From assembly GCF_015351235.1 (NCBI RefSeq), contig NZ_JADKSJ010000001.1, positions 1,939,668-2,003,667 on the forward strand: 64,000 nt of DNA, written 5' to 3'. A model generated the notes under the pieces. The model saw only the letters and a list, made by a program, of their open reading frames with translations. It was not told the origin of the DNA and made no database searches. The stretch's first letter is position 1; every line of letters starts with the position of its first letter. This DNA is from Plantibacter sp. VKM Ac-2880. Its GTDB lineage: Bacteria > Actinomycetota > Actinomycetes > Actinomycetales > Microbacteriaceae. The position numbers were made by a program, and so were the translations under genes. Below are positions 1 through 64,000 of this stretch, in pieces.

Positions 1-94
1 CCGCCCAGAGCACGAACACCGCACCGGCCACACGCGCCCCGATCCGCGCGCCCAGGCGGCGGAGGTCGCGTCCCTCGCGGCCGATGCCCGTCAC
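1..94 (-). CDS. ABC transporter permease, N-terminal fragment (runs off the window)
   Basis: Only the first 31 codons are present. The GTG start at 92-94 overlaps the stop of the substrate-binding protein gene in a GTGA arrangement, so the two are translationally coupled. The fragment begins MTGIGREGRDLRRLGARIG and passes into a hydrophobic stretch (AGAVFVLWA) that looks like the first membrane segment of a DppB/NikB-type permease. Identity rests mainly on position: the first permease normally follows the binding-protein gene in peptide/nickel ABC operons. The rest of the gene lies outside the window. Confidence 0.6.
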   Translation of the reverse strand, partial: MTGIGREGRDLRRLGARIGARVAGAVFVLWA

Positions 95-1767
95 TCCACG
101 AGCCAGGCGTCCCCGAAGACCGGCGTCGACACCGTCGGCAGGGCGCGGACGCCCTGCAGGGAGGTGCTCAGCAGGAAGTGGTTCTGCTGGTCGTAGAGCG
201 GGAGGATGTAGTAGCCGTCGAGGATGATCTGCTGCGCCTGCTCGTAGAGGAAGGCGCGCTCCTCGGGGTCGAGCGTGTCACTGGCCTGCTTGAGGATGTC
301 GTCGAGCGCCGGGTCGTCGAGCTGGGCGTGGTTCGCGAAGTAGCCGCTCGGCGCCGGCACGATGCCGGACGAGTCGTAGAGGACGCGGAGCACATCCGGG
401 CCCACCTTCGTGTACGGCGCGCTGACGGCCTCGTACGCGTTGCTCCCGAGCGCCTCGTACCAGCTCGCGAGGTCGAGCAGTTCGAGCTGCACGTCGAACC
501 CGACGTCGCCGGCGCCCGCCTGGATCTGCTCGAACAACGACTGCTCGGCCGGGATCGACTGATTGGTGCTGACCGGGAACCGCACGGTGAGACGGACCCC
601 GTCCTTCGTCCGGACCCCGTCGGCGTCCTTCTCGGCCCAGCCGGCCTCGTCGAGCAGCTTGTTCGCGGCGTCCACGTCGTATCCGAACAGGCTCTCGTCG
701 CCGTAGGAGGTCGTCTCGGCACTCGAGAGCGGAGAGTAGGACCGCTTCGCCGTCCCGAAGAACAGCGATTCGATCCCGGCGTTCACATCCGTCGACCGCA
801 CGAAGGCCTCACGGACGCGCTGGTCGTCGAACGGCGCCTGACCGGAGTTCAACTCGATGCGGTTCGACGCACCCGGACGTGGTGCGTCCAGGTCGACGAT
901 CGTCTTCGAATCCTTCGCCTGCGCGATCGTGTCGGGCTGCGCGTTGTCGATGATGTCGACGTCACCGCTCTGCAGCGCGGCGAACCGGGACGCGGAGTCG
1001 GGGATGAACCGCCAGGTGATGCCGTCGAGGTATGCGGGCCCGTCGTGGGCGGCGTCCCCGGGAGCGGAGTCGTAGTCCTCGTTCCGCACGAGCGACACAT
1101 GGTCCTGCTTGACCCACTCGTCGACGACGAAGGGACCGGTGCCGACCGGCGCGTCGCAGTTCGCGGCTTCACCACGCGCGATCCCCGTCGGCGACTCCAT
1201 GGCCGTCCACGGCTGCGACAGGGACTCGAGCAGGGCGCTGTCGGGAGCGGAGAGGGTGAAGCGGGCCGTCGTGGCGTCGACCGCCTCGACCGAGGCGACC
1301 TTGCCGACCGCGAGGTATCCCGTCGACGACTTCGTCGCCGGATCCTGCAGGTGTTCGATGTTCGTCTTGACCGCTGCGGCGTCGAACGCGGTGCCGTCGG
1401 AGAACGTCACATCCGGGCGGAGGGTGAACTCCCAGGTCAGGCCGTCCTGCGAGGTGGTCCACGACTCGGCGAGCCACGGGATGATCGCACCCTTCGCGTC
1501 GCGCGAGACGAGCGGCTCGAGGACCTGTGCGCTGAGCAGGGCCTGTGGATAGTTGCCACCGACGTGCGGGTCGAGGCAGGTCGGCTCCGCATCCCCACTG
1601 GCGTAGACCAGCGTGCCGCCGGTTTTCGGAGTGCTGGACGCGGACGGTGCGCCGGGAGCGCACGCCGCGAGCAGGACCGCGAGGGGGACGAACGCCGCGA
1701 CGACACGCGCCGTCCGGCGGCCCGACGGGGCCCGACGAGGAGTGACGGGGGAGAGGGATGCAGGCAC
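91..1767 (-). CDS. ABC transporter substrate-binding lipoprotein, family 5 (peptide/nickel type)
   Basis: Extracellular solute-binding lipoprotein of the SBP_bac_5 family, which captures peptides, nickel chelates or similar solutes for an ABC importer. I chose the GTG at 1765-1767 because GGAG lies 5 nt upstream. It gives a compact signal peptide: an arginine-rich start, a hydrophobic core (VVAAFVPLAVLLAAC) and a lipobox cysteine at residue 36. An ATG at 1852-1854 also has a GGAG 5 nt upstream but would add 29 residues before the signal. The mature part has the family start (GGTLVYASGDAEPTCLDPH) and the DGLTWEFTLRPDVTFSDGT block. It is coupled to the permease at 1-94. A divergent TetR gene suggests local control. 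The substrate cannot be told from the sequence. Confidence 0.85.
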   Translation of the reverse strand: MPASLSPVTPRRAPSGRRTARVVAAFVPLAVLLAACAPGAPSASSTPKTGGTLVYASGDAEPTCLDPHVGGNYPQALLSAQVLEPLVSRDAKGAIIPWLAESWTTSQDGLTWEFTLRPDVTFSDGTAFDAAAVKTNIEHLQDPATKSSTGYLAVGKVASVEAVDATTARFTLSAPDSALLESLSQPWTAMESPTGIARGEAANCDAPVGTGPFVVDEWVKQDHVSLVRNEDYDSAPGDAAHDGPAYLDGITWRFIPDSASRFAALQSGDVDIIDNAQPDTIAQAKDSKTIVDLDAPRPGASNRIELNSGQAPFDDQRVREAFVRSTDVNAGIESLFFGTAKRSYSPLSSAETTSYGDESLFGYDVDAANKLLDEAGWAEKDADGVRTKDGVRLTVRFPVSTNQSIPAEQSLFEQIQAGAGDVGFDVQLELLDLASWYEALGSNAYEAVSAPYTKVGPDVLRVLYDSSGIVPAPSGYFANHAQLDDPALDDILKQASDTLDPEERAFLYEQAQQIILDGYYILPLYDQQNHFLLSTSLQGVRALPTVSTPVFGDAWLVE

Positions 1768-1825
1768 AGGGACTCCAGGAAGCGTGACGACCGGGTGCTG
1801 TCGGCCCGGCGACCACGTCGGACGA

Positions 1826-1831
1826 ATTATT
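1826..1831 (-). promoter_or_regulatory. Candidate -10 box (AATAAT) for the ABC operon
   Basis: An AT-rich hexamer in an otherwise GC-rich intergenic region. A transcript starting about 7 nt downstream would carry a leader of about 50 nt with the GGAG site that precedes the GTG at 1767. No convincing -35 box is visible. Confidence 0.35.
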
Positions 1832-1893
1832 GGACGCAGTCTCGGAACCAGCATACGGGCTCCGGTGAGCCCGCCCGCCCCTCAGGCGACGGC

Positions 1894-1899
1894 TAGGCT
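1894..1899 (+). promoter_or_regulatory. Candidate -10 box (TAGGCT) for the TetR gene
   Basis: TAGGCT fits the actinobacterial TANNNT -10 pattern. It is followed by GGAAGGAG at 1910-1917, a good ribosome-binding site 5 nt before the ATG at 1923. Confidence 0.4.
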
Positions 1900-1922
1900 C
1901 GCAGGCGGCGGAAGGAGCGCAC

Positions 1923-2567
1923 ATGACACGACCACCGGGACGGAACGCCGTCGGGCGCCCCCGTCGATCGTCGCGGCGCATCCTCGAGGAGGCCGCGGCG
2001 GAACTCTTCCTCGAGCAGGGCTACCCGGGCACGACCGTCGATCAGATCGCCAGCCGCGCCGGCGTCAGCCGCAACACCTTCTTCAACTACTTCGGCTCCA
2101 AGAGCGACGTCCTCTGGGTGGACGTCGACGCGGCGCTCGCCGGGTTCGAGCGGGCGCTCGCCGCAGGGGGCCCGGCGTCCACGGCCGACGAGGCGATGCC
2201 CGCGTTGCAGGATGCCCTGCTCGGCATCGCCGAGGAGCGTTCGAACGGGGCCGTGCCATGGGCCCTGACGCAGATCGACCTCATGGACACGGCCTGGGAG
2301 CTGCAAGCGTCCGGGCTCGAGCGGCTGCTCAGGCTGCAAGCCGTGCTGCGGGTGTACCTCGCTCGGCTGGCTCCCGGGGTCGACGAGCTGACGATCCGCG
2401 CCGCAGCGGCCGCGACCGCCGGCGCCGTCGTCGCGGGAGCCGGTGCCTGGGCCGCCGCGGGCGTGAACCGCGGCGAACTCGGTGCCTACCTCCGAAGCGC
2501 GATCGCACCGGTCATCGACGGGTTCGGCCGTGCGCTGGCTCGAGCCGGCGGCCCCGCCCCCACCTAG
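1923..2567 (+). CDS. TetR/AcrR family transcriptional regulator
   Basis: A 214-residue DNA-binding repressor-type protein. The N-terminal helix-turn-helix covers about residues 15-62: RRILEEAAAELFLEQGYPGT, then TVDQIASRAGVSRNTFFNYF and GSKSDVLW, the typical TetR recognition-helix signature. The C-terminal ligand-binding half is alanine- and leucine-rich and gives no clear effector. A GGAAGGAG site sits ahead of the ATG. It is transcribed away from the ABC importer with 155 bp between them, so local regulation of that operon is the simplest guess. I found no clean operator palindrome in the intergenic region. Confidence 0.88.
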   Translation: MTRPPGRNAVGRPRRSSRRILEEAAAELFLEQGYPGTTVDQIASRAGVSRNTFFNYFGSKSDVLWVDVDAALAGFERALAAGGPASTADEAMPALQDALLGIAEERSNGAVPWALTQIDLMDTAWELQASGLERLLRLQAVLRVYLARLAPGVDELTIRAAAAATAGAVVAGAGAWAAAGVNRGELGAYLRSAIAPVIDGFGRALARAGGPAPT

Positions 2568-2600
2568 GCGCTCACCTCCGCGAACCGGTTCTCCAGGCTG

Positions 2601-2807
2601 TACCATGGAAGCAACGACATCGATCCGGCCATCACCGGGGAGTCCTCGGAAGAACAGCGACCGCCAGTCGGCCGCCCAGTAGAGCCGAGCGGGGCAGGCC
2701 CGTCACAGCCGGTGCAGAGCGGCCGTCACACGTGGACGGCAAGCGGGGTGGTACCGCGTCGGCGAGCCGGCGTCCTCGCAGGACCCACGAGACCTGCCAG
2801 GAGAACG
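2601..2807 (+). promoter_or_regulatory. T-box riboswitch (isoleucine, translational type)
   Basis: The leader carries the T-box core GGGTGGTACCGCG at 2746-2758. Its TGGT bulge pairs with an uncharged tRNA end having discriminator base A. A short hairpin CCGG-CCATCA-CCGG (2625-2638) exposes the specifier ATC at 2631-2633, an isoleucine codon that matches the downstream ileS. The stem I is very short, as known for actinobacterial ileS T-boxes that control translation initiation, not termination. Consistent with this, no terminator with a T-tract lies before ileS, and the AGGAG site at 2799-2803 is immediately downstream. TACCAT at 2602-2607 may belong to the promoter -10. Confidence 0.9.
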
Positions 2808-5800
2808 ATGAGCTACCCGAAGTCCCAGGAACCGAACGCTTCCGAGTCCGCCTCGAACGGTGCGGCCTTCGGCGTCACACCGTCGCCCAGCTTCCCCGCC
2901 ATCGAAGAAGGCGTGCTCGCACGGTGGGCGGCCGACGGGACCTTCCAGGCGTCGATCGACCAGCGCGAAGGAGCACCCGAGTGGGTGTTCTACGACGGCC
3001 CTCCCTTCGCCAACGGCCTCCCGCACTACGGCCACCTCCTCACCGGCTATGCCAAGGACCTCTTCCCGCGGTTCCAGACGATGCGCGGCAAGCAGGTGCA
3101 CCGCCGCTTCGGCTGGGACACCCACGGTCTCCCGGCCGAGCTCGAGGCGGAGCGCCAGCTCGGCATCACCGACAAGCGCCAGATCGACGAGATGGGTCTC
3201 GCCGCGTTCAACCAGGTCGCCCGCGACTCCGTGCTCCGGTACACCGAGGAGTGGCAGGACTACGTGACGCGCCAGGCGCGCTGGGTCGACTTCGAGCACG
3301 ACTACAAGACGCTCGACGTGACCTACATGGAATCGGTCATCTGGGCGTTCAAGCAGTTGCACGACAAGGGCCTCGCCTACGAGGGCTACCGGGTGCTGCC
3401 CTACTGCTGGCGCGACCAGACCCCGCTCTCCAACCACGAACTGCGCATGGACGACGACGTCTACCGGTCCCGCCAGGACCAGACCGTCACCGTCACCTTC
3501 CCGCTCGTCGGTCCCAAGGCCGAGAGCCTCGGACTCACCGCGGTCCGAGCACTCGCCTGGACGACGACCCCCTGGACCCTGCCCACGAACGCGGCGCTCG
3601 CCGTGGGTCCCGACATCGAGTACTCGGTCGTCCCGGCCGGCCCGAACGGCACCCCGGACGCGACCGTGCTCCGCGAGGAGGGTGCTGCCCACGCCGACAC
3701 GGAGGTGCTCGCGGGGGAGTACCTGATCGCGTCAGCGCTGCTCGGCAACTACGCCAAGGACCTCGGGTACGACTCGGCGGCCGATGCACACGCGGCCGTC
3801 TCGCGCACGGTCGTCGGTCGCGACCTCGAGGACGTCTCCTACGACCGCCTGTGGGACTACTACGCCGATGCCGAGTGGGGCATGGAGCACGCTTGGCGCA
3901 TCCTCGTGGCCGACTACGTGTCGACCGAGGACGGCACGGGTATCGTCCACCAGGCTCCCGCCTACGGTGAGGAGGACCAGAAGGTCTGCGAGGCCGCGGG
4001 CATCCCGGTGATCGTGTCCGTCGACGACGGTGGCAAGTTCCTCCCCGAGGTGTCCGACGTCGTGGGCCTGCAGGTCTTCGACGCGAACAAGCCGCTCACG
4101 CAGCTGCTGAAGGCGCAGGGACGCCTCCTCCGTCAGGCGAGCTACGAGCACTCGTACCCGCACTGCTGGCGCTGCAAGCAGCCCCTCATCTACAAGGCGG
4201 TCTCGAGCTGGTTCGTGCGCGTGCCGGAGTTCCGCGACCGCATGGAGGAGCTCAACCAGGAGATCACCTGGGTGCCGGAGAACGTGAAGGACGGGCAGTT
4301 CGGCAAGTGGCTCGCCGGTGCCCGCGACTGGTCCATCAGCCGCAACCGGTACTGGGGATCACCCATCCCCGTGTGGAAGAGCGACGACCCGGCGTACCCG
4401 CGCATCGACGTGTACGGCTCGCTCGACGAGCTCGAGGCCGACTTCGGTGTCCGTCCGACGGATCTGCACCGCCCGTACATCGACGAACTCACCCGGCCGA
4501 ACCCCGACGATCCGACCGGTCGATCGACCATGCGGCGCATCACGGACGTGCTCGACGTCTGGTTCGACTCCGGGTCGATGCCGTTCGCGCAGGTGCACTA
4601 CCCGTTCGAGAACCGCGAGTGGTTCGATTCGCACAGCCCCGCCGATTTCATCGTCGAGTACATCGGGCAGACGCGTGGCTGGTTCTACCTCCTCCACGTC
4701 CTTTCCACCGCGCTCTTCGACCGGCCGGCGTTCACGAGCGTCGTGAGCCACGGCATCGTCCTCGGCAGCGACGGACAGAAGATGTCGAAGTCGCTGCGCA
4801 ACTACCCGGACGTCAACGAGGTGTTCGACCGCGACGGTTCCGATGCGATGCGCTGGTTCCTCATGTCGAGCTCGGTCCTCCGCGGCGGCAACCTGGTCGT
4901 GACCGAGGAGGGCATCCGCGAGGGTGTCCGCCAGGTGATGCTGCCGCTGTGGAACAGCTGGTACTTCTTCTCGCTGTACGCCAACACGGCGGTGCCCGGT
5001 GGATACGACGCCGTCTGGCGGACGGATTCGAGCGACGTGCTGGATCGCTACATCCTCGCCAAGACGCGCGAACTCGTCGTGACCGTCACCGACCACCTCG
5101 AGGCGTTCGACGCGACGCTCGCCGCCGCCTCGCTGCGGGACTTCGCCGACGTCCTCACCAACTGGTACGTGCGTCGTTCGCGCGACCGGTTCTGGGCGAG
5201 CGACGGCGGTGAGCTCGACCGCGACGCCTTCGACACCATGTACACGGTCCTCGAGACCTTCACCCGGGTCGCCGCGCCGCTGCTTCCACTCATCTCCGAG
5301 CAGATCTGGACCGGGCTGACGGGGGAGCGCAGCGTCCATCTCACGGACTGGCCGGAACCACAGGCCTTCCCGGAGGACGCCGCCCTGGTCGCGGCGATGG
5401 ACCGGGTCCGCGAGATCTCCGGCGTGACCCTCGCGCTGCGGAAGCAGGCCGGCCTCCGGGTCAGACTGCCCCTCGCGTCGCTCACCGTCGTGACGCCGGA
5501 TCCGGCGTCGTTGGCGCCCTTCGAGGCGATCCTCCGCGAGGAGCTCAACCTCAAGGCCGTCGTGTTCGCCGAACTGACCGACACGAGCGGTGCCGAGTAC
5601 GGGGTCACCTCCCGGCTCTCGGTCAACGCCCGCGCAGCCGGGCCTCGGCTCGGGAAGACGGTGCAGCAGGCGATCAAGGGTGCCCGGAGCGGAGACTGGT
5701 CCGAGGTCGACGGGACGGTCACGGCCGGTGGCATCGAACTCATCGAGGGTGAGTACGAGCTCGTCATGGAGGCGTCTTCGGGCGCCGCCGGTGGCGTGGC

Positions 5801-6176
5801 GCTCGCGTTGCTGCCCTCGGGTGGGTTCGCCCTGCTCGAGACGACGCTGACGCCGGAACTCGAGGCCGAAGGTCTCGCCCGCGACGTCATCCGCGCGGTC
5901 CAGGACACCCGGAAGGCCGCCGATCTCCAGGTGAGCGACCGCATCGCCCTCGGACTCCGGTTCGACGAGGAAGCCGACGAGCGCGCGGTACGGAGCGTCC
6001 TCGACGTGGTCGACCTCGCCGGCGACACGCTCGCGTCCTCGCTGCGCTGGACGGGCTCTGACGCACCGTCGGAGCCGTCCGGGTTCTCGCAGACCTTCCC
6101 GGCGGCGAAGTTCGGCAACACCGGCGCCTTCACCGTCACCGTCGAGCGCGCAGAGGAGACCGCAGATGTCCGATGA
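2808..6176 (+). CDS. ileS: Isoleucyl-tRNA synthetase
   Basis: Charges tRNA-Ile with isoleucine in the cytoplasm; class I synthetase of 1122 residues. The ATG at 2808 is preceded by AGGAG at the right distance; upstream in-frame codons fall inside the T-box and are not coding. The HIGH-type signature is HYGH at residues 73-76 ([12 protein letters not shown]). KMSKS is at 658-662. A C-terminal anticodon-binding region includes [16 protein letters not shown] and the long C-terminus fit the eukaryote-like IleRS class found in mycobacteria. A T-box in the leader should raise expression when isoleucine is short. The 3' end overlaps folC by 11 bp. Confidence 0.97.
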
Positions 6177-7545
6177 GCTGAATGCGCCTGACGACGGTTC
6201 GGCGGCTGACGCCGCGGACGCCGTGTACCGCGAGCTGCTCGAGCGTCTTGGAGAGGCTCAGCCGCAGCCCCGACTCGGGGCCACAAAACGTGCGCTCGAG
6301 CTGCTCGGCAACCCCGAGTCGTCGTTCGCGATCATCCAGATCGCGGGCACGAACGGCAAGACGAGCACGGCACGCATGATCGAGAGCATCCTCCGCGCCC
6401 ACGGTCTCCGGACGGGTCTCTTCACGAGCCCGCACCTCGTCCGGTTCACCGAGCGAATCGGGGTCGACGGCGAGCGGATCTCCGATGAGGCCGTCGCGAG
6501 GAACTGGGACGACATCCGGCCCTACCTGGCCATGGTCGATGCCGAACTCACGGCGGCCGGGGAGCCGGGACTGACCTTCTTCGAAGCGCTGACGGTGCTC
6601 GGGTTCGCCTGCTTCGGCGACGCGCCGGTCGACGTCGCGGTGGTCGAAGTCGGCATGGGCGGTGCCTGGGACTCGACGAACGCGGCGGACGCCGAGGTCG
6701 CGGTCTTCACCCCGATCGACCTCGACCACGTCCAGCGGCTCGGATCCACGATCGCCGAGATCGCCCAGACGAAGGCGGGGATCATCAAGCCGGGTGCGCA
6801 GGTCGTCTCGGCCGCGCAGCACCCGGACGCGAGACGCGCGCTCACGGAGGCGGCCGCCGCCGCGTCCGACCCCATCGTGTTCGAGGGCGACGAGTTCGCC
6901 CTGGAGCAGGACGCGGTCGCCGTCGGCGGACAGCTCATCACCGTCCGAGGCCGCGCGGGGACGTACCCGGAGCTCTACCTCCCGCTGTACGGCGACCACC
7001 AGGGACGGAACGCCACGCTCGCGATCGCCGCCGTCGAGGCGTTCCTCGGCGGTGCGACGCAGGCCATCGCCGAAGACGTCCTCGCCGAAGGGCTCACGGA
7101 GGTCGCTTCACCGGGGCGCCTGCAGCTCGTCGGCACCGATCCCACCGTGCTCGTCGACGCTGCGCACAACCCACACGGTGCTGCGTCGCTCGTCGCAGCG
7201 CTCGGGACGTACTTCGACGTCGACGAGATCGCCTTCGTCGTCGGGATCCTGCAGGACAAGGACGCCGCTGGCATCCTGACGACCCTGGCGCCGGCGGCGT
7301 CCGGGTTCTTCTTCACCCAGTCCGAGTCGGAGCGCGCGATCCCCGCCGAGGAGCTCTCGCGGCTCGCAGCCTCGCTCGAGCTGCCGGCCTCGACATTCGC
7401 CGACACCCTCGACGAGGCCGCAGAGGACGCCCGTCGCTGGGCGGAGGAGGCGCCTCGTCGCCTCGTCGTGATCACCGGTTCCATCACCCTGGTCGGTGAG
7501 GCGATCGAGGTCGCCGACGATCGCGAATGGAAGGTGAAGGCATGA
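6166..7545 (+). CDS. folC: Bifunctional dihydrofolate/folylpolyglutamate synthase
   Basis: Adds glutamate to dihydropteroate and then to folates (Mur-ligase fold). The 459-residue length is normal. The P-loop is GTNGKTS with Lys 65. The ligase block [16 protein letters not shown] and the C-terminal VDAAHNPHG motif are present. Start ATG 6166 follows GGAGACC and lies inside the last codons of ileS. The gene is followed by DUF4233 and ndk in the standard actinobacterial order. Confidence 0.95.
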
Positions 7546-7916
7546 GCGGCATGTCGGCTCGGCGTGGTCCGCGGAGCATCAAGCAGACGCTCGGATCGAT
7601 CATCCTCGGATTCGAGATGGTCGTCATGTTCCTCGGTGCGCTCGTCATCTTCGGGCTGAAGGCCCTGCCGGCGCCGGTCGCGCTGATCGGTGGCGCATTG
7701 CTCTGCCTGATCATCGTCGCGACGATCCCGCTCCTGCGATTCCGCTGGGGGTATTGGCTGGGCTGGGCGGTGCAAGCCGCTATCGTGGCTACCGGTCTGC
7801 TCGTGCCGATGATGTTCCTCGTCGGTGGCATGGCCGCAGCCGTCTGGACCTATGCGATGGTCCAAGGCGACAAGATCGAGCGTCAGCAGGCGTTCTACCG
7901 AGAAGCGAAGGATTGA
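7542..7916 (+). CDS. DUF4233 family small membrane protein
   Basis: A 124-residue protein with about four predicted membrane helices (for example SIILGFEMVVMFLGALVIFGL cut by the charged ends, and LIGGALLCLIIVATIPLL). The ATG at 7542 overlaps the folC stop as ATGA. Members of this family are typically found between folC and ndk in actinobacteria, which matches here. No catalytic residues are obvious and the function is unknown. Confidence 0.85.
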   Translation: MSGMSARRGPRSIKQTLGSIILGFEMVVMFLGALVIFGLKALPAPVALIGGALLCLIIVATIPLLRFRWGYWLGWAVQAAIVATGLLVPMMFLVGGMAAAVWTYAMVQGDKIERQQAFYREAKD

Positions 7917-7918
7917 CC

Positions 7919-8335
7919 GTGGCTGTTGAAGAAACCCTGGTACTCGTGAAGCCCGACGGCGTCGCACGCAACCTGACCGGCGAGATCCTCCGTCGGATCG
8001 AGGCGAAGGGCTACTCCCTCGTGGACCTCCGCATGGTCGATCCCGACCGCGAGCTCCTCGCCGCGCACTACGCCGAGCACGAGGGCAAGCCGTTCTACGA
8101 GCCGCTCGTCGAGTTCATGCTGAGCGGCCCGGTCGTCGCGATCCGCGTGGCCGGCAACCGGGTGATCGAAGGGTTCCGTTCGCTCGCCGGCACGACCGAC
8201 CCGACGACGGCGGCCCCCGGCACCATCCGTGGCGACTTCGGTCGTGACTGGGGACTCAAGGTCCAGCAGAACCTCGTGCACGGCTCGGACAGCGTCGAGT
8301 CCGCCTCGCGCGAGCTGGCGCTCTGGTTCGCCTGA
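7919..8335 (+). CDS. ndk: Nucleoside diphosphate kinase
   Basis: Transfers the gamma phosphate of NTPs to NDPs through a phospho-histidine. The 138-residue protein starts at GTG 7919, two bases after the DUF4233 stop. It has the ETLVLVKPDGVARN start and the active-site histidine in NLVHGSDS (His 121). It is the last gene of the ileS operon and is followed by a strong terminator. Confidence 0.97.
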   Translation: MAVEETLVLVKPDGVARNLTGEILRRIEAKGYSLVDLRMVDPDRELLAAHYAEHEGKPFYEPLVEFMLSGPVVAIRVAGNRVIEGFRSLAGTTDPTTAAPGTIRGDFGRDWGLKVQQNLVHGSDSVESASRELALWFA

Positions 8336-8353
8336 CGCTCGTCCGTCATCTGA

Positions 8354-8394
8354 CGACGAAGCCCGCCCTCGGTCTCCGGGGGCGGGCTTCGTCG
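8354..8394. terminator. Bidirectional hairpin terminator between ndk and VKOR
   Basis: A 15-bp perfect stem (8354-8368 with 8380-8394) and an 11-nt loop. It sits between the ndk stop and the convergent VKOR stop, so it can serve both strands. Confidence 0.9.
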
Positions 8395-8410
8395 ATCTCC
8401 GAGGGAGGTG

Positions 8411-9010
8411 TCAGAGGTAGGAGAGGACGTCGAGTCGCAGTTGCGCGATGATCGCGACGAGGAGGTAGCAACCGAGGGTCACGACGACGATCCAGGAGGA
8501 GACGACGCCGGCGACGCGGCGGACGGCGGGCGAGGCCGGGATGATCCCGTTCTTGAGCGTGAACGCCGTCACGGCGATGAACGAGGGGATCGTCACCGAC
8601 CAGGTGACCATGCACCACGGGCAGAGCGTGCCGAGGACGAAGATGCTCTGGGAGATCAGCCAGATGACGAACCCGAGGGCGCCGAGGAGTCCGATGTTGA
8701 AGGCGATCCAGAACCATCGTGCGAACCGGGCGCCGGCCAGGATCGCGATCCCGACGGCGATCGGCGCGATCCAGGCGGAGAGGCCGATGAGCGGGTTCGG
8801 GAACCCGAGGATCGCGCCCTGCCAGGAGTTCAGGTTGACGCCGCACTGCACGAGGATGCTCAGGTTGCAGCCCAGTTGTGCGTCGGGATCCTGCAGGAGC
8901 TGGAACTTGTCGAGCGTGAGCGCGAACGCCGCGATCCACCCGATGGCGCCTGCAAGGATGAGGAAGATCGCGAGGCCCTTGGGGCGCGCGTCGATGACCG
9001 GAACTGACAC
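8411..9010 (-). CDS. Vitamin K epoxide reductase (VKOR) family membrane protein
   Basis: Quinone-linked membrane oxidase that reoxidises a DsbA-like partner for disulfide bond formation outside the membrane. It has 199 residues and about five membrane helices. The redox motif CPWC is at residues 130-133 and the loop cysteines are Cys 48 and Cys 56, the complete bacterial set. No thioredoxin domain is fused and no DsbA gene is adjacent. The GTG start at 9010 has GGAG only 1 nt away, too close to act, but a GACAAT -10 box ends six bases upstream, so a leaderless mRNA is likely. Confidence 0.92.
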   Translation of the reverse strand: MSVPVIDARPKGLAIFLILAGAIGWIAAFALTLDKFQLLQDPDAQLGCNLSILVQCGVNLNSWQGAILGFPNPLIGLSAWIAPIAVGIAILAGARFARWFWIAFNIGLLGALGFVIWLISQSIFVLGTLCPWCMVTWSVTIPSFIAVTAFTLKNGIIPASPAVRRVAGVVSSWIVVVTLGCYLLVAIIAQLRLDVLSYL

Positions 9011-9016
9011 GCTCCG

Positions 9017-9022
9017 ATTGTC
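9017..9022 (-). promoter_or_regulatory. -10 box (GACAAT) of leaderless VKOR gene
   Basis: Minus-strand GACAAT; the seventh base downstream is the G of the GTG start at 9010, predicting a transcript that begins at the start codon. Confidence 0.5.
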
Positions 9023-9104
9023 GCACGCGGAGCTGCGCGCCGGCTCGGACGGTCCGGGACATGCCCGGGCAGGTGGCGCTCAGGAGTGCCGGCCCCGTTC
9101 GTGC

Positions 9105-9330
9105 GATAATCGAGGGGTTGTGCCCGAGCCGCGCTCGACCGCACGACACAACAGGCTTGTTGGGCAATGAGAGCCCAGGACCCGCCGGCACGTGCCGGCA
9201 CGATCGTGAGAGCTCCGAGAGCCAGCGATCACACAGGATTTGCGAACGGCTGCACCCGCAGACGCTCGCACGAGATGAAGAACCGGAGGGTGGCGCGGCC
9301 ACCGACCCGGCATAGGGGAGTACACCAGGA
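9105..9330 (+). promoter_or_regulatory. Promoter and long 5' leader of the RNase E/G gene
   Basis: This 320-base gap (9011-9330) has no convincing gene. GATAAT at 9105-9110 is a good -10 box and would give a leader of more than 200 nt. The leader holds a perfect 16-bp palindrome at 9184-9199 (GCCGGCACGTGCCGGC), which would form a hairpin in RNA and also contains a repeated GCCGGCACG. GGGGAG at 9315-9320 is the probable ribosome-binding site, 10 nt from the ATG. Long leaders that allow self-cleavage are known for RNase E in E. coli; the same role here is inference. Confidence 0.5.
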
Positions 9331-11727
9331 ATGGTGAAAGAGCACACCGAGGACCCGGCCACGCCGGAGACCGAGCACGAACCGACCGACCAGCAGTCCA
9401 CGACACCTGACGCCGCCGACGGGTCCACCGAGACCGAATCGTCCGAGCAGCCGACGGTGCAGGAGGAATCGGCCCCCGTCGCACCGGTGCGTCCGCCGAC
9501 GACCATGCTGCTGTTCCAGGCACCGGACCTCCCGCCGATCGTGCACCGCGACGACGAGCCGCTCGAAGCCGAACTCAGCTCGTCCAGGCGACGCACCCGT
9601 CGTCGTGCCGGTGAGGACGGACCGGATCAGGCCGAGCGCGGCGATTCTCGCTCCGAGAGCCGCAACGTCGTCAAGGTCCGCACGCCTCGCGAGCCGGAGC
9701 TCATCACCGAGCCGCAGAAGGTGCGCGGCTCCACCCGGCTCGAGGCCAAGAAGCAGCGTCGTCGCGATGGCCGCGACGCGGGCCGTCGCCGCCCGGTCGT
9801 CACCGAAGCCGAGTTCCTCGCGCGCCGCGAGTCCGTCGACCGCGTCATGGTCGTCCGCTCCAAGAACGGCAAGACGCAGATCGGTGTCCTCGAGGACGGC
9901 GTCCTCGTCGAGCACTACGTCGCCAGGAGCCAGGAAGCCTCGCTCATCGGCAACGTCTACCTCGGACGCGTCCAGAACGTGCTCCCGAGCATGGAGGCGG
10001 CCTTCGTCGACATCGGCCGTGGCCGCAACGCCGTGCTGTACTCCGGTGAGGTCGACTGGGACTCCGTCGAGACGGGCAACCAGCCCCGCCGGATCGAGCT
10101 CGCGCTGAAGGGCGGCGACACCGTCCTCGTGCAGGTCACGAAGGACCCCGTAGGCCACAAGGGCGCCCGCCTGACCAGCCAGGTCTCGCTGCCCGGCCGC
10201 TACCTCGTCTACGTGCCGAACGGCTCGATGAACGGCATCTCGCGCAAGTTGCCCGACACGGAGCGCGCACGCCTGAAGAAGATCCTCAAGGAGGTCCTGC
10301 CGGAGAACGTCGGCGTCATCGTGCGCACGGCCGCCGAGGGCGCCACCGAGGAGCAGCTCACGCTCGACGTCACGCGGTTGAAGTCGCAGTGGGCGGAGAT
10401 CTCGCGTCAGATCGAGACCGTCCAGTCGCCGGCACTGCTGCACAGCGAGCCCGACCTCCTCATCAAGATCATCCGCGACGTCTTCAACGAGGACTTCCAG
10501 AAGCTCGTCATCCAGGGCTCGGACGCGCTCCAGGACATCCAGAGCTACCTCCGCGGTGTCGCGCCCGACCTGCTCGAGCGCGTCGAGGCCTACGACGGCA
10601 CCGGTGACGCCTTCGTCGACTACCGCATCGCGGAGCAGATCGAGAAGGCGCTCGACCGCAAGGTCTGGCTCCCGTCCGGCGGTTCGCTGGTCATCGACCG
10701 CACCGAGGCGATGACGGTGGTCGACGTCAACACGGGCAAATTCGTCGGTTCAGGCGGCAACCTGGAGGAGACGGTCACGAAGAACAACCTCGAGGCCGCT
10801 GAGGAGGTCGTGCGTCAGCTGCGACTCCGCGACATCGGCGGCATCATCGTCGTCGACTTCATCGACATGGTCCTCGAGACGAACCGGGACCTGGTCCTCC
10901 GTCGTCTCGTCGAGTGCCTCAGCCGCGACCGGACGAAGCACCAGGTCGCCGAGGTGACCTCGCTCGGGCTCGTCCAGATGACCCGCAAGAAGCTCGGTCT
11001 CGGGCTCCTCGAGACGTTCAGCGAACCGTGTGAGGTCTGCGCCGGGCGTGGCGTCGTCGTGCACCACGACCCCGTCGTCCGCCACCGCCAGACCCCGCAG
11101 CCGGAGCAGCAGCAGCGTCGTCGCGGCAAGGGCGGAGCGCAGGGCGGCCAGCCGTCGGGTGGCCAGAACGCGCAGCAGAAGCCGGCCGGCCAGACGCACG
11201 GGATCACGGACGACGCGAAGAACGCGCTCGCGCTCATCGCCGCTCGCACGCTGCACCACGAGGAACTCGCCGCGGCCGAGGCGGTCGCCGACGCGGTCGT
11301 CGCAGAGGCGGCAAGCGCCGAGGACCGGACCACCGAGGAATCAACGCCCCAGCAGGATGACCGGTCGGCCTCGTCCGCCGGGCAGCAGCACGAGGGTCGC
11401 CGCAGCCGCCGCGAGAAGCGCGAGCCGCGCCGTCGAGGCGGCGACGACGCTCGTCGTGGCGCCACCGAGGACCGCTCCGCCGACACCACGACGGACTCCG
11501 CGGCGCCCACGCTGGCGTTGCTCGACCTGCCGATCGCCCCGGTGGTCGACAAGCCGCGGCGTGCTGCCGTGGCCGACCCGGAGCACCTGCTGGAATCCGT
11601 CCTCGACGCGCTTCCCGAGCCGAAGCAGCCCGGCCAGGGTCGAGGCCGCAGCCGACGCGTGTCGACGGCTTCGCTCGCAGGTGGACAGGCTGTCGGATCG
11701 GACGCGTCGCAGCGTCAGGCCGAGTAG
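9331..11727 (+). CDS. rne: Ribonuclease E/G family endoribonuclease
   Basis: Endonuclease for rRNA processing and mRNA decay, and likely degradosome scaffold. The 798-residue protein has three parts. An acidic then arginine-rich disordered N-terminus covers about residues 1-165. The catalytic core includes an S1 RNA-binding domain (IGNVYLGRVQNVLPSMEAAF), a nuclease region with VVDVNTGKFVGSG near residues 464-476, and the zinc-link CEVC near 567-570. A long disordered C-terminus is rich in Gln, Arg and Glu. Tails on both sides of the core are typical of actinobacterial RNase E. The ATG at 9331 has GGGGAG 10 nt upstream; the second codon is GTG, an alternative start. Confidence 0.93.
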   Translation: MVKEHTEDPATPETEHEPTDQQSTTPDAADGSTETESSEQPTVQEESAPVAPVRPPTTMLLFQAPDLPPIVHRDDEPLEAELSSSRRRTRRRAGEDGPDQAERGDSRSESRNVVKVRTPREPELITEPQKVRGSTRLEAKKQRRRDGRDAGRRRPVVTEAEFLARRESVDRVMVVRSKNGKTQIGVLEDGVLVEHYVARSQEASLIGNVYLGRVQNVLPSMEAAFVDIGRGRNAVLYSGEVDWDSVETGNQPRRIELALKGGDTVLVQVTKDPVGHKGARLTSQVSLPGRYLVYVPNGSMNGISRKLPDTERARLKKILKEVLPENVGVIVRTAAEGATEEQLTLDVTRLKSQWAEISRQIETVQSPALLHSEPDLLIKIIRDVFNEDFQKLVIQGSDALQDIQSYLRGVAPDLLERVEAYDGTGDAFVDYRIAEQIEKALDRKVWLPSGGSLVIDRTEAMTVVDVNTGKFVGSGGNLEETVTKNNLEAAEEVVRQLRLRDIGGIIVVDFIDMVLETNRDLVLRRLVECLSRDRTKHQVAEVTSLGLVQMTRKKLGLGLLETFSEPCEVCAGRGVVVHHDPVVRHRQTPQPEQQQRRRGKGGAQGGQPSGGQNAQQKPAGQTHGITDDAKNALALIAARTLHHEELAAAEAVADAVVAEAASAEDRTTEESTPQQDDRSASSAGQQHEGRRSRREKREPRRRGGDDARRGATEDRSADTTTDSAAPTLALLDLPIAPVVDKPRRAAVADPEHLLESVLDALPEPKQPGQGRGRSRRVSTASLAGGQAVGSDASQRQAE

Positions 11728-11737
11728 TCCCGATCGA

Positions 11738-12028
11738 TCAGGACGGCGCGTCTCCGATGGAGGCGCGCCGTTCGCGTGCGGTGATGCGCAGGCCGCTGGC
11801 GATCAACCGGCGGACGAGTTCGCCGCCGGTGACGGCCACGGCCCCGGCCGCGACGAGGGTCTCATGCCGTTCGGCGGGCACGTCGTAATGGTCGAGGTCG
11901 AACGACCGCGGCGGCAGACCAGTGCGCTCGGCGAACGCGTGCAGCTCCTCGAGGGAGCTGTCGCTCACGACGTGCGACCACAGGGTGCCGTGTGCCGGCC
12001 AGAGCGGTGGGTCGATGAGCACGGTCAT
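11738..12028 (-). CDS. DUF4031 domain protein
   Basis: A small protein of about 96 residues with the DUF4031 signature TVLIDPPLWPAHG near the start, followed by LWSHVVSD and ELHAFAERTGLPPRSFDLDHYDVP. The function is unknown. The start is uncertain: ATG 12028 matches the usual family start (MTVLIDPP), an ATG at 12040 adds four residues, and GTG 12022 has GGAG at 7 nt. The gene faces rne and shares its terminator. Confidence 0.8.
   Translation of the reverse strand: MTVLIDPPLWPAHGTLWSHVVSDSSLEELHAFAERTGLPPRSFDLDHYDVPAERHETLVAAGAVAVTGGELVRRLIASGLRITARERRASIGDAPS
11741..11773. terminator. Hairpin terminator between rne and DUF4031 gene
   Basis: A nearly continuous 15-bp stem (11741-11755 with 11759-11773, two G-T pairs) and a 3-nt loop. 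It begins 13 bp after the rne stop and overlaps the 3' end of the convergent DUF4031 coding region. Confidence 0.75.
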
Positions 12029-12116
12029 GCTCCCATCCAACCACCGTCGCCGCCGGTGGATTCCCGTCGGGTCCGGACGCGCCGGGCACCCGGCCTTCGT
12101 TCAGGAGGCCTCGGGG

Positions 12117-12182
12117 TACACTGGTGGAGTGCGTCCGGTGTGGGAGCCGTGAGGAACAGCCTCGATCTCGAGCGTCTGTTCC
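12117..12182 (+). promoter_or_regulatory. Possible leaderless mini-ORF plus hairpin upstream of rplU
   Basis: TACACT (12117-12122) is followed after six bases by GTG at 12129, the spacing seen at leaderless genes in this window. The frame reads MRPVWEP then TGA (12129-12152). Right after the stop, GGAACAG (12153-12159) and CTGTTCC (12176-12182) form a 7-bp stem. This is part of a 330-base gap before rplU that holds no larger gene. It could be a small regulatory transcript or chance. Confidence 0.3.
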
Positions 12183-12188
12183 GCTGGT

Positions 12189-12217
12189 TTGACCTGGACT
12201 GCACGATGAAGTAAACT
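12189..12217 (+). promoter_or_regulatory. rplU promoter
   Basis: TTGACC (12189-12194), a 17-bp spacer and TAAACT (12212-12217) make a near-consensus housekeeping promoter. The start point near 12224 gives a leader of about 135 nt. Confidence 0.8.
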
Positions 12218-12325
12218 CGACCGTTGGTGTGCATTGAGTTTTCATTGCCACCCACGGTTTTCTGCCATCAAGGTGTCCCACGTGTTCGAGCCTTTCCGAG
12301 CAGTAACTTCCAGCAACAGTCAGTC

Positions 12326-12340
12326 GGAGCGTTTCGCTCC
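12326..12340 (+). promoter_or_regulatory. Hairpin in the L21 leader
   Basis: GGAGCG-TTT-CGCTCC lies 18 bp before the rplU start. The leader is longer and less GC-rich than its surroundings, and the start has no clear ribosome-binding site. Autoregulation by a ribosomal protein is possible; this is inference. Confidence 0.35.
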
Positions 12341-12358
12341 CCAAAGAACGGGTACGTA

Positions 12359-12667
12359 GTGGTTTACGCAGTTGTGCGCGCCGGAGGACGGCAGGAGAAG
12401 GTCGAGATCGGAACCATCGTCACGATGGACCGGGTCAAGGCCGACAAGGATGGCAACATCGAGCTTCCCGCGGTGCTCCACGTCGACGGTGAGAACATCA
12501 TCTCCGACGCGAAGTCGCTCGCGAAGATCACGGTGACGGCCGAGGTGCTCGAGAACCTCCGCGGTCCGAAGATCATCATCCAGAAGTTCAAGAACAAGAC
12601 CGGGTACAAGAAGCGTCAGGGGCACCGTCAGGAGCTCACGCGCGTCAAGATCACCGGCATCAAGTAA
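12359..12667 (+). CDS. rplU: 50S ribosomal protein L21
   Basis: The 102-residue protein starts at GTG 12359 (reads [19 protein letters not shown]), matching the normal actinobacterial L21 N-terminus; in-frame codons upstream lie in the leader. The C-terminus has [19 protein letters not shown], the L21 signature. It pairs with rpmA, 20 bp downstream, as in nearly all bacteria. Confidence 0.97.
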
Positions 12668-12687
12668 GGCATCGAGGAGAAGAAGAG

Positions 12688-12945
12688 ATGGCACACAAGA
12701 AGGGTGCGAGTTCCACTCGCAACGGTCGTGACTCCAACGCACAGCGTCTCGGTGTGAAGCGCTTCGGCGGCCAGGTCGTCCTCGCGGGCGAGATCCTCGT
12801 CCGTCAGCGCGGCACGCACTTCCACCCCGGCGCCAACGTCGGCCGTGGCGGCGACGACACGCTGTTCGCTCTCGAAGCTGGCTCCGTCCAGTTCGGCAAC
12901 AAGGGCGGCCGCAAGGTCGTCAACATCGTCGCTGCTGCAGAGTAG
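12688..12945 (+). CDS. rpmA: 50S ribosomal protein L27
   Basis: An 85-residue protein beginning [20 protein letters not shown], whose N-terminal tail reaches the peptidyl transferase centre. The [11 protein letters not shown] block is typical. GAGGAGAAGAAGAG precedes the ATG. It is followed by a strong terminator before obg. Confidence 0.97.
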
Positions 12946-12960
12946 CAACACCGATCTTTC

Positions 12961-12994
12961 CAGCAGGGGGCGGGCTTCGGCCCGCCCCCTGCTG
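12961..12994 (+). terminator. rpmA terminator
   Basis: A 15-bp perfect GC-rich stem (12961-12975 with 12980-12994) closed by a stable TTCG tetraloop. A short gap leads to obg, so obg may have its own promoter or rely on readthrough. Confidence 0.9.
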
Positions 12995-13037
12995 TCGTAC
13001 AACCGAGTTACATGATCCAGAGAGGGGCTGAGCGTCC

Positions 13038-14612
13038 ATGGTCACATTCGTCGACCGGGTCACACTGCACCTGCGAGCGGGCGGCGGCGGCAACGGCTGC
13101 GTCTCCGTGAAGCGCGAGAAGTTCAAGCCGCTGGCCGGCCCCGATGGTGGCAACGGCGGACACGGTGGTGACATCGTGCTCGTGTCGGACCCTCAGATCA
13201 CGACCCTGCTCGGGTACCACCGGTCACCGCACCGGAGCTCCGACACCGGCGGCTTCGGGATGGGCGACCACCGGAACGGGTTCCAGGGCGAGACGCTCAT
13301 CCTGCCGGTGCCGGTCGGAACCGTCGTGAAGGACGTCGACGGCGTCGAGCTGGTCGACTTCGTCGAGCCCGGCATGGAGTTCGTCGTCGCCCCCGGCGGC
13401 CAGGGCGGCCTCGGGAACGCGGCCCTCGCCTCGACCAAGCGCAAAGCCCCGGGCTTCGCGCTCCTCGGCACGCCCGGCTGGGAAGGCGACGTCCTCCTCG
13501 AGCTGAAGACCGTGGCCGACGTCGCACTCGTCGGCTACCCGTCGGCCGGGAAGTCGAGCCTCATCGCCGCGATGTCCGCTGCCAAGCCGAAGATCGCCGA
13601 CTACCCCTTCACCACACTGCACCCGAACCTCGGCGTCGTCGAGGCGGGCGAGGTCCGTTACACCATGGCGGACGTCCCCGGACTGATCGAGGGCGCGAGT
13701 GAGGGCAAGGGACTCGGCCTGGAGTTCCTCCGTCACGTCGAGCGGTGCTCCGCGTTGTTGCACGTCCTCGACTGCGCGACGCTCGAGCCGGGCCGCGACC
13801 CGATCAGCGACCTCGACATCATCCTCGCAGAGCTCGCCGCCTACCCCGTCCCGGAGGGGCAGACGCCGCTCGTCGAGCGTCCCCAGATCGTCGCCCTGAA
13901 CAAGATCGACGTGCCTGAGGCGCGCGAGCTGGCCGAATTCCTGCGTCCCGACCTCGAGGCACGCGGCTACAAGGTCTTCGAGATCTCGACGGTCTCGCGC
14001 GAAGGCCTCCGACAGCTCTCGTTCGCGTTGAGCGAGCTCGTCGAGGAGAGCCGCGCCCGCGCAGCCCTCGAGGCCGCCAAGCCTCGGATCGTGCTCCGCC
14101 CGAAGCCGGTCGACGACTCCAAGTTCACCGTCACGGTCGAGGGTGGTACCTACGGCAACCTCTACCGCATCCTCGGCGCGAAGCCGGAGCGCTGGGTGCA
14201 GCAGACGGACTTCAACAACGAGGAGGCCGTCGGGTTCCTCGCGGACCGCCTGGCTAAGCTCGGCGTCGAAGAGGCGCTGTTCAAGGCCGGAGCCGTCGCC
14301 GGCGCGACCGTCATGATCGGCGCGGGCGGAGGCGTCGTCTTCGACTGGGAGCCGACGCTGACGAGCACCGCGGAGCTCCTGACCCAGCCTCGTGGTACTG
14401 ATCCCAGACTCGACGCGAGCCACCGCCCGACGCGCAACCAGCGTCGCGACGAGTACTTCGAGCGCATGGACGCCAAGGCGGAGGCGCGCGCGGAGCTGCT
14501 CCGCGAACGCGCGGCCGGTCTCTGGAACGACGACGAGGGCTTCGAAGTGGGCTCAGTGCCGGCTGACGCCCAGCAGGACGAGGGTGGCGCGTCGGAGGAC
14601 GACGAACGGTGA
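13038..14612 (+). CDS. obg: GTPase Obg
   Basis: Ribosome-associated GTPase for 50S assembly and stress control. The 524-residue protein has the glycine-rich Obg fold ([19 protein letters not shown]), a G domain with P-loop GYPSAGKSS (Lys 172) and G3 DVPGLIEGA, the NKID motif, and a C-terminal OCT domain followed by a charged tail. GAGAGGGG lies before the ATG. Its stop overlaps proB as GTGA. Confidence 0.97.
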
Positions 14613-15388
14613 CCGTCAACCAGCGCAGTGCGATCCCTGGTGCCCGCCGCATCGTCGTGAAGGTCGGTTCCTCCTCGATCAGCGGTGAGAACGCCGGGCA
14701 GATCACTGCGCTGGTCGAGGCTCTCGCCGGAGCGCACGACAAGGGGACCGAGGTCGTCCTCGTGTCCTCCGGCGCCATCGCGACCGGGATGCCGTACCTG
14801 CGCCTCGATGCACGCCCGAGCGACCTGGCGACGCAACAGGCGGCTGCGGCCGTCGGGCAGAACGTCCTCATCTACCGGTACCAGGACAGCCTCGACCGCT
14901 TCGGCATCGTCGCCGGTCAGGTGCTCCTGACGGCGGGCGATCTCGAGAACCCGAGCCACCGGAGCAACGCCCAACGGGCGATGGAACGGCTGCTGGGGCT
15001 GCGCATCCTCCCGATCGTGAACGAGAACGACACTGTGGCGACGCATGAGATCCGGTTCGGCGACAACGACCGGCTCGCTGCGCTCGTCTCGGTGCTGGTC
15101 GCGGCGGACGTCCTGATCCTGTTGAGCGACGTCGACGCGCTGTACACGCGTCCTCCGCAGGAGCCTGGTGCCGAACGCATCGAAGAGGTGCCGTTCGGCG
15201 ACCCGCTCTCCGGCGTGACGTTCGGCGACATCGGATCCGCGGGCGTTGGAACGGGCGGTGCCGGCACGAAGGTGTCCGCTGCCCGGTTGGCCGCTGAGGC
15301 GGGGACCTCCGTCCTGGTGACCTCGACGGCGAACGTCGCCGCCGCGCTCCGGGGCGAGCAGCTCGGGACCTGGTTCCAGCCGGCCTGA
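14609..15388 (+). CDS. proB: Glutamate 5-kinase
   Basis: First step of proline synthesis: phosphorylates glutamate. At 259 residues it has only the amino-acid kinase domain ([36 protein letters not shown]) and lacks the C-terminal PUA domain of the 367-residue E. coli enzyme. This compact form exists in other bacteria, so it is probably functional. The GTG start overlaps the obg stop. Confidence 0.95.
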
Positions 15389-15412
15389 GCCGGCTCAGCG
15401 AGGGTGGCTGAG

Positions 15413-15418
15413 TACAAT
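15413..15418 (+). promoter_or_regulatory. -10 box (TACAAT) of leaderless proA
   Basis: The seventh base after this near-consensus box is the A of the proA ATG at 15425. No ribosome-binding site lies upstream of that ATG. Confidence 0.5.
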
Positions 15419-15424
15419 CGACGC

Positions 15425-16693
15425 ATGTCGTCGTCTCTCGCCACCGCGCTCCCACTCATGGATCGTCTCGCCGCTGCGAAGCGTGCGTCCCGGATGCTCG
15501 CTCAGACGACCACCGCGCAGAAGAACCGAGCGCTGGAAGCGATCGCCGTGGCGATCGTGGAGGGCGCCGACGCGGTGATCGCCGCCAACGAACTGGATCT
15601 CGCCAGCGGGCGGGAGCAGGGCATGACGGCCGGCCTGCAAGACCGTCTCCGCCTCGACCGCGGACGGATCGAGGGGCTGGCAGTCGCGGTGCGCGACGTC
15701 ATCGCGATCGTCGACCCCGTCGGTCAAGTCATCCGGGGGAGCAACACACCGGACGGGGTGAAGCTCGAGCAGGTCCGCGTCCCGTTCGGCGTGGTCGGTG
15801 CGATCTACGAGGCCAGACCGAACGTCACCGTGGACATCGCCGCTCTCGCGATCAAGAGTGGCAACGCGGTCGTCCTCCGCGGTGGTTCCGCGGCGGAACA
15901 CACGAACGCGGTGCTCGTCGGGCTGCTCCGGTCGGCGCTGGAGGCCGTCGCCTTGCCCGGTGATGCGGTGCAGACGATCGACGAGTTCGGCCGGGACGGC
16001 GCGAAGCAGCTCATGAACGCCAGGGGCCTCATCGACGTCCTCATCCCGCGGGGGAGCGCCTCGCTGATCGAGACGGTGGTCCGGGAGTCGACGGTGCCGG
16101 TGATCGAGACCGGTGCCGGTGTGGTGCACGTGTTCCTCGACGCGAGCGCCGACCGCGACTGGGCGGTGGACATCGTCCGCAACGCGAAAGTCCAGCGTCC
16201 CTCGGTCTGCAACGCGCTCGAGACCGTGCTCGTCCACCGCGACGCCGCTCGACGCCTGCTTCCCGCCGTGCTCGGCGACCTCCGGGAGCATGGCGTGCTC
16301 ATCCATGCGGACGAGCAGGCCCGCGAGATCTTCCCCGATGCGGTGGCCGTCGTCGAGGAGGACTGGTCGACCGAACACATGTCGCTCGAGGTGTCGGTTC
16401 GCGTCGTCGACGACCTCGACGCCGCGCTCGAGCATATCGACCGCTACTCGACGGGGCATACGGACGCGATCGTCACGAACGACGTCGTCAACGCCGACCG
16501 CTTCCTCGCTGAGGTGGACTCGGCGGTCGTCATGGTCAACGCGTCGACGCGGTTCACCGACGGGGCGGAGTTCGGGTTCGGCGCCGAAGTGGGCATCTCC
16601 ACCCAGAAACTGCACGCCCGGGGGCCGATGGGCCTCCCGGAACTCACGAGTACGAAGTGGCTCGTGCGTGGTACGGGCCACACCCGTCGGTAG
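15425..16693 (+). CDS. proA: Gamma-glutamyl phosphate reductase
   Basis: Second step of proline synthesis: NADPH-dependent reduction of glutamyl phosphate to the semialdehyde. The 422-residue aldehyde-dehydrogenase-fold enzyme has VPFGVVGAIYEARPNVTVD, the catalytic cysteine region QRPSVCNALETVL and FGFGAEVGIST. I chose ATG 15425 (MSSSLATALP), not the in-frame ATG at 15404, because a TACAAT box would start the transcript at 15425. It follows proB by 36 bp. Confidence 0.95.
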   Translation: MSSSLATALPLMDRLAAAKRASRMLAQTTTAQKNRALEAIAVAIVEGADAVIAANELDLASGREQGMTAGLQDRLRLDRGRIEGLAVAVRDVIAIVDPVGQVIRGSNTPDGVKLEQVRVPFGVVGAIYEARPNVTVDIAALAIKSGNAVVLRGGSAAEHTNAVLVGLLRSALEAVALPGDAVQTIDEFGRDGAKQLMNARGLIDVLIPRGSASLIETVVRESTVPVIETGAGVVHVFLDASADRDWAVDIVRNAKVQRPSVCNALETVLVHRDAARRLLPAVLGDLREHGVLIHADEQAREIFPDAVAVVEEDWSTEHMSLEVSVRVVDDLDAALEHIDRYSTGHTDAIVTNDVVNADRFLAEVDSAVVMVNASTRFTDGAEFGFGAEVGISTQKLHARGPMGLPELTSTKWLVRGTGHTRR

Positions 16694-16697
16694 TCGC

Positions 16698-16703
16698 TAG
16701 ACT
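16698..16703 (+). promoter_or_regulatory. Candidate -10 box (TAGACT) for the small membrane gene and nadD
   Basis: TAGACT starts 5 bp after the proA stop. It would give a leader of about 33 nt with AAGGAGAG before the ATG at 16743. Confidence 0.45.
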
Positions 16704-16742
16704 GAGGTGGGCGTCACCAGGCGTCGCACAGAAGGAGAGATC

Positions 16743-16952
16743 ATGTCGATTGCCGCGTCCGTATTGGCTGCCACCGTCTTGGCCGAGTCGGAGCACGCCG
16801 TCGAACTCGCCGCTCCGACCTGGGTCTTCGGCGCCGTCGCACTCGTGCTGTTCGCCATCCTGGGTGCGGTGACCTTCAGCTATCGCGACGTCGCCAACCG
16901 TCACGGCGGCAAGGACGAGCCGACGCTGGCGCACGGCGAGCACGGTCACTGA
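16743..16952 (+). CDS. Small single-pass membrane protein, unknown function
   Basis: A 69-residue protein with one clear membrane segment (about residues 26-47, [20 protein letters not shown]) and a charged, histidine-rich C-terminal tail ending HGEHGH. A good AAGGAGAG precedes the ATG. It sits between proA and nadD in the same direction, 10 bp from nadD. I do not recognise a named family. The His-rich tail could bind metal, which is a guess. Confidence 0.75.
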
Positions 16953-16962
16953 GCTGTCCGGC

Positions 16963-17580
16963 GTGAGCGCGCCCGTCGTCGAGACGACGACGCGTCGTCC
17001 TCGGATCGGCGTGATGGGTGGAACGTTCGATCCTATCCACCACGGGCACCTCGTCGCCGCTTCCGAAGTCGCGCAGCACTTCGACCTCGATGAGGTCGTG
17101 TTCGTCCCGACCGGCATGCCGTATCGCAAGTCGGGCGTGAGCGACAGTGAGCACCGGTACCTCATGACGGTCATCGCCACCGCGGCGAACCCCCGCTTCA
17201 CCGTCAGCCGGGTCGACATCGACCGCGCAGGTCCCACGTACACGATCGACACCCTCCGCGACCTGCGACGCAAACGGCCGGACGCCGAGCTGTTCTTCAT
17301 CACCGGGGCGGACGCGATCGCCCAGATTCTCAGCTGGAAAGACGTCAGGGAGGTCTGGGACCTCGCGCACTTCGTTGCTGTGAGTCGTCCGGGACACGAT
17401 TTGAACGTTTCCGGATTACCACAGCACGACGTAAGCTTGTTGGAAGTTCCGGCCCTTGCGATATCGTCGACGGATTGCCGGAGCCGGGTGAGCAAAGGCT
17501 TTCCAGTCTGGTATCTGGTTCCCGACGGTGTCGTGCAGTACATCACCAAGCACCACCTGTATCGGAGTGAAGCCACATGA
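16963..17580 (+). CDS. nadD: Nicotinate-nucleotide adenylyltransferase
   Basis: Makes deamido-NAD from nicotinate mononucleotide and ATP. The 205-residue protein has the nucleotidyltransferase signature [15 protein letters not shown] and the [10 protein letters not shown]-type C-terminal motif. The GTG start at 16963 gives a short extension before the fold. The stop overlaps the next gene as ATGA. Confidence 0.95.
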
Positions 17581-18884
17581 CCGCGTTGCCAGAAGACGCG
17601 CCCTTGACCAGGCGACAGGCTCGAGCGAGCCAGCAGTCGTCGACGCCCGCCGACGACGCCGCGCCCGAAGCGGCTGCACCGCGGAGCCGTCGCGCATCGA
17701 CGTCGGAGCCGGTCGCCGGGGGAGCGATCCCCGAGCCGGCAGTGTCGGAGACCGCCGGTGCTCCACGGGTCGAGTCGGCGTCACCCACGTCAGCTTCGTC
17801 CGCCTCGAGCCCCGGCACGACGCCGTCGTCCAGCGCGCCGAGCCCGGCTCCCACCGGTGGGCTCACTCGTCGTCAACTTCGCGAATTGGAGCGGACCGGC
17901 TCCATCGAGCAGATCCCGGCAGCGACCACGCCGGTCGCACCTCCTGTGGAGCAGCCCGTGCCCTCGGTCGCTCTGCCGCCGCGCACGCCGGATCAGGTCG
18001 TCGCTCCTCCCCAGAAGCAGAACAAGGCCGCCCGGCAGCAGGCAGCCAAGCTCGCGCAGCAGACGGCCGCCGCCGAGGCCGAAGCCGCTGCGGAGGCCGA
18101 ACGCCGTGAGGCCGCGGCCCGGAAGCAGCAAGAGCAGCAGGACGCGGATCGCCTCGCTGCCGAGCGCAAGGCCGAGGAGCGTAAGGCAGCCGAGCGCAAG
18201 GCCGCCGAGCGTAAGGCAGCCGAGCGTGCCGCAGCGGAGGAGCGGGCCACGAAGGCTCGCGCGTCCGAGGCGCCGGCACCCCAGGTGACGCCGGCGAGCG
18301 ACAAGCCTGTCGCGTCCGGCTCGCTGTTCGACGTCTCCGATCGTGACGACATCTCCGAGGACCCGGCGTCCACGCTCTCAAAGGGGTTCGGGCGCGACTC
18401 CATGCTCGTGGCGGCACTCGAGGCCGAGCGGGCTGCGCAGGTCGACAACGAGGTCGCATTCGAAGACCTGCTCGGCAGCGGGATGACGACCACAGGTCAG
18501 ATCACCACGAGCTCGCTCATCATCCCCGTGGCACCCGCCCAGGCGGAGGCCGGTGCGACGTCGAACTCCACGGGCGAGATCCTCATCACCGGGACGATCG
18601 ACCTCCCTCGCGGGCTCGGTTCCGCCGGCCAGGACCCGAACCACTTCGACGGAGCGGGTATCGACCGCCTCGTCGAGGGGGACGAACTCCCGGCCTCCGT
18701 CACCGCCGCTTCGCCCGTCTCGGCGAGCCGCGCGGTCAGTAGCCATGGTTCGACGCGCGACGTCGTCCCGGCCACCACCAACCAGAGCAACAAGCTGCTG
18801 ATGACCCTCGCGATCGCCGCCGCGGTGCTCGCGGCGGGCGTCATCGCGGTGCTCATCATCGGATTCTTCGGCGGGGCGTTCTAG
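17577..18884 (+). CDS. Tail-anchored, coiled-coil protein of unknown function
   Basis: A 435-residue protein that I cannot assign to a family. The N-terminal 150 residues are Ala/Pro/Ser-rich and look disordered, with a twice-used LTRRQ(A/L)R motif ([11 protein letters not shown] and [13 protein letters not shown]). A charged coiled-coil of about 100 residues follows, with an AERKA repeat. A less ordered section comes next, then one membrane helix ([20 protein letters not shown]) within the last 30 residues. There is no signal peptide, so most of the chain should be cytoplasmic with a C-terminal anchor. It is coupled to nadD by ATGA and precedes rsfS; a link to ribosome silencing or membrane organisation is speculation. 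Confidence 0.75.
18159..18234 (+). repeat. In-frame 15-bp repeats encoding AERKA units
   Basis: About five near-identical 15-bp units, with one codon inserted, encode consecutive AERK(A) motifs within a predicted coiled coil. Such short tandem units can change in number by slippage. Confidence 0.7.
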
Positions 18885-18902
18885 CCCTTCCGCCATTCAC
18901 CC

Positions 18903-18921
18903 GACCGCATCCGCTGCGGTC
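18903..18921 (+). promoter_or_regulatory. Small hairpin before rsfS
   Basis: GACCGCA and TGCGGTC form a 7-bp stem with a 5-nt loop in the 55-bp gap between the tail-anchored gene and rsfS. It has no T-tract; it may be a weak terminator or RNA stabiliser. Confidence 0.35.
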
Positions 18922-18939
18922 GTCAGAGGAGTACACCAC

Positions 18940-19317
18940 ATGACCCTGTCCGACACCACGCTGGACGCCGTCCAGCTCGCATCGACCGCAGCCGAGTCGA
19001 AGGGCGGCGAGGATCTCGTCGCGCTCGACGTCTCCGGGCCGCTGCCGTTCGTCGACGCCTTCCTGCTCGTCACCGGGCGGAGTGAGCGCAACGTCGTCGC
19101 CATCGCCGGCGAAGTCGAGGACCGCCTGAACGCGAGCGGCGTGAAGACGCTGCGTCGCGAGGGCAAGTCCGAGGGCCGCTGGATCCTGCTCGACTTCGGC
19201 GAGGTCGTCGTCCACGTCTTCCATGAGGAGGAGCGGATGTACTACTCGCTGGAGCGTCTGTGGAAGGACTGCCCGGTGATTCCGCTGGTGTCCTCGGCTC
19301 CGCAGCCCGCGAGCTGA
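18940..19317 (+). CDS. rsfS: Ribosome silencing factor RsfS
   Basis: Binds L14 and blocks subunit joining when nutrients run out. The 125-residue protein has the RsfS/Iojap fold: DLVALDVSGPLPFVDAFLLV, RREGKSEGRWILLDFG and VVVHVFHEEERMYYSLERLW. AGAGGAG lies before the ATG. Position after nadD is the standard bacterial arrangement. Confidence 0.95.
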   Translation: MTLSDTTLDAVQLASTAAESKGGEDLVALDVSGPLPFVDAFLLVTGRSERNVVAIAGEVEDRLNASGVKTLRREGKSEGRWILLDFGEVVVHVFHEEERMYYSLERLWKDCPVIPLVSSAPQPAS

Positions 19318-19370
19318 TCACCTCGTCGGTGCCGGCATCGAAAGTGGTCACAACCGCTCTCAAGATGTAG

Positions 19371-19376
19371 TAACCT
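19371..19376 (+). promoter_or_regulatory. Candidate -10 box (TAACCT) for tRNA-Ala
   Basis: It lies in an AT-richer stretch about 48 bp before the mature tRNA 5' end. The leader would contain GTTGCT (19383-19388) and AGCAAC (19430-side arm near 19410-19415), which could pair and guide 5' processing. No good -35 box is visible. Confidence 0.35.
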
Positions 19377-19423
19377 ATTCAAGTTGCTTCCGCTGAAACA
19401 GCAGGGGCGAGCAACGTGAATAT

Positions 19424-19496
19424 GGGTCTGTGGCGCAGCTGGTAGCGCACCTGCATGGCATGCAGGGGGTCAGGGGTTCGAGTCCCCTCAGATCCA
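19424..19496 (+). tRNA. tRNA-Ala(GGC)
   Basis: A 73-nt cloverleaf. The acceptor stem GGGTCTG pairs with CAGATCC and includes the G3-U70 pair that defines alanine tRNAs. The anticodon loop ATGGCAT carries GGC between stems CCTGC and GCAGG. The T arm has GGTTCGAGTCC. CCA is not encoded. A strong terminator follows. Confidence 0.97.
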
Positions 19497-19506
19497 CTCG
19501 AACACC

Positions 19507-19546
19507 AAGAAGTCCCCGTCAGCCGAACAGCTGACGGGGACTTCTT
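19507..19546 (+). terminator. Terminator after tRNA-Ala
   Basis: A 17-bp perfect stem (19507-19523 with 19530-19546) with a 6-nt loop. It also faces the convergent aldo/keto reductase, 20 bp further on. Confidence 0.9.
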
Positions 19547-19566
19547 CGTTGGGCTGAGGCCCGAGG

Positions 19567-22047
<2,481 letters not shown>

Positions 22048-22089
22048 TGCGTCAACGGCGGCGGGCCGCGGATGCCGGACGCCGTCGGT

Positions 22090-23247
22090 TCAGCGCAACC
22101 AGCGCATCGTGTAGGCGTCGGCGAGCACCGGCATCATCGGGCCGTTGAGGGCGGCCCACAGGCCGAGGTCGCGGACGCCGACGAGGGGCGCGGGGATCGG
22201 GCGGCCCAGGCGCATGTTGAGCGCCGCCTGCCAGGATGCACGTCCGACCGCGCGCCGCTGCTGTTCGGCGGCGGCCGCGAACTCGCGCTCGAGCGTCCCT
22301 CGCCCGGTGACCGCGCGCGCGACCAGTGGCGCGAACACGCGGGCGTCCGCCCAGCCGAGATTCATGCCCTGGCCGCCGATCGGGCTGATCTCGTGCGCGG
22401 CGTCGCCCACGTGCACGATCCGTCCGTCGAGCACACGGCTCCGACGACGACTCCGCACCCCGAACGCACTGAGCATCGTGTTCGTCGCCGCAGCGGCCTC
22501 CTCGCCGGTGCGATCCGCGACGAGGGTCGCGAGGTCATCGGCAGTCGGCTGCGCGCCCGCCCCCTCGCGAGGGGACGTGTACCCGGTGTGGACGACATAC
22601 CGGCGCATCCCGCGGGGGAGCGGGAACGACTCGACGACACCGTCACGATGCAGGTGGACCCGCGCGATGGGCCCGGCACCACTCCGGTCTGCGACGTCGC
22701 CCATGAGGTAGCGGTCGCGGTACCGGTGGATCGGTCCGGGATCCTCCGCTCCAGGGAACCCGGCTCGCCCACCGGCTGCGACGATGACCATGGTTGCACG
22801 AGCGCTCACAGGGCCGGAGGCGTCGGTCCCCTCGACGACGACCTCGTCCCCGACGGTGCGGACACTCGTGCACGCGGTCCCCGTCGACAAGGACCCCGGG
22901 GCGATGGACTCCAGGCGCGCACGGAGGATCCGCTCGGTCCGCCACTGCTCGAGCGCGGCGACATACGGGTGGGCGACCGGACGATCACGGAACACGACGG
23001 TGCCGAGTCGCCGACCGCCGCTCCACGCCTCACCCCGGTCGACTCGGACGGCGTCGACGCGGATGTCGTCGAGGACGCCGAGGTCGTCGAACAGCTCGAG
23101 GGAGGGCGGGTGGATCCCGATCGCCCGCGTTCCCGACGGAGGGTCCACCCGTCGCTCCCAGACCGTGACGTCGACGCCGTCCTGGGCGAGCAGGATCGCC
23201 GCCGCCAGTCCGACCGGTCCGCCGCCGATGACGAGCACCCCGGTCAT
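22090..23247 (-). CDS. FAD-dependent monooxygenase (PHBH family)
   Basis: Flavoprotein hydroxylase of 385 residues. The N-terminal Rossmann motif is VLVIGGGPVGLAAA, the C-terminal FAD motif is VHVGDAAHEISPIGGQGMN, and the central region fits aromatic-ring hydroxylases that turn phenols into hydroquinones. I chose ATG 23247, which overlaps the methyltransferase stop as ATGA. It is the last gene of the type III polyketide operon and probably hydroxylates the polyketide ring, as SrsC does in Streptomyces phenolic lipid synthesis (analogy). Confidence 0.9.
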   Translation of the reverse strand: MTGVLVIGGGPVGLAAAILLAQDGVDVTVWERRVDPPSGTRAIGIHPPSLELFDDLGVLDDIRVDAVRVDRGEAWSGGRRLGTVVFRDRPVAHPYVAALEQWRTERILRARLESIAPGSLSTGTACTSVRTVGDEVVVEGTDASGPVSARATMVIVAAGGRAGFPGAEDPGPIHRYRDRYLMGDVADRSGAGPIARVHLHRDGVVESFPLPRGMRRYVVHTGYTSPREGAGAQPTADDLATLVADRTGEEAAAATNTMLSAFGVRSRRRSRVLDGRIVHVGDAAHEISPIGGQGMNLGWADARVFAPLVARAVTGRGTLEREFAAAAEQQRRAVGRASWQAALNMRLGRPIPAPLVGVRDLGLWAALNGPMMPVLADAYTMRWLR

Positions 23248-23960
23248 CGGCGTTCGTCCGCCGTCGCGTCGAAGCGCCTCGACAGCAGCAGCCGCATGGG
23301 GAATCGACGCTCGACGACCCATCCGTCGGGGACGACCTCCTGGAGTTCCTGTTGCCGGTAGCTGCGGCGGATGGAGCGGAGCCCGTCGACGTGGAGGAAG
23401 GAACGCCGCCGTCCAGGAAGGGTGACGAGTCCGTACGCCGCGTACGCCAGCCGGTCCCGCTCCAGGTCGCTGTGCAGCACGAGGCCTCGGGCGATGGAGG
23501 CGCTGTCGGACAGGAGGCCGCCGAGCTGGGCCGCGTCGAGGTGGTGCAGGACATGGTTGGACAGCACGATGTCGACCTGATCGCCCCGGGCGACCAGGTC
23601 GCTGCTGTGCGCCGCTCGGAAGTCGACCGGTCCGTCGGCGTACCTCCGGCGCGCGAAGGCGACCGAGCGCTCATCGGGGTCGATCGCGGTGACCTGGGCC
23701 GGCAGCCCGTCGGCTCGCGCCCAGGAGGCGATGGCCGAGGGGACGTCACCGCCGCCGAACCCGATGTCGAGGATCGTCGTCGTGCGCGACGGGTCCAGAC
23801 GAGGCCGGATGTGCGAACGGTAGAGCCCGCGCCAGCCCGAGACGAGCCGGTTCACGGTCGCGAACCGGGCATAGGTCGCATCGAGGAGCACGGGGTCGCA
23901 CTCGGGGTCGTCCATGAGTTCGACGAGCTCCGTCGCACGCCGTGTGAGATCGGCCCGCAT
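23244..23960 (-). CDS. Class I SAM-dependent methyltransferase
   Basis: A 238-residue Rossmann-fold methyltransferase: motif I LDIGFGGGDVP, acidic motif II TAIDPDE and a later VLSNHVLHHLD. The ATG overlaps the polyketide synthase stop by one base (TGATG), and its own stop overlaps the FAD gene, so all three are translationally coupled. It probably O- or C-methylates the polyketide product. It differs from the membrane-type methyltransferase of the srs operon, so product chemistry may differ. Confidence 0.88.
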   Translation of the reverse strand: MRADLTRRATELVELMDDPECDPVLLDATYARFATVNRLVSGWRGLYRSHIRPRLDPSRTTTILDIGFGGGDVPSAIASWARADGLPAQVTAIDPDERSVAFARRRYADGPVDFRAAHSSDLVARGDQVDIVLSNHVLHHLDAAQLGGLLSDSASIARGLVLHSDLERDRLAYAAYGLVTLPGRRRSFLHVDGLRSIRRSYRQQELQEVVPDGWVVERRFPMRLLLSRRFDATADERR

Positions 23961-25087
23961 CAGGCTCCGCCGGCGTGAAGCCGGAGCAGCGCGCTCTCGA
24001 TCGTGAGTCCTGGGCCGAACGCCAGCGCGCAGACGCGTTCGTCGACCTCGGGGCCCGCGCCGTCGAGGAGACGCTTCAGGATGAACAGCACGGTGGCACT
24101 CGACATGTTGCCGAAGTCGCGCAGTACCGCCCGCGACGGTTCCAGCAGCTCGTCGTCGAGGGCGAAGCCGCGTTGGACGCGGTCGAGGATGCTGCGACCA
24201 CCGGGGTGGATCGCCCACCGGTCGATCGATGACACGTCGGCGTCGTCCGCCGCCGCGAGGAGTGGGCGCAGCGCGATCTCGAGGTGCTCGCCGATGAGTT
24301 TCGGCACGGCTCCGCTCAGGACCATCTCGAATCCGTGGTCGCCGATCGTCCAGGCCATCTCCGTCTCGCCGTCGGGGACGAGCGCTGTGGACCACCCGTC
24401 GAACTCGAGCACCGGAGCATCGGACGGGGCGGGGCGTGCCGATACGACGGCGGCCGCCGCGCCGTCTGCGAAGACGGAGGAGCCGAGGATCACGTCAGGA
24501 TCGTCGGACGACCGGAGGTGGATCGAGCACAGCTCGACACACACCACGAGTACGACCGCGTCGGGATCGGCTGCGCAGAAGGCCTGCGCGGCACGCAGCG
24601 CCGGGAACGCGGCGAAGCACCCTTGGAAGCCCAGGTGGTAGCGCTCGGTGCCCGGATCGAGACCGAGGTCCCGGACGAGCAGGTACTCGGGCCCCGGTGC
24701 GAAGAAGCCGGTGCAGGACGCGGTCACGACGTGGGTCACGTCGGCCGTCGTCAAACCGTGTGCCTGGTCGAGCGCTCGCCTCGCCGCCTCCAGGAGGAGT
24801 GGGGGAGCGTGCTCGATGTAGGCGTCGTTCCGGAGGCCGGTCGGGGGTGAGCCGACGAGGCGCTGCTCGGCGTCGTAGAACGCAGCCGTGGTCGTCGGGA
24901 CCTCATCGTCGAACGCGTCGATGACGGTGTGCCTCGTGTCGATCGCCGAGGCGTCGAAGGCGGCACCGATCAGTCGTTGCGCGAGGCGCGTCCTGCCGGG
25001 TTGATCACGGAAGACGTCTCTGATCTCGTCTTGATGGAGGATGGTCTGAGGAACGGCCACGCCGATCGCCCTCACGGAGACGGTCAT
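23960..25087 (-). CDS. Type III polyketide synthase (chalcone/stilbene synthase family)
   Basis: Condenses malonyl-CoA onto a starter acyl-CoA without an acyl carrier protein and cyclises the chain. The 375-residue protein has the full triad: Cys 157 in GFQGCFAA, His 294 in WAIHPGG and Asn 327 in DFGNMSS, plus the C-terminal GPGLTIE motif. I chose ATG 25087 because a TACAAT -10 box ends five bases upstream, which starts the message at the ATG; a longer in-frame start at 25120 would lie in the promoter of the divergent gene. Likely products are alkylresorcinols, alkylpyrones or related phenols; the starter is unknown. Confidence 0.93.
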   Translation of the reverse strand: MTVSVRAIGVAVPQTILHQDEIRDVFRDQPGRTRLAQRLIGAAFDASAIDTRHTVIDAFDDEVPTTTAAFYDAEQRLVGSPPTGLRNDAYIEHAPPLLLEAARRALDQAHGLTTADVTHVVTASCTGFFAPGPEYLLVRDLGLDPGTERYHLGFQGCFAAFPALRAAQAFCAADPDAVVLVVCVELCSIHLRSSDDPDVILGSSVFADGAAAAVVSARPAPSDAPVLEFDGWSTALVPDGETEMAWTIGDHGFEMVLSGAVPKLIGEHLEIALRPLLAAADDADVSSIDRWAIHPGGRSILDRVQRGFALDDELLEPSRAVLRDFGNMSSATVLFILKRLLDGAGPEVDERVCALAFGPGLTIESALLRLHAGGA

Positions 25088-25134
25088 GCTCCATTGTATC
25101 GCCGTCGTCCGGACGGCCACCCTAAGCTGAGGCG
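25088..25134. promoter_or_regulatory. Compact divergent promoter of the polyketide locus
   Basis: Only 47 bp separate the two start codons. Minus-strand TACAAT (25093-25098) and plus-strand TAAGCT (25123-25128) are -10 boxes placed 5 and 6 bases before the ATG and GTG. The -35 regions must overlap, so one bound regulator could control both sides. Confidence 0.6.
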
Positions 25135-26001
25135 GTGTTCTCCACCGCCCGTCGTCTGTTCGCGTCCTCCCATCCCGGACCCACCGTCGCGGTCACCGTC
25201 CTGGCCGTCGTCCTGGCCTCCGCCGTCGGGGTCCACCCGCTCCGGACGGTGCTCCTGGCGCTGGTGGTCTTCGTCGGTCAACTGTCGATCGGGTGGTCCA
25301 ACGACTGGCTGGACGCACGTCGTGACCTCCGGTCGGGGCGGTTGGACAAGCCCGTCGCGCGTGGTGACCTCAGCGTCGGGACGGTCCGTCTGGCGGCGCT
25401 CCTGGCCGGAGCCGCGAGCATCCCGCTCTCGTTCACCCTCGGCTGGGCGGCGGCGGCGGCACACCTGCTCTTCCTCGCGTGCGGCTGGGCCTACAACCTC
25501 CATCTCAAATCGACCGCGTGGTCGGTGGTCCCGTTCATCATCGGGTTCGGCGCGCTGCCGGCCGTGGTCACGTTCGCGGTAGTCCCGCCCATCCCGCCGG
25601 CCGGTTGGACCCTCGCCGTCGGCGGCCTGTTCGGCATCGCGATCCACTTCACGAACGCGCTGCCGGACCTCGACGACGATCTCCGGACCGGCGTCCGCGG
25701 GCTGCCGCACCGACTCGGAGCACGGACGGCTGGCAGGGCGGCGTTCGGGGCGCTCGGGCTGGCGGGGGTCGTTGCCGTGCTCGGACAGAGCGGCGTCTTC
25801 TCCGGGCGCTTGTCCGCGCCACCGCTCGTCGGCGTCATCGGAGCCGCCGGAGTCCTCGGGCTCGTGATCTGGGGGCTCGTGCTGGTCGGAAGCCGTCAGC
25901 CGGACCGGACCCTGTTCCGGCTCATCATCGGTGCCGCGCTGCTCGTCACGGTGGTCCTGGCCGTCGCGGGCACGAACCTCGGAGTCGTCAGTACCAGTTG
26001 A
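25135..26001 (+). CDS. UbiA family prenyltransferase
   Basis: Integral membrane enzyme that moves a prenyl group from a diphosphate onto an aromatic acceptor; 288 residues, about eight or nine helices. The first Asp-rich motif is NDWLDARRD (residues 56-64). The second is PDLDDDLRTG (near 177-186). Both bind the Mg-diphosphate. The GTG start has no ribosome-binding site and sits where TAAGCT would start transcription. It is divergent from the polyketide operon, which makes a prenylated phenol or quinone plausible. Its last 14 bp overlap the convergent lytic gene. Confidence 0.9.
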   Translation: MFSTARRLFASSHPGPTVAVTVLAVVLASAVGVHPLRTVLLALVVFVGQLSIGWSNDWLDARRDLRSGRLDKPVARGDLSVGTVRLAALLAGAASIPLSFTLGWAAAAAHLLFLACGWAYNLHLKSTAWSVVPFIIGFGALPAVVTFAVVPPIPPAGWTLAVGGLFGIAIHFTNALPDLDDDLRTGVRGLPHRLGARTAGRAAFGALGLAGVVAVLGQSGVFSGRLSAPPLVGVIGAAGVLGLVIWGLVLVGSRQPDRTLFRLIIGAALLVTVVLAVAGTNLGVVSTS

Positions 26002-27157
26002 CGGCTTCGGAGTGAGCCCACGCGCCACACGGTGAGCCGTACCGGCTGTCGATGTAGTTCAGGCCCCAGGTGATCTGCGTCGCCGCGTTGGTACGCCAGT
26101 CATCACCGACACTGGCCATCTTGCTGCCCGGGAGCGATTGCGGGATCCCGTAGGCCCCACTGGATTCGTTGTAGGCGTTGACCCGCCAGCTGGATTCGCG
26201 CGTCCACAGCTGGAGGAGACACTGGAACTCGCCGCTGCCCCAGCCGTACGCGCCGATCGCCGACTGGGCGTACGCCTTCGCGCCCGCCGGGTCGGCCGAG
26301 AGGTCCGGCGGCGGTGCACTCGTGGCGCCCTCTCCTCCGGTGGCCTCGTTGCGTCGCTGCTCCTCGGCGGCGATCGCCTCCTGGCTCTGGGCGTAGGCCT
26401 GCTCGACCGCGGCGGTCGTGTTCTTCAGGACGGCGAGCTGCTGGTAGAGCCGATCCCGATTCGCCTGCTGCTCCGCGACCGCGGCGTCGGCAGCGTCGCT
26501 CGCCGACTGTGCGGTCTCGTAGCTGGCGTCAGCGGCTTCCGAGAGTCGCTGACGTTCCGCTTCCGCGGCAGTGGCCTGCTCCGCGAGCGCGGACGCCGTG
26601 TTGCTCGCGGCGGTGGCGGAGGCGAGGTCTTGAGCCGAGGTCTCGCTCAACTTGCTGATCGCGCTGAGTTTCGAGAGCAGGTCGTCATCGGCGACGCCGG
26701 ACAGGACGAGCGACAGCGTCGGATCGACGCCTCCGGTGCGGGTCATCTGCGCGATGACCGCCCCGGCCTGACGTTTGCTCGACGCCGCTGCCGTCGCTGC
26801 GGCCGTCGCCTGCGCACTGATCGTGTCGGCGACGGCGGCCTGCGCGTCGAACGCGGCTTTGGCCTCGCCTGCTGCTGCACCCTGGCGGACGGCTTCGTCG
26901 CCGAGCCTGGCGGACTCGTCGCGCAGCCCGTCGAGGAGGGACACGATGCGGTCGGCCTCGGCCTGGGCGGTCGATTCGTTCGACTTCGCAGCTTGGACGT
27001 CGTCCCAGCTCGGGTAGTCGGCGGTGCGGACCGCCGTCGGGCTGACTGCGGCCGCCGGACCGGCACACGACACCGCGATGATGACCGCGGCGCCGAGGGC
27101 GGCGGCTCGCGAGACGCCCCTCGAACGAGGCGATCGGTTCGTCAGCGGCTTGCGCAT
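25988..27157 (-). CDS. Secreted coiled-coil protein with lytic transglycosylase-like C-terminal domain
   Basis: A 389-residue exported protein. The ATG at 27157 has AGGATGG upstream and gives a signal peptide (RAAALGAAVIIAVSCAGPAAA). Residues of about 45-290 form a long Ala/Glu/Gln coiled coil. The C-terminal 75 residues match the lysozyme-like fold seen in aggregation-promoting/RPF-type proteins: WTRESSWRVNAYN with the catalytic Glu, ESSGAYGIPQSLPGSKM and GLNYIDSRYGSPCGAW. It probably cuts or remodels peptidoglycan. Convergent overlap with the UbiA gene is 14 bp. Confidence 0.87.
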   Translation of the reverse strand: MRKPLTNRSPRSRGVSRAAALGAAVIIAVSCAGPAAAVSPTAVRTADYPSWDDVQAAKSNESTAQAEADRIVSLLDGLRDESARLGDEAVRQGAAAGEAKAAFDAQAAVADTISAQATAAATAAASSKRQAGAVIAQMTRTGGVDPTLSLVLSGVADDDLLSKLSAISKLSETSAQDLASATAASNTASALAEQATAAEAERQRLSEAADASYETAQSASDAADAAVAEQQANRDRLYQQLAVLKNTTAAVEQAYAQSQEAIAAEEQRRNEATGGEGATSAPPPDLSADPAGAKAYAQSAIGAYGWGSGEFQCLLQLWTRESSWRVNAYNESSGAYGIPQSLPGSKMASVGDDWRTNAATQITWGLNYIDSRYGSPCGAWAHSEAVNWY

Positions 27158-27184
27158 GCGTCCATCCTGGCTGTCACCCACGTA

Positions 27185-27213
27185 AGTGTAGCCGCCGAAG
27201 TCACATCCGTCAC
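27185..27213 (-). promoter_or_regulatory. Promoter of the lytic protein gene
   Basis: Minus-strand GTGACG (27208-27213), a 17-bp spacer and TACACT (27185-27190). The leader would be about 20 nt and holds the AGGATGG site. Confidence 0.6.
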
Positions 27214-27261
27214 TCGTGCCACACCGACGACGACGTCCAGCCGCCACGGATGATCCGAGCC

Positions 27262-27267
27262 TAGACT
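27262..27267 (+). promoter_or_regulatory. -10 box (TAGACT) of leaderless NagZ-like gene
   Basis: The seventh base after TAGACT is the G of the GTG start at 27274; no ribosome-binding site is present. Confidence 0.5.
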
Positions 27268-27273
27268 CGCCCG

Positions 27274-28446
27274 GTGCAGATGGGACGGCGACGCTTCCTC
27301 GTCACCGGCGCCTCGGTGGCGGTCGGTGCGATGCTCGGCCTGTCCGCATGCACCGGCCCGCCTGCGCCCGAACGGTCGGGGCGTCCGCTGGCCACCGGGC
27401 CAGGCGCCGCGGAACTGCGCGCGGCGGCGGAACTGGCCTCGATGACGCTCGAGCAGCGCATCGCCTCCATGTTGATGCTGCACACGCCGGGCACCGATCC
27501 CGCTGCGCTCCGAGCCTTCGTCGAGCGCTACCGACCGGGCGGCTTCATCCTCATGGGCGACAACGTGCCGGGACTCGTCGGGTTGCCCGCGGTCACGGAC
27601 GCCCTCAGCCCCGACCCCACCATGCCCCTGCTCATCGGCATCGACCAGGAGGGTGGCGACGTCCGTCGCATCGACGAGGACGTCGCGGCCGCGGCGGACA
27701 CCCTGAAGTCCGAACCGCCGGAGGCGACGGAGACGGCGTTCACGGCGCGCGCGACCATGCTCGCCGCCGCGGGGTGTTCCGTCAACTTCGGCATCGTCGC
27801 CGATGAGACGGCCGATCCGACGTCGTTCATCTACGACCGCGCTCTCGGGACCACCCCCGACGCCGCTGCCGCGCGGGTCGCCGCGGCGGTCCGAGGAGAG
27901 CGCGGGGCGGTTCTCAGTACGCTCAAGCATTTCCCCGGGCACGGTCAGGCCCCTGGGGACTCCCACTCGACGGTCCCCACCACGACGCTGGGGCTCGAGG
28001 AGTGGAGGGCGAGCGACGCCGTCCCGTTCGCGGCCGGCATCGACGCCGGGGCCGAGGTCGTCATGTTCGGCCATCTCGTCTACTCGGCGGTCGATCCGGC
28101 GCCGGCGACGCTCTCGTCCGCCTGGCACGCGAAGCTCCACGACGGTCTCGGCTTCTCCGGCATGACGATCACCGACGACATGCTCATGTTGCAGCACACC
28201 GGTCTCCCGGAGTACCAGAACCCTTCGGAGAACGCGATCCGTGCGGTGGCGGCCGGTAACACGATGCTGCTCTACGTCCTGGGCGCGGACCCCTCCTCGA
28301 CGGGGGTCGACCCCGAGGTGCTCATCGCCGACATCGCGGCGGCGGTGCGATCGGGAAGGATCTCGGAGGACGTGGTCGCCGAGGCGGCACACCACCTGTT
28401 GCGTGTCCGGCTGGGCCTTCCCGCGATGCGGCCGATGTCGTCCTGA
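27274..28446 (+). CDS. Glycoside hydrolase family 3 lipoprotein (NagZ-like beta-N-acetylhexosaminidase)
   Basis: Probably removes N-acetylglucosamine from cell-wall fragments outside the membrane. The 390-residue protein starts MQMGRRRFLVTGASVAVGA, a twin-arginine-like lipoprotein signal with lipobox LSAC. The NagZ loop KHFPGHGQAPGDSH carries the catalytic His/Asp pair, and ITDDM carries the nucleophile Asp. IGIDQEGGDVRR is the family substrate motif. The neighbouring lytic protein supports a role in wall turnover. Confidence 0.92.
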   Translation: MQMGRRRFLVTGASVAVGAMLGLSACTGPPAPERSGRPLATGPGAAELRAAAELASMTLEQRIASMLMLHTPGTDPAALRAFVERYRPGGFILMGDNVPGLVGLPAVTDALSPDPTMPLLIGIDQEGGDVRRIDEDVAAAADTLKSEPPEATETAFTARATMLAAAGCSVNFGIVADETADPTSFIYDRALGTTPDAAAARVAAAVRGERGAVLSTLKHFPGHGQAPGDSHSTVPTTTLGLEEWRASDAVPFAAGIDAGAEVVMFGHLVYSAVDPAPATLSSAWHAKLHDGLGFSGMTITDDMLMLQHTGLPEYQNPSENAIRAVAAGNTMLLYVLGADPSSTGVDPEVLIADIAAAVRSGRISEDVVAEAAHHLLRVRLGLPAMRPMSS

Positions 28447-28551
28447 TGGCGTCGAGGAGAATTTCTCGGACACGTGGGAATAGCCACGATGTCCTTGCGT
28501 TTGAATAGAACGTGGCGCGAGCGCGCCGCACATCGACGCAAGGAGTACCGC

Positions 28552-29106
28552 ATGACCGACACCCTGACGATTCCCGGCTACAAGGTTGGCACCTGGGAGG
28601 TCGACACCACGCACAGCGAGGTTGGCTTCAGCATCCGCCACATCATGGTCTCGAAGGTCAAGGGCAAGTTCGAGCGCTTCAACGCGACGTTCGTCACGCC
28701 GGAGAACCCCCTCGAGACGAAGGTCACCGCGTCCGCCGAGGTCGCTTCGATCAACACGAACCAGCCCGACCGCGACGGTCACCTCCGCACCGGCGACTTC
28801 TTCGACGCCGAGTCCTACCCGACGATCGACTTCGTCTCGACCGGCGCGCGCGCCAAGGGCGACGACTTCCTCGTCGACGGCGACCTCACGATCAAGGGTG
28901 TGACCAAGCCCGTCACCTTCACCGTCGAGTTCGGCGGCTTCGCGACCGACCCCTACGGCAACTACAAGTTCGGCGCGACCGCGACCACCAAGATCAACCG
29001 CGAGGACTTCGGCCTCACCTACAACGCGGCGCTCGAGACCGGCGGCGTGCTGCTCGGCAACGACGTCACGATCACCATCGAACTGCAGGCTGCGCACCAG
29101 GCGTAG
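28552..29106 (+). CDS. YceI family lipid-binding protein
   Basis: A 184-residue lipocalin-like barrel expected to bind isoprenoid or amphipathic ligands. It has WEVDTTHSEVGFSIRHIMVS, GDFFDAESYPTIDF, and GDLTIKGVTKPVTF, all YceI hallmarks. ATG 28552 follows AAGGAG; no signal peptide is seen, so it is probably cytoplasmic. It ends at a perfect terminator. Confidence 0.93.
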   Translation: MTDTLTIPGYKVGTWEVDTTHSEVGFSIRHIMVSKVKGKFERFNATFVTPENPLETKVTASAEVASINTNQPDRDGHLRTGDFFDAESYPTIDFVSTGARAKGDDFLVDGDLTIKGVTKPVTFTVEFGGFATDPYGNYKFGATATTKINREDFGLTYNAALETGGVLLGNDVTITIELQAAHQA

Positions 29107-29117
29107 TCCCAGGACGT

Positions 29118-29154
29118 CGACGGGCCGGTGGAGCATCGCTCCACCGGCCCGTCG
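29118..29154. terminator. Terminator between yceI and FUSC genes
   Basis: A 17-bp perfect stem (29118-29134 with 29138-29154) with a 3-nt loop, followed by GTGGTTT on the plus strand. It can serve both convergent genes. Confidence 0.9.
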
Positions 29155-29169
29155 TGGTTTCCGGTCGGC

Positions 29170-30210
29170 TCAGGTCGGCTCGCCGACGATCTCGTCACGG
29201 ACCCGGCGGAGGTCCTCCATGAGCGATCCGATGAGGATCCAGTGCTGCGGGTGCGGTCGGTGGATCACCAGGGGTGCGGTGAGCGCGGGGAGCTCGGCGG
29301 TCTCGGTCGGGGGTTCGCGGGAGGTGGCACGGTCGTTCACGAGCAGTCGGAGGTCGTGCGCCGCGCGGCCGAGTTCGACGGCGATGTCGGCCACCGTCGG
29401 CTCCTCGTGCAGGGTCGGGTCGTCGTGATCGTGCACCGAGCGCGCCATGCCCAGCGTCCGTGTGACCACCGGCTCGAGACGACGCAGCAGCAGTCGTTGA
29501 CGGTCCAGCTCATCACGGTGCCGCGATCGGCGCGGGTTGAGCAACAGGCTGTCGTCGCCCTCCTTCACCGCGGCGATAGCGCGGTCCCGCAGCGGCTTGA
29601 GCGCGCGGGCTTCCGTGAGGAGCGCGGCCAGCTCGGCGTCGGTGTTGGCCCGGGTGAGGGCGGTCGCGAGGCGGTCCAAGGTGTCGGCGCAGGCGAGCGC
29701 GAGTGCACCGACCGCTGCTCTGGCCGGCGCGAGCAGGACGGGGGCGACGAGGACGACGTTGACGAGCAGCCCGATCCCGGCACCGAGGACGGTCTCGATG
29801 ATACGAGCGAAGGCGTAGTCCGGCGTGGCGGCGCCGATCGAGAGGACCAGCATCGCGCTGATCGGGATCTGGTTCGCGGAACCCGGCCCGAGGCGGAGCA
29901 CCCAGCCGAGCAGGATGGCGACGACGATGGCCAGGAGCACGATCCAGGCGGAGTGTCCGAAGATGCTCCCGATCACGGTAGCGAGGACCACGCCGGTGAT
30001 CACCCCGAGGCTCCGTTCGAGTGCCTTGCCGAACGACTGGTTGACGCTCGGCTGGACCACGAGGATGGCGGCGATGGCGGCGAAGACCGGCAGTTGGCCC
30101 GGGATGATCGAGATAGCGACGATCCAGGCGGCGATGGCGGCCAGCGCCGTCTTCAGCACCTGGAGCAGCGGGAGTCGCGACCGGGTGCGCAGGACGGGGA
30201 CGACGGACAT
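29170..30210 (-). CDS. FUSC family (aromatic acid exporter-like) membrane protein
   Basis: A 346-residue protein with about six N-terminal membrane helices (KTALAAIAAWIVAISIIPG, then ILVVQPSVNQSFGKALERS, the FUSC/ArAE signature) and a cytoplasmic helical C-terminal half. It is 11 bp downstream of the APP1 gene on the same strand, so the two form an operon. The family includes aromatic-acid and aluminium-type exporters; the substrate is unknown. Confidence 0.85.
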   Translation of the reverse strand: MSVVPVLRTRSRLPLLQVLKTALAAIAAWIVAISIIPGQLPVFAAIAAILVVQPSVNQSFGKALERSLGVITGVVLATVIGSIFGHSAWIVLLAIVVAILLGWVLRLGPGSANQIPISAMLVLSIGAATPDYAFARIIETVLGAGIGLLVNVVLVAPVLLAPARAAVGALALACADTLDRLATALTRANTDAELAALLTEARALKPLRDRAIAAVKEGDDSLLLNPRRSRHRDELDRQRLLLRRLEPVVTRTLGMARSVHDHDDPTLHEEPTVADIAVELGRAAHDLRLLVNDRATSREPPTETAELPALTAPLVIHRPHPQHWILIGSLMEDLRRVRDEIVGEPT

Positions 30211-30221
30211 GAGGAGCGCCG

Positions 30222-31259
30222 TCAGAGCTTGCCGTGGAGCTGGTCGAGCAGTTCCGCGCCGTTCCCGGCGTACACCCAGGGCGCCCCCTCGTGCTGTCCA
30301 CCGACCTTCGAGCGACCGCCGGCCAGCACCGCCTCACCGGGGGAGAGCTGACGGATCGCGACGGCGGCCACGCGGTCGGGGTGACGCTCCTCGAAACTGC
30401 GGTACAGCGACTCGTCGTGCTGCCCGTCGTCACCGACGAGGAGCCAGCGCAGCCGCGGGAAGTCCTCGGCGAACCGGTCGAGGTTGGTCCGCTTGTGCTC
30501 GCGTCCGCTCCGGAAGAAGCGGTCGTGGGTCGGGCCCCAGTCGGTGAGGAGCAGGGCCCCTGCAGGGTAGAGGTTGCGCGACAGGAAGCGGGTGAGCGTC
30601 GGGGCGACGTTCCAGGCACCCGTCGAGAGGTAGATGATCGGCGAACCCGGGTGCTCGCGAGCGGTCCGTTCCAGGAACACGGCCATCCCCGGTACCGGGG
30701 TGCGCGCGTGCTCGTCCAGGACGAAGGTGTTCCATGCCGCGACCAGCGGGCGGGGGAGCGCAGTGACCATCACGGTGTCGTCGATGTCGGACACGATGCC
30801 GAACTCGATGTCGTCGCCCACGATGAAGACGGGGGCCTCGACGGGGTCGCTGCCCTCGGAGCTCAGACGAAGGGTGTGCCATCCCGGGGTCAGCGAGACC
30901 TGGACCACCGCATCCACCACGCCGCCGCGATCGCCCGTGACCGTGTGGCGTCTGCCGTCGATCTCGACCTCGACCGTGGGGTCCGCGATGCTCAAGGCGA
31001 AGAAGCTCTTCCAGCCGCGCACCTTCTGCTGCGGTTTCACCGTGGTCTTGCCGGGTTCGGCCAGGACGACTCGCGCGAGGACCCGGATCCACGACGTCGA
31101 GCCGTAGCCGGTGAAGGGGATGATCGCCGCCTCGCGCCCGTGCCGCCGTGCGCGCCGCTGCCGGCGCAACTGGATGGCGTCCTCCATCCGAGCGGCGAAG
31201 TGCCGGATCTGTTGAGCGGCGTCGGAGGAGGCCGTTGGACGATCGTCGGGTGCCTTCAC
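30222..31259 (-). CDS. APP1/DUF2183 family phosphatase
   Basis: A 345-residue protein with the C-terminal APP1 phosphatase domain. The HAD-like motif I is SDIDDTVM (nucleophile Asp and DxDxT), motif II is YLSTGAW and a later LVGDDGQHD carries the metal-binding acids. Yeast App1 is a phosphatidate phosphatase; the bacterial substrate is not known. The N-terminal half looks like a separate beta domain. The GTG start at 31259 lacks a good ribosome-binding site, and CAGACT ends six bases upstream. Confidence 0.87.
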   Translation of the reverse strand: MKAPDDRPTASSDAAQQIRHFAARMEDAIQLRRQRRARRHGREAAIIPFTGYGSTSWIRVLARVVLAEPGKTTVKPQQKVRGWKSFFALSIADPTVEVEIDGRRHTVTGDRGGVVDAVVQVSLTPGWHTLRLSSEGSDPVEAPVFIVGDDIEFGIVSDIDDTVMVTALPRPLVAAWNTFVLDEHARTPVPGMAVFLERTAREHPGSPIIYLSTGAWNVAPTLTRFLSRNLYPAGALLLTDWGPTHDRFFRSGREHKRTNLDRFAEDFPRLRWLLVGDDGQHDESLYRSFEERHPDRVAAVAIRQLSPGEAVLAGGRSKVGGQHEGAPWVYAGNGAELLDQLHGKL

Positions 31260-31318
31260 CCGTTCAGTCTGTCATGCCGGTGCGTCCGGTCAGCCGTCGA
31301 GGCCCGCGGACCGCGGGG

Positions 31319-31999
31319 TCACTCCGGCGTGGACGCTCCGCCCGGGGACGCCGGATCCTCCTGGTCGAGCATGTGCCGTTCCTCGCTCCGCTGGAGGAGC
31401 CGCTTGACGACGAGGACGACGACGGCGAAGAGCACGATGATGCCGACGAAGACGTATCCGGCCCAGTGGAGTCGCTCGGAGAGCTCACGATAGCTCCCGG
31501 CCGCCACCGCGCCGACCGAGACGTATGCGGAGGCCCAGATGACGCAGGCCGGCAGGGTCCACGAGATGAAGCGACGGTACGTCATGGTGCTCATACCGAC
31601 GGTCAGGGGGATGAGCGAGTGGAGCACGGGGAGGAACCGCGAGACGAACACCGCGATACCGCCTCGCCGGTCGAGGTACCGCTCGGCCCTGGCCCAGTGT
31701 CGTTCCCCGATCCTGCGGCCGAGCCGACTCGCGCGGATGCGCGGACCGAACCAACGGCCGAGGGCGAAGCCGACGGATTCGCCGATGAGCGCACCGGCGA
31801 TCACGACGAGGATCATCGAGATCCACTGCACCGGACCGGCCACAGCGGTGCTGGCCACGATGACGACGGTGTCGCCTGGGACGACGAGGCCCACGAGCAC
31901 GGAGGTCTCGAGCATGATGCCGAGTCCGGCGAGGAGCGTGCGGGTGACGGGGTCGACGCTCTGCACCAGGTCGAGGAGCCAGCCGAGCACGTCGTTCAC
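31319..31999 (-). CDS. DedA family membrane protein
   Basis: A 226-residue protein with about five membrane segments. It has the DedA acidic block LETSVLVGLVVPGD and GALIGESVGFALGRWFG. The usual P-x-x-R motif reads SRFLPVLHSLIP, so the normally conserved arginine after the proline is histidine here. Members act as undecaprenyl-phosphate or lipid scramblases/flippases. GTG 31999 lies eight bases after TAGGCT (32007-32012), suggesting a leaderless message. Confidence 0.88.
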   Translation of the reverse strand: MNDVLGWLLDLVQSVDPVTRTLLAGLGIMLETSVLVGLVVPGDTVVIVASTAVAGPVQWISMILVVIAGALIGESVGFALGRWFGPRIRASRLGRRIGERHWARAERYLDRRGGIAVFVSRFLPVLHSLIPLTVGMSTMTYRRFISWTLPACVIWASAYVSVGAVAAGSYRELSERLHWAGYVFVGIIVLFAVVVLVVKRLLQRSEERHMLDQEDPASPGGASTPE

Positions 32000-32065
32000 G
32001 GGTCAGAGCCTAGCTCTCGACCGGCGCCTGAGACTCTGAAAGCCCTGTGCACGACAGGCGACATG

Positions 32066-32080
32066 TGTGGTCTGACCACA
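32066..32080. promoter_or_regulatory. 15-bp palindromic operator, GntR/FadR type, over the cydA promoter
   Basis: TGTGGTC-T-GACCACA is perfect across 7-bp arms. It contains TGGTCTGACCA, which fits the TGGTCNGACCA core bound by FadR-subfamily GntR regulators. It overlaps the -35 box, so a repressor is the simplest reading. No GntR gene lies in the window. Confidence 0.65.
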
Positions 32081-32100
32081 GGCCGATTTTCGTGTACCAT
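32072..32100 (+). promoter_or_regulatory. cydABDC promoter
   Basis: CTGACC (32072-32077), a 17-bp spacer and TACCAT (32095-32100). The leader is about 90 nt and shows no obvious structure. Confidence 0.65.
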
Positions 32101-32199
32101 GGGGTTCGACGACACGGATCGAAGCCACGGGGATGACCGCCCCGATCGGGCCGCACCTGCGCCGCCGTCCCTGGATGCCGCGAACATGGAGTGTTCATC

Positions 32200-33621
32200 G
32201 TGAACGATCTTCTCGACCCGCTACTGCTGTCCCGTTGGCAGTTCGGCCTCACCACCGTCTACCACTTCATCTTCGTGCCGCTCACCATCGGCATGGCGGT
32301 GACGGTCGCCGGGTTCCAGACCGCCTGGGTCCGGACGGGCAAGCTGCACTACCTGCAGTTGACCCGCTTCTTCGGCAAGATCTTCCTCATCAACTTCGCC
32401 ATGGGCGTCGTGACCGGGATCGTGCAGGAGTTCCAGTTCGGCATGAACTGGTCCACCTACTCGCGGTTCGTCGGCGACGTCTTCGGTGCGCCGCTGGCAC
32501 TGGAAGGTCTGCTCGCCTTCTTCCTCGAGGCCACGTTCATCGGGCTCTGGATCTTCGGTTGGGACAAGCTCTCACCGAAGCTCCACCTCGCGACCATCTG
32601 GATCGTCGCCCTCGGCACGGTGCTCTCGGCCTACTTCATCATCGCCGCGAACGCCTTCATGCAGAATCCGGTCGCCTACCGGATCAACGAGGAGCGCGGT
32701 CGAGCCGAACTCACCAACATCTGGGAGCTGCTGACCAACAAGGTCGCCCTCGCCGCTTTCCCGCACACGATCTTCGCCTGCTTCATGGTGTCGGCCGCCG
32801 TCATCATCACCGCAGCCGCTTGGCACCTGGCCCGTGGTCAGCATGTCGAGATGATGCGTCCCGCGCTGAAGGTCGGCGCCTGGAGCATGCTGATCGCCGG
32901 TGGGGCCACCATGCTCGCGGGAGACCAGCTCAGCCTGGCGATGGTCGAGACGCAGCCGATGAAGATGGCCGCGGCGGAGGCGATGTACAACACCTCGACC
33001 GGCGCGGATGCCTCGTTCTCGATCTTCACGCTCGGCACCCCGGACGGCGTCCACGAGCTCTTCTCGATCCGGATCCCGTACCTGCTCTCGTTCCTCTCGA
33101 CCCACACCTTCGACGGCACCGTGGAAGGCATCAACGACCTGCAGGCGCAGTACACGCAGCTCTACGGCCCCGGTGACTACTCACCGGTCATCTGGGTCAC
33201 CTATTGGGCCTTCCGCTGGATGATCGGCCTCGGGCTCGCGTCGATGCTCGTGGCGGCCGCCGGCCTCTGGTTCACCCGGAAGGGCCGCGAGCCGAAGCGC
33301 TGGATGTGGCGGGTCGCCGTCTGGGCTGTGCCGATGCCGTTCCTCGCGATGACGATGGGCTGGGTCTTCACCGAGATGGGCCGTCAGCCCTGGATCGTCT
33401 TCAGCCTGCTGAAGACCGAGGACGCCGTCTCGCCGAACACCACCGGTCTCGACGTGCTGATCTCGCTCATCGCCTTCACCGTCGTCTACGGCACCCTGCT
33501 GGTCGTCGAGTTCGGCCTGTTGAAGAAGACCATCATCGCCGGGCCGGACGCCATCGAGATGTCGCCACCCGACGACGACGGCGTGCAGAAGCCCGCTGCC
33601 CCGGCAACCACGGTCTACTAG
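32200..33621 (+). CDS. cydA: Cytochrome bd ubiquinol/menaquinol oxidase subunit I
   Basis: Haem-bearing subunit of the high-affinity terminal oxidase. The 473-residue protein has YHFIFVPLTIGMAV with the haem-ligand His 22, KIFLINFAMGVVTGIVQEFQ, and the GRQPW block near the C-terminus. The length fits the short Q-loop class typical of actinobacteria. I chose GTG 32200 because GGAG (32188-32191) is 8 nt upstream; an in-frame GTG at 32191 would overlap that site. First gene of cydABDC. Confidence 0.96.
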   Translation: MNDLLDPLLLSRWQFGLTTVYHFIFVPLTIGMAVTVAGFQTAWVRTGKLHYLQLTRFFGKIFLINFAMGVVTGIVQEFQFGMNWSTYSRFVGDVFGAPLALEGLLAFFLEATFIGLWIFGWDKLSPKLHLATIWIVALGTVLSAYFIIAANAFMQNPVAYRINEERGRAELTNIWELLTNKVALAAFPHTIFACFMVSAAVIITAAAWHLARGQHVEMMRPALKVGAWSMLIAGGATMLAGDQLSLAMVETQPMKMAAAEAMYNTSTGADASFSIFTLGTPDGVHELFSIRIPYLLSFLSTHTFDGTVEGINDLQAQYTQLYGPGDYSPVIWVTYWAFRWMIGLGLASMLVAAAGLWFTRKGREPKRWMWRVAVWAVPMPFLAMTMGWVFTEMGRQPWIVFSLLKTEDAVSPNTTGLDVLISLIAFTVVYGTLLVVEFGLLKKTIIAGPDAIEMSPPDDDGVQKPAAPATTVY

Positions 33622-33630
33622 GAGCGCATC

Positions 33631-34635
33631 ATGGACCTCACGATTCTCTGGTTCTGGATCATCGCCGCACTGTTCGTCGGTTACTTCGTGCTCGACGGGT
33701 TCGACTTCGGCGTCGGGATGACGATCCCCTTCCTCGGGAAGGACGAGACCGACCGCCGGATGCTCATCAACACCATCGGGCCGGTCTGGGATCTGAACGA
33801 GACCTGGCTGATCGTCGCCGGCGCGAGCCTCTTCGCTGCCTTCCCGGAGTGGTACGCGACCCTGTTCAGCGGGTTCTACCTCCCGTTGCTGTTCATCCTC
33901 CTCGCCCTCATCGTCCGCGGGGTGTCGTTCGAATACCGGCACCAACGTCCCGAGGCGTCCTGGAAGCGGCGGTTCGACCTCATGATCATCGTGGGATCGG
34001 CGCTCCCGGCCTTCCTCTGGGGTGTCGCGTTCGCGAACATCATCCAGGGCGTGCCGCTCGACGCCGACCACAACTTCACCGGCACCCTCTTCACCCTGCT
34101 GAACCCGTACGGGATCCTCGGTGGGCTCACCACGTTGGTGCTCTTCTTCGCACACGGGGCCGTCTTCGCCTCGCTGAAGACCGAGGGTGAGATCCGGGAA
34201 CGCGCTCGTCGCCTCGCAAGCCGTGCGGGGCTCGTCGCGATCGTGTTGGCCGCCTCGTTCCTCGGATGGACCGTCCTCGCGCACTTCTCACTGCCGGTCC
34301 TCATCCTCGCGGCGGTCGCCGCGGTGTCGCTCATCAGCGCCTGGTTCGCGAACAGCCGCGGGCTCGAGGGACGAGCCTTCGCGCTCATGGCGGTGACGGT
34401 CGCCGCTGCGGTCCTGACCCTCTTCACCGCGCTGTTCCCCGCCGTCATGCCGGCGAGCAACGACCCCGCGAACAGCCTGACGATCGCGAACGCGTCCTCC
34501 ACGGAGTACACGCTCACGGTGATGTCCTGGACGGCCCTGATCTTCCTCCCGCTCATCCTCGCCTACCAGGGGTGGACCTACTGGGTGTTCCGGAAGCGCA
34601 TCACCCGTCAGCACATCGAAGCGGCCGCGCACTAA
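33631..34635 (+). CDS. cydB: Cytochrome bd oxidase subunit II
   Basis: A 334-residue partner membrane subunit with nine or so helices. The N-terminus LWFWIIAALFVGYFVLDGFD is the family signature, followed by RRMLINTIGPVWDLNETWL. AGGAG (33621-33625) precedes the ATG. Its TAA stop is part of a TAACCT hexamer that may start the cydD message. Confidence 0.96.
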   Translation: MDLTILWFWIIAALFVGYFVLDGFDFGVGMTIPFLGKDETDRRMLINTIGPVWDLNETWLIVAGASLFAAFPEWYATLFSGFYLPLLFILLALIVRGVSFEYRHQRPEASWKRRFDLMIIVGSALPAFLWGVAFANIIQGVPLDADHNFTGTLFTLLNPYGILGGLTTLVLFFAHGAVFASLKTEGEIRERARRLASRAGLVAIVLAASFLGWTVLAHFSLPVLILAAVAAVSLISAWFANSRGLEGRAFALMAVTVAAAVLTLFTALFPAVMPASNDPANSLTIANASSTEYTLTVMSWTALIFLPLILAYQGWTYWVFRKRITRQHIEAAAH

Positions 34636-34638
34636 CCT
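34633..34638 (+). promoter_or_regulatory. Candidate -10 box (TAACCT) for leaderless cydD, overlapping the cydB stop
   Basis: The seventh base after this hexamer is the G of the cydD GTG at 34645. The first three bases are the cydB stop codon. Confidence 0.4.
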
Positions 34639-34644
34639 GTCATC

Positions 34645-36351
34645 GTGCGCCCCCTCGATCCGCGACTGCTCCGCTATGCCCGGGGAGCCAGGTCGGTCCT
34701 GGCCCTCGGCGCGGTCATCGCCCTCGTGCAGACCGCGTGCACGCTCGGCTTCGCCTGGTTCGTCGCCCAGCTGGTGTCCCGCTCGATCGCCGGCGATCCG
34801 ATCGACGAGCTGCTGCCGTCGCTGTGGCTGCTGATCGGCATCGTGGTCCTCCGGTCGGCATCGGTCCTGGCTGCGGACGCCGTGAACGCCCGCGGCTCCG
34901 CAGTGGTCCGGAGCGAGTTGCGGCGCGCCCTCGTCGGAGCGTTCGAGACGCTCGGTCCCGGCTGGGTCTCCCGGCGGAACTCAGCGGCGCTCACCACGGT
35001 GGCGGGCCGTGGCTTGGACGCGCTGGACGCGTACTTCGGCCGATACGTGCCGCAGCTCATCCTCACCGCCATCGCGATGCCGATCATCGCAGTGGTCATC
35101 TTCCTGCAGGATCCGATCAGCGGGATCACGGTCGTCGTGACCCTTCCGCTCATCCCCGTCTTCATGATCCTCATCGGGTTCGCTACGCAGGCGGTACAAC
35201 GACGCCAGTGGGACACCCTGGCGCACCTGTCGCGCGGATTCCTCGAACTCGTCGCCGGCATGGCGACCCTGAAGCTCTTCGGTCGGCAGCATCGACAGGT
35301 GGCACGGGTCCGGTCGGTGACGGAGGAGTACCGCATCGAGACCATGAAGGTGCTGCGGTTCTCATTCATGAGCGGGTTCGCCCTCGAACTGCTCTCCAGT
35401 CTCGCCGTCGCCGTCGTGGCCGTCGGCATCGGGCTCAGGCTCCTCGACGGCTCGCTGCTCCTCGGCACCGGGCTCTTCGTCCTCATCCTCGCCCCGGAGG
35501 CCTTCCTGCCGCTGCGGAACGTCGGCGCGAACTACCATGCCGCGGCGGAGGGGGTCACCGCGGCCGCAGAGGTCTTCGAGATCCTCGACGAGGCGGCGGT
35601 GCTGTCCACGCACGCCACCCCGAGCGGGCCCGCGCGGTCGGTGTCGACGGCGGGTCGCCGGATGGAATCGGCCCCGGGCCTCGTGCTCCACGGGCTGGGC
35701 GTCCGGTACGGCGACCAGGTGGTGCTCGACGCACTCGACGCCTCCTTCCCCGCCGGGACGATGACCGCGGTCGTCGGGCCCAGCGGCGCGGGGAAGACGA
35801 GCATGGCTTCGGCGATCCTCGGCTTCGTCGAGGTCGGCGGAACGATCCGGCATGACGGCGTCGAGGTGGCGCCGACGCCCGCGGGCCGACGTTGGTTGTC
35901 CTGGGCAGGCCAACGCCCCGCCCTCATCGCGGGAACCGTCCGCGACAACGTGGCGCTCGGCGACGAGACGCCCGACGACGGGCTCATCGCCGGGTCGCTC
36001 TCGAAGGTCGGATTGGCCGCGCTCCCGCTCGAGCACCCGATCGGCGCGGTCGGCGACGGGGTCAGCGGTGGGCAGGCGCAGCGGATCGCGATCGCGCGGG
36101 CGCTGTATCGTCTGGCGCGCACCCCAGCCGACGCCGGGACGCCTGTCCTACTCCTCGACGAGCCGAGCTCGGCGCTCGACTCCGCGTCCGAGGCGCTCGT
36201 GATCGACGCCGCGCGTGAGGCCGCCGACGCCGGAGCGGTGGTCATCGTCATCACCCACCGCCCCATGATCAGCCAACGCGCTGACGCCGTGTTGGAGATC
36301 CCCGTGCGTGCCTCGCGCACCCAGGATGAGCCGGCGGTGCTCCATGGATGA
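34645..36351 (+). CDS. cydD: ABC exporter CydD (thiol export for cytochrome bd assembly)
   Basis: Half of the CydDC exporter of glutathione/cysteine-type thiols needed for bd oxidase maturation. The 568-residue protein has six N-terminal helices and a nucleotide-binding domain: Walker A GPSGAGKTS, signature SGGQAQRIAIARAL and Walker B LLLDEPSSALDS. No ribosome-binding site precedes the GTG at 34645, and an overlapping -10 box fits leaderless expression. It overlaps cydC by 8 bp. Confidence 0.93.
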   Translation: MRPLDPRLLRYARGARSVLALGAVIALVQTACTLGFAWFVAQLVSRSIAGDPIDELLPSLWLLIGIVVLRSASVLAADAVNARGSAVVRSELRRALVGAFETLGPGWVSRRNSAALTTVAGRGLDALDAYFGRYVPQLILTAIAMPIIAVVIFLQDPISGITVVVTLPLIPVFMILIGFATQAVQRRQWDTLAHLSRGFLELVAGMATLKLFGRQHRQVARVRSVTEEYRIETMKVLRFSFMSGFALELLSSLAVAVVAVGIGLRLLDGSLLLGTGLFVLILAPEAFLPLRNVGANYHAAAEGVTAAAEVFEILDEAAVLSTHATPSGPARSVSTAGRRMESAPGLVLHGLGVRYGDQVVLDALDASFPAGTMTAVVGPSGAGKTSMASAILGFVEVGGTIRHDGVEVAPTPAGRRWLSWAGQRPALIAGTVRDNVALGDETPDDGLIAGSLSKVGLAALPLEHPIGAVGDGVSGGQAQRIAIARALYRLARTPADAGTPVLLLDEPSSALDSASEALVIDAAREAADAGAVVIVITHRPMISQRADAVLEIPVRASRTQDEPAVLHG

Positions 36352-38014
36352 CCGCGTGAAGCAGATCATCCGCCTGGCGCAACCGCCGGCGCGAAGCTTC
36401 CTCCCAGGGCTCCTCGCCGGCATCCTCTCCGCCGGAGCGGCCGTCGCCCTGCTCGCCTCCAGTGCGTTCCTCATCACCAAAGCTGCCGAGCAACCGTCCA
36501 TCGTCGAGCTCGGCGTCGCCGTCGTCGGCGTCCGCGCGTTCGCCCTCGCCAGGGCGTCGTTCCGGTACCTCGAACGACTGCTCAGTCACGATGCGGCCTT
36601 CCGCCAGTTGTCGCAGTTGCGCGCCGGAATGATCGAGCGGGTCATCCCCGTGGCTCCGGACGGCCTGCAGGTCACCGGGCGAGGGGATCTCCTCACGCGA
36701 CTCGTGACCGACGTGGACGAGCTGCAGAACGTGCCGTTGCGGGTCGTCCAACCGCTCGTGGTGTCGGGGGTCATCGCCGGCGCCGCGGTGATCCTGACGA
36801 CCGCGCTGCTCCCCGCCGCGGGGATCGCCCTGGCGGTGTGCCTCATCGCCGCGTTCCTCGTGTCGTGGCTGCTGGTCAGTCGTGTGGCCGCGCGAGCCGA
36901 ACGCGACCTCGCCCCGCTGCGCGGCGCGCTGTCGGAAGCGCTCCTGGACCTCGTCACCGGCTTGGACGTGTTGACTGCCTACGGCGCCGTGGGGGCCGCA
37001 CGGGCCAGGATCGAGCAGGCGGACGCCGCGCTGACGCGGGCGATGGTCCGGCGGGCGGCCGGAGCCGGCGTGGCCGGGGCCGTGCTGGCGCTCGCCTCGG
37101 GCTCGGCCGTCGTCGCTGCGTTGTGGGCGGGCATGCCGGCCCTCGGCGCGATCGGCGGACCCGCGCTCACGGTGGTCGTGCTCGTCCCGCTCGCCGTGTT
37201 CGAGGTCTGTTCGATGGTGCCCCTCGCGTTCGGCGCCTGGCGCGAGGCGGTCGCGAGCGCTGAACGGGTGGCGGACGCGGTCCCGAGCACCCGCCCCGCG
37301 GAGATCCCGGACGAGGATGCCGGCGTCGCCGAGCTGCCGGTGTCCGACGGGGTCCTGCTCGAGGTCGAGCACTTGAGCGCGCGCTGGCCAGGCGATGCGC
37401 GGCCCGCCCTCGCCCCGATCAGCTTCCGGCTGTCGGCGGGGGACCGCCTCCTCGTCGAGGGCGACAGCGGCGCGGGGAAGACCACGCTCGCTCATGTGCT
37501 CGTCCGCTTCCTCGAGTACGAGGGCCGGTATCGCGTCGGCGGTGTGGAGGCCCGCGAGATCCGAGCGGACACGCTCCGTGAGACGGTCGGCCTCGTCGAA
37601 CAACGACCGTTCCTGTTCGACGCCGACATCCGCCAGAACCTGCTCTTCGCCCGCGACACAGCCGATGATGCAGCGCTCGAAGCGGTGTTGGAGCGGGTCG
37701 GGCTCTCGTCCTGGCTGGCGGAGCGCGGCGGACTCGACCGACCGGTCGGGGAACAGGGGGCGCTCGTGTCGGGGGGACAGGCGCAACGGATCGCCCTCGC
37801 TCGGGCGCTGCTCCGCGAGTTCCCCGTGCTCGTCCTCGACGAGCCGACGGCCAACGTCGATCCCGAACGGGCGAACGCGCTCCTGGAGGACCTGCTCGGT
37901 GCCGCGGGTTCGGACGGCCGCGCCGTCGTCGTGATCTCCCACACCCCGGTACCGGCAGCGCTGGTGACCGACCGACTCCGGATCGTCGCCCCGCCGCTGG
38001 CGACGTTCGGGTGA
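36344..38014 (+). CDS. cydC: ABC exporter CydC
   Basis: Partner of CydD; 556 residues. The N-terminus (MDDRVKQIIRLAQPP) leads into six helices, then a nucleotide-binding domain with Walker A GDSGAGKTT, SGGQAQRIALARAL and LVLDEPTANVD. I chose ATG 36344 within the end of cydD. Its stop overlaps pabB as GTGA, tying folate-precursor synthesis to this operon. Confidence 0.93.
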   Translation: MDDRVKQIIRLAQPPARSFLPGLLAGILSAGAAVALLASSAFLITKAAEQPSIVELGVAVVGVRAFALARASFRYLERLLSHDAAFRQLSQLRAGMIERVIPVAPDGLQVTGRGDLLTRLVTDVDELQNVPLRVVQPLVVSGVIAGAAVILTTALLPAAGIALAVCLIAAFLVSWLLVSRVAARAERDLAPLRGALSEALLDLVTGLDVLTAYGAVGAARARIEQADAALTRAMVRRAAGAGVAGAVLALASGSAVVAALWAGMPALGAIGGPALTVVVLVPLAVFEVCSMVPLAFGAWREAVASAERVADAVPSTRPAEIPDEDAGVAELPVSDGVLLEVEHLSARWPGDARPALAPISFRLSAGDRLLVEGDSGAGKTTLAHVLVRFLEYEGRYRVGGVEAREIRADTLRETVGLVEQRPFLFDADIRQNLLFARDTADDAALEAVLERVGLSSWLAERGGLDRPVGEQGALVSGGQAQRIALARALLREFPVLVLDEPTANVDPERANALLEDLLGAAGSDGRAVVVISHTPVPAALVTDRLRIVAPPLATFG

Positions 38015-39375
38015 TGCCGTCGTCCCGGGGGCGCCGACAGCTCGTGCTGCCGAGCTGGTGTGAGCCGGAGGACGTCTTCCGCCGGGTGTTCGGAGACGAA
38101 CCGTGGGCGTGCTGGTTGGACTCAGGGCAGGGGGCCGAGACGGGCGTCAGCCTGATGGGCAGAGGCACGGAGCGGCTCGTCGCCGATGCGGTGCTCGGCA
38201 CGGTGGAACACGTGAGTGTCGCGTCGCGGTCGACCCTCCGTCGCGGTTCGCTCTTCGATTCCCTGCGCGCGCTCCGTGCAGACGTGCCAGGGGATCCGGG
38301 CGACTGGGTGGGGTGGTTCGGCTACGAGTTCGGGGCCGGACTCGTCGGCGCACCGGCTCGGGAGACCTCCCTGCCCGCTGCGCTGATGCTGCGTCTCGAC
38401 GACCAGGTGCGGTTCGACCATGCGGCACGGACGGTGACCGTCTCCTCGGCGGATCCCGAGTGGCTCGCGTGGGCGGCGGAGCGCGCACAGGACCGGTCGC
38501 CGTTGCCGCCGAGGGTGCCGGAGGCCGGCGGGGTCTGCCTGCCGCGCCACGTGGACCGCGCGTACGTCCGGCTCGTCGAGGCCTGCCAGGAGCACATCAG
38601 GCGCGGCGACGCCTACCAGCTCTGCCTGACGAACACCCTCCGGGTCGACGGCGTCCACGATCCGCTCGCCGCCTACCTCCGTCTCCGGGAGATGAGCCCG
38701 ACCCACCACGGCGGTCTCCTCCGCTTCGGGCAGCTGTCCCTCGCGAGTTCCTCGCCGGAGCAGTTCCTCGACGTATCCGCGGACGGCCGGGTGCGGACCA
38801 GACCGATCAAGGGGACACGTCCGCGCGAGGCGGACCCCGCGGCCGACGCGCGGCAACGCGCGGAGCTCCTCGCCAGTCCGAAGGAGCGGGCGGAGAACCT
38901 CATGATCGTCGACCTGATGCGCAACGACCTCTCCCGGGTGTGCGAGCTCGGTACGGTCGCGGTCACCGCCCTCCATCAGGTGGAGAGCTACCCGCAGGTG
39001 CATCAGCTGGTGAGCACCGTCGAGGGCCGACTCCGGGCTGGGCTCGACGCGCTCGACGTCGTCGAGGCCGCGTTCCCGGCCGGCTCCATGACGGGCGCGC
39101 CCAAGCGGCGAGCCATGGAACTGCTCCACGACCTCGAAGCGGGACCACGCGGCGTGTACGCAGGGGCCTTCGGGCTGCTGGCCGCGGACGGATCGCTGGA
39201 TCTGGCGATGGTCATCCGCTCCATCGTCATCGATCCGCACGGCGCATCGGTCGGCACCGGTGGCGGTATCACGGCGCTGTCCGTTCCCGAGGAGGAGCTG
39301 GAGGAGACCTGGACCAAGGCTGCCGCTCCGCTGCGCGCTCTCGGCGTCGGGCGGCCGGGGCCGGAATCCCGGTAG
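38011..39375 (+). CDS. pabB: Aminodeoxychorismate synthase component I
   Basis: Makes 4-amino-4-deoxychorismate for folate. The 454-residue chorismate-binding enzyme has PIKGTRPR with Lys 267, the PabB-specific lysine (anthranilate synthases have Ala in that position), and the FPAGSMTGAPKRRAME block. No pabA or pabC lies beside it. Start is GTG 38011 or the next ATG 38014. Its TAG stop lies inside a TAGGCT -10 box for leuS. Confidence 0.92.
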   Translation: MMPSSRGRRQLVLPSWCEPEDVFRRVFGDEPWACWLDSGQGAETGVSLMGRGTERLVADAVLGTVEHVSVASRSTLRRGSLFDSLRALRADVPGDPGDWVGWFGYEFGAGLVGAPARETSLPAALMLRLDDQVRFDHAARTVTVSSADPEWLAWAAERAQDRSPLPPRVPEAGGVCLPRHVDRAYVRLVEACQEHIRRGDAYQLCLTNTLRVDGVHDPLAAYLRLREMSPTHHGGLLRFGQLSLASSSPEQFLDVSADGRVRTRPIKGTRPREADPAADARQRAELLASPKERAENLMIVDLMRNDLSRVCELGTVAVTALHQVESYPQVHQLVSTVEGRLRAGLDALDVVEAAFPAGSMTGAPKRRAMELLHDLEAGPRGVYAGAFGLLAADGSLDLAMVIRSIVIDPHGASVGTGGGITALSVPEEELEETWTKAAAPLRALGVGRPGPESR

Positions 39376-39410
39376 GCTTGACCGTTGGACGGAGCGCCGC
39401 CGCGCGCTCC
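39373..39410 (+). promoter_or_regulatory. leuS promoter and leader hairpin
   Basis: TAGGCT (39373-39378) includes the pabB stop codon. The leader of about 105 nt holds a 7-bp stem GGAGCGC (39391-39397) with GCGCTCC (39404-39410). I find no T-box core or run of leucine codons, so the control mechanism is unclear. Confidence 0.4.
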
Positions 39411-39489
39411 AACCCGACCATCCTGCGGCCGAGCGCCGTGCGAGCGACCCACGGGTTCCACCCCAGCACCTGCAGTGATTGAGAGTGAC

Positions 39490-42051
39490 GTGTCAGACGA
39501 GCGCAACCCCGAGGACCGCCGCGACGGCGAGCGGTACGACTTCCAGGCGATCCAGGAGAAGTGGCTTCCCGTCTGGGACGAGCTGAAGCCCTTCGCCACC
39601 GCCGATCCGGCCGACAAGCGTCCCCGGAAGTACGTCCTCGACATGTTCCCCTACCCCTCCGGCGACCTCCACATGGGCCACGCGGAGGCCTTCGGCTTCG
39701 GCGACATCGTGGCGCGCTACTGGCGTCACCAGGGCTTCAACGTGCTGCACCCGATCGGTTGGGACTCCTTCGGGCTCCCCGCTGAGAACGCGGCGATCCA
39801 GCGCGGGGTCGACCCGCGCGAGTGGACCTACGCCAACATCGCCCAGCAGAAGGCGAGTTTCCGCCAGTACGGCCCGTCGTTCGATTGGGACCGTGAGCTG
39901 CACACCAGCGACCCGGAGTACTACCGCTGGAACCAGTGGCTGTTCCTCCAGCTGTTCGAGAAGGGCCTCGCCTACCGCAAGGCGAGCCCGGTCAACTGGT
40001 GCCCGAACGACCAGACGGTGCTCGCCAACGAGCAGGTCGTCGACGGCCACTGCGAGCGGTGCGGCGCCGAGGTGACGAAGAAGAAGCTCACCCAGTGGTA
40101 CTTCCGCATCACCGACTACGCCGACCGCCTGATCGACGACCTCAACCAGCTCGAGGGCACCTGGCCGTCCAAGGTCCTCAGCATGCAGCGGAACTGGATC
40201 GGCCGGTCGAACGGTGCCGACGTCGCGTTCAGCATCGAAGGCCGCGACGAACCGGTGTCCGTGTACACGACGCGCCCCGACACCCTGTACGGCGTGACGT
40301 TCATGGTCGTCGCACCCGACTCGGAGTTGGCCGCTGAGCTGGTCGCCGACGCCTCCGACGAGGTCAAGGGACGGTTCCAGTCCTACCTCGACAGCGTCAA
40401 GGGTGAGAGCGAGATCGCCCGCCTGGCGACCGACCGGCAGAAGACCGGCGTCTTCCTCGAGCGGTACGCCGTCAACCCGCTGAGCGGGGAGCGTCTGCCG
40501 ATCTGGGCCGCCGACTACGTCCTGGCCGACTACGGACACGGGGCGATCATGGCGGTTCCCGCGCACGACCAGCGCGACCTCGACTTCGCCCGCGCCTTCG
40601 ACCTGCCCGTGCGCGTCGTGGTGGACACCACCCAGCCCGTGACGGGTGCCATCCCGATCATCGTCGACGGTGAACTGCCGGAGGACCTGCCGTCGATCGA
40701 CCCCGCGAAGACCGGCGTCGCACTCACCGGCGAGGGACGCCTGACGAACTCCGGCCCCTTCGACGGCCTGAGCAAGTCGAACGCGATCCCGAAGGTCACG
40801 GCCGCGCTCGCGTCGAGCGGTCTCGGCGCGAAGACGAAGAACTACCGGCTGCGCGACTGGTTGATCTCCCGGCAGCGCTACTGGGGGACGCCGATCCCGA
40901 TCATCCACTGCGAGGCCTGCGGTGAGGTGCCGGTGCCCGAAGACCAGCTGCCGGTGCGTCTGCCGGACGCCGCCGGGCTCGACCTGCGTCCGAAGGGCAT
41001 GAGCCCGCTCGCCGCGGCGGAGGACTGGATCAACGTGGACTGCCCGTCGTGCGGAAAGCCTGCGAAGCGGGACTCCGACACGATGGACACCTTCGTCGAC
41101 AGCTCCTGGTACTTCCTGCGGTTCCTCAACCCGACCTCGGACGAGATCGCGTTCGACCCCAAGGAAGCCGACAAGTGGGCTCCGGTCGACCAGTACGTGG
41201 GCGGTGTCGAGCACGCCATCCTCCACCTGCTGTACTCGCGGTTCATCACGAAGGTCCTCTTCGACCTCGGCAAGGTGGGCTTCACCGAGCCCTTCAGCGC
41301 CCTGCTCAACCAGGGCATGGTCATCCTCGACGGCTCCAAAATGAGCAAGAGCAAGGGCAACCTCGTGGAGTTCGCGCAGGAGCTGCGGTCCTACGGCGCC
41401 GACGCACTGCGGGTCACGATGGCGTTCGCCGGACCTCCGGAGGACGACATCGACTGGGCCGACGTCTCACCCGCGGGTTCGGCGAAGTTCCTGGCACGCG
41501 CATGGCGCGTGGCGCACGACGTCACCAGCTCGCCCGACGTGGCGTGGAAGGACGGCGACGAGAAGCTGCGCAAGCTGACGCACCACTTCCTGGCCGAGGC
41601 TCCTGGGCTCATCGAGGCCGGTAAGTTCAACGTCGTCGTCGCTCGGCTCATGGAGCTCGTGAACGCGACCCGCAAGGCGATCGACGGCGGCCCCGGTGCC
41701 GGCGACCCTGCCGTGCGCGAATCCGCGGAGGTGACCGCCATGGCGCTCGACCTGTTCGCGCCGTTCACCGCGGAGGACATGTGGGCGAAGCTCGGGTACC
41801 AGCCGTCCGTCTCGCTGGTTCCGTGGCGGAAGGCCGACCGGTCGCTCCTCGTCGAGGATCAGGTGACGGCTGTCGTCCAGGTCGACGGTAAGGTCCGCGA
41901 CCGCCTCGAGGTGTCGCCGAAGATCTCCGGCGAGGAGCTCGAGCAGCTCGCTCGCGCCAGTGCGGCCGTGCAGCGTTCCGTGGGTGACCGCGAGATCGTC
42001 AACGTCGTGGTGCGTGCCCCGCGCGTGGTGAGCATCGCCACGAAGGGCTGA
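39490..42051 (+). CDS. leuS: Leucyl-tRNA synthetase
   Basis: Charges tRNA-Leu; 853 residues, normal length. I chose GTG 39490 ([20 protein letters not shown]); earlier in-frame codons lie in the leader. HIGH-type HMGH is at residues 61-64, the editing domain includes [12 protein letters not shown] and the KMSKS loop SKMSKSKGN is at 617-621. A terminator follows. Confidence 0.97.
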
Positions 42052-42056
42052 CGCGG

Positions 42057-42086
42057 TTCGGGGCGGGTCTCTCGGCTCGCCCCGAG
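42057..42086 (+). terminator. leuS terminator
   Basis: A GC-rich stem of about 8 bp (42058-42065 with 42078-42085) that can be extended by two further pairs, six bases after the leuS stop. Confidence 0.65.
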
Positions 42087-42164
42087 CCCGCTCCACAAGG
42101 ACCTCGACGGTGCGCTCCAGGCGCGGAGCGAGGGCGAGCGACGGGGGAGGTGTGCCCCGACTCG

Positions 42165-42170
42165 TAGCGT
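42165..42170 (+). promoter_or_regulatory. -10 box (TAGCGT) of leaderless comEA
   Basis: The seventh base after the hexamer is the A of the ATG at 42177. GAGG directly abuts the ATG and is too close to act as a ribosome-binding site. Confidence 0.45.
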
Positions 42171-42176
42171 TCGAGG

Positions 42177-42878
42177 ATGACCAGCGATCAGGCTCCCGCA
42201 TCCCCGCAGATGCCGTCCGTGCGTTCATCGGTGCTTGCACGCCTCCGACGACGACCACGGCCCGAGTTCCGAGCCGGAGCCGCCGTCGTCCTGGTGATCG
42301 CGGCCCTCGTCGTCGCGATCGTGGTGTCGACGCTCAGTTCGGGTGGCGCGGTCCGGACCGTCGGCGGCGCGGAGCTGTCGGCCGACACCGGCTCGGCGCC
42401 CGCGTCCTCGCCCGGCGTCACGGCTCCGTCGACGGCCACCCCCGGTGAACTCTACGTCCACGTGCTCGGAGCCGTCGCCGCTCCCGGCGTCTATCGGCTT
42501 CCGGGTGGTTCTCGTGCCTTCGACGCCGTGGCGTCCGCCGGTGGGCTCCTGCCGGACGCCGACACGACCGCGGTCAACCTCGCGCGGTTCGTGAACGACG
42601 GGGAACAGTTGTACGTGCCCGTTGTCGGCGAGACGTCGGCCGGGGGAGCCGCGAACGGTGCGGGCGCTGCGAGCCCGTCCGGTGGGCAACTCGTCAATGT
42701 GAACTCCGCCTCGGCCTCTGAGCTGACCGCGCTTCCGCGCATCGGTGAAGCACTGGCGGAGCGGATCGTGGCCTGGCGCGAGGCCAACGGTCCGTTCGCG
42801 ACACTCGACGATCTGAGTGCGGTGGAGGGCATCGGGACGAAGACGCTGGAGGGGTTGCGTGCTGCGGCCACCGTCTGA
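42177..42878 (+). CDS. comEA: Competence protein ComEA (DNA receptor)
   Basis: Membrane-anchored DNA-binding receptor for uptake; 233 residues. One N-terminal anchor helix (AAVVLVIAALVVAIVVS), a SLBB domain (YVHVLGAVAAPGVYRLPGGS) and a C-terminal helix-hairpin-helix pair (NVNSASASELTALPRIGEAL, then LSAVEGIGTKTLEGL). It precedes comEC, as is usual. No pilus genes are seen in the window, so competence is not proven. Confidence 0.92.
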   Translation: MTSDQAPASPQMPSVRSSVLARLRRRPRPEFRAGAAVVLVIAALVVAIVVSTLSSGGAVRTVGGAELSADTGSAPASSPGVTAPSTATPGELYVHVLGAVAAPGVYRLPGGSRAFDAVASAGGLLPDADTTAVNLARFVNDGEQLYVPVVGETSAGGAANGAGAASPSGGQLVNVNSASASELTALPRIGEALAERIVAWREANGPFATLDDLSAVEGIGTKTLEGLRAAATV

Positions 42879-42900
42879 CGCCACCCGCGGTCACTGACCC

Positions 42901-45327
42901 GTGGGTGAGCGGAATGGTGCCGCGTCGCCGTGGCCGCGGATGCTCGTCCCCGCGGTGGTCACGTGGATCGGGGCCGCGATCTGCTGTGGGATGCCCGGCG
43001 CGGCATGGGGCACGGCACTGGTCGCCTTCCTGACCGCGACGCTCTGCCTCATCTGCGCCGTGTGGATCCAGCGGCGTGGAGCCGAGGCCGCGGCTCATGC
43101 CGACGGCGCGGGGCCGAACAGGGCGACGATGCTCCTGCTGGGAGCGTGTTGCGCGGCGACGCTCGGCCTCGTCGCCGCCTCCGTCGCCGCGCACGCGCCC
43201 GACCGCAAGCCGACGGCGTTGCAGGCGCTCGGGTCCGCCCAGGTGAGCGCCGAGGTCATGGTGACCGCTGACGCGGTCCCGTCGGGTACTGCCACCACGG
43301 GGTCGTCAGTCCGGTTCGCCGCCGACCTCGTGTCGGTGTCGCACGGACGGGTGCTGCAGGGGTTCTCAGTACCCGTCCTGGTGTTCGCGCCGGCTGATGC
43401 GGAACGGTCTCCGCGGGTCGGAGAGCGGTGGCGGATCAGGGGAGCGTTGCGATGGAACGCTCCCGGCGATGCGCGCGCTGCGTTGGTGTTCGTGCGCGAA
43501 CCGCCGACACGGCTGGAGGAGACCCCCGCTGCTCTCCGCTGGTCGACGTCGCTCCGGTCCGGGCTCATCGAGCTCGCCGGCTCGCTTCCCGGGCCGGGTG
43601 GTGAGCTCCTACCCGGTCTCGCCATCGGCGACGTCAGCAAGGTCGGCGACGAGGTGACCGGCTGGATGCAGCAGAGTTCCCTGTCCCATCTGACAGCCGT
43701 GTCCGGCGCGAACTGCGCCGTCATCGTCTGGTTGATCAGCTCGGCGGTCGCGGCGGTCGGCGGAGGACGGGCGCTCAGGATCACCTGCGCGCTCCTCGCG
43801 CTCACGGCGTTCGTGGTCCTCGTGACGCCGCAGCCGAGCGTGCAGCGGGCCGCGCTCATGGCCGCGTTCGTCCTGCTCATGGGCGGCTTCGGACGACCGC
43901 TCAGGGGCCTCGCCGCACTGGCCCTCGCCGTGATCGTGCTGCTCGTGAACGATCCGTGGTTGGCAGGGCAGTACGGATTCGGCCTGTCGGTGCTCGCGAC
44001 CGGCGGGCTCCTGCTGCTCAGCGGTCCACTCACGGACCTCCTCGCCCGCTGGCTGCCGCGACGGATCGCGGCCCTGATCGCGATCCCGGCAGCCGCGCAA
44101 CTCGCCTGCCAGCCGATGCTCGTCCTGCTGGATCCGAGCATCCAACTCGGCGGTGTCCCGGCCAACCTACTGGCCGGTCCGGCGGCCGCACCGGCCACGT
44201 TGCTCGGGCTCCTCGCCTGCCTCCTCGCTCCGGTGTCGACGCCGCTCGCGCTGTCGGTCGCCTGGCTCGGGTGGGTACCGGCGAGCTGGATCGCCGCGGT
44301 CGCACGGTGGTTCGCGGGGATCCCCGCCGCCCGCGTCCCGTGGCCGGAGGGACCCCTGGGCGTCGTGCTCGTCACGATCCCGACGTTGCTCATCGCCCTC
44401 CTCCTCCTGCGTGGGCGCGAGCTTCCGGCCCGATGGAGGAGGGCGGTCGTCATGGTGGTGGTGGTGTCACTGGTCGTGTTGTGCGGTCGAACGGTGGGGG
44501 TCGGTCTCGGCACCGCCTTGCACCGCCCAGGTGACTGGATGGTCGCGGCCTGCGACGTCGGACAGGGCGACGCCGTGCTGCTCCGACAGGGTGGTTCCAC
44601 CGCGCTGGTCGACGTGGGACCGGACCCGGAGCCGCTCCGGTCCTGCCTCGACGGACTGGGCGTCACACGGATCGATCTGCTCGTCCTCACGCACTACGAC
44701 CTCGACCACGTCGGCGGGCTCGAGGCCGTCGTCGGCCTGGTCGACCACGCCCTCGTCGGGCCGGTGGGCGATCCCGCCGACGAGCGCATCGGACGGGCCC
44801 TGCGAGACGCCGGCACGGACGTCCGGCAGGCGGCGGCCGGCGACCAGGGACTCCTCGGCGATCCGCAGACCGGCGCACCGTGGCGGGTGCTGTGGCCGGA
44901 CCCTGTGGCCGGTGGCATCGAGCCGGGTAACGACGCGAGTGTGGTGGTCCGGTTCGACCTCTCGGCCGCCACGGTCCTGCTGCTGGGCGATCTCGGTGCC
45001 GAGGCACAGGAACGTCTCCTCGGTCGACACACCCTCGGACAGCCGATCGACGTCGTCAAGGTCTCCCATCACGGGTCGGCCGATCAGAGCGAGCGTCTCG
45101 CCCGGGCGATCGCAGCGGGGGTGGCGCTCGTGTCGGTCGGTGCCGACAACGGCTACGGGCACCCGACGCGTTCCGCCTTGGACCTCTACGAGGGCACGGG
45201 CGCAGAGATCCTGCGGACGGACGAGTCGGGCACGATCCTGCTCGGACCGGGGGAGGCCGGAGCGTTCCGGGTCTGGTCGGAACGTGCCGGGGCCGCCGAC
45301 CCGACCGGCGTCGGCGGCCGCCGGTAG
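42901..45327 (+). CDS. comEC: ComEC/Rec2 family DNA uptake channel
   Basis: An 808-residue membrane channel for single-stranded DNA. The N-terminal part has a DUF4131-like region and several helices, the competence domain carries LTAVSGANCAVIVWLIS, and a C-terminal metallo-beta-lactamase fold has VGQGDAVLL, LTHYDLDHVGG and VSHHGSADQS. The start is uncertain: GTG 42901 lacks a clear ribosome-binding site; ATG 42940 is an alternative. The TAG stop is part of a TAGACT promoter box for holA. Confidence 0.92.
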   Translation: MGERNGAASPWPRMLVPAVVTWIGAAICCGMPGAAWGTALVAFLTATLCLICAVWIQRRGAEAAAHADGAGPNRATMLLLGACCAATLGLVAASVAAHAPDRKPTALQALGSAQVSAEVMVTADAVPSGTATTGSSVRFAADLVSVSHGRVLQGFSVPVLVFAPADAERSPRVGERWRIRGALRWNAPGDARAALVFVREPPTRLEETPAALRWSTSLRSGLIELAGSLPGPGGELLPGLAIGDVSKVGDEVTGWMQQSSLSHLTAVSGANCAVIVWLISSAVAAVGGGRALRITCALLALTAFVVLVTPQPSVQRAALMAAFVLLMGGFGRPLRGLAALALAVIVLLVNDPWLAGQYGFGLSVLATGGLLLLSGPLTDLLARWLPRRIAALIAIPAAAQLACQPMLVLLDPSIQLGGVPANLLAGPAAAPATLLGLLACLLAPVSTPLALSVAWLGWVPASWIAAVARWFAGIPAARVPWPEGPLGVVLVTIPTLLIALLLLRGRELPARWRRAVVMVVVVSLVVLCGRTVGVGLGTALHRPGDWMVAACDVGQGDAVLLRQGGSTALVDVGPDPEPLRSCLDGLGVTRIDLLVLTHYDLDHVGGLEAVVGLVDHALVGPVGDPADERIGRALRDAGTDVRQAAAGDQGLLGDPQTGAPWRVLWPDPVAGGIEPGNDASVVVRFDLSAATVLLLGDLGAEAQERLLGRHTLGQPIDVVKVSHHGSADQSERLARAIAAGVALVSVGADNGYGHPTRSALDLYEGTGAEILRTDESGTILLGPGEAGAFRVWSERAGAADPTGVGGRR

Positions 45328-45330
45328 ACT
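45325..45330 (+). promoter_or_regulatory. Candidate -10 box (TAGACT) for holA, overlapping the comEC stop
   Basis: The hexamer begins at the comEC stop codon. A transcript start near 45337 would give a 16-nt leader with AGAGGAG before the GTG at 45353. Confidence 0.5.
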
Positions 45331-45352
45331 CGGACGGTCGAGAGGAGCCGCT

Positions 45353-46408
45353 GTGGCTGCACCACGTTCTGCCGGTCGCGGCAAGGCCAAGACGGCCGCC
45401 AAGGCCTCCGCAGCGATCCCCCAGCTCGGTTGGTCGGAGATCCGGCCGGCCCCGATCGTGCTCGTCTCCGGCACCGAGTCGTTCCTGGCCGAACGCGCCA
45501 TCCGCCGCTTGCGTGACTTCCTCGTCTCAGAGGACCCCTCCCTCGAGGTGAACGACGTCGCCGCCGACAGTTATGCGCCGGGGGAACTCCTCACGGTCGC
45601 GAGTCCCTCCTTGTTCGGCGAGCCGCGGCTCGTCCGCGTCAGCCAGGTCGAGAAGTGCTCCGACCAGTTCCTCACCGAGGCCATCCGCTACCTCGAGGCA
45701 CCACCGGAGGGCGCGTACCTCGTGCTGCGGCACAACGGCGGCGTGCGGGGTAAGAAGCTGCTCGACGCGATCCGTTCCGGTACCGGAGGCGGTGTGGAGA
45801 TCGTCTGCACCGAGCTCAAGCGCGACAGCGACAAAGCGGACTTCGCCGCGGCGGAGTTCAAAGCGGCTGGCAGGCGGATCACCCCACAGGCGTTGCGCGC
45901 GCTCGTCGGGGCGTTCTCCGACGACCTCGCCGAGCTCGCCGCGGCGTGCAGCCAACTCATGGCCGACGCGTCGGCGGAGATCACCGAGCAGACGGTGGAC
46001 AAGTACTACGGCGGCCGCGTGGAGACGAGCGCCTTCGACGTGGCGGACGCCGCTATCGGCGGGCGCCACGGTGAAGCCCTGCTCGCGCTCCGGCAGGCCC
46101 TCGACTCCGGCGCGGACCCCGTTCCGATCGTGGCCGCGTTCGCGATGAAGATCCGCACGATGGCCAAGGTGTCGTCGGCCCGCGGTGGCTCCGGCCAGAT
46201 CGCACAGCAGTTCGGCCTGGCCCCCTGGCAGGTCGACCGAGCCCGCCGAGACCTGTCCGGGTGGACGGACGCGGGTATCGGCCGCGTCGTGCAGATGCTC
46301 GCCGAGACCGACGCCGGAGTGAAGGGCGCGACCCGCGACCCGGTGTTCGCGCTCGAGCGCCTCGTCGGCGTCATCGCAGCGCGCGGCGTCGATCCGGCAG
46401 CGCGGTAA
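45353..46408 (+). CDS. holA: DNA polymerase III delta subunit
   Basis: Clamp-loader subunit that opens the sliding clamp; 351 residues. It starts at GTG 45353 after AGAGGAG and a basic N-terminal tail, then LVSGTESFLAERAIRRLRDF, YLVLRHNGGVRGKKLL and a C-terminal helical domain QFGLAPWQVDRARRDL. The long reading frame upstream in this frame is antisense noise inside comEC. Confidence 0.93.
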   Translation: MAAPRSAGRGKAKTAAKASAAIPQLGWSEIRPAPIVLVSGTESFLAERAIRRLRDFLVSEDPSLEVNDVAADSYAPGELLTVASPSLFGEPRLVRVSQVEKCSDQFLTEAIRYLEAPPEGAYLVLRHNGGVRGKKLLDAIRSGTGGGVEIVCTELKRDSDKADFAAAEFKAAGRRITPQALRALVGAFSDDLAELAAACSQLMADASAEITEQTVDKYYGGRVETSAFDVADAAIGGRHGEALLALRQALDSGADPVPIVAAFAMKIRTMAKVSSARGGSGQIAQQFGLAPWQVDRARRDLSGWTDAGIGRVVQMLAETDAGVKGATRDPVFALERLVGVIAARGVDPAAR

Positions 46409-46436
46409 CCGGTCGACCCGACCCGTCGTCGATCGG

Positions 46437-46462
46437 GCTGCCCTTCGACAAGCTCAGGGACC
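46437..46462. repeat. REP-like interspersed element
   Basis: CCCTTCGACAAGCTCAGGGA is a short palindrome-prone sequence that recurs in intergenic regions of many bacterial genomes. When translated by mistake it gives runs such as ELVEG or LSLSKG, and these occur in the spurious reading frames here. Confidence 0.6.
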
Positions 46463-46570
46463 GGCACTGGCTGCAGGGACCGGCACTGGCTGCAGGGACC
46501 GGGGCCGGCTGCAGCGACCGGTGCCGATTCCAACGACCGGGCCGACTCCAGTGACCGGTGCCGGTTCGAT
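46463..46570. repeat. Degenerate 19-bp tandem repeat array
   Basis: Two exact 19-bp copies (GGCACTGGCTGCAGGGACC at 46463-46481 and 46482-46500) are followed by three decayed copies and a partial one, each ending GACC. It sits between holA and the rpsT terminator in the 231-bp non-coding gap and abuts the REP-like element. Confidence 0.8.
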
Positions 46571-46590
46571 GGGTGCGGCCAGGAACGCGA

Positions 46591-46625
46591 AAGGCCCCGC
46601 ACGTTCCGAAGAACGCCGGGGCCTT
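46591..46625 (-). terminator. rpsT terminator
   Basis: AAGGCCCCG (46591-46599) pairs with CGGGGCCTT (46617-46625); an inner CGTTC-CGAA-GAACG stem closes the loop. It lies 15 bp after the rpsT stop. Confidence 0.85.
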
Positions 46626-46639
46626 GCAGCTGGTGTCGC

Positions 46640-46900
46640 TTAGAGCGCGTTGACCTGCTTGGCGATGGCCGACTTGCGGTTCGCTGCCTGGTTCTGGTGG
46701 ATGACGCCCTTGCTCACGGCCTTGTCGAGCTTCTTCGCGGCGAGCTTGAGAGCGGACTCGGCCTGAGCCTTGTCGCCGGCGACGACGGCCTCGCGCGTGG
46801 CGCGGATGGCGGTCTTCAGCTGGCTCTTGACGGCCTTGTTGCGCTCGTTGGCCTTCTTGTTGGTGCCGATGCGCTTGATCTGCGACTTGATGTTTGCCAC
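46640..46900 (-). CDS. rpsT: 30S ribosomal protein S20
   Basis: An 86-residue basic protein that binds 16S rRNA early in assembly. It reads [20 protein letters not shown] and contains [20 protein letters not shown], the S20 signature. GTG start; divergent from lepA. A 100-nt leader precedes it and the ribosome-binding site is weak. Confidence 0.97.
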
Positions 46901-47010
46901 GTTGGGTCAACTTTCGGTTCGAGGAAATGATGTTCGGTGCCGTCGGACGGAAGAGGGCGTCTTCAAGCGAGTTCTCGTGTGGTCTCAACTCACACGCAAG
47001 CCAACAGGCA

Positions 47011-47039
47011 ACATTACCAGTCAGGCCGAGTTCTGGCAA
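47011..47039 (-). promoter_or_regulatory. rpsT promoter
   Basis: Minus-strand TTGCCA (47034-47039), a 17-bp spacer and TAATGT (47011-47016), close to consensus. Confidence 0.75.
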
Positions 47040-47075
47040 TCCAGGGTACCGCAGCGCGGGTGCTCCCCGCCGTGG

Positions 47076-47081
47076 GACAAT
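47076..47081 (+). promoter_or_regulatory. Candidate -10 box (GACAAT) for lepA
   Basis: A transcript starting near 47088 would carry about 32 nt ahead of the GTG at 47120, including GAGGAA. A TTG at 47087 is six bases after the hexamer and could be a leaderless alternative start. Confidence 0.4.
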
Positions 47082-47119
47082 GAGGGTTGCCCGATTCCAC
47101 CCCTGACCCCGAGGAACGC

Positions 47120-48970
47120 GTGAGCCCCCAAGCAGTGAAGGCCCTCGAGCCGGCATCGACCGACCCGGCGTTCATCCGGAACTTCTGCATCATCGCCCAC
47201 ATCGACCACGGTAAGTCGACGCTGGCGGACCGCATGCTGCAGATCACGGGTGTGGTGTCGGACCGCGACATGCGGGCGCAGTACCTCGACCGCATGGACA
47301 TCGAACGCGAGCGCGGCATCACGATCAAGAGCCAGGCCGTCCGCATGCCGTGGTCGTTGAACGGTGAGACCTTCGCGCTCAACATGATCGACACCCCCGG
47401 CCACGTCGACTTCACCTACGAGGTCTCCAGGTCGCTCGCCGCGTGCGAGGGCGCGATCCTCCTCGTCGACGCCGCGCAGGGCATCGAGGCGCAGACGCTC
47501 GCGAACCTCTACCTGGCGCTCGAGAACGACCTCGAGATCATCCCGGTGCTCAACAAGATCGACCTGCCGGCCGCCGACCCCGACAAGTACGCCAAGGAAC
47601 TCGCCAGCCTCATCGGTGGCCGACCGGAGGACGTGTTGCGCGTCTCCGGCAAGACGGGCATGGGCGTCGAAGAACTCCTCGACCGGGTGGTCGGCCGCAT
47701 CCCGAACCCCACCGGCGACCCGGACGCACCGACGCGCGCGATGATCTTCGACTCCGTCTACGACACCTACCGCGGCGTCGTGACCTACGTCCGGATGATC
47801 GACGGCCAGCTGAGCCCGCGCGAGCGCATCCAGATGATGTCGACCCGCGCCGTTCACGACCTCCTCGAGATCGGCGTCAGCTCACCGGAGCCGACGCCCA
47901 CGAAGGGGCTGGGCGTCGGCGAGGTCGGCTACCTCATCACCGGCGTGAAGGACGTCCGGCAGTCGAAGGTCGGTGACACCGTCACCACCGCGGTCAAGCC
48001 GGCGACGAACGCCCTGCCCGGCTACACGGATCCGAAGCCGATGGTGTTCTCCGGTCTGTACCCGATCGACGGCAGCGACTACCCGATCCTGCGCGACGCG
48101 CTCGACAAGTTGAAGCTCTCCGACGCCTCACTGAACTACGAGCCGGAGACCTCGGTCGCCCTCGGCTTCGGCTTCCGCGTCGGCTTCCTCGGCCTGCTGC
48201 ACCTGGAGATCGTCACCGAGCGGCTCCAGCGCGAGTTCGACCTCGACCTCATCGCGACAGCCCCGTCGGTGACCTACGAGGTGAAGACCGAGGACAAGCA
48301 GGTCGTCACGGTCACGAACCCGAGCGAGTTCCCGTCGGGCAAGATCCTCGAGGTCTCCGAGCCCATGGTGAAGGTCGGCATCCTCGCGCCGAAGGACTAC
48401 GTCGGCACCATCATGGAACTCTGCCAGAGCCGCCGTGGCGCGCTCCTCGGCATGGAGTACCTGGGCGAGGACCGCGTCGAACTCCGATACACGATGCCGC
48501 TCGGCGAGATCGTCTTCGACTTCTTCGACCACCTGAAGAGCCGCACGCAGGGGTACGCCTCGCTCGACTACGAGCCTTCGGGCCAGCAGGCTGCGGATCT
48601 CGTGAAGGTCGACATCCTCCTCCAGGGCGACCAGGTCGACGCCTTCAGTGCCATCGTGCACCGCGAGAAGGCCTACGCCTACGGCGTGCTCATGACCGAG
48701 AGGCTGAAGAAGCTCATCCCTCGCCAGCAGTTCGAGGTCCCGATCCAGGCGGCCATCGGTGCGCGTATCATCGCCCGCGAGTCCGTCCGCGCGATGCGCA
48801 AGGACGTGCTGGCCAAGTGCTACGGCGGTGACATCACCCGCAAGCGGAAGCTCCTCGAGAAGCAGAAGGAGGGCAAGAAGCGCATGAAGATGGTCGGCAA
48901 GGTCGAGGTGCCCCAGGAGGCGTTCATCGCGGCGCTCTCCGGGGACGTCGAGACGAAGGACAAGAAGTGA
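47120..48970 (+). CDS. lepA: Elongation factor 4
   Basis: Translational GTPase that back-translocates ribosomes; 616 residues. It has [17 protein letters not shown] and NKIDLPAAD, the EF4-specific C-terminal domain, and a C-terminal [17 protein letters not shown] chose GTG 47120 ([11 protein letters not shown]) because GAGGAA lies 3 nt upstream. The stop overlaps the next gene as GTGA. Confidence 0.96.
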
Positions 48971-49611
48971 CCGCGCGACGCAGCTCGTTCGAGGACGAAG
49001 CCGTCGACTACGCGGCGGTCGGCGCGACCCAGCGCAGCGACCTCATGCAGTACCCGCCGGAGGGCTACGTCCCCTCGGAGGACGAGTTCCGACTCGGCAG
49101 CGGTGAGGAGCGCTTCGCTCTGGCGACCAGCGCGCTGCTCACCTGGGGACTCCACCGGTCGAGCGGTGTCGAGATCACCGACGTGCACCCGGGGACGGGT
49201 GTGCAGTACGGCGGCATCGCCTTCGCGGAGGACGGCACCCCGCTGGAGCCGATCGAGACGCACGAGGAGCAGCGGTTCGCCGAGGACGGCACACCGTTCA
49301 TCACGCCGGGTACGACGGTCGTGTTCGCGGGCTCCGTCGGTGGAGAGCCGCTCGTCGGCCCGCATCGCGTCATCTCCGTGACGGAGGAGCCGGGGCACGT
49401 CAGCCTGGCCATCGGCACGATGGACGGCGACCCCGAGAGCGGTGAGCAGTCCTTCACGATCGAACAGCGAGAGGACGACTCCGTCTGGATCGTGGTGCGC
49501 TCCTTCTTCCGCCCGACGAAGGGTGCCGCGAAGCTGGTCGGCTCGAAGCGCCGTCGGAAGACCATGAACGACGCCTACCTGCGCGCACTCCTGCCGTCGC
49601 GCGGCCTCTGA
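48967..49611 (+). CDS. DUF1990 family protein
   Basis: A 214-residue protein with the DUF1990 pattern ([51 protein letters not shown]). No membrane segment or catalytic motif is obvious, and the function is unknown. It is coupled to lepA by GTGA and lies 10 bp before hemW. Confidence 0.85.
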
Positions 49612-49621
49612 GCGACGGATC

Positions 49622-50848
49622 GTGCCGAGCGCGCTTCCCCTCGCCGATCCGGCGCCGGCCGACGGGCTGCTTCCGGAGACGGCGGTCGTCGGTGCCCACC
49701 AGCGCGCCTTCGGGGTGTACCTGCACGTGCCGTTCTGCCGGGTGCGCTGCGGGTACTGCGACTTCAACACCTACACGTCGACGGAACTGCGCGGCGCGAA
49801 ACAGTCGGACTACGCCGACGAGGCGGTCGCCGAGATCCGCTTCGGCCGCGGTGTGCTGGAGGCGTCGGGCGTCCCCGACCGCCAGGTCTCCACAGTCTTC
49901 TTCGGGGGAGGCACACCGACCCTGCTACCGGCGGACGATCTGGTCCGCATGCTGCGTGGCGTGACCGACTCCTTCGTCCTTGCACCCGGCGCCGAGGTGA
50001 CGACGGAGGCGAACCCGGACTCCGTGGACGCCGCGTACCTGCAGACGCTGGCGGACGCCGGCTTCACGCGCGTCTCGTTCGGCATGCAGTCGGCGGTGCC
50101 GAGCGTCCTGGCCACGCTCGAACGAACACACGACCCGGCGCGGGTGCCGCTCGTCGTGCAGTGGGCGCGCGACGCCGGTCTCGGCGTCAGCCTCGACCTC
50201 ATCTACGGGACGCCGGGGGAGACGCTCGCCGACTGGCGGGTGTCACTCGAGACGGCCATCGCCTGCGGCCCCGATCATGTGTCGGCCTATTCGCTCATCG
50301 TCGAGCCCGGCACGAAGCTCGCCCGCCAGATCCGTTCCGGCGTTGTCGGAACGCCCGACGAGGATCTGCAGGCTGACATGTACGAGCTCGCCGACGACCT
50401 CCTGACCGCGGCCGGATACGGCTGGTACGAGGTCAGCAACTGGGCGACGTCCGACGATCACCGCTCCCGTCACAACCTGTCCTATTGGACGGGTGAGGAC
50501 TGGTGGGGTGTCGGTCCCGGGTCCCACAGTCACGTGGGCGGGGTGCGCTGGTGGAACGTCAAACATCCTGCGGCCTACGCGCAGCGCATGGCTGCAGGCG
50601 AGTCACCCGCCGCCGGCCGCGAGACCCTCGACGACGAGACCCGCGAACTCGAGCGCATCCTGTTGCTGACCCGGACGCGCGACGGCATCCCGATCCGCAC
50701 CCTCGCGCCCGAGGCACGCACCGCCGTCGCCGGGCTCATCGCGGAGGAGCTCGTCGATGCACGGCAGGCGCTCCTCGGCCGCTTGGAACTCACCCGACGC
50801 GGGCGGCTCCTCGCCGATGCCGTCGTGCGACGGCTCGTCGGCGACTGA
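49622..50848 (+). CDS. hemW: Radical SAM protein HemW (haem chaperone)
   Basis: A 408-residue radical SAM protein related to coproporphyrinogen III oxidase but now seen as a haem chaperone. The iron-sulfur motif C-x3-C-x2-C is Cys 39, 43 and 46 in HVPFCRVRCGYCDF; FFGGGTPTLL and ETLADWRVSLE follow. The C-terminal HemN-type domain is present. A terminator follows. Confidence 0.95.
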   Translation: MPSALPLADPAPADGLLPETAVVGAHQRAFGVYLHVPFCRVRCGYCDFNTYTSTELRGAKQSDYADEAVAEIRFGRGVLEASGVPDRQVSTVFFGGGTPTLLPADDLVRMLRGVTDSFVLAPGAEVTTEANPDSVDAAYLQTLADAGFTRVSFGMQSAVPSVLATLERTHDPARVPLVVQWARDAGLGVSLDLIYGTPGETLADWRVSLETAIACGPDHVSAYSLIVEPGTKLARQIRSGVVGTPDEDLQADMYELADDLLTAAGYGWYEVSNWATSDDHRSRHNLSYWTGEDWWGVGPGSHSHVGGVRWWNVKHPAAYAQRMAAGESPAAGRETLDDETRELERILLLTRTRDGIPIRTLAPEARTAVAGLIAEELVDARQALLGRLELTRRGRLLADAVVRRLVGD

Positions 50849-50907
50849 CGCGGTCCGGGCGTGTCCCGTTCATCAGGCCGTCGAGCGACGTCAGGCCGCC
50901 GGAACGC

Positions 50908-50943
50908 CGACAGCCCCGACCGGCGGACCGGACGGGGCTGTCG
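50908..50943. terminator. Terminator between hemW and DUF4870 genes
   Basis: An 11-bp perfect stem (50908-50918 with 50933-50943) with an inner CCGG-CCGG pairing. It lies between convergent genes. Confidence 0.85.
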
Positions 50944-50959
50944 TGAGGGGCTCGGACGA

Positions 50960-51517
50960 TCAGGCCTTGATGAACTGGATCGTGAGCGGGTAGCTGTACA
51001 GCTCACCCTTGTTCGCCTTGATCGCGGCGATGATGCTGAACACGATCACGACGATGTACACGGCGATGATGACGAAGATGCCGACCAGGACGATCGTGAG
51101 GATCGACCCGACCACGAGGGCGATGAGCATGGTCAACTGGAAGTTCAGCGCGGTGAGCGTGTGGGCCTTGATGAACGGCCCGCGGTCCTTGAGCGCCAGA
51201 TAGCCGATCAGCGGCGGGATGAAGCCGAAGAAGATCCCACCGATGTGGATGAGGGTCGACCACAGCTTCTCGTCCGACGGGCTCATGGGCTGCGCGACGG
51301 GGTAGGGCTGCTGGTACTGCGGAGCGCCGGCGGGCGGCGGCGGGTAGGAGCCGGCACCGGGCGGCGGCGGCGCGTAGCCACCGGCGGGCGGCGGCGGGTA
51401 GGAGCCTGCCGGCGGCTGGTGAGGAGCTGCGGGCGGGGGCGTCGCGCCGTCTCCTGCAGGCGGAACCGACCCGCCCTTGGCAGGGTCGACGGGCGGTTGA
51501 GCGTTCGGATCGGACAT
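50960..51517 (-). CDS. DUF4870 membrane protein with proline-rich N-terminus
   Basis: A 185-residue protein. Residues 1-80 are a Pro/Gly/Ala/Tyr-rich tail with repeated YPPPPAG units. The rest has about three membrane segments and the DUF4870 signature (EKLWSTLIHIGGIFFGFIPP, LTALNFQLTMLIALVVG). I chose ATG 51517 (MSDPNAQ) over 51532. The function is unknown. It is divergent from hrcA. Confidence 0.87.
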   Translation of the reverse strand: MSDPNAQPPVDPAKGGSVPPAGDGATPPPAAPHQPPAGSYPPPPAGGYAPPPPGAGSYPPPPAGAPQYQQPYPVAQPMSPSDEKLWSTLIHIGGIFFGFIPPLIGYLALKDRGPFIKAHTLTALNFQLTMLIALVVGSILTIVLVGIFVIIAVYIVVIVFSIIAAIKANKGELYSYPLTIQFIKA

Positions 51518-51667
51518 CTTCGCACCTTTCACGGAGAGTGATATTCAATTGGTCCAGCAGAGCGTATCGCACCAGGTGTCGCGGAAACGGGACCCACGCC
51601 TGTGGCCAACGGTATTCCTGGGCCGCCACGGCGCGCAAGGGATGCCTTCCGGTGCGCCGCGATATGA

Positions 51668-51694
51668 TTGGCAGTCAGGGTGTTCGAGTGCTGA
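51668..51694 (+). promoter_or_regulatory. CIRCE element (HrcA operator)
   Basis: TTGGCAGTC, a 9-bp spacer and GAGTGCTGA match the CIRCE consensus (TTAGCACTC-N9-GAGTGCTAA) at 15 of 18 arm positions with the exact spacer. It starts at the last base of TATGAT (51663-51668), the probable -10 box, 39 bp before hrcA. Confidence 0.85.
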
Positions 51695-51732
51695 CGGTCG
51701 GCGTTCGGCGGAGACGAGGAGAGGGGTTCGCC

Positions 51733-52755
51733 ATGGTGTCGGATCGCGGTCTCGAGGTTCTCCGGGTCATCGTCCAGGACTACGTCGCGTCGCGAGAGCC
51801 GGTCGGGTCGAAGACGATCGTCGATCGTCACTCCTTCGGCGTCTCGGCGGCCACCATCCGGAACGACATGGCGCAGCTCGAGGACGAAGAGCTCATCGCC
51901 GCGCCCCACACGTCCTCGGGGCGCGTCCCGACGGACAAGGGCTACCGCATGTTCGTCGACCACCTCGCCGACCGGCGTCCACTGAACAACGCGCAACGGA
52001 CGGCGATCGAGACGTTCCTCGGCGCATCCGGCGACCTCGACGAGGTGCTCCACCGCACCGTGAGGCTCCTGTCGCAACTCACGAACCAGGTCGCGCTCGT
52101 CCAGTACCCGATGTTCTCCCGTGCTCGCGTCCGGCACCTCGAGCTCGTGAGCGTCACGCCGAACCGGGTGCTCGCCGTCATCATCCTCGACAACGGCCGC
52201 GTGGAGCAGCGTCTCATCGAGACGGAGCGGCCAGTCGACGACGACCTCATCGCGCGCCTCCGCTCGGCCTGCAACGAGGCGGTCGCAAGCCGTCCCCTCC
52301 TCGACGCCCATGACGCCCTCGGCGACGTCCCCGACACGATCGCCGAACTCGACCGGTCCGCGGCGGTCCGGATCGTCGACGCCGTGCGCGAGCAGCTCTC
52401 AGCCCAGCGACAGGACCGCCTCGTGATGGCGGGCGCCGCGAACCTCGCTCGCACGGAGGACGACTTCCCGGGGAGCATCTACCCGGTGCTCGACGCGATC
52501 GAGCAGCAGGTGGTCCTCCTCAGGCTCTTCGGCGAGATGGAGTCGGAGCGCGACGGGGTCGTCGCCAGCATCGGGCGGGAGAACGCCTCCTTCGGTCTTG
52601 AGACGACGAGTGTCGTCGCGGGGAACTACCGTTCCTCTGGTGGCGAAATCGCCCGTCTCGGCGTCCTCGGCCCGACCAGAATGGACTACGCGAGCAACAT
52701 GGCGGCGGTCCGTGCCGTCGCCAGATACCTCTCGCGCATCCTCGACGCCGAGTGA
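51733..52755 (+). CDS. hrcA: Heat-inducible transcriptional repressor HrcA
   Basis: A 340-residue repressor of chaperone genes that binds CIRCE sites. It begins MVSDRGLEVLRVIVQDYVAS with a winged-helix domain (TIVDRHSFGVSAATIRNDMA, then SGRVPTDKGYRMFVD). GAGAGGGG lies before the ATG; the upstream frame extension is the CIRCE leader. It should repress itself and dnaJ. Confidence 0.96.
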   Translation: MVSDRGLEVLRVIVQDYVASREPVGSKTIVDRHSFGVSAATIRNDMAQLEDEELIAAPHTSSGRVPTDKGYRMFVDHLADRRPLNNAQRTAIETFLGASGDLDEVLHRTVRLLSQLTNQVALVQYPMFSRARVRHLELVSVTPNRVLAVIILDNGRVEQRLIETERPVDDDLIARLRSACNEAVASRPLLDAHDALGDVPDTIAELDRSAAVRIVDAVREQLSAQRQDRLVMAGAANLARTEDDFPGSIYPVLDAIEQQVVLLRLFGEMESERDGVVASIGRENASFGLETTSVVAGNYRSSGGEIARLGVLGPTRMDYASNMAAVRAVARYLSRILDAE

Positions 52756-52809
52756 CGCCTCCTCGTCGCGTCCACCAACACCTTCCGCACCTCGAACGAA
52801 AGGCCCTCA

Positions 52810-53931
52810 GTGGCTGACTACCCCGACCACTACGCAGCACTCGGCGTCGCCAAGGAGGCGACGCCCGAAGAGATCAAGAAGGCCTACCGCCGCCTCGCCC
52901 GCGAGCTGCACCCGGACGTCAACCCGGGTTCGGACGCCTCGGAGCGGTTCAAGGAGGTCACGCACGCCTACGACGTGCTCAGCGATCCCAAACAGCGCCA
53001 GCAGTACGACCTGGGTCCGCAGGCGGGCGGCTTCGGTGGCGGTGACGCCGGCTTCAGCGGCTTCGGCGACATCTTCGACACCTTCTTCGGCGGCGGCGGC
53101 CAGCAGCGCGGCCCGAAGTCGCGTCGTTCGCGCGGCGAGGACGCGCTGCTCCGGGTCGAGCTCGACCTCGACGAGGTCATCTTCGGCACCCACCGCGACC
53201 TCGAGGTCGACACCGCGGTGCTCTGCGGCACCTGCAACGGTTCCTGCTGCCAGCCGGGCACCTCGCCGGTCACCTGCGACATCTGCCACGGCACCGGTTC
53301 CATCCAGCGCGCCGTCCGTTCGCTGCTCGGGAACGTCATGACCTCGGCACCCTGCGGCACCTGCCGCGGCTACGGGACGATCATCGCGACCCCGTGCGTC
53401 ACGTGCCAGGGACAGGGGCGCCTCCGCGCCCGCCGCACTGTGTCGGTCGACATCCCGGCCGGGGTCGACACCGGCTTGCGGTTGCAGATGCCGGGGAGCG
53501 GCGAGGTCGGTCCTGCCGGAGGCCCGAACGGCGACCTCTATCTCGAGATGAAGGTCAAGCACCACGACGTCTTCAGCCGTGACGGCGACGACCTGCTGTG
53601 CACGCTGGAGGTCCCGATGACGGACGCCATCTTCGGGCGCCACGTCACCGTCCACGCGCTCGACGGAGACGTCGAGGTCGAACTGCGTCCGGGCGTCCAG
53701 AGCTCGGAGGTCATCACCGTCAAGGACCGCGGCGTGACCCGGCTTCGCGGGAACAGCCGCGGGGACCTCAAGATCGGCGTCCAGGTCGTCACCCCGACCA
53801 AGCTCGACCACCGCGAGCGGGAACTCATCAAGAGTTTCGCCTCGGGCAGGCGTCAGGGGCCTCCTGCGCTCGCGCAGTTCCAGCAGGGGCTGTTCGCGAA
53901 GATCCGCGACCGTTTCCACGGCGTCGGTTGA
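52810..53931 (+). CDS. dnaJ: Chaperone DnaJ (DnaJ2)
   Basis: Hsp40 co-chaperone; 373 residues. J domain with HPD at 34-36; a Gly/Phe-rich linker; four cysteine repeats (CGTCNGSC, CDICHGTG, CGTCRGYG, CVTCQGQG). The first repeat has Cys in place of the final Gly, a minor change. It lies 54 bp after hrcA in the standard hrcA-dnaJ pair. Confidence 0.95.
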   Translation: MADYPDHYAALGVAKEATPEEIKKAYRRLARELHPDVNPGSDASERFKEVTHAYDVLSDPKQRQQYDLGPQAGGFGGGDAGFSGFGDIFDTFFGGGGQQRGPKSRRSRGEDALLRVELDLDEVIFGTHRDLEVDTAVLCGTCNGSCCQPGTSPVTCDICHGTGSIQRAVRSLLGNVMTSAPCGTCRGYGTIIATPCVTCQGQGRLRARRTVSVDIPAGVDTGLRLQMPGSGEVGPAGGPNGDLYLEMKVKHHDVFSRDGDDLLCTLEVPMTDAIFGRHVTVHALDGDVEVELRPGVQSSEVITVKDRGVTRLRGNSRGDLKIGVQVVTPTKLDHRERELIKSFASGRRQGPPALAQFQQGLFAKIRDRFHGVG

Positions 53932-53932
53932 G

Positions 53933-54670
53933 ATGAGTTCGCTGTACGTCCGCGAGGACCTCGAATCGACCGGCGTCGGCGACTCGGTCACCCTCCGGGG
54001 GCCGGAGGCGAAGCACGCCGTGTCGGTCAGCCGGTTGCGGGTGGGGGAGACGACGTCGATCGGCAACGGACGCGGATTGATCGCGACCGGAACGGTCGTC
54101 CGGAGCGAACCGGGCGAGCTGGAGATGCGCGTCGAGTCGGTGGTCGTGCATCCTGAGAACCGTCCGGCGCTCGTGCTCGTGCAGGCGCTGGCCAAAGGAG
54201 ATCGCGACGAACTCGCGATCCAGGCGGCGACCGAACTCGGAGTCGACCGGATCATCCCGTGGGGTGCTGAGCGCAGCATCTCCCGCTGGCAGGGCGACAA
54301 GGCGAGCAAGGGCCGTGCGCGCTGGCAGCTCATCGTGCGCGAGGCGGCCAAGCAGTCGATCCGCTCCCGGGTGCCCGAGGTGGCCGAGGTCGTCGACACG
54401 CGCGGCCTCACCGCCCATGCCGGCGGACGGACCGTACTCGTCCTGGAACCCACGGCCGCGCTCAGCCTGACGGACCTCGACCCGTCGACCTTCGACGCCG
54501 ACGAGGTGGTGCTCGTCGTCGGCCCCGAGGGCGGGATCTCGCCCGCCGAGCACGAGCGTCTCGTCGACGCCGGGGCGGTCGCGGTGCGGATCGGCTCCGG
54601 CGTGCTGCGCACCTCGACGGCAGGGCCGGCGGCGATCGCAGCGGTGAACGTGCTGCTCGGCCGTTGGTGA
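53933..54670 (+). CDS. rsmE: 16S rRNA (uracil-1498-N3)-methyltransferase
   Basis: A 245-residue SPOUT methyltransferase. It has LVQALAKGDRDELAIQAATE, and the C-terminal knot VVGPEGGISPAEHERL. The ATG is one base after the dnaJ stop. It begins the ribosome-maturation run that continues to era. Confidence 0.94.
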   Translation: MSSLYVREDLESTGVGDSVTLRGPEAKHAVSVSRLRVGETTSIGNGRGLIATGTVVRSEPGELEMRVESVVVHPENRPALVLVQALAKGDRDELAIQAATELGVDRIIPWGAERSISRWQGDKASKGRARWQLIVREAAKQSIRSRVPEVAEVVDTRGLTAHAGGRTVLVLEPTAALSLTDLDPSTFDADEVVLVVGPEGGISPAEHERLVDAGAVAVRIGSGVLRTSTAGPAAIAAVNVLLGRW

Positions 54671-54706
54671 CATTGTCGAGCCCGCGCACGACGCCGCTAC
54701 GAACCT

Positions 54707-54712
54707 TAGACT
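54707..54712 (+). promoter_or_regulatory. Candidate -10 box (TAGACT) for the HIT gene
   Basis: The ATG at 54720 is the eighth base after this hexamer, so the message may be leaderless. Confidence 0.4.
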
Positions 54713-54719
54713 GGTGGGC

Positions 54720-55073
54720 ATGAGTGAAGCACCGTCCGTTTTCAGCCGCATCGTGTCCGGGGAGATCCCCACGACCCTCCTCGCCGAGACCGATCGGGTG
54801 ATCGGCTTCGCCGACATCAACCCGCAGGCGCCCGTGCACCTCCTGGTCGTTCCGAAGACCGCCGAATACCGCGACGTCGTGGCGTTGGCCGCCGGCGACC
54901 CCTCGCTGCTCGCCGAGATGGTCGAGGTCGCGTCGTCGCTCGCACAGGAACACACGGGCGGCGACTTCCGTCTGGTGTTCAACACCGGTGAGACCGCGGG
55001 CCAGACGGTCTTCCACGTGCATGCGCACGTCCTCGGCGGTTCCCTCGAGGAGGGCACCCTTGGCGGAGCCTGA
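54720..55073 (+). CDS. HIT family nucleotide-binding protein (HINT type)
   Basis: A 117-residue protein with the catalytic HVHAHVLGG triad and the fold start VFSRIVSGEIPTTLLAETD. Such proteins hydrolyse purine phosphoramidates. I chose ATG 54720 (MSEAPS); an in-frame GTG at 54714 would lie too close to the -10 box. The end overlaps phoH. Confidence 0.93.
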   Translation: MSEAPSVFSRIVSGEIPTTLLAETDRVIGFADINPQAPVHLLVVPKTAEYRDVVALAAGDPSLLAEMVEVASSLAQEHTGGDFRLVFNTGETAGQTVFHVHAHVLGGSLEEGTLGGA

Positions 55074-56163
55074 ACCCACGACCCCTGACGTCCCCGCCGG
55101 TCGACGGGAGGAGGACGTGGAGCATGTGCTCCATGTCGACGGCATCGCGATGGTCCGGCTGCTCGGTCCGCAGGACCGCCTCCTCACCACCGTCGAGCGC
55201 GAACACCCTGGCGTCTCCGTGCACGTGCGCGGGAACGAGATCACCATCACCGGCCCCGCAGCGCAAGCCGACGCGGCCAGACGACTCGTAGAGGAACTCA
55301 TCACCATGGTCCGAGAAGGACACGACCCTGGCCCGGCGGAGGTCAGCACCTCGGCCCGGATCCTCGGCCAGGACGGCACCGCCTCGCCGTCCGAGGTCCT
55401 GGGCCAGGTGATCCTGACCTCCCGCGGCAAGACGATCAAGCCGAAGACCGTGGGTCAGCGCGCCTATGTCGACGCCATCGACGAGCACACGATCGTCTTC
55501 GGCATCGGGCCCGCCGGCACCGGCAAGACGTACCTCGCCATGGCGAAGGCGGTCCAGGCGCTGCAGCGCAAGGAGGTCAACCGGATCATCCTGACGCGTC
55601 CGGCGGTCGAGGCCGGCGAACGGCTCGGCTACCTGCCAGGCACCCTCACGGACAAGATCGACCCGTACCTCCGTCCGCTCTACGACGCGCTCAACGAGAT
55701 GATGGACCCTGAGATCGTCCCGAAGCTGCTCGCAGCGGGCACGATCGAGGTCGCTCCGCTCGCCTACATGCGCGGACGCACCCTGAACGACTCCTTCATC
55801 GTCCTCGACGAGGCACAGAACACCACGCCGGAGCAGATGAAGATGTTCCTCACCCGGCTCGGATTCGGTTCCAAGATCGTGGTCACTGGCGACGTTACGC
55901 AGATCGACCTCCCGACGGGTGCGTCGGGACTCCGACTCGTCACCCGGGTCCTGAAGGACATCGACGACATCCACTTCGCCAACCTGACGAGCGACGACGT
56001 CGTCCGTCACACGCTCGTCGGCCGCATCGTCGACGCCTATGGCGAGTACGACGCCGTCCGTCAGGCACAGCGCTTCGAACGCGAGCAAGCGGCCGAGTTC
56101 GCCAACCGCGCTGAGCGTCGTGGCGCAGCGCGAGACCACCAGCCGAAACGAGGACGCTCATGA
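55060..56163 (+). CDS. phoH: PhoH-like ATPase
   Basis: A 367-residue RNA-helicase-like ATPase. I chose TTG 55060 because GAGGAGGG (55047-55054) lies 5 nt upstream and gives [12 protein letters not shown]; the overlap with the HIT gene is 14 bp. Walker A is GPAGTGKTY, Walker B is FIVLDEAQN, and the C-terminus has [12 protein letters not shown]. It is coupled to ybeY by ATGA, the usual bacterial pair. Confidence 0.92.
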
Positions 56164-56627
56164 CCATCGAGATCAACAACGAGTCCGGTGTCGCGGTCGA
56201 CGAGTCGCGCATCCTCGCCCTCGCCTCCTTCGCGCTCGACGCCATGCATGTCAGCCCGGACGCCGAACTCGCCATCGTCCTCGTCGACGAAGGCGCCATG
56301 GAACAGCTGCACGTCCAGTGGATGGACGAGCCCGGCCCGACGGACGTCCTGAGCTTCCCCATGGACGAGCTGCGCCCCGGGACGGAGGAGAACCCGACCC
56401 CGCCCGGACTCCTGGGCGACATCGTCCTCTGCCCGCAGGTCGCCGAGACGCAGGCGACCGCGGCGAAGCACTCCACGATGGAGGAGCTCCAACTCCTGAC
56501 CTGCCACGGCGTCCTGCACCTGCTCGGCTACGACCACGCCGAGCCCGATGAGGAGAAGGAGATGTTCGGCATCCAGCGCGACATCCTCCTCGCCTTCGCG
56601 CTGCAGGAGAGACGACGCACCAGCTGA
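56160..56627 (+). CDS. ybeY: Endoribonuclease YbeY
   Basis: A 155-residue zinc enzyme for 16S rRNA 3' maturation. The three zinc histidines lie in [11 protein letters not shown]. The ATG overlaps the phoH stop and its stop overlaps the next gene by one base. Confidence 0.95.
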
Positions 56628-57931
56628 TGTCCCTCGTCGCCGTCTTCGTCATCGTCGCGTTCCTCCTCGTCGCCTTCGCCGGGCTCATGGCCGCAGCCGA
56701 CGCGGCGATCGGCGTCCAATCCGGCGCCGACATCCTCGATCTCGCCGACGGCGCACGCTCGGCGTCCGCGCTCAGAGCGATCGCCGCCGACCCCGGTGCG
56801 CACGTCAACGCCATCAACTTCATCCGGATCCTGGCGGAGACGACGGCCGCCGTCCTGGTGACGCTCGCGCTCGCTTCCTCGATCGATGAACTGTGGCTGG
56901 TGCTCGTGCTGGCCGTCATCATCATGACGGGGACCTCCTTCGTCCTCGTCGGCGCCAGTCCGCGAGGGGTCGGGAGGACCCACGCCAGCGGAGTATTGCG
57001 GTTCAGTGCCCCCGCGATCCGCACCGCACGGGTCGTCCTCGGTCCGGTCGCGAACGTCCTGGTCACCCTCGGCAATCGGGTGACCCCCGGCCTCCCGCGT
57101 TCGGTCTCCTTCACCTCCGAGGAGCAGCTGCTCAGCATGGTCGACGAGGCGACGGCGCACTCGGTCCTCGAAGAGGACGACCGCGAGCTCATCCATTCGA
57201 TCTTCGAGTTCAACGAGACGCTCGTCCGAGAGGTGATGGTGCCGCGTACCGATCTCGTGGGCCTGCAACGCGACCTCAGCGTCCGTGAGGCCCTCGAGGT
57301 GTTCCTGGAGACGGGCATCTCGCGGGCACCGGTGAGCGACGGCGACATCGACGACCTCGTCGGCATCCTGTACCTGAAGGACCTCGTGAAAGCCATGTTC
57401 GGTGACCAGGGCGCGGCGGAGGTCGGGTCGATCGAGCCGCTGCTGCGACCGGCGAGTTTCGTCCCGGAGTCGAAGAAGGCCGATTCGCTGCTGCAGCAGA
57501 TGCAGAAGGACTCGAACCACATCGCGATGGTCGTCGACGAGTACGGCGGCATCTCCGGGCTCGTCACGCTCGAAGACCTCATCGAGGAGCTCGTCGGCGA
57601 CATCTCCGACGAGTACGACACCGACACTCCCGAGGTGACCGACCTCCACGACGGTCGGTTCCGGGTCGACGCCCGTCTCGCCGTCGACGAGCTGGGCGAG
57701 CTGTTCGGCCTCGAACTCGACGACGACGACGTCGACTCCGTCGGTGGCCTGCTCGCCAAGGCGCTCGGGCGCCTGCCCGTCGTCGGATCCACCGTCTCCA
57801 CCAACGGACTCGAACTCACCGCCGAGCGGGTCGAGGGGCGGCGGGGACGCATCCTCACCGTCATCGTCCAGCGCGACGACCAGCTGCAGGACGCCCAGCA
57901 GGCGTCCACCGAACACCGGGAGCACCCATGA
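56627..57931 (+). CDS. CNNM/CorC-type transporter with CBS domains
   Basis: A 434-residue protein: a DUF21-like membrane region (about residues 1-160, three or four helices), paired CBS domains (MVPRTDLVGLQRDLSVREAL, then IAMVVDEYGGISGLVTLEDL) and a C-terminal CorC_HlyC domain. The family is linked to Mg/Co efflux and often called hemolysin III-like, which is misleading. It lies between ybeY and era, as in many bacteria. Confidence 0.9.
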   Translation: MSLVAVFVIVAFLLVAFAGLMAAADAAIGVQSGADILDLADGARSASALRAIAADPGAHVNAINFIRILAETTAAVLVTLALASSIDELWLVLVLAVIIMTGTSFVLVGASPRGVGRTHASGVLRFSAPAIRTARVVLGPVANVLVTLGNRVTPGLPRSVSFTSEEQLLSMVDEATAHSVLEEDDRELIHSIFEFNETLVREVMVPRTDLVGLQRDLSVREALEVFLETGISRAPVSDGDIDDLVGILYLKDLVKAMFGDQGAAEVGSIEPLLRPASFVPESKKADSLLQQMQKDSNHIAMVVDEYGGISGLVTLEDLIEELVGDISDEYDTDTPEVTDLHDGRFRVDARLAVDELGELFGLELDDDDVDSVGGLLAKALGRLPVVGSTVSTNGLELTAERVEGRRGRILTVIVQRDDQLQDAQQASTEHREHP

Positions 57932-58836
57932 GCGACACCACCCCTCCGTCCGACTTCCGCGCGGGGTTCGTGTCCTTCGTGGGGCGTCCCAACGTCGGCA
58001 AGTCCACGTTGACCAACGCCCTCGTGGGGGAGAAGGTCGCGATCACCAGTTCGAAGCCGCAGACCACGCGACGCGCCATCCGCGGGGTCGTGCACCGCGA
58101 GCACGGCCAGCTCATCGTCGTCGACACCCCGGGCATCCACCGTCCGCGGACGCTGCTCGGACAGCGGCTCAACGACCTCGTGCAGTCGACACTCTCGGAC
58201 GTCGACGTCATCGGCTTCTGCATCCCCGCCAACGAGAAGCTCGGTCCTGGCGACCGCTTCATCAACGAGTCGCTCGACGGCTTCCCGCGGGCGAAGAAGG
58301 TCGCGATCGTCACGAAGACCGACACCGCGAGCCGCACCACCATCGCGGAGCAGCTGCTCGCGATCTCCGAACTCCGCGACTGGGACGCGGTCATTCCGCT
58401 GTCCGCAGTGACGGACGACCAGCTCGACATCCTGGTCTCCGAGGTGACGAAGCTCATGCCGCTCTCGGAGCGTCTCTACCCGGTGGAGGCGAGGACCGAC
58501 GAGACCGTCGTGGACCGGGTGTCCGAGCTCATCCGTGAGGCGGCGCTCGAGGGTGTCCAGGATGAGCTGCCGCACTCGCTCGCAGTGACCATCGACGACA
58601 TGATCCCTCGTGAGGGAACCGACCTGCTCGACATCTACGCCAACGTGTTCGTGGAGCGGGACAGCCAGAAAGCGATCATCATCGGTAAGGGCGGCTCGCG
58701 GCTGCGCGACGTCGGCGCTCGCGCCCGGGCCGGGATCGAGCCGCTCGTGGGGTCACGGGTGTTCCTCTCGATCCGCGTGAAGGTAGCGAAGGACTGGCAG
58801 CGCGACCCGAAGCTGTTGGGCCGTCTCGGATTCTGA
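57928..58836 (+). CDS. era: GTPase Era
   Basis: A 302-residue GTPase that binds 16S rRNA. P-loop GRPNVGKST, DTPGIHRPRTLLG, TKTD, and a C-terminal KH domain (IIIGKGGSRLRDVGARAR). It is coupled to the CBS protein by ATGA and ends the rsmE to era run. Confidence 0.97.
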   Translation: MSDTTPPSDFRAGFVSFVGRPNVGKSTLTNALVGEKVAITSSKPQTTRRAIRGVVHREHGQLIVVDTPGIHRPRTLLGQRLNDLVQSTLSDVDVIGFCIPANEKLGPGDRFINESLDGFPRAKKVAIVTKTDTASRTTIAEQLLAISELRDWDAVIPLSAVTDDQLDILVSEVTKLMPLSERLYPVEARTDETVVDRVSELIREAALEGVQDELPHSLAVTIDDMIPREGTDLLDIYANVFVERDSQKAIIIGKGGSRLRDVGARARAGIEPLVGSRVFLSIRVKVAKDWQRDPKLLGRLGF

Positions 58837-58963
58837 CCGCAGCACCAGCGAGCTGAGAGGCCGTTGAGCGCCGACTGAGCGCTTGCTGTGGGACAGCGAT
58901 CGAGCAGGGCGTCCGGCCCTGGGCGCGGACATACTGATCCCGGGGTAGGGAGAGGGTGTCCAC

Positions 58964-60235
58964 GTGTTCGACGGATTGTTGGGATTCCGGCTGGATCAGC
59001 CGATGCTGCTCGTCTGGGCGGCGGTCGTCGCCGCACTGCTCGCCGTGATCCTGATCACCGGTCGTCGATCGTTCCGATCCGTGATCACGAAGGTGCTCGC
59101 GGCGGTGTGCGGCGCCGTCTTCGCGTACGTGCTCGCCTGGGTCCTCGGTGACGTCCTCGACGTCTTCGGGATCGGGCTGACCCCGACCACCCGTGCGTGG
59201 GCGGCCGTCGCATGCGCCGGTGCCGCGCTCGCGATCGTCAGCATCCCGCGGGCCAGGGCGTGGCGCGTCGTCACGGCCGTCGTCGCGGTGCCCGTGTTCC
59301 TGCTCATCGGTGCTCTCGGCATCAACCAGGACTTCGGTCAGTTCCCGACCGTGCGCTCGGCGCTCGGGATCAGTCCGTACGGGGCGTTCACCTCGGTGGC
59401 TGCGGCGCACGGGACGACGGCGGACTGGCGGGCCCCGACCGACCTCCCCACTGCCGGCCGTGTCGAGCGGGTCGACATCCCGGCCACGACGTCCGGGTTC
59501 CGACACCGGGACGCACTGGTCTACCTGCCGCCCGCGGCGCTGACCGCCCACCCGCCGGCGCTGCCCGTGATCGAGGCGTTCAGCGGTCAGCCGGGCCAGC
59601 CGGCCGACCTGTTCGCCTCGGCCGGACTCGCGGGTCTCCTCGACCGGTTCGCGGCGTCCCACCACGGTCTGGCGCCGATCGTGGTGGTGCCGGATCAGCT
59701 GGGGGCACCGGACGCCAACCCGATGTGCGTCGACGGCCCACTCGGGAACTCGGCGAGCTATCTCACCGTCGACGTCCCGGCGTGGATCACGGCCCACCTC
59801 CCCGTCTCCTCCGCTCGGACGGACTGGTTCATCGCCGGCTTCTCGCAGGGCGGGACGTGTTCCATCCAGCTCGGCGCCGCTCATCCGGAGCGCTACGGCG
59901 GCGTCCTCGACATCTCCGGAGAGGTGGTCCCCACCATCGGTCCGTCGACGGTTGCGAAGGGGTTCGGCGGGTCGGAGGCCGCCTATGCCGCTGCGGCCCC
60001 ATCCGCGATCATGGCCGAGCGGGCGCCGTACGCGGACACCGTGGCGATCTTCGGGTACGGCAGCGCCGACGCACGCTACGGGCCAGGGGTCGAGCGGATC
60101 CAAGCGGCCGCGGCAGCTGCCGGCATGCGCACGACCACCTTCGTGTCGCAGGGCACCGCGCATGACTGGCACACGGTCCACACGGTCCTCGAACGCGCGC
60201 TGCCGGCGGTCGCGTCGCGGTTCGGCCTCGGCTGA
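58964..60235 (+). CDS. Membrane-anchored alpha/beta-hydrolase (esterase/mycolyltransferase-like fold)
   Basis: A 423-residue protein with about four N-terminal helices and an extracellular alpha/beta-hydrolase domain. The nucleophile elbow is GFSQGG and a late GTAHDWHTV offers the catalytic His. It resembles the esterase D / antigen-85 fold, but nothing shows that this organism makes mycolates, so the substrate is unknown. GGGAGAGGG precedes the GTG at 58964. CATACT near 58930-58935 may be the -10 box. Confidence 0.85.
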   Translation: MFDGLLGFRLDQPMLLVWAAVVAALLAVILITGRRSFRSVITKVLAAVCGAVFAYVLAWVLGDVLDVFGIGLTPTTRAWAAVACAGAALAIVSIPRARAWRVVTAVVAVPVFLLIGALGINQDFGQFPTVRSALGISPYGAFTSVAAAHGTTADWRAPTDLPTAGRVERVDIPATTSGFRHRDALVYLPPAALTAHPPALPVIEAFSGQPGQPADLFASAGLAGLLDRFAASHHGLAPIVVVPDQLGAPDANPMCVDGPLGNSASYLTVDVPAWITAHLPVSSARTDWFIAGFSQGGTCSIQLGAAHPERYGGVLDISGEVVPTIGPSTVAKGFGGSEAAYAAAAPSAIMAERAPYADTVAIFGYGSADARYGPGVERIQAAAAAAGMRTTTFVSQGTAHDWHTVHTVLERALPAVASRFGLG

Positions 60236-60265
60236 CGGCACTCGGACGGAGTCGTGGGTCAGTGC

Positions 60266-60271
60266 TATGCT
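60266..60271 (+). promoter_or_regulatory. -10 box (TATGCT) of the leuA leader transcript
   Basis: The seventh base after the hexamer is the G of the leader-peptide GTG at 60278, so the leader peptide itself is likely read from a leaderless end. Confidence 0.55.
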
Positions 60272-60277
60272 GGCGAC

Positions 60278-60306
60278 GTGTTCACCGGTCTGCTCCTCCT
60301 TAGCTG

Positions 60307-60322
<16 letters not shown>
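60278..60322 (+). CDS. leuA leader peptide (four consecutive leucine codons)
   Basis: A 14-codon frame reading MFTGLLLLSCRDES then TAG. Residues 5-8 are CTG-CTC-CTC-CTT, the classic sign of leucine-sensing attenuation: a ribosome short of Leu-tRNA stalls there. The frame sits 69 bp before leuA and its last codons form one arm of the leader hairpin. Too short for ordinary gene callers. Confidence 0.8.
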
Positions 60323-62152
<1,830 letters not shown>

Positions 62153-62158
62153 GGTCAT

Positions 62159-62200
62159 CCGCAACGCCGGGTCGCCCTTCGGGAAGACCCGGCGTTGCGG
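62159..62200 (+). terminator. leuA terminator
   Basis: A 15-bp perfect stem (62159-62173 with 62186-62200), 12-nt loop, seven bases after the stop. Confidence 0.88.
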
Positions 62201-62268
62201 CGTTCCGGAGACGTACACCCGGAGGATGATCTTGCGCCGCGGGTGCCGCCCCTCCGGTGGGCAGGTCG

Positions 62269-62274
62269 TACGGT
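62269..62274 (+). promoter_or_regulatory. Candidate -10 box (TACGGT) of the histidine kinase gene
   Basis: The seventh base after the hexamer is the A of ATG 62281. GGGAGG abuts the ATG and is too close for a normal ribosome-binding site. Confidence 0.35.
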
Positions 62275-62280
62275 GGGAGG

Positions 62281-63465
62281 ATGCTCCGCACGCTCCGGCC
62301 CGGCCAGTTGGCCGTCGACATCGCACTGCCGTCCGTGCTGTTCATCCTCACGTTCGTGTTGTACGCGACGAGGCCGCAGCAGTACGTGATCGTGCTGCTC
62401 GGCATGTGCGCCGCCCTCGCCGTGCGCCGGCTCGCCCCGGGGATCTCGCTCGCCATCGCCTGGGTGACGGCCCTCGTGCAGATGCTGCTCCTCCTCGCGC
62501 CGGACCCCGCGAACTTCGCGATCCCCGTCGTGCTGTATGCGGCGGCGACGTACGGCGGCAAGGTGGCGCGATGGATCTCCTTCGCCTCCGCCTTCCTCGG
62601 GGCCGCGCTCATCGTGGTCTACGTGATCGTCGTCCCGAGCTGGACGACGGGTGTGAACGCCGAGATCAACTCCTTCGGCCTGGCCACCGACATGACCCCG
62701 GTCGCGAAGGTGACGGTCGGGCTCTTCATGTTCCTCGCCTTCGCGGCGTTCTTCGGGCTCGCCTGGACGGCCGGTGTCCTCATGCGGACCTGGCGTCGTG
62801 CCAGGGAGAGCCGCCAGGCGCAGTTGCTTGCCGAACGCGACGTCGCCGTCGAGCAGGAGCGCAACCGGATCGCCCGCGACATGCACGACGTCGTCGCGCA
62901 CTCGCTCGCAGTCGTGATCGCGCAGGCCGACGGTGCCAGATACGCCCTCGCCGCCGACCCCGATTCGGCGGACCAGGCGCTCCGGACGATCTCGAGCATC
63001 TCCCGGGAGGCCTTGGCCGACGTGCGGGTGCTGCTCGGGCAGTTGCGGTTCCAGCAGAGCGAGGGTCCACAGCCGGTCTTGGCCGACCTCGACCGCCTGT
63101 ACGAGCAGCTGCGCGGGGCGGGCGTCGACGTCGTGGTCGAGAACCACGGAGCGGAGCGCCCGGTGGCGACCGGTTCGCAGCTCGCGGTGTACCGGATCAT
63201 CCAGGAGGCGCTCACGAACGCCCTCCGCCACGGCGACCACCGTGCTCCGATCGACGTCCACCTCGACTGGACCGGCCCGGAGCTGCAGGTGTGGATCGTC
63301 AACCGCGCGAAGTCTGAACCGCCCAAGCCCGGAACCGGTCACGGACTCGCCGGGATGAACGAGCGCGCTACGCTGGCAGGCGGCAGGTTCGGGACGACCC
63401 TGGTGGACGGTCTCTTCACCGTGTACGCGTCGATCCCGTTCACGACGGCAGGAGTGACGAGATGA
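62281..63465 (+). CDS. Sensor histidine kinase, NarL-type (HisKA_3)
   Basis: A 394-residue membrane sensor. It has four to six N-terminal helices (for example VLFILTFVLYA and WVTALVQMLLLLA), a HisKA_3 dimerisation domain with the phospho-acceptor His 202 in RDMHDVVAHSLAV, and an ATPase domain with a GHGLAGMNER motif. No extracellular sensor domain is obvious, so the signal may be sensed in the membrane. The stop overlaps the regulator as ATGA. Confidence 0.92.
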   Translation: MLRTLRPGQLAVDIALPSVLFILTFVLYATRPQQYVIVLLGMCAALAVRRLAPGISLAIAWVTALVQMLLLLAPDPANFAIPVVLYAAATYGGKVARWISFASAFLGAALIVVYVIVVPSWTTGVNAEINSFGLATDMTPVAKVTVGLFMFLAFAAFFGLAWTAGVLMRTWRRARESRQAQLLAERDVAVEQERNRIARDMHDVVAHSLAVVIAQADGARYALAADPDSADQALRTISSISREALADVRVLLGQLRFQQSEGPQPVLADLDRLYEQLRGAGVDVVVENHGAERPVATGSQLAVYRIIQEALTNALRHGDHRAPIDVHLDWTGPELQVWIVNRAKSEPPKPGTGHGLAGMNERATLAGGRFGTTLVDGLFTVYASIPFTTAGVTR

Positions 63466-64000
63466 CCGATGCACACGGCAGCGCGGCAGCGGAAGCGATC
63501 ACCATCGCCCTGGTGGACGACCAGGCCCTGTTCCGCGGCGGCATCCGCATGCTCATCGGCTCCCAGCCGGACCTGCGGGTCGTCGGCGAAGCGTCCGACG
63601 GACGACAGGCGGTGGAGCTCGCTGCCCGGACCCGCCCGCAGGTCATCCTCATGGACGTCCGGATGCCGGTCATGGACGGCATCGAGGCGACCAAGGCGAT
63701 TCTGTCGGAAGCGGACGCGCGTGGGACGGAACGGCCCCGCATCATCGTGCTGACCACCTTCGACCTCGACGAGGCGGCCGCGACGGCGATCCGAGCCGGC
63801 GCGAGCGGCTTCGTGCTGAAGGACGCCGAGCCGGAGTTCCTCCTCGCAGCGATCCGTACCGTGCACGCGGGGAACGCGGTCATCGCGGCGTCCGCGACGC
63901 GCGAGCTGTTCGAGCACTTCCGGCAGGCGCCCACGCCGCCGGTCGCACCACGGCGCTATGCCGAACTCACCGCTCGGGAGCGGGAGATCTTCCTCCTCGC
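63462..64000 (+). CDS. Response regulator, NarL/LuxR type (truncated by the window)
   Basis: The first 179 codons are present. The receiver domain has VDDQALFRGGIRML, the phospho-acceptor Asp 65 in ILMDVRMP, and the LKDAEPEFL region. The LuxR-type helix-turn-helix begins at LTAREREIF. ATG 63462 overlaps the kinase stop, so this is its cognate partner. The C-terminus lies beyond the window. Confidence 0.93.
   Translation, partial: MTDAHGSAAAEAITIALVDDQALFRGGIRMLIGSQPDLRVVGEASDGRQAVELAARTRPQVILMDVRMPVMDGIEATKAILSEADARGTERPRIIVLTTFDLDEAAATAIRAGASGFVLKDAEPEFLLAAIRTVHAGNAVIAASATRELFEHFRQAPTPPVAPRRYAELTAREREIFLL

Follow-up and report, generated by a model that had tools for sequence, protein, structure and literature searches.

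The window, the stretch of 64,000 nucleotides from Plantibacter sp. VKM Ac-2880 analysed here, contains a compact locus in which a type III polyketide synthase (PKS), a class I methyltransferase and an FAD-dependent hydroxylase are encoded back to back, with a UbiA-family prenyltransferase gene starting in the other direction (see table). The PKS stop codon overlaps the methyltransferase start codon (TGATG), and the methyltransferase stop codon overlaps the start of the flavoprotein gene (ATGA). A domain scan of the four window proteins placed Chal_sti_synt_N/C, Methyltransf_25/11, FAD_binding_3 and UbiA above their Pfam cut-offs. The gene positions, both overlaps and the 47-bp gap between PKS and UbiA given in a preliminary description of this DNA were all found again in the sequence, as were the complete Cys-His-Asn triad of the synthase and the two Asp-rich motifs of UbiA that it had reported.

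Coordinates and main attributes of the locus, in positions of the window
Feature	Position	Strand	Attributes
Type III polyketide synthase (P0001)	23960..25087	-	375 aa; Cys157-His294-Asn327; Trp246; Chal_sti_synt_N/C
Class I SAM methyltransferase (P0002)	23244..23960	-	238 aa from ATG; Methyltransf_25/11; NF004851/PRK06202
FAD_binding_3 aromatic hydroxylase / UbiH-like flavoprotein	22090..23247	-	385 aa; Pfam FAD_binding_3
UbiA-family prenyltransferase (P0004)	25135..26001	+	288 aa, GTG start; both Asp-rich motifs; divergent from PKS
Divergent intergenic region PKS/UbiA	25088..25134	.	47 bp

The intergenic region carries two candidate -10 hexamers, TACAAT on the minus strand (25098-25093), 5 nt from the PKS start codon, and TAAGCT on the plus strand (25123-25128), 6 nt from the UbiA start codon. 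When the window is aligned with three Plantibacter loci, TAAGCT is identical throughout and the other hexamer reads TACA[A/C]T. A sigma-70 consensus scan of the region returned no promoter. At the level of a guess, the gap could accommodate hypothetical divergent leaderless promoters.

The PKS is the single type III PKS of the source genome (PF02797 search) and combines the chalcone/stilbene synthase N and C domains with the catalytic triad of a type III PKS. The triad aligns with that of plant and Dictyostelium chalcone/stilbene synthase-type enzymes and is identical in 78/78 PKS sequences (the window and 77 relatives, the nearest of which are from Plantibacter, at 91% identity). An alignment profile of these PKSs gave no PDB match at E 1e-60, a threshold that was too strict. 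The methyltransferase is assigned to NCBIfam NF004851 (300.6 bits, cut-off 243); it matched class I methyltransferase models and no ICMT model in the Pfam and NCBIfam scans, and no PDB sequence at E up to 0.001. In the NCBIfam scan, the flavoprotein resembles aromatic hydroxylases and UbiH-type enzymes, scoring below cut-off in all 25 families listed (the best 25 of 77).

The prenyltransferase is placed in the UbiA superfamily by its PF01040 match and by the motifs N56D57xxD60xxxD64 and D178xxxD182, whose residues are identical in 75/75 proteins (the window and 74 PKS-linked UbiA). Across these proteins, N56, D57, D60, D64, R69, K72, Y120, K125, H171, N174, D178 and D182 are all invariant. No NCBIfam subfamily cut-off is reached: of the seven families matched at E up to 0.001, PRK12884 comes best (56 bits, cut-off 269), and PDB searches with the single sequence or a profile gave no match at E up to 1. 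The source genome holds three other UbiA-family genes, two of which are identified by NCBIfam as MenA (L083) and a PRK13105-type prenyltransferase (L085), the third being L082. The window UbiA was considered as the cell's MenA and rejected for that role, since a separate MenA gene is present. In a UbiA tree, the window-type UbiA form one well-supported group (24 sequences plus L145, support 100/99); this grouping alone was used, and the root was disregarded because two of the three outgroup sequences, L083 and L085, are misframed.

Genomic neighborhood analysis of the best 80 of 394 PKS relatives, several of them on contigs that end early, reveals a methyltransferase match adjoining the PKS in 80/80 loci and a FAD match in 73/80; window-type UbiA lies within reach in 10/80. 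The FAD match is missing in Herbiconiux and Mycetocola loci (L008, L055 and L065, whose flanks are complete, and L014, which is short). Among the ten UbiA-bearing loci, three from Plantibacter share the divergent layout of the window, and seven, in Leifsonia, Okibacterium, Pseudactinotalea, Serinibacter and Sanguibacter, carry UbiA convergent behind the FAD gene. At the genome level, UbiA is present in 20/81 genomes with a window-type PKS (at least 455 bits); since the other 61 have no UbiA, the three-gene core exists without it. The PKS-methyltransferase-FAD core occurs widely, with UbiA as an optional addition. The class I methyltransferase, which the preliminary description had treated as a distinguishing feature, was rejected as a novelty of this locus because all 80 related loci carry it. 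The 61 genomes without UbiA lend weight to a reading in which the product of the three core enzymes is a conventional methylated alkylresorcinol or alkylquinone of the hierridin, srs or PkQ kind, while UbiA, though co-regulated, works on a different acceptor in an isoprenoid reaction of its own. The opposite strand of UbiA in the window also favors such a division of labor, as do the UbiA homologues that lack a neighboring PKS or come from genomes in which no PKS was detected.

The frequency of those homologues was established by searches that started from UbiA. Among 396 genomes of the order, the UbiA alignment (E at most 1e-15) found a match in 97 and the PKS alignment a match in 172. PKS matches occur in 95/97 genomes with UbiA versus 77/299 without it (Fisher p about 1e-40, uncorrected for shared ancestry), and one of the two UbiA genomes lacking a PKS match, G017, has a PKS beside UbiA (L157). 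Approximately 7 kb per side, less where contigs end, was taken around the 96 non-window UbiA matches. A type III PKS lies near UbiA in 74/96, thus in 75/97 with the window included, with the matched domains at most 2190 bp apart. In 18 of these 74 loci the PKS is of the window type (type A); the other 56 contain a distinct PKS that scores lower (type B). The remaining 22/97 UbiA genes have no PKS within flanks of ∼7 kb, which counts against a prenylated lipid as the product; 19 of the 22 score below 200 bits, and one, L145, sits on a broken contig in a genome with a window-type PKS. A chance neighborhood of the four genes was rejected, as the linkage observed in 75/97 compares with well under 1% expected from a rough estimate (14 kb in 4 Mb). 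Nor does UbiA consistently occur without the other genes, the outcome that had been named as speaking against a joint locus. The four-enzyme locus is genuine and conserved, and belongs to a known kind.

Beyond the order, a set of 296 genomes from the class, which overlaps the order set by a few, yielded a UbiA match in 160 and a type III PKS (PF02797) in 161. Among the matches listed, 104 UbiA sequences scoring at least 170 bits belong to other orders (weaker and unlisted ones were left out), and 65/104 are linked to a type III PKS. By coordinates, 50/104 lie at most 10 kb from a listed PKS; for 24/104 with an unlisted PKS position, the surrounding stretches were examined and 15/24 contain a PKS. 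A further 12/104 have their PKS elsewhere in the genome and 18/104 have none detected in the genome, again among the matches listed. In total, 39/104 of these listed UbiA have no PKS nearby, which likewise counts against a prenylated lipid. The PKS in one of the 15 stretches, L214, is a partial gene at a contig end. The pairing occurs in several orientations and across many family codes.

In a PKS tree, the UbiA-linked PKSs fall into two groups (11 sequences; 18 sequences plus L005), and a further group, of 63, lacks UbiA; L008, L055 and L065, also without UbiA, branch near the base. The tree was built by a quick method with SH-aLRT support only and several open forks, and L005, scored as lacking UbiA, is a contig end. 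An old UbiA-PKS association with later losses would fit this topology, although the counts cannot prove the direction.

Three unrelated tailoring sets accompany the UbiA-PKS pair: a class I methyltransferase with a FAD protein, an ICMT with a FAD protein, and a UbiG-like methyltransferase with a flavoprotein of the acyl-CoA-dehydrogenase fold. Type A loci have methyltransferase and FAD matches in 18/18, the methyltransferase being kept in 16/18 under a stricter non-overlap tally. Among type B loci, 54/56 match the ICMT family and 54/56 a FAD protein at E 1e-15 (39/56 and 54/56, respectively, under the stricter tally), with PF04140 and PF01494 confirmed in one locus; UbiA is on the opposite strand to the PKS in 47/56, with 49-1255 bp between the matched domains. 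The third set defines type C (UbiA, UbiG-like methyltransferase, flavoprotein and PKS), found in 8 of the 40 loci taken outside the order. Its methyltransferase is UbiG-like in 8/8, the three scanned reaching 62-94 bits on UbiG against a cut-off of 103, and its flavoprotein has the acyl-CoA-dehydrogenase fold in both loci scanned. Neighborhood clustering, performed on 26 loci, was crude in that antisense frames cluster, and only genes matched to profiles were used.

The UbiA-PKS linkage thus survives replacement of the methyltransferase and flavoprotein, which backs the original proposal of a single locus for a modified phenolic lipid. Many type III PKS loci include the prenyltransferase as a regular member, kept while the other two enzymes are exchanged, and this partnership reaches far wider than the window alone indicates. 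A separate isoprenoid reaction for UbiA appears rather unlikely in view of this recurrent adjacency across many family codes, three tailoring sets and several orientations, and of the near absence, within the order, of UbiA from genomes without a PKS.

A further neighbor bears on what UbiA may attach. In 9/136 loci, all with type B PKSs, UbiA has a same-strand neighbor resembling geranylgeranyl reductase at a distance of 21-132 bp, and the three of these neighbors that were scanned exceed the TIGR02032 cut-off. Such a reductase beside UbiA is expected if UbiA attaches an isoprenoid. There is none beside UbiA in the window or in 127/136 loci, which counts against a prenylated lipid there. Tentatively, and with a modest chance of being correct, UbiA may attach a long polyprenyl chain to the methylated, hydroxylated polyketide ring, a chain that the adjacent geranylgeranyl reductase would reduce in some lineages. 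If so, many Actinomycetes would make an isoprenoid quinone whose ring derives from a type III PKS rather than from chorismate or tyrosine; this quinone might serve alongside menaquinone as a second lipoquinone of respiration.

The nature of the ring can be approached through alignments of the PKS active site. Trp246 falls at the column of chalcone synthase (CHS) Gly256, where Steely1 (2h84) also has a Trp; ArsB was not in the alignment, and we take the position to be that of ArsB Trp281. The column is Trp in 78/78 window-type PKSs and in 16/16 further PKSs aligned, seven of them type C; among the ICMT-associated type B PKSs, it is Trp in 51/56 and Phe in 5/56. This conservation points to resorcinol cyclisation as the probable reaction of the window PKS. 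Pyrone formation in vitro is common among bacterial type III PKSs, and the window PKS might instead form alkylpyrones, with the other enzymes acting on something else. Such an outcome is very improbable given the invariant Trp246: an excerpt of PMC9927152 gives Trp281 for ArsB, which forms resorcinols, and Gly for ArsC, which forms pyrones, a comparison that depends on the position match assumed above.

The starter unit is a second variable. The best NCBIfam model for the window PKS is DpgA, at 153.6 bits far below the cut-off of 425. The catalytic Cys is flanked by Gln155 and Phe158 in 4/78 PKSs, all from Plantibacter and including the window, and by Met and Tyr in the other 74/78; because of these replacements, the pocket chemistry may differ in the Plantibacter enzymes. 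Plant cannabinoid-type meroterpenoids are made by a type III PKS, a UbiA-type prenyltransferase and a flavoenzyme. Both the DpgA match and the Plantibacter residues would be compatible with a short or aromatic starter, giving a short-chain resorcinol or small phenol that UbiA then prenylates. The starters described for related systems make this improbable: in the excerpts available, HidC is said to take a C14 acyl starter (PMC8086630) and losA uses C16-C18 hydroxy fatty acids (PMC7587189).

Taken together, the four enzymes probably, although far from certainly, form one pathway in which an alkylresorcinol would be methylated, hydroxylated and C-prenylated to a phenolic lipid with an isoprenoid tail. 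The type III PKS would add malonyl units to a fatty acyl starter, and an aldol condensation would close the ring, giving a 5-alkylresorcinol; Trp246 and the known relatives suggest this step. Methylation and hydroxylation of the ring by the class I methyltransferase and the FAD hydroxylase would then give an alkyl (hydro)quinone, as the two enzyme families and the srs, pkq and hid precedents suggest. UbiA, by family and motifs an integral-membrane prenyltransferase, would C-prenylate the ring or its hydroquinone, an assignment that draws on the conservation of its pairing with type III PKSs; the end product would be a membrane phenolic lipid. With UbiA divergent in the window, co-expression with the PKS is at most presumed, which counts against such a joint pathway. 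The methylated, hydroxylated and possibly prenylated lipid first proposed for the locus is thus upheld by the conserved gene set as a modified phenolic lipid, with prenylation a predicted addition. Type III PKS operons for alkylresorcinols are common in actinobacteria, although to our knowledge few of their native end products have been identified. A finding of prenylated alkylresorcinols or alkylquinones would establish a new class of bacterial meroterpenoid lipids with possible roles in respiration or the membrane.

SrsB, the methyltransferase of srsABC, is of the ICMT type, unlike the window methyltransferase, which is class I with no ICMT match; type B loci, with an ICMT-family match in almost every case, resemble the srs arrangement. 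As described in excerpts of the papers cited here and below, srsABC of Streptomyces griseus encodes a type III PKS, SrsB and the hydroxylase SrsC, which yield methylated alkylresorcinols and quinones (PMC9927152), and it shares with the window the single operon of PKS, methyltransferase and hydroxylase. The mycobacterial/Streptomyces PkQ cluster pkqABC similarly combines a PKS with Trp at the resorcinol-determining site, a methyltransferase and an oxidoreductase, and its listed quinols carry an alkyl tail only (PMC9927152). The word UbiA is absent from the excerpts of PMC9927152 and PMC5916927, a carotenoid UbiA-like prenyltransferase is named in PMC5552033, and the parts of the open-licence literature covered contained no experimental test of a PKS-linked UbiA.

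The cyanobacterial hierridin operon hidABC and the planctomycete mtr-fdo-t3pks operons also produce alkylresorcinols with a methyltransferase, an oxidoreductase and a type III PKS (PMC10896814, PMC8086630). By their descriptions, they contain the same three enzyme kinds as the window. Most of these operons end with the PKS gene, whereas it comes first in the window, and the excerpts name no UbiA apart from one cyanobacterial hid-like cluster with a prenyltransferase (PMC8086630).

UbiA enters the picture in two further systems. A Gephyromycinifex locus, assigned to angucycline biosynthesis in PMC8779670, has the order UbiA-PKS-ICMT-FAD; the excerpt proposes a prenylation step and reports no test of it. 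Here, UbiA lies beside an srs-like operon, and the methyltransferase, unlike that of the window, is of the ICMT type. In the loseolamycin (los) locus of Micromonospora endolithica, a UbiA-family prenyltransferase, a methyltransferase, a flavoprotein and a type III PKS are adjacent (PMC7587189). Activation of losA alone gave 5-alkylresorcinols, two of them solved by NMR; the loseolamycins described are unprenylated, which counts against a prenylated product, though losA was the one gene activated there (PMC7587189). The window is not of the los type, its methyltransferase being NF004851-type. The los flavoprotein is listed as an acyl-CoA dehydrogenase, like that of type C and unlike the FAD_binding_3 protein of the window, and the los gene list as a whole (Table 1 of PMC7587189) matches the type C set.

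Among the loci drawn from the best 80 of 394 relatives of the type III polyketide synthase (PKS), those of Herbiconiux and Mycetocola (L008, L055, L065 and L014) retain the PKS together with the methyltransferase, while no match to the FAD hydroxylase was found in their fetched stretches, that of L014 being short. In the window, the operon is flanked on the FAD hydroxylase side by a transporter and a reductase gene.

Genes flanking the locus, with the PKS for reference
Feature	Coordinates	Strand	Position
Aldo/keto reductase	19567-20394	-	beyond the MFS transporter gene
MFS transporter	20557-22047	+	ends just past the FAD hydroxylase gene
Type III PKS	23960-25087	-	

Relatives of the UbiA prenyltransferase also occur without a nearby PKS. 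In the class-wide survey, the genomes of family f44, which are 1.2-2.2 Mb in size, each have a UbiA relative that scores low, and G581 alone among them has a type III PKS match; within f32, PKS is present in one of ten UbiA-bearing genomes (G446). In the order, the UbiA relatives of L196-L202 and L204-L211 (families f16, f17 and f8) have neither a PKS in the fetched stretch nor an adjoining UbiG-like methyltransferase; these genomes do carry PKS, but elsewhere.

A PKS-methyltransferase-FAD hydroxylase operon of Arthrobacter-like type was found in a record labelled Sporosarcina (Bacillota; L031), whose PKS pairs with one Arthrobacter row in the tree; this operon could reflect either horizontal transfer or contamination. 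Separately, Agrococcus sp. Marseille-P2731 encodes two PKS copies (L060 and L061) on the same contig, ∼12 kb apart and in opposite orientation, with identical rows in the tree.

The four Plantibacter PKSs among the 78 aligned sequences, that of the window included, carry CHS-like Gln155 and Phe158 flanking the catalytic Cys, a difference that may alter starter choice; the remaining 74 have Met at position 155 and Tyr at position 158.
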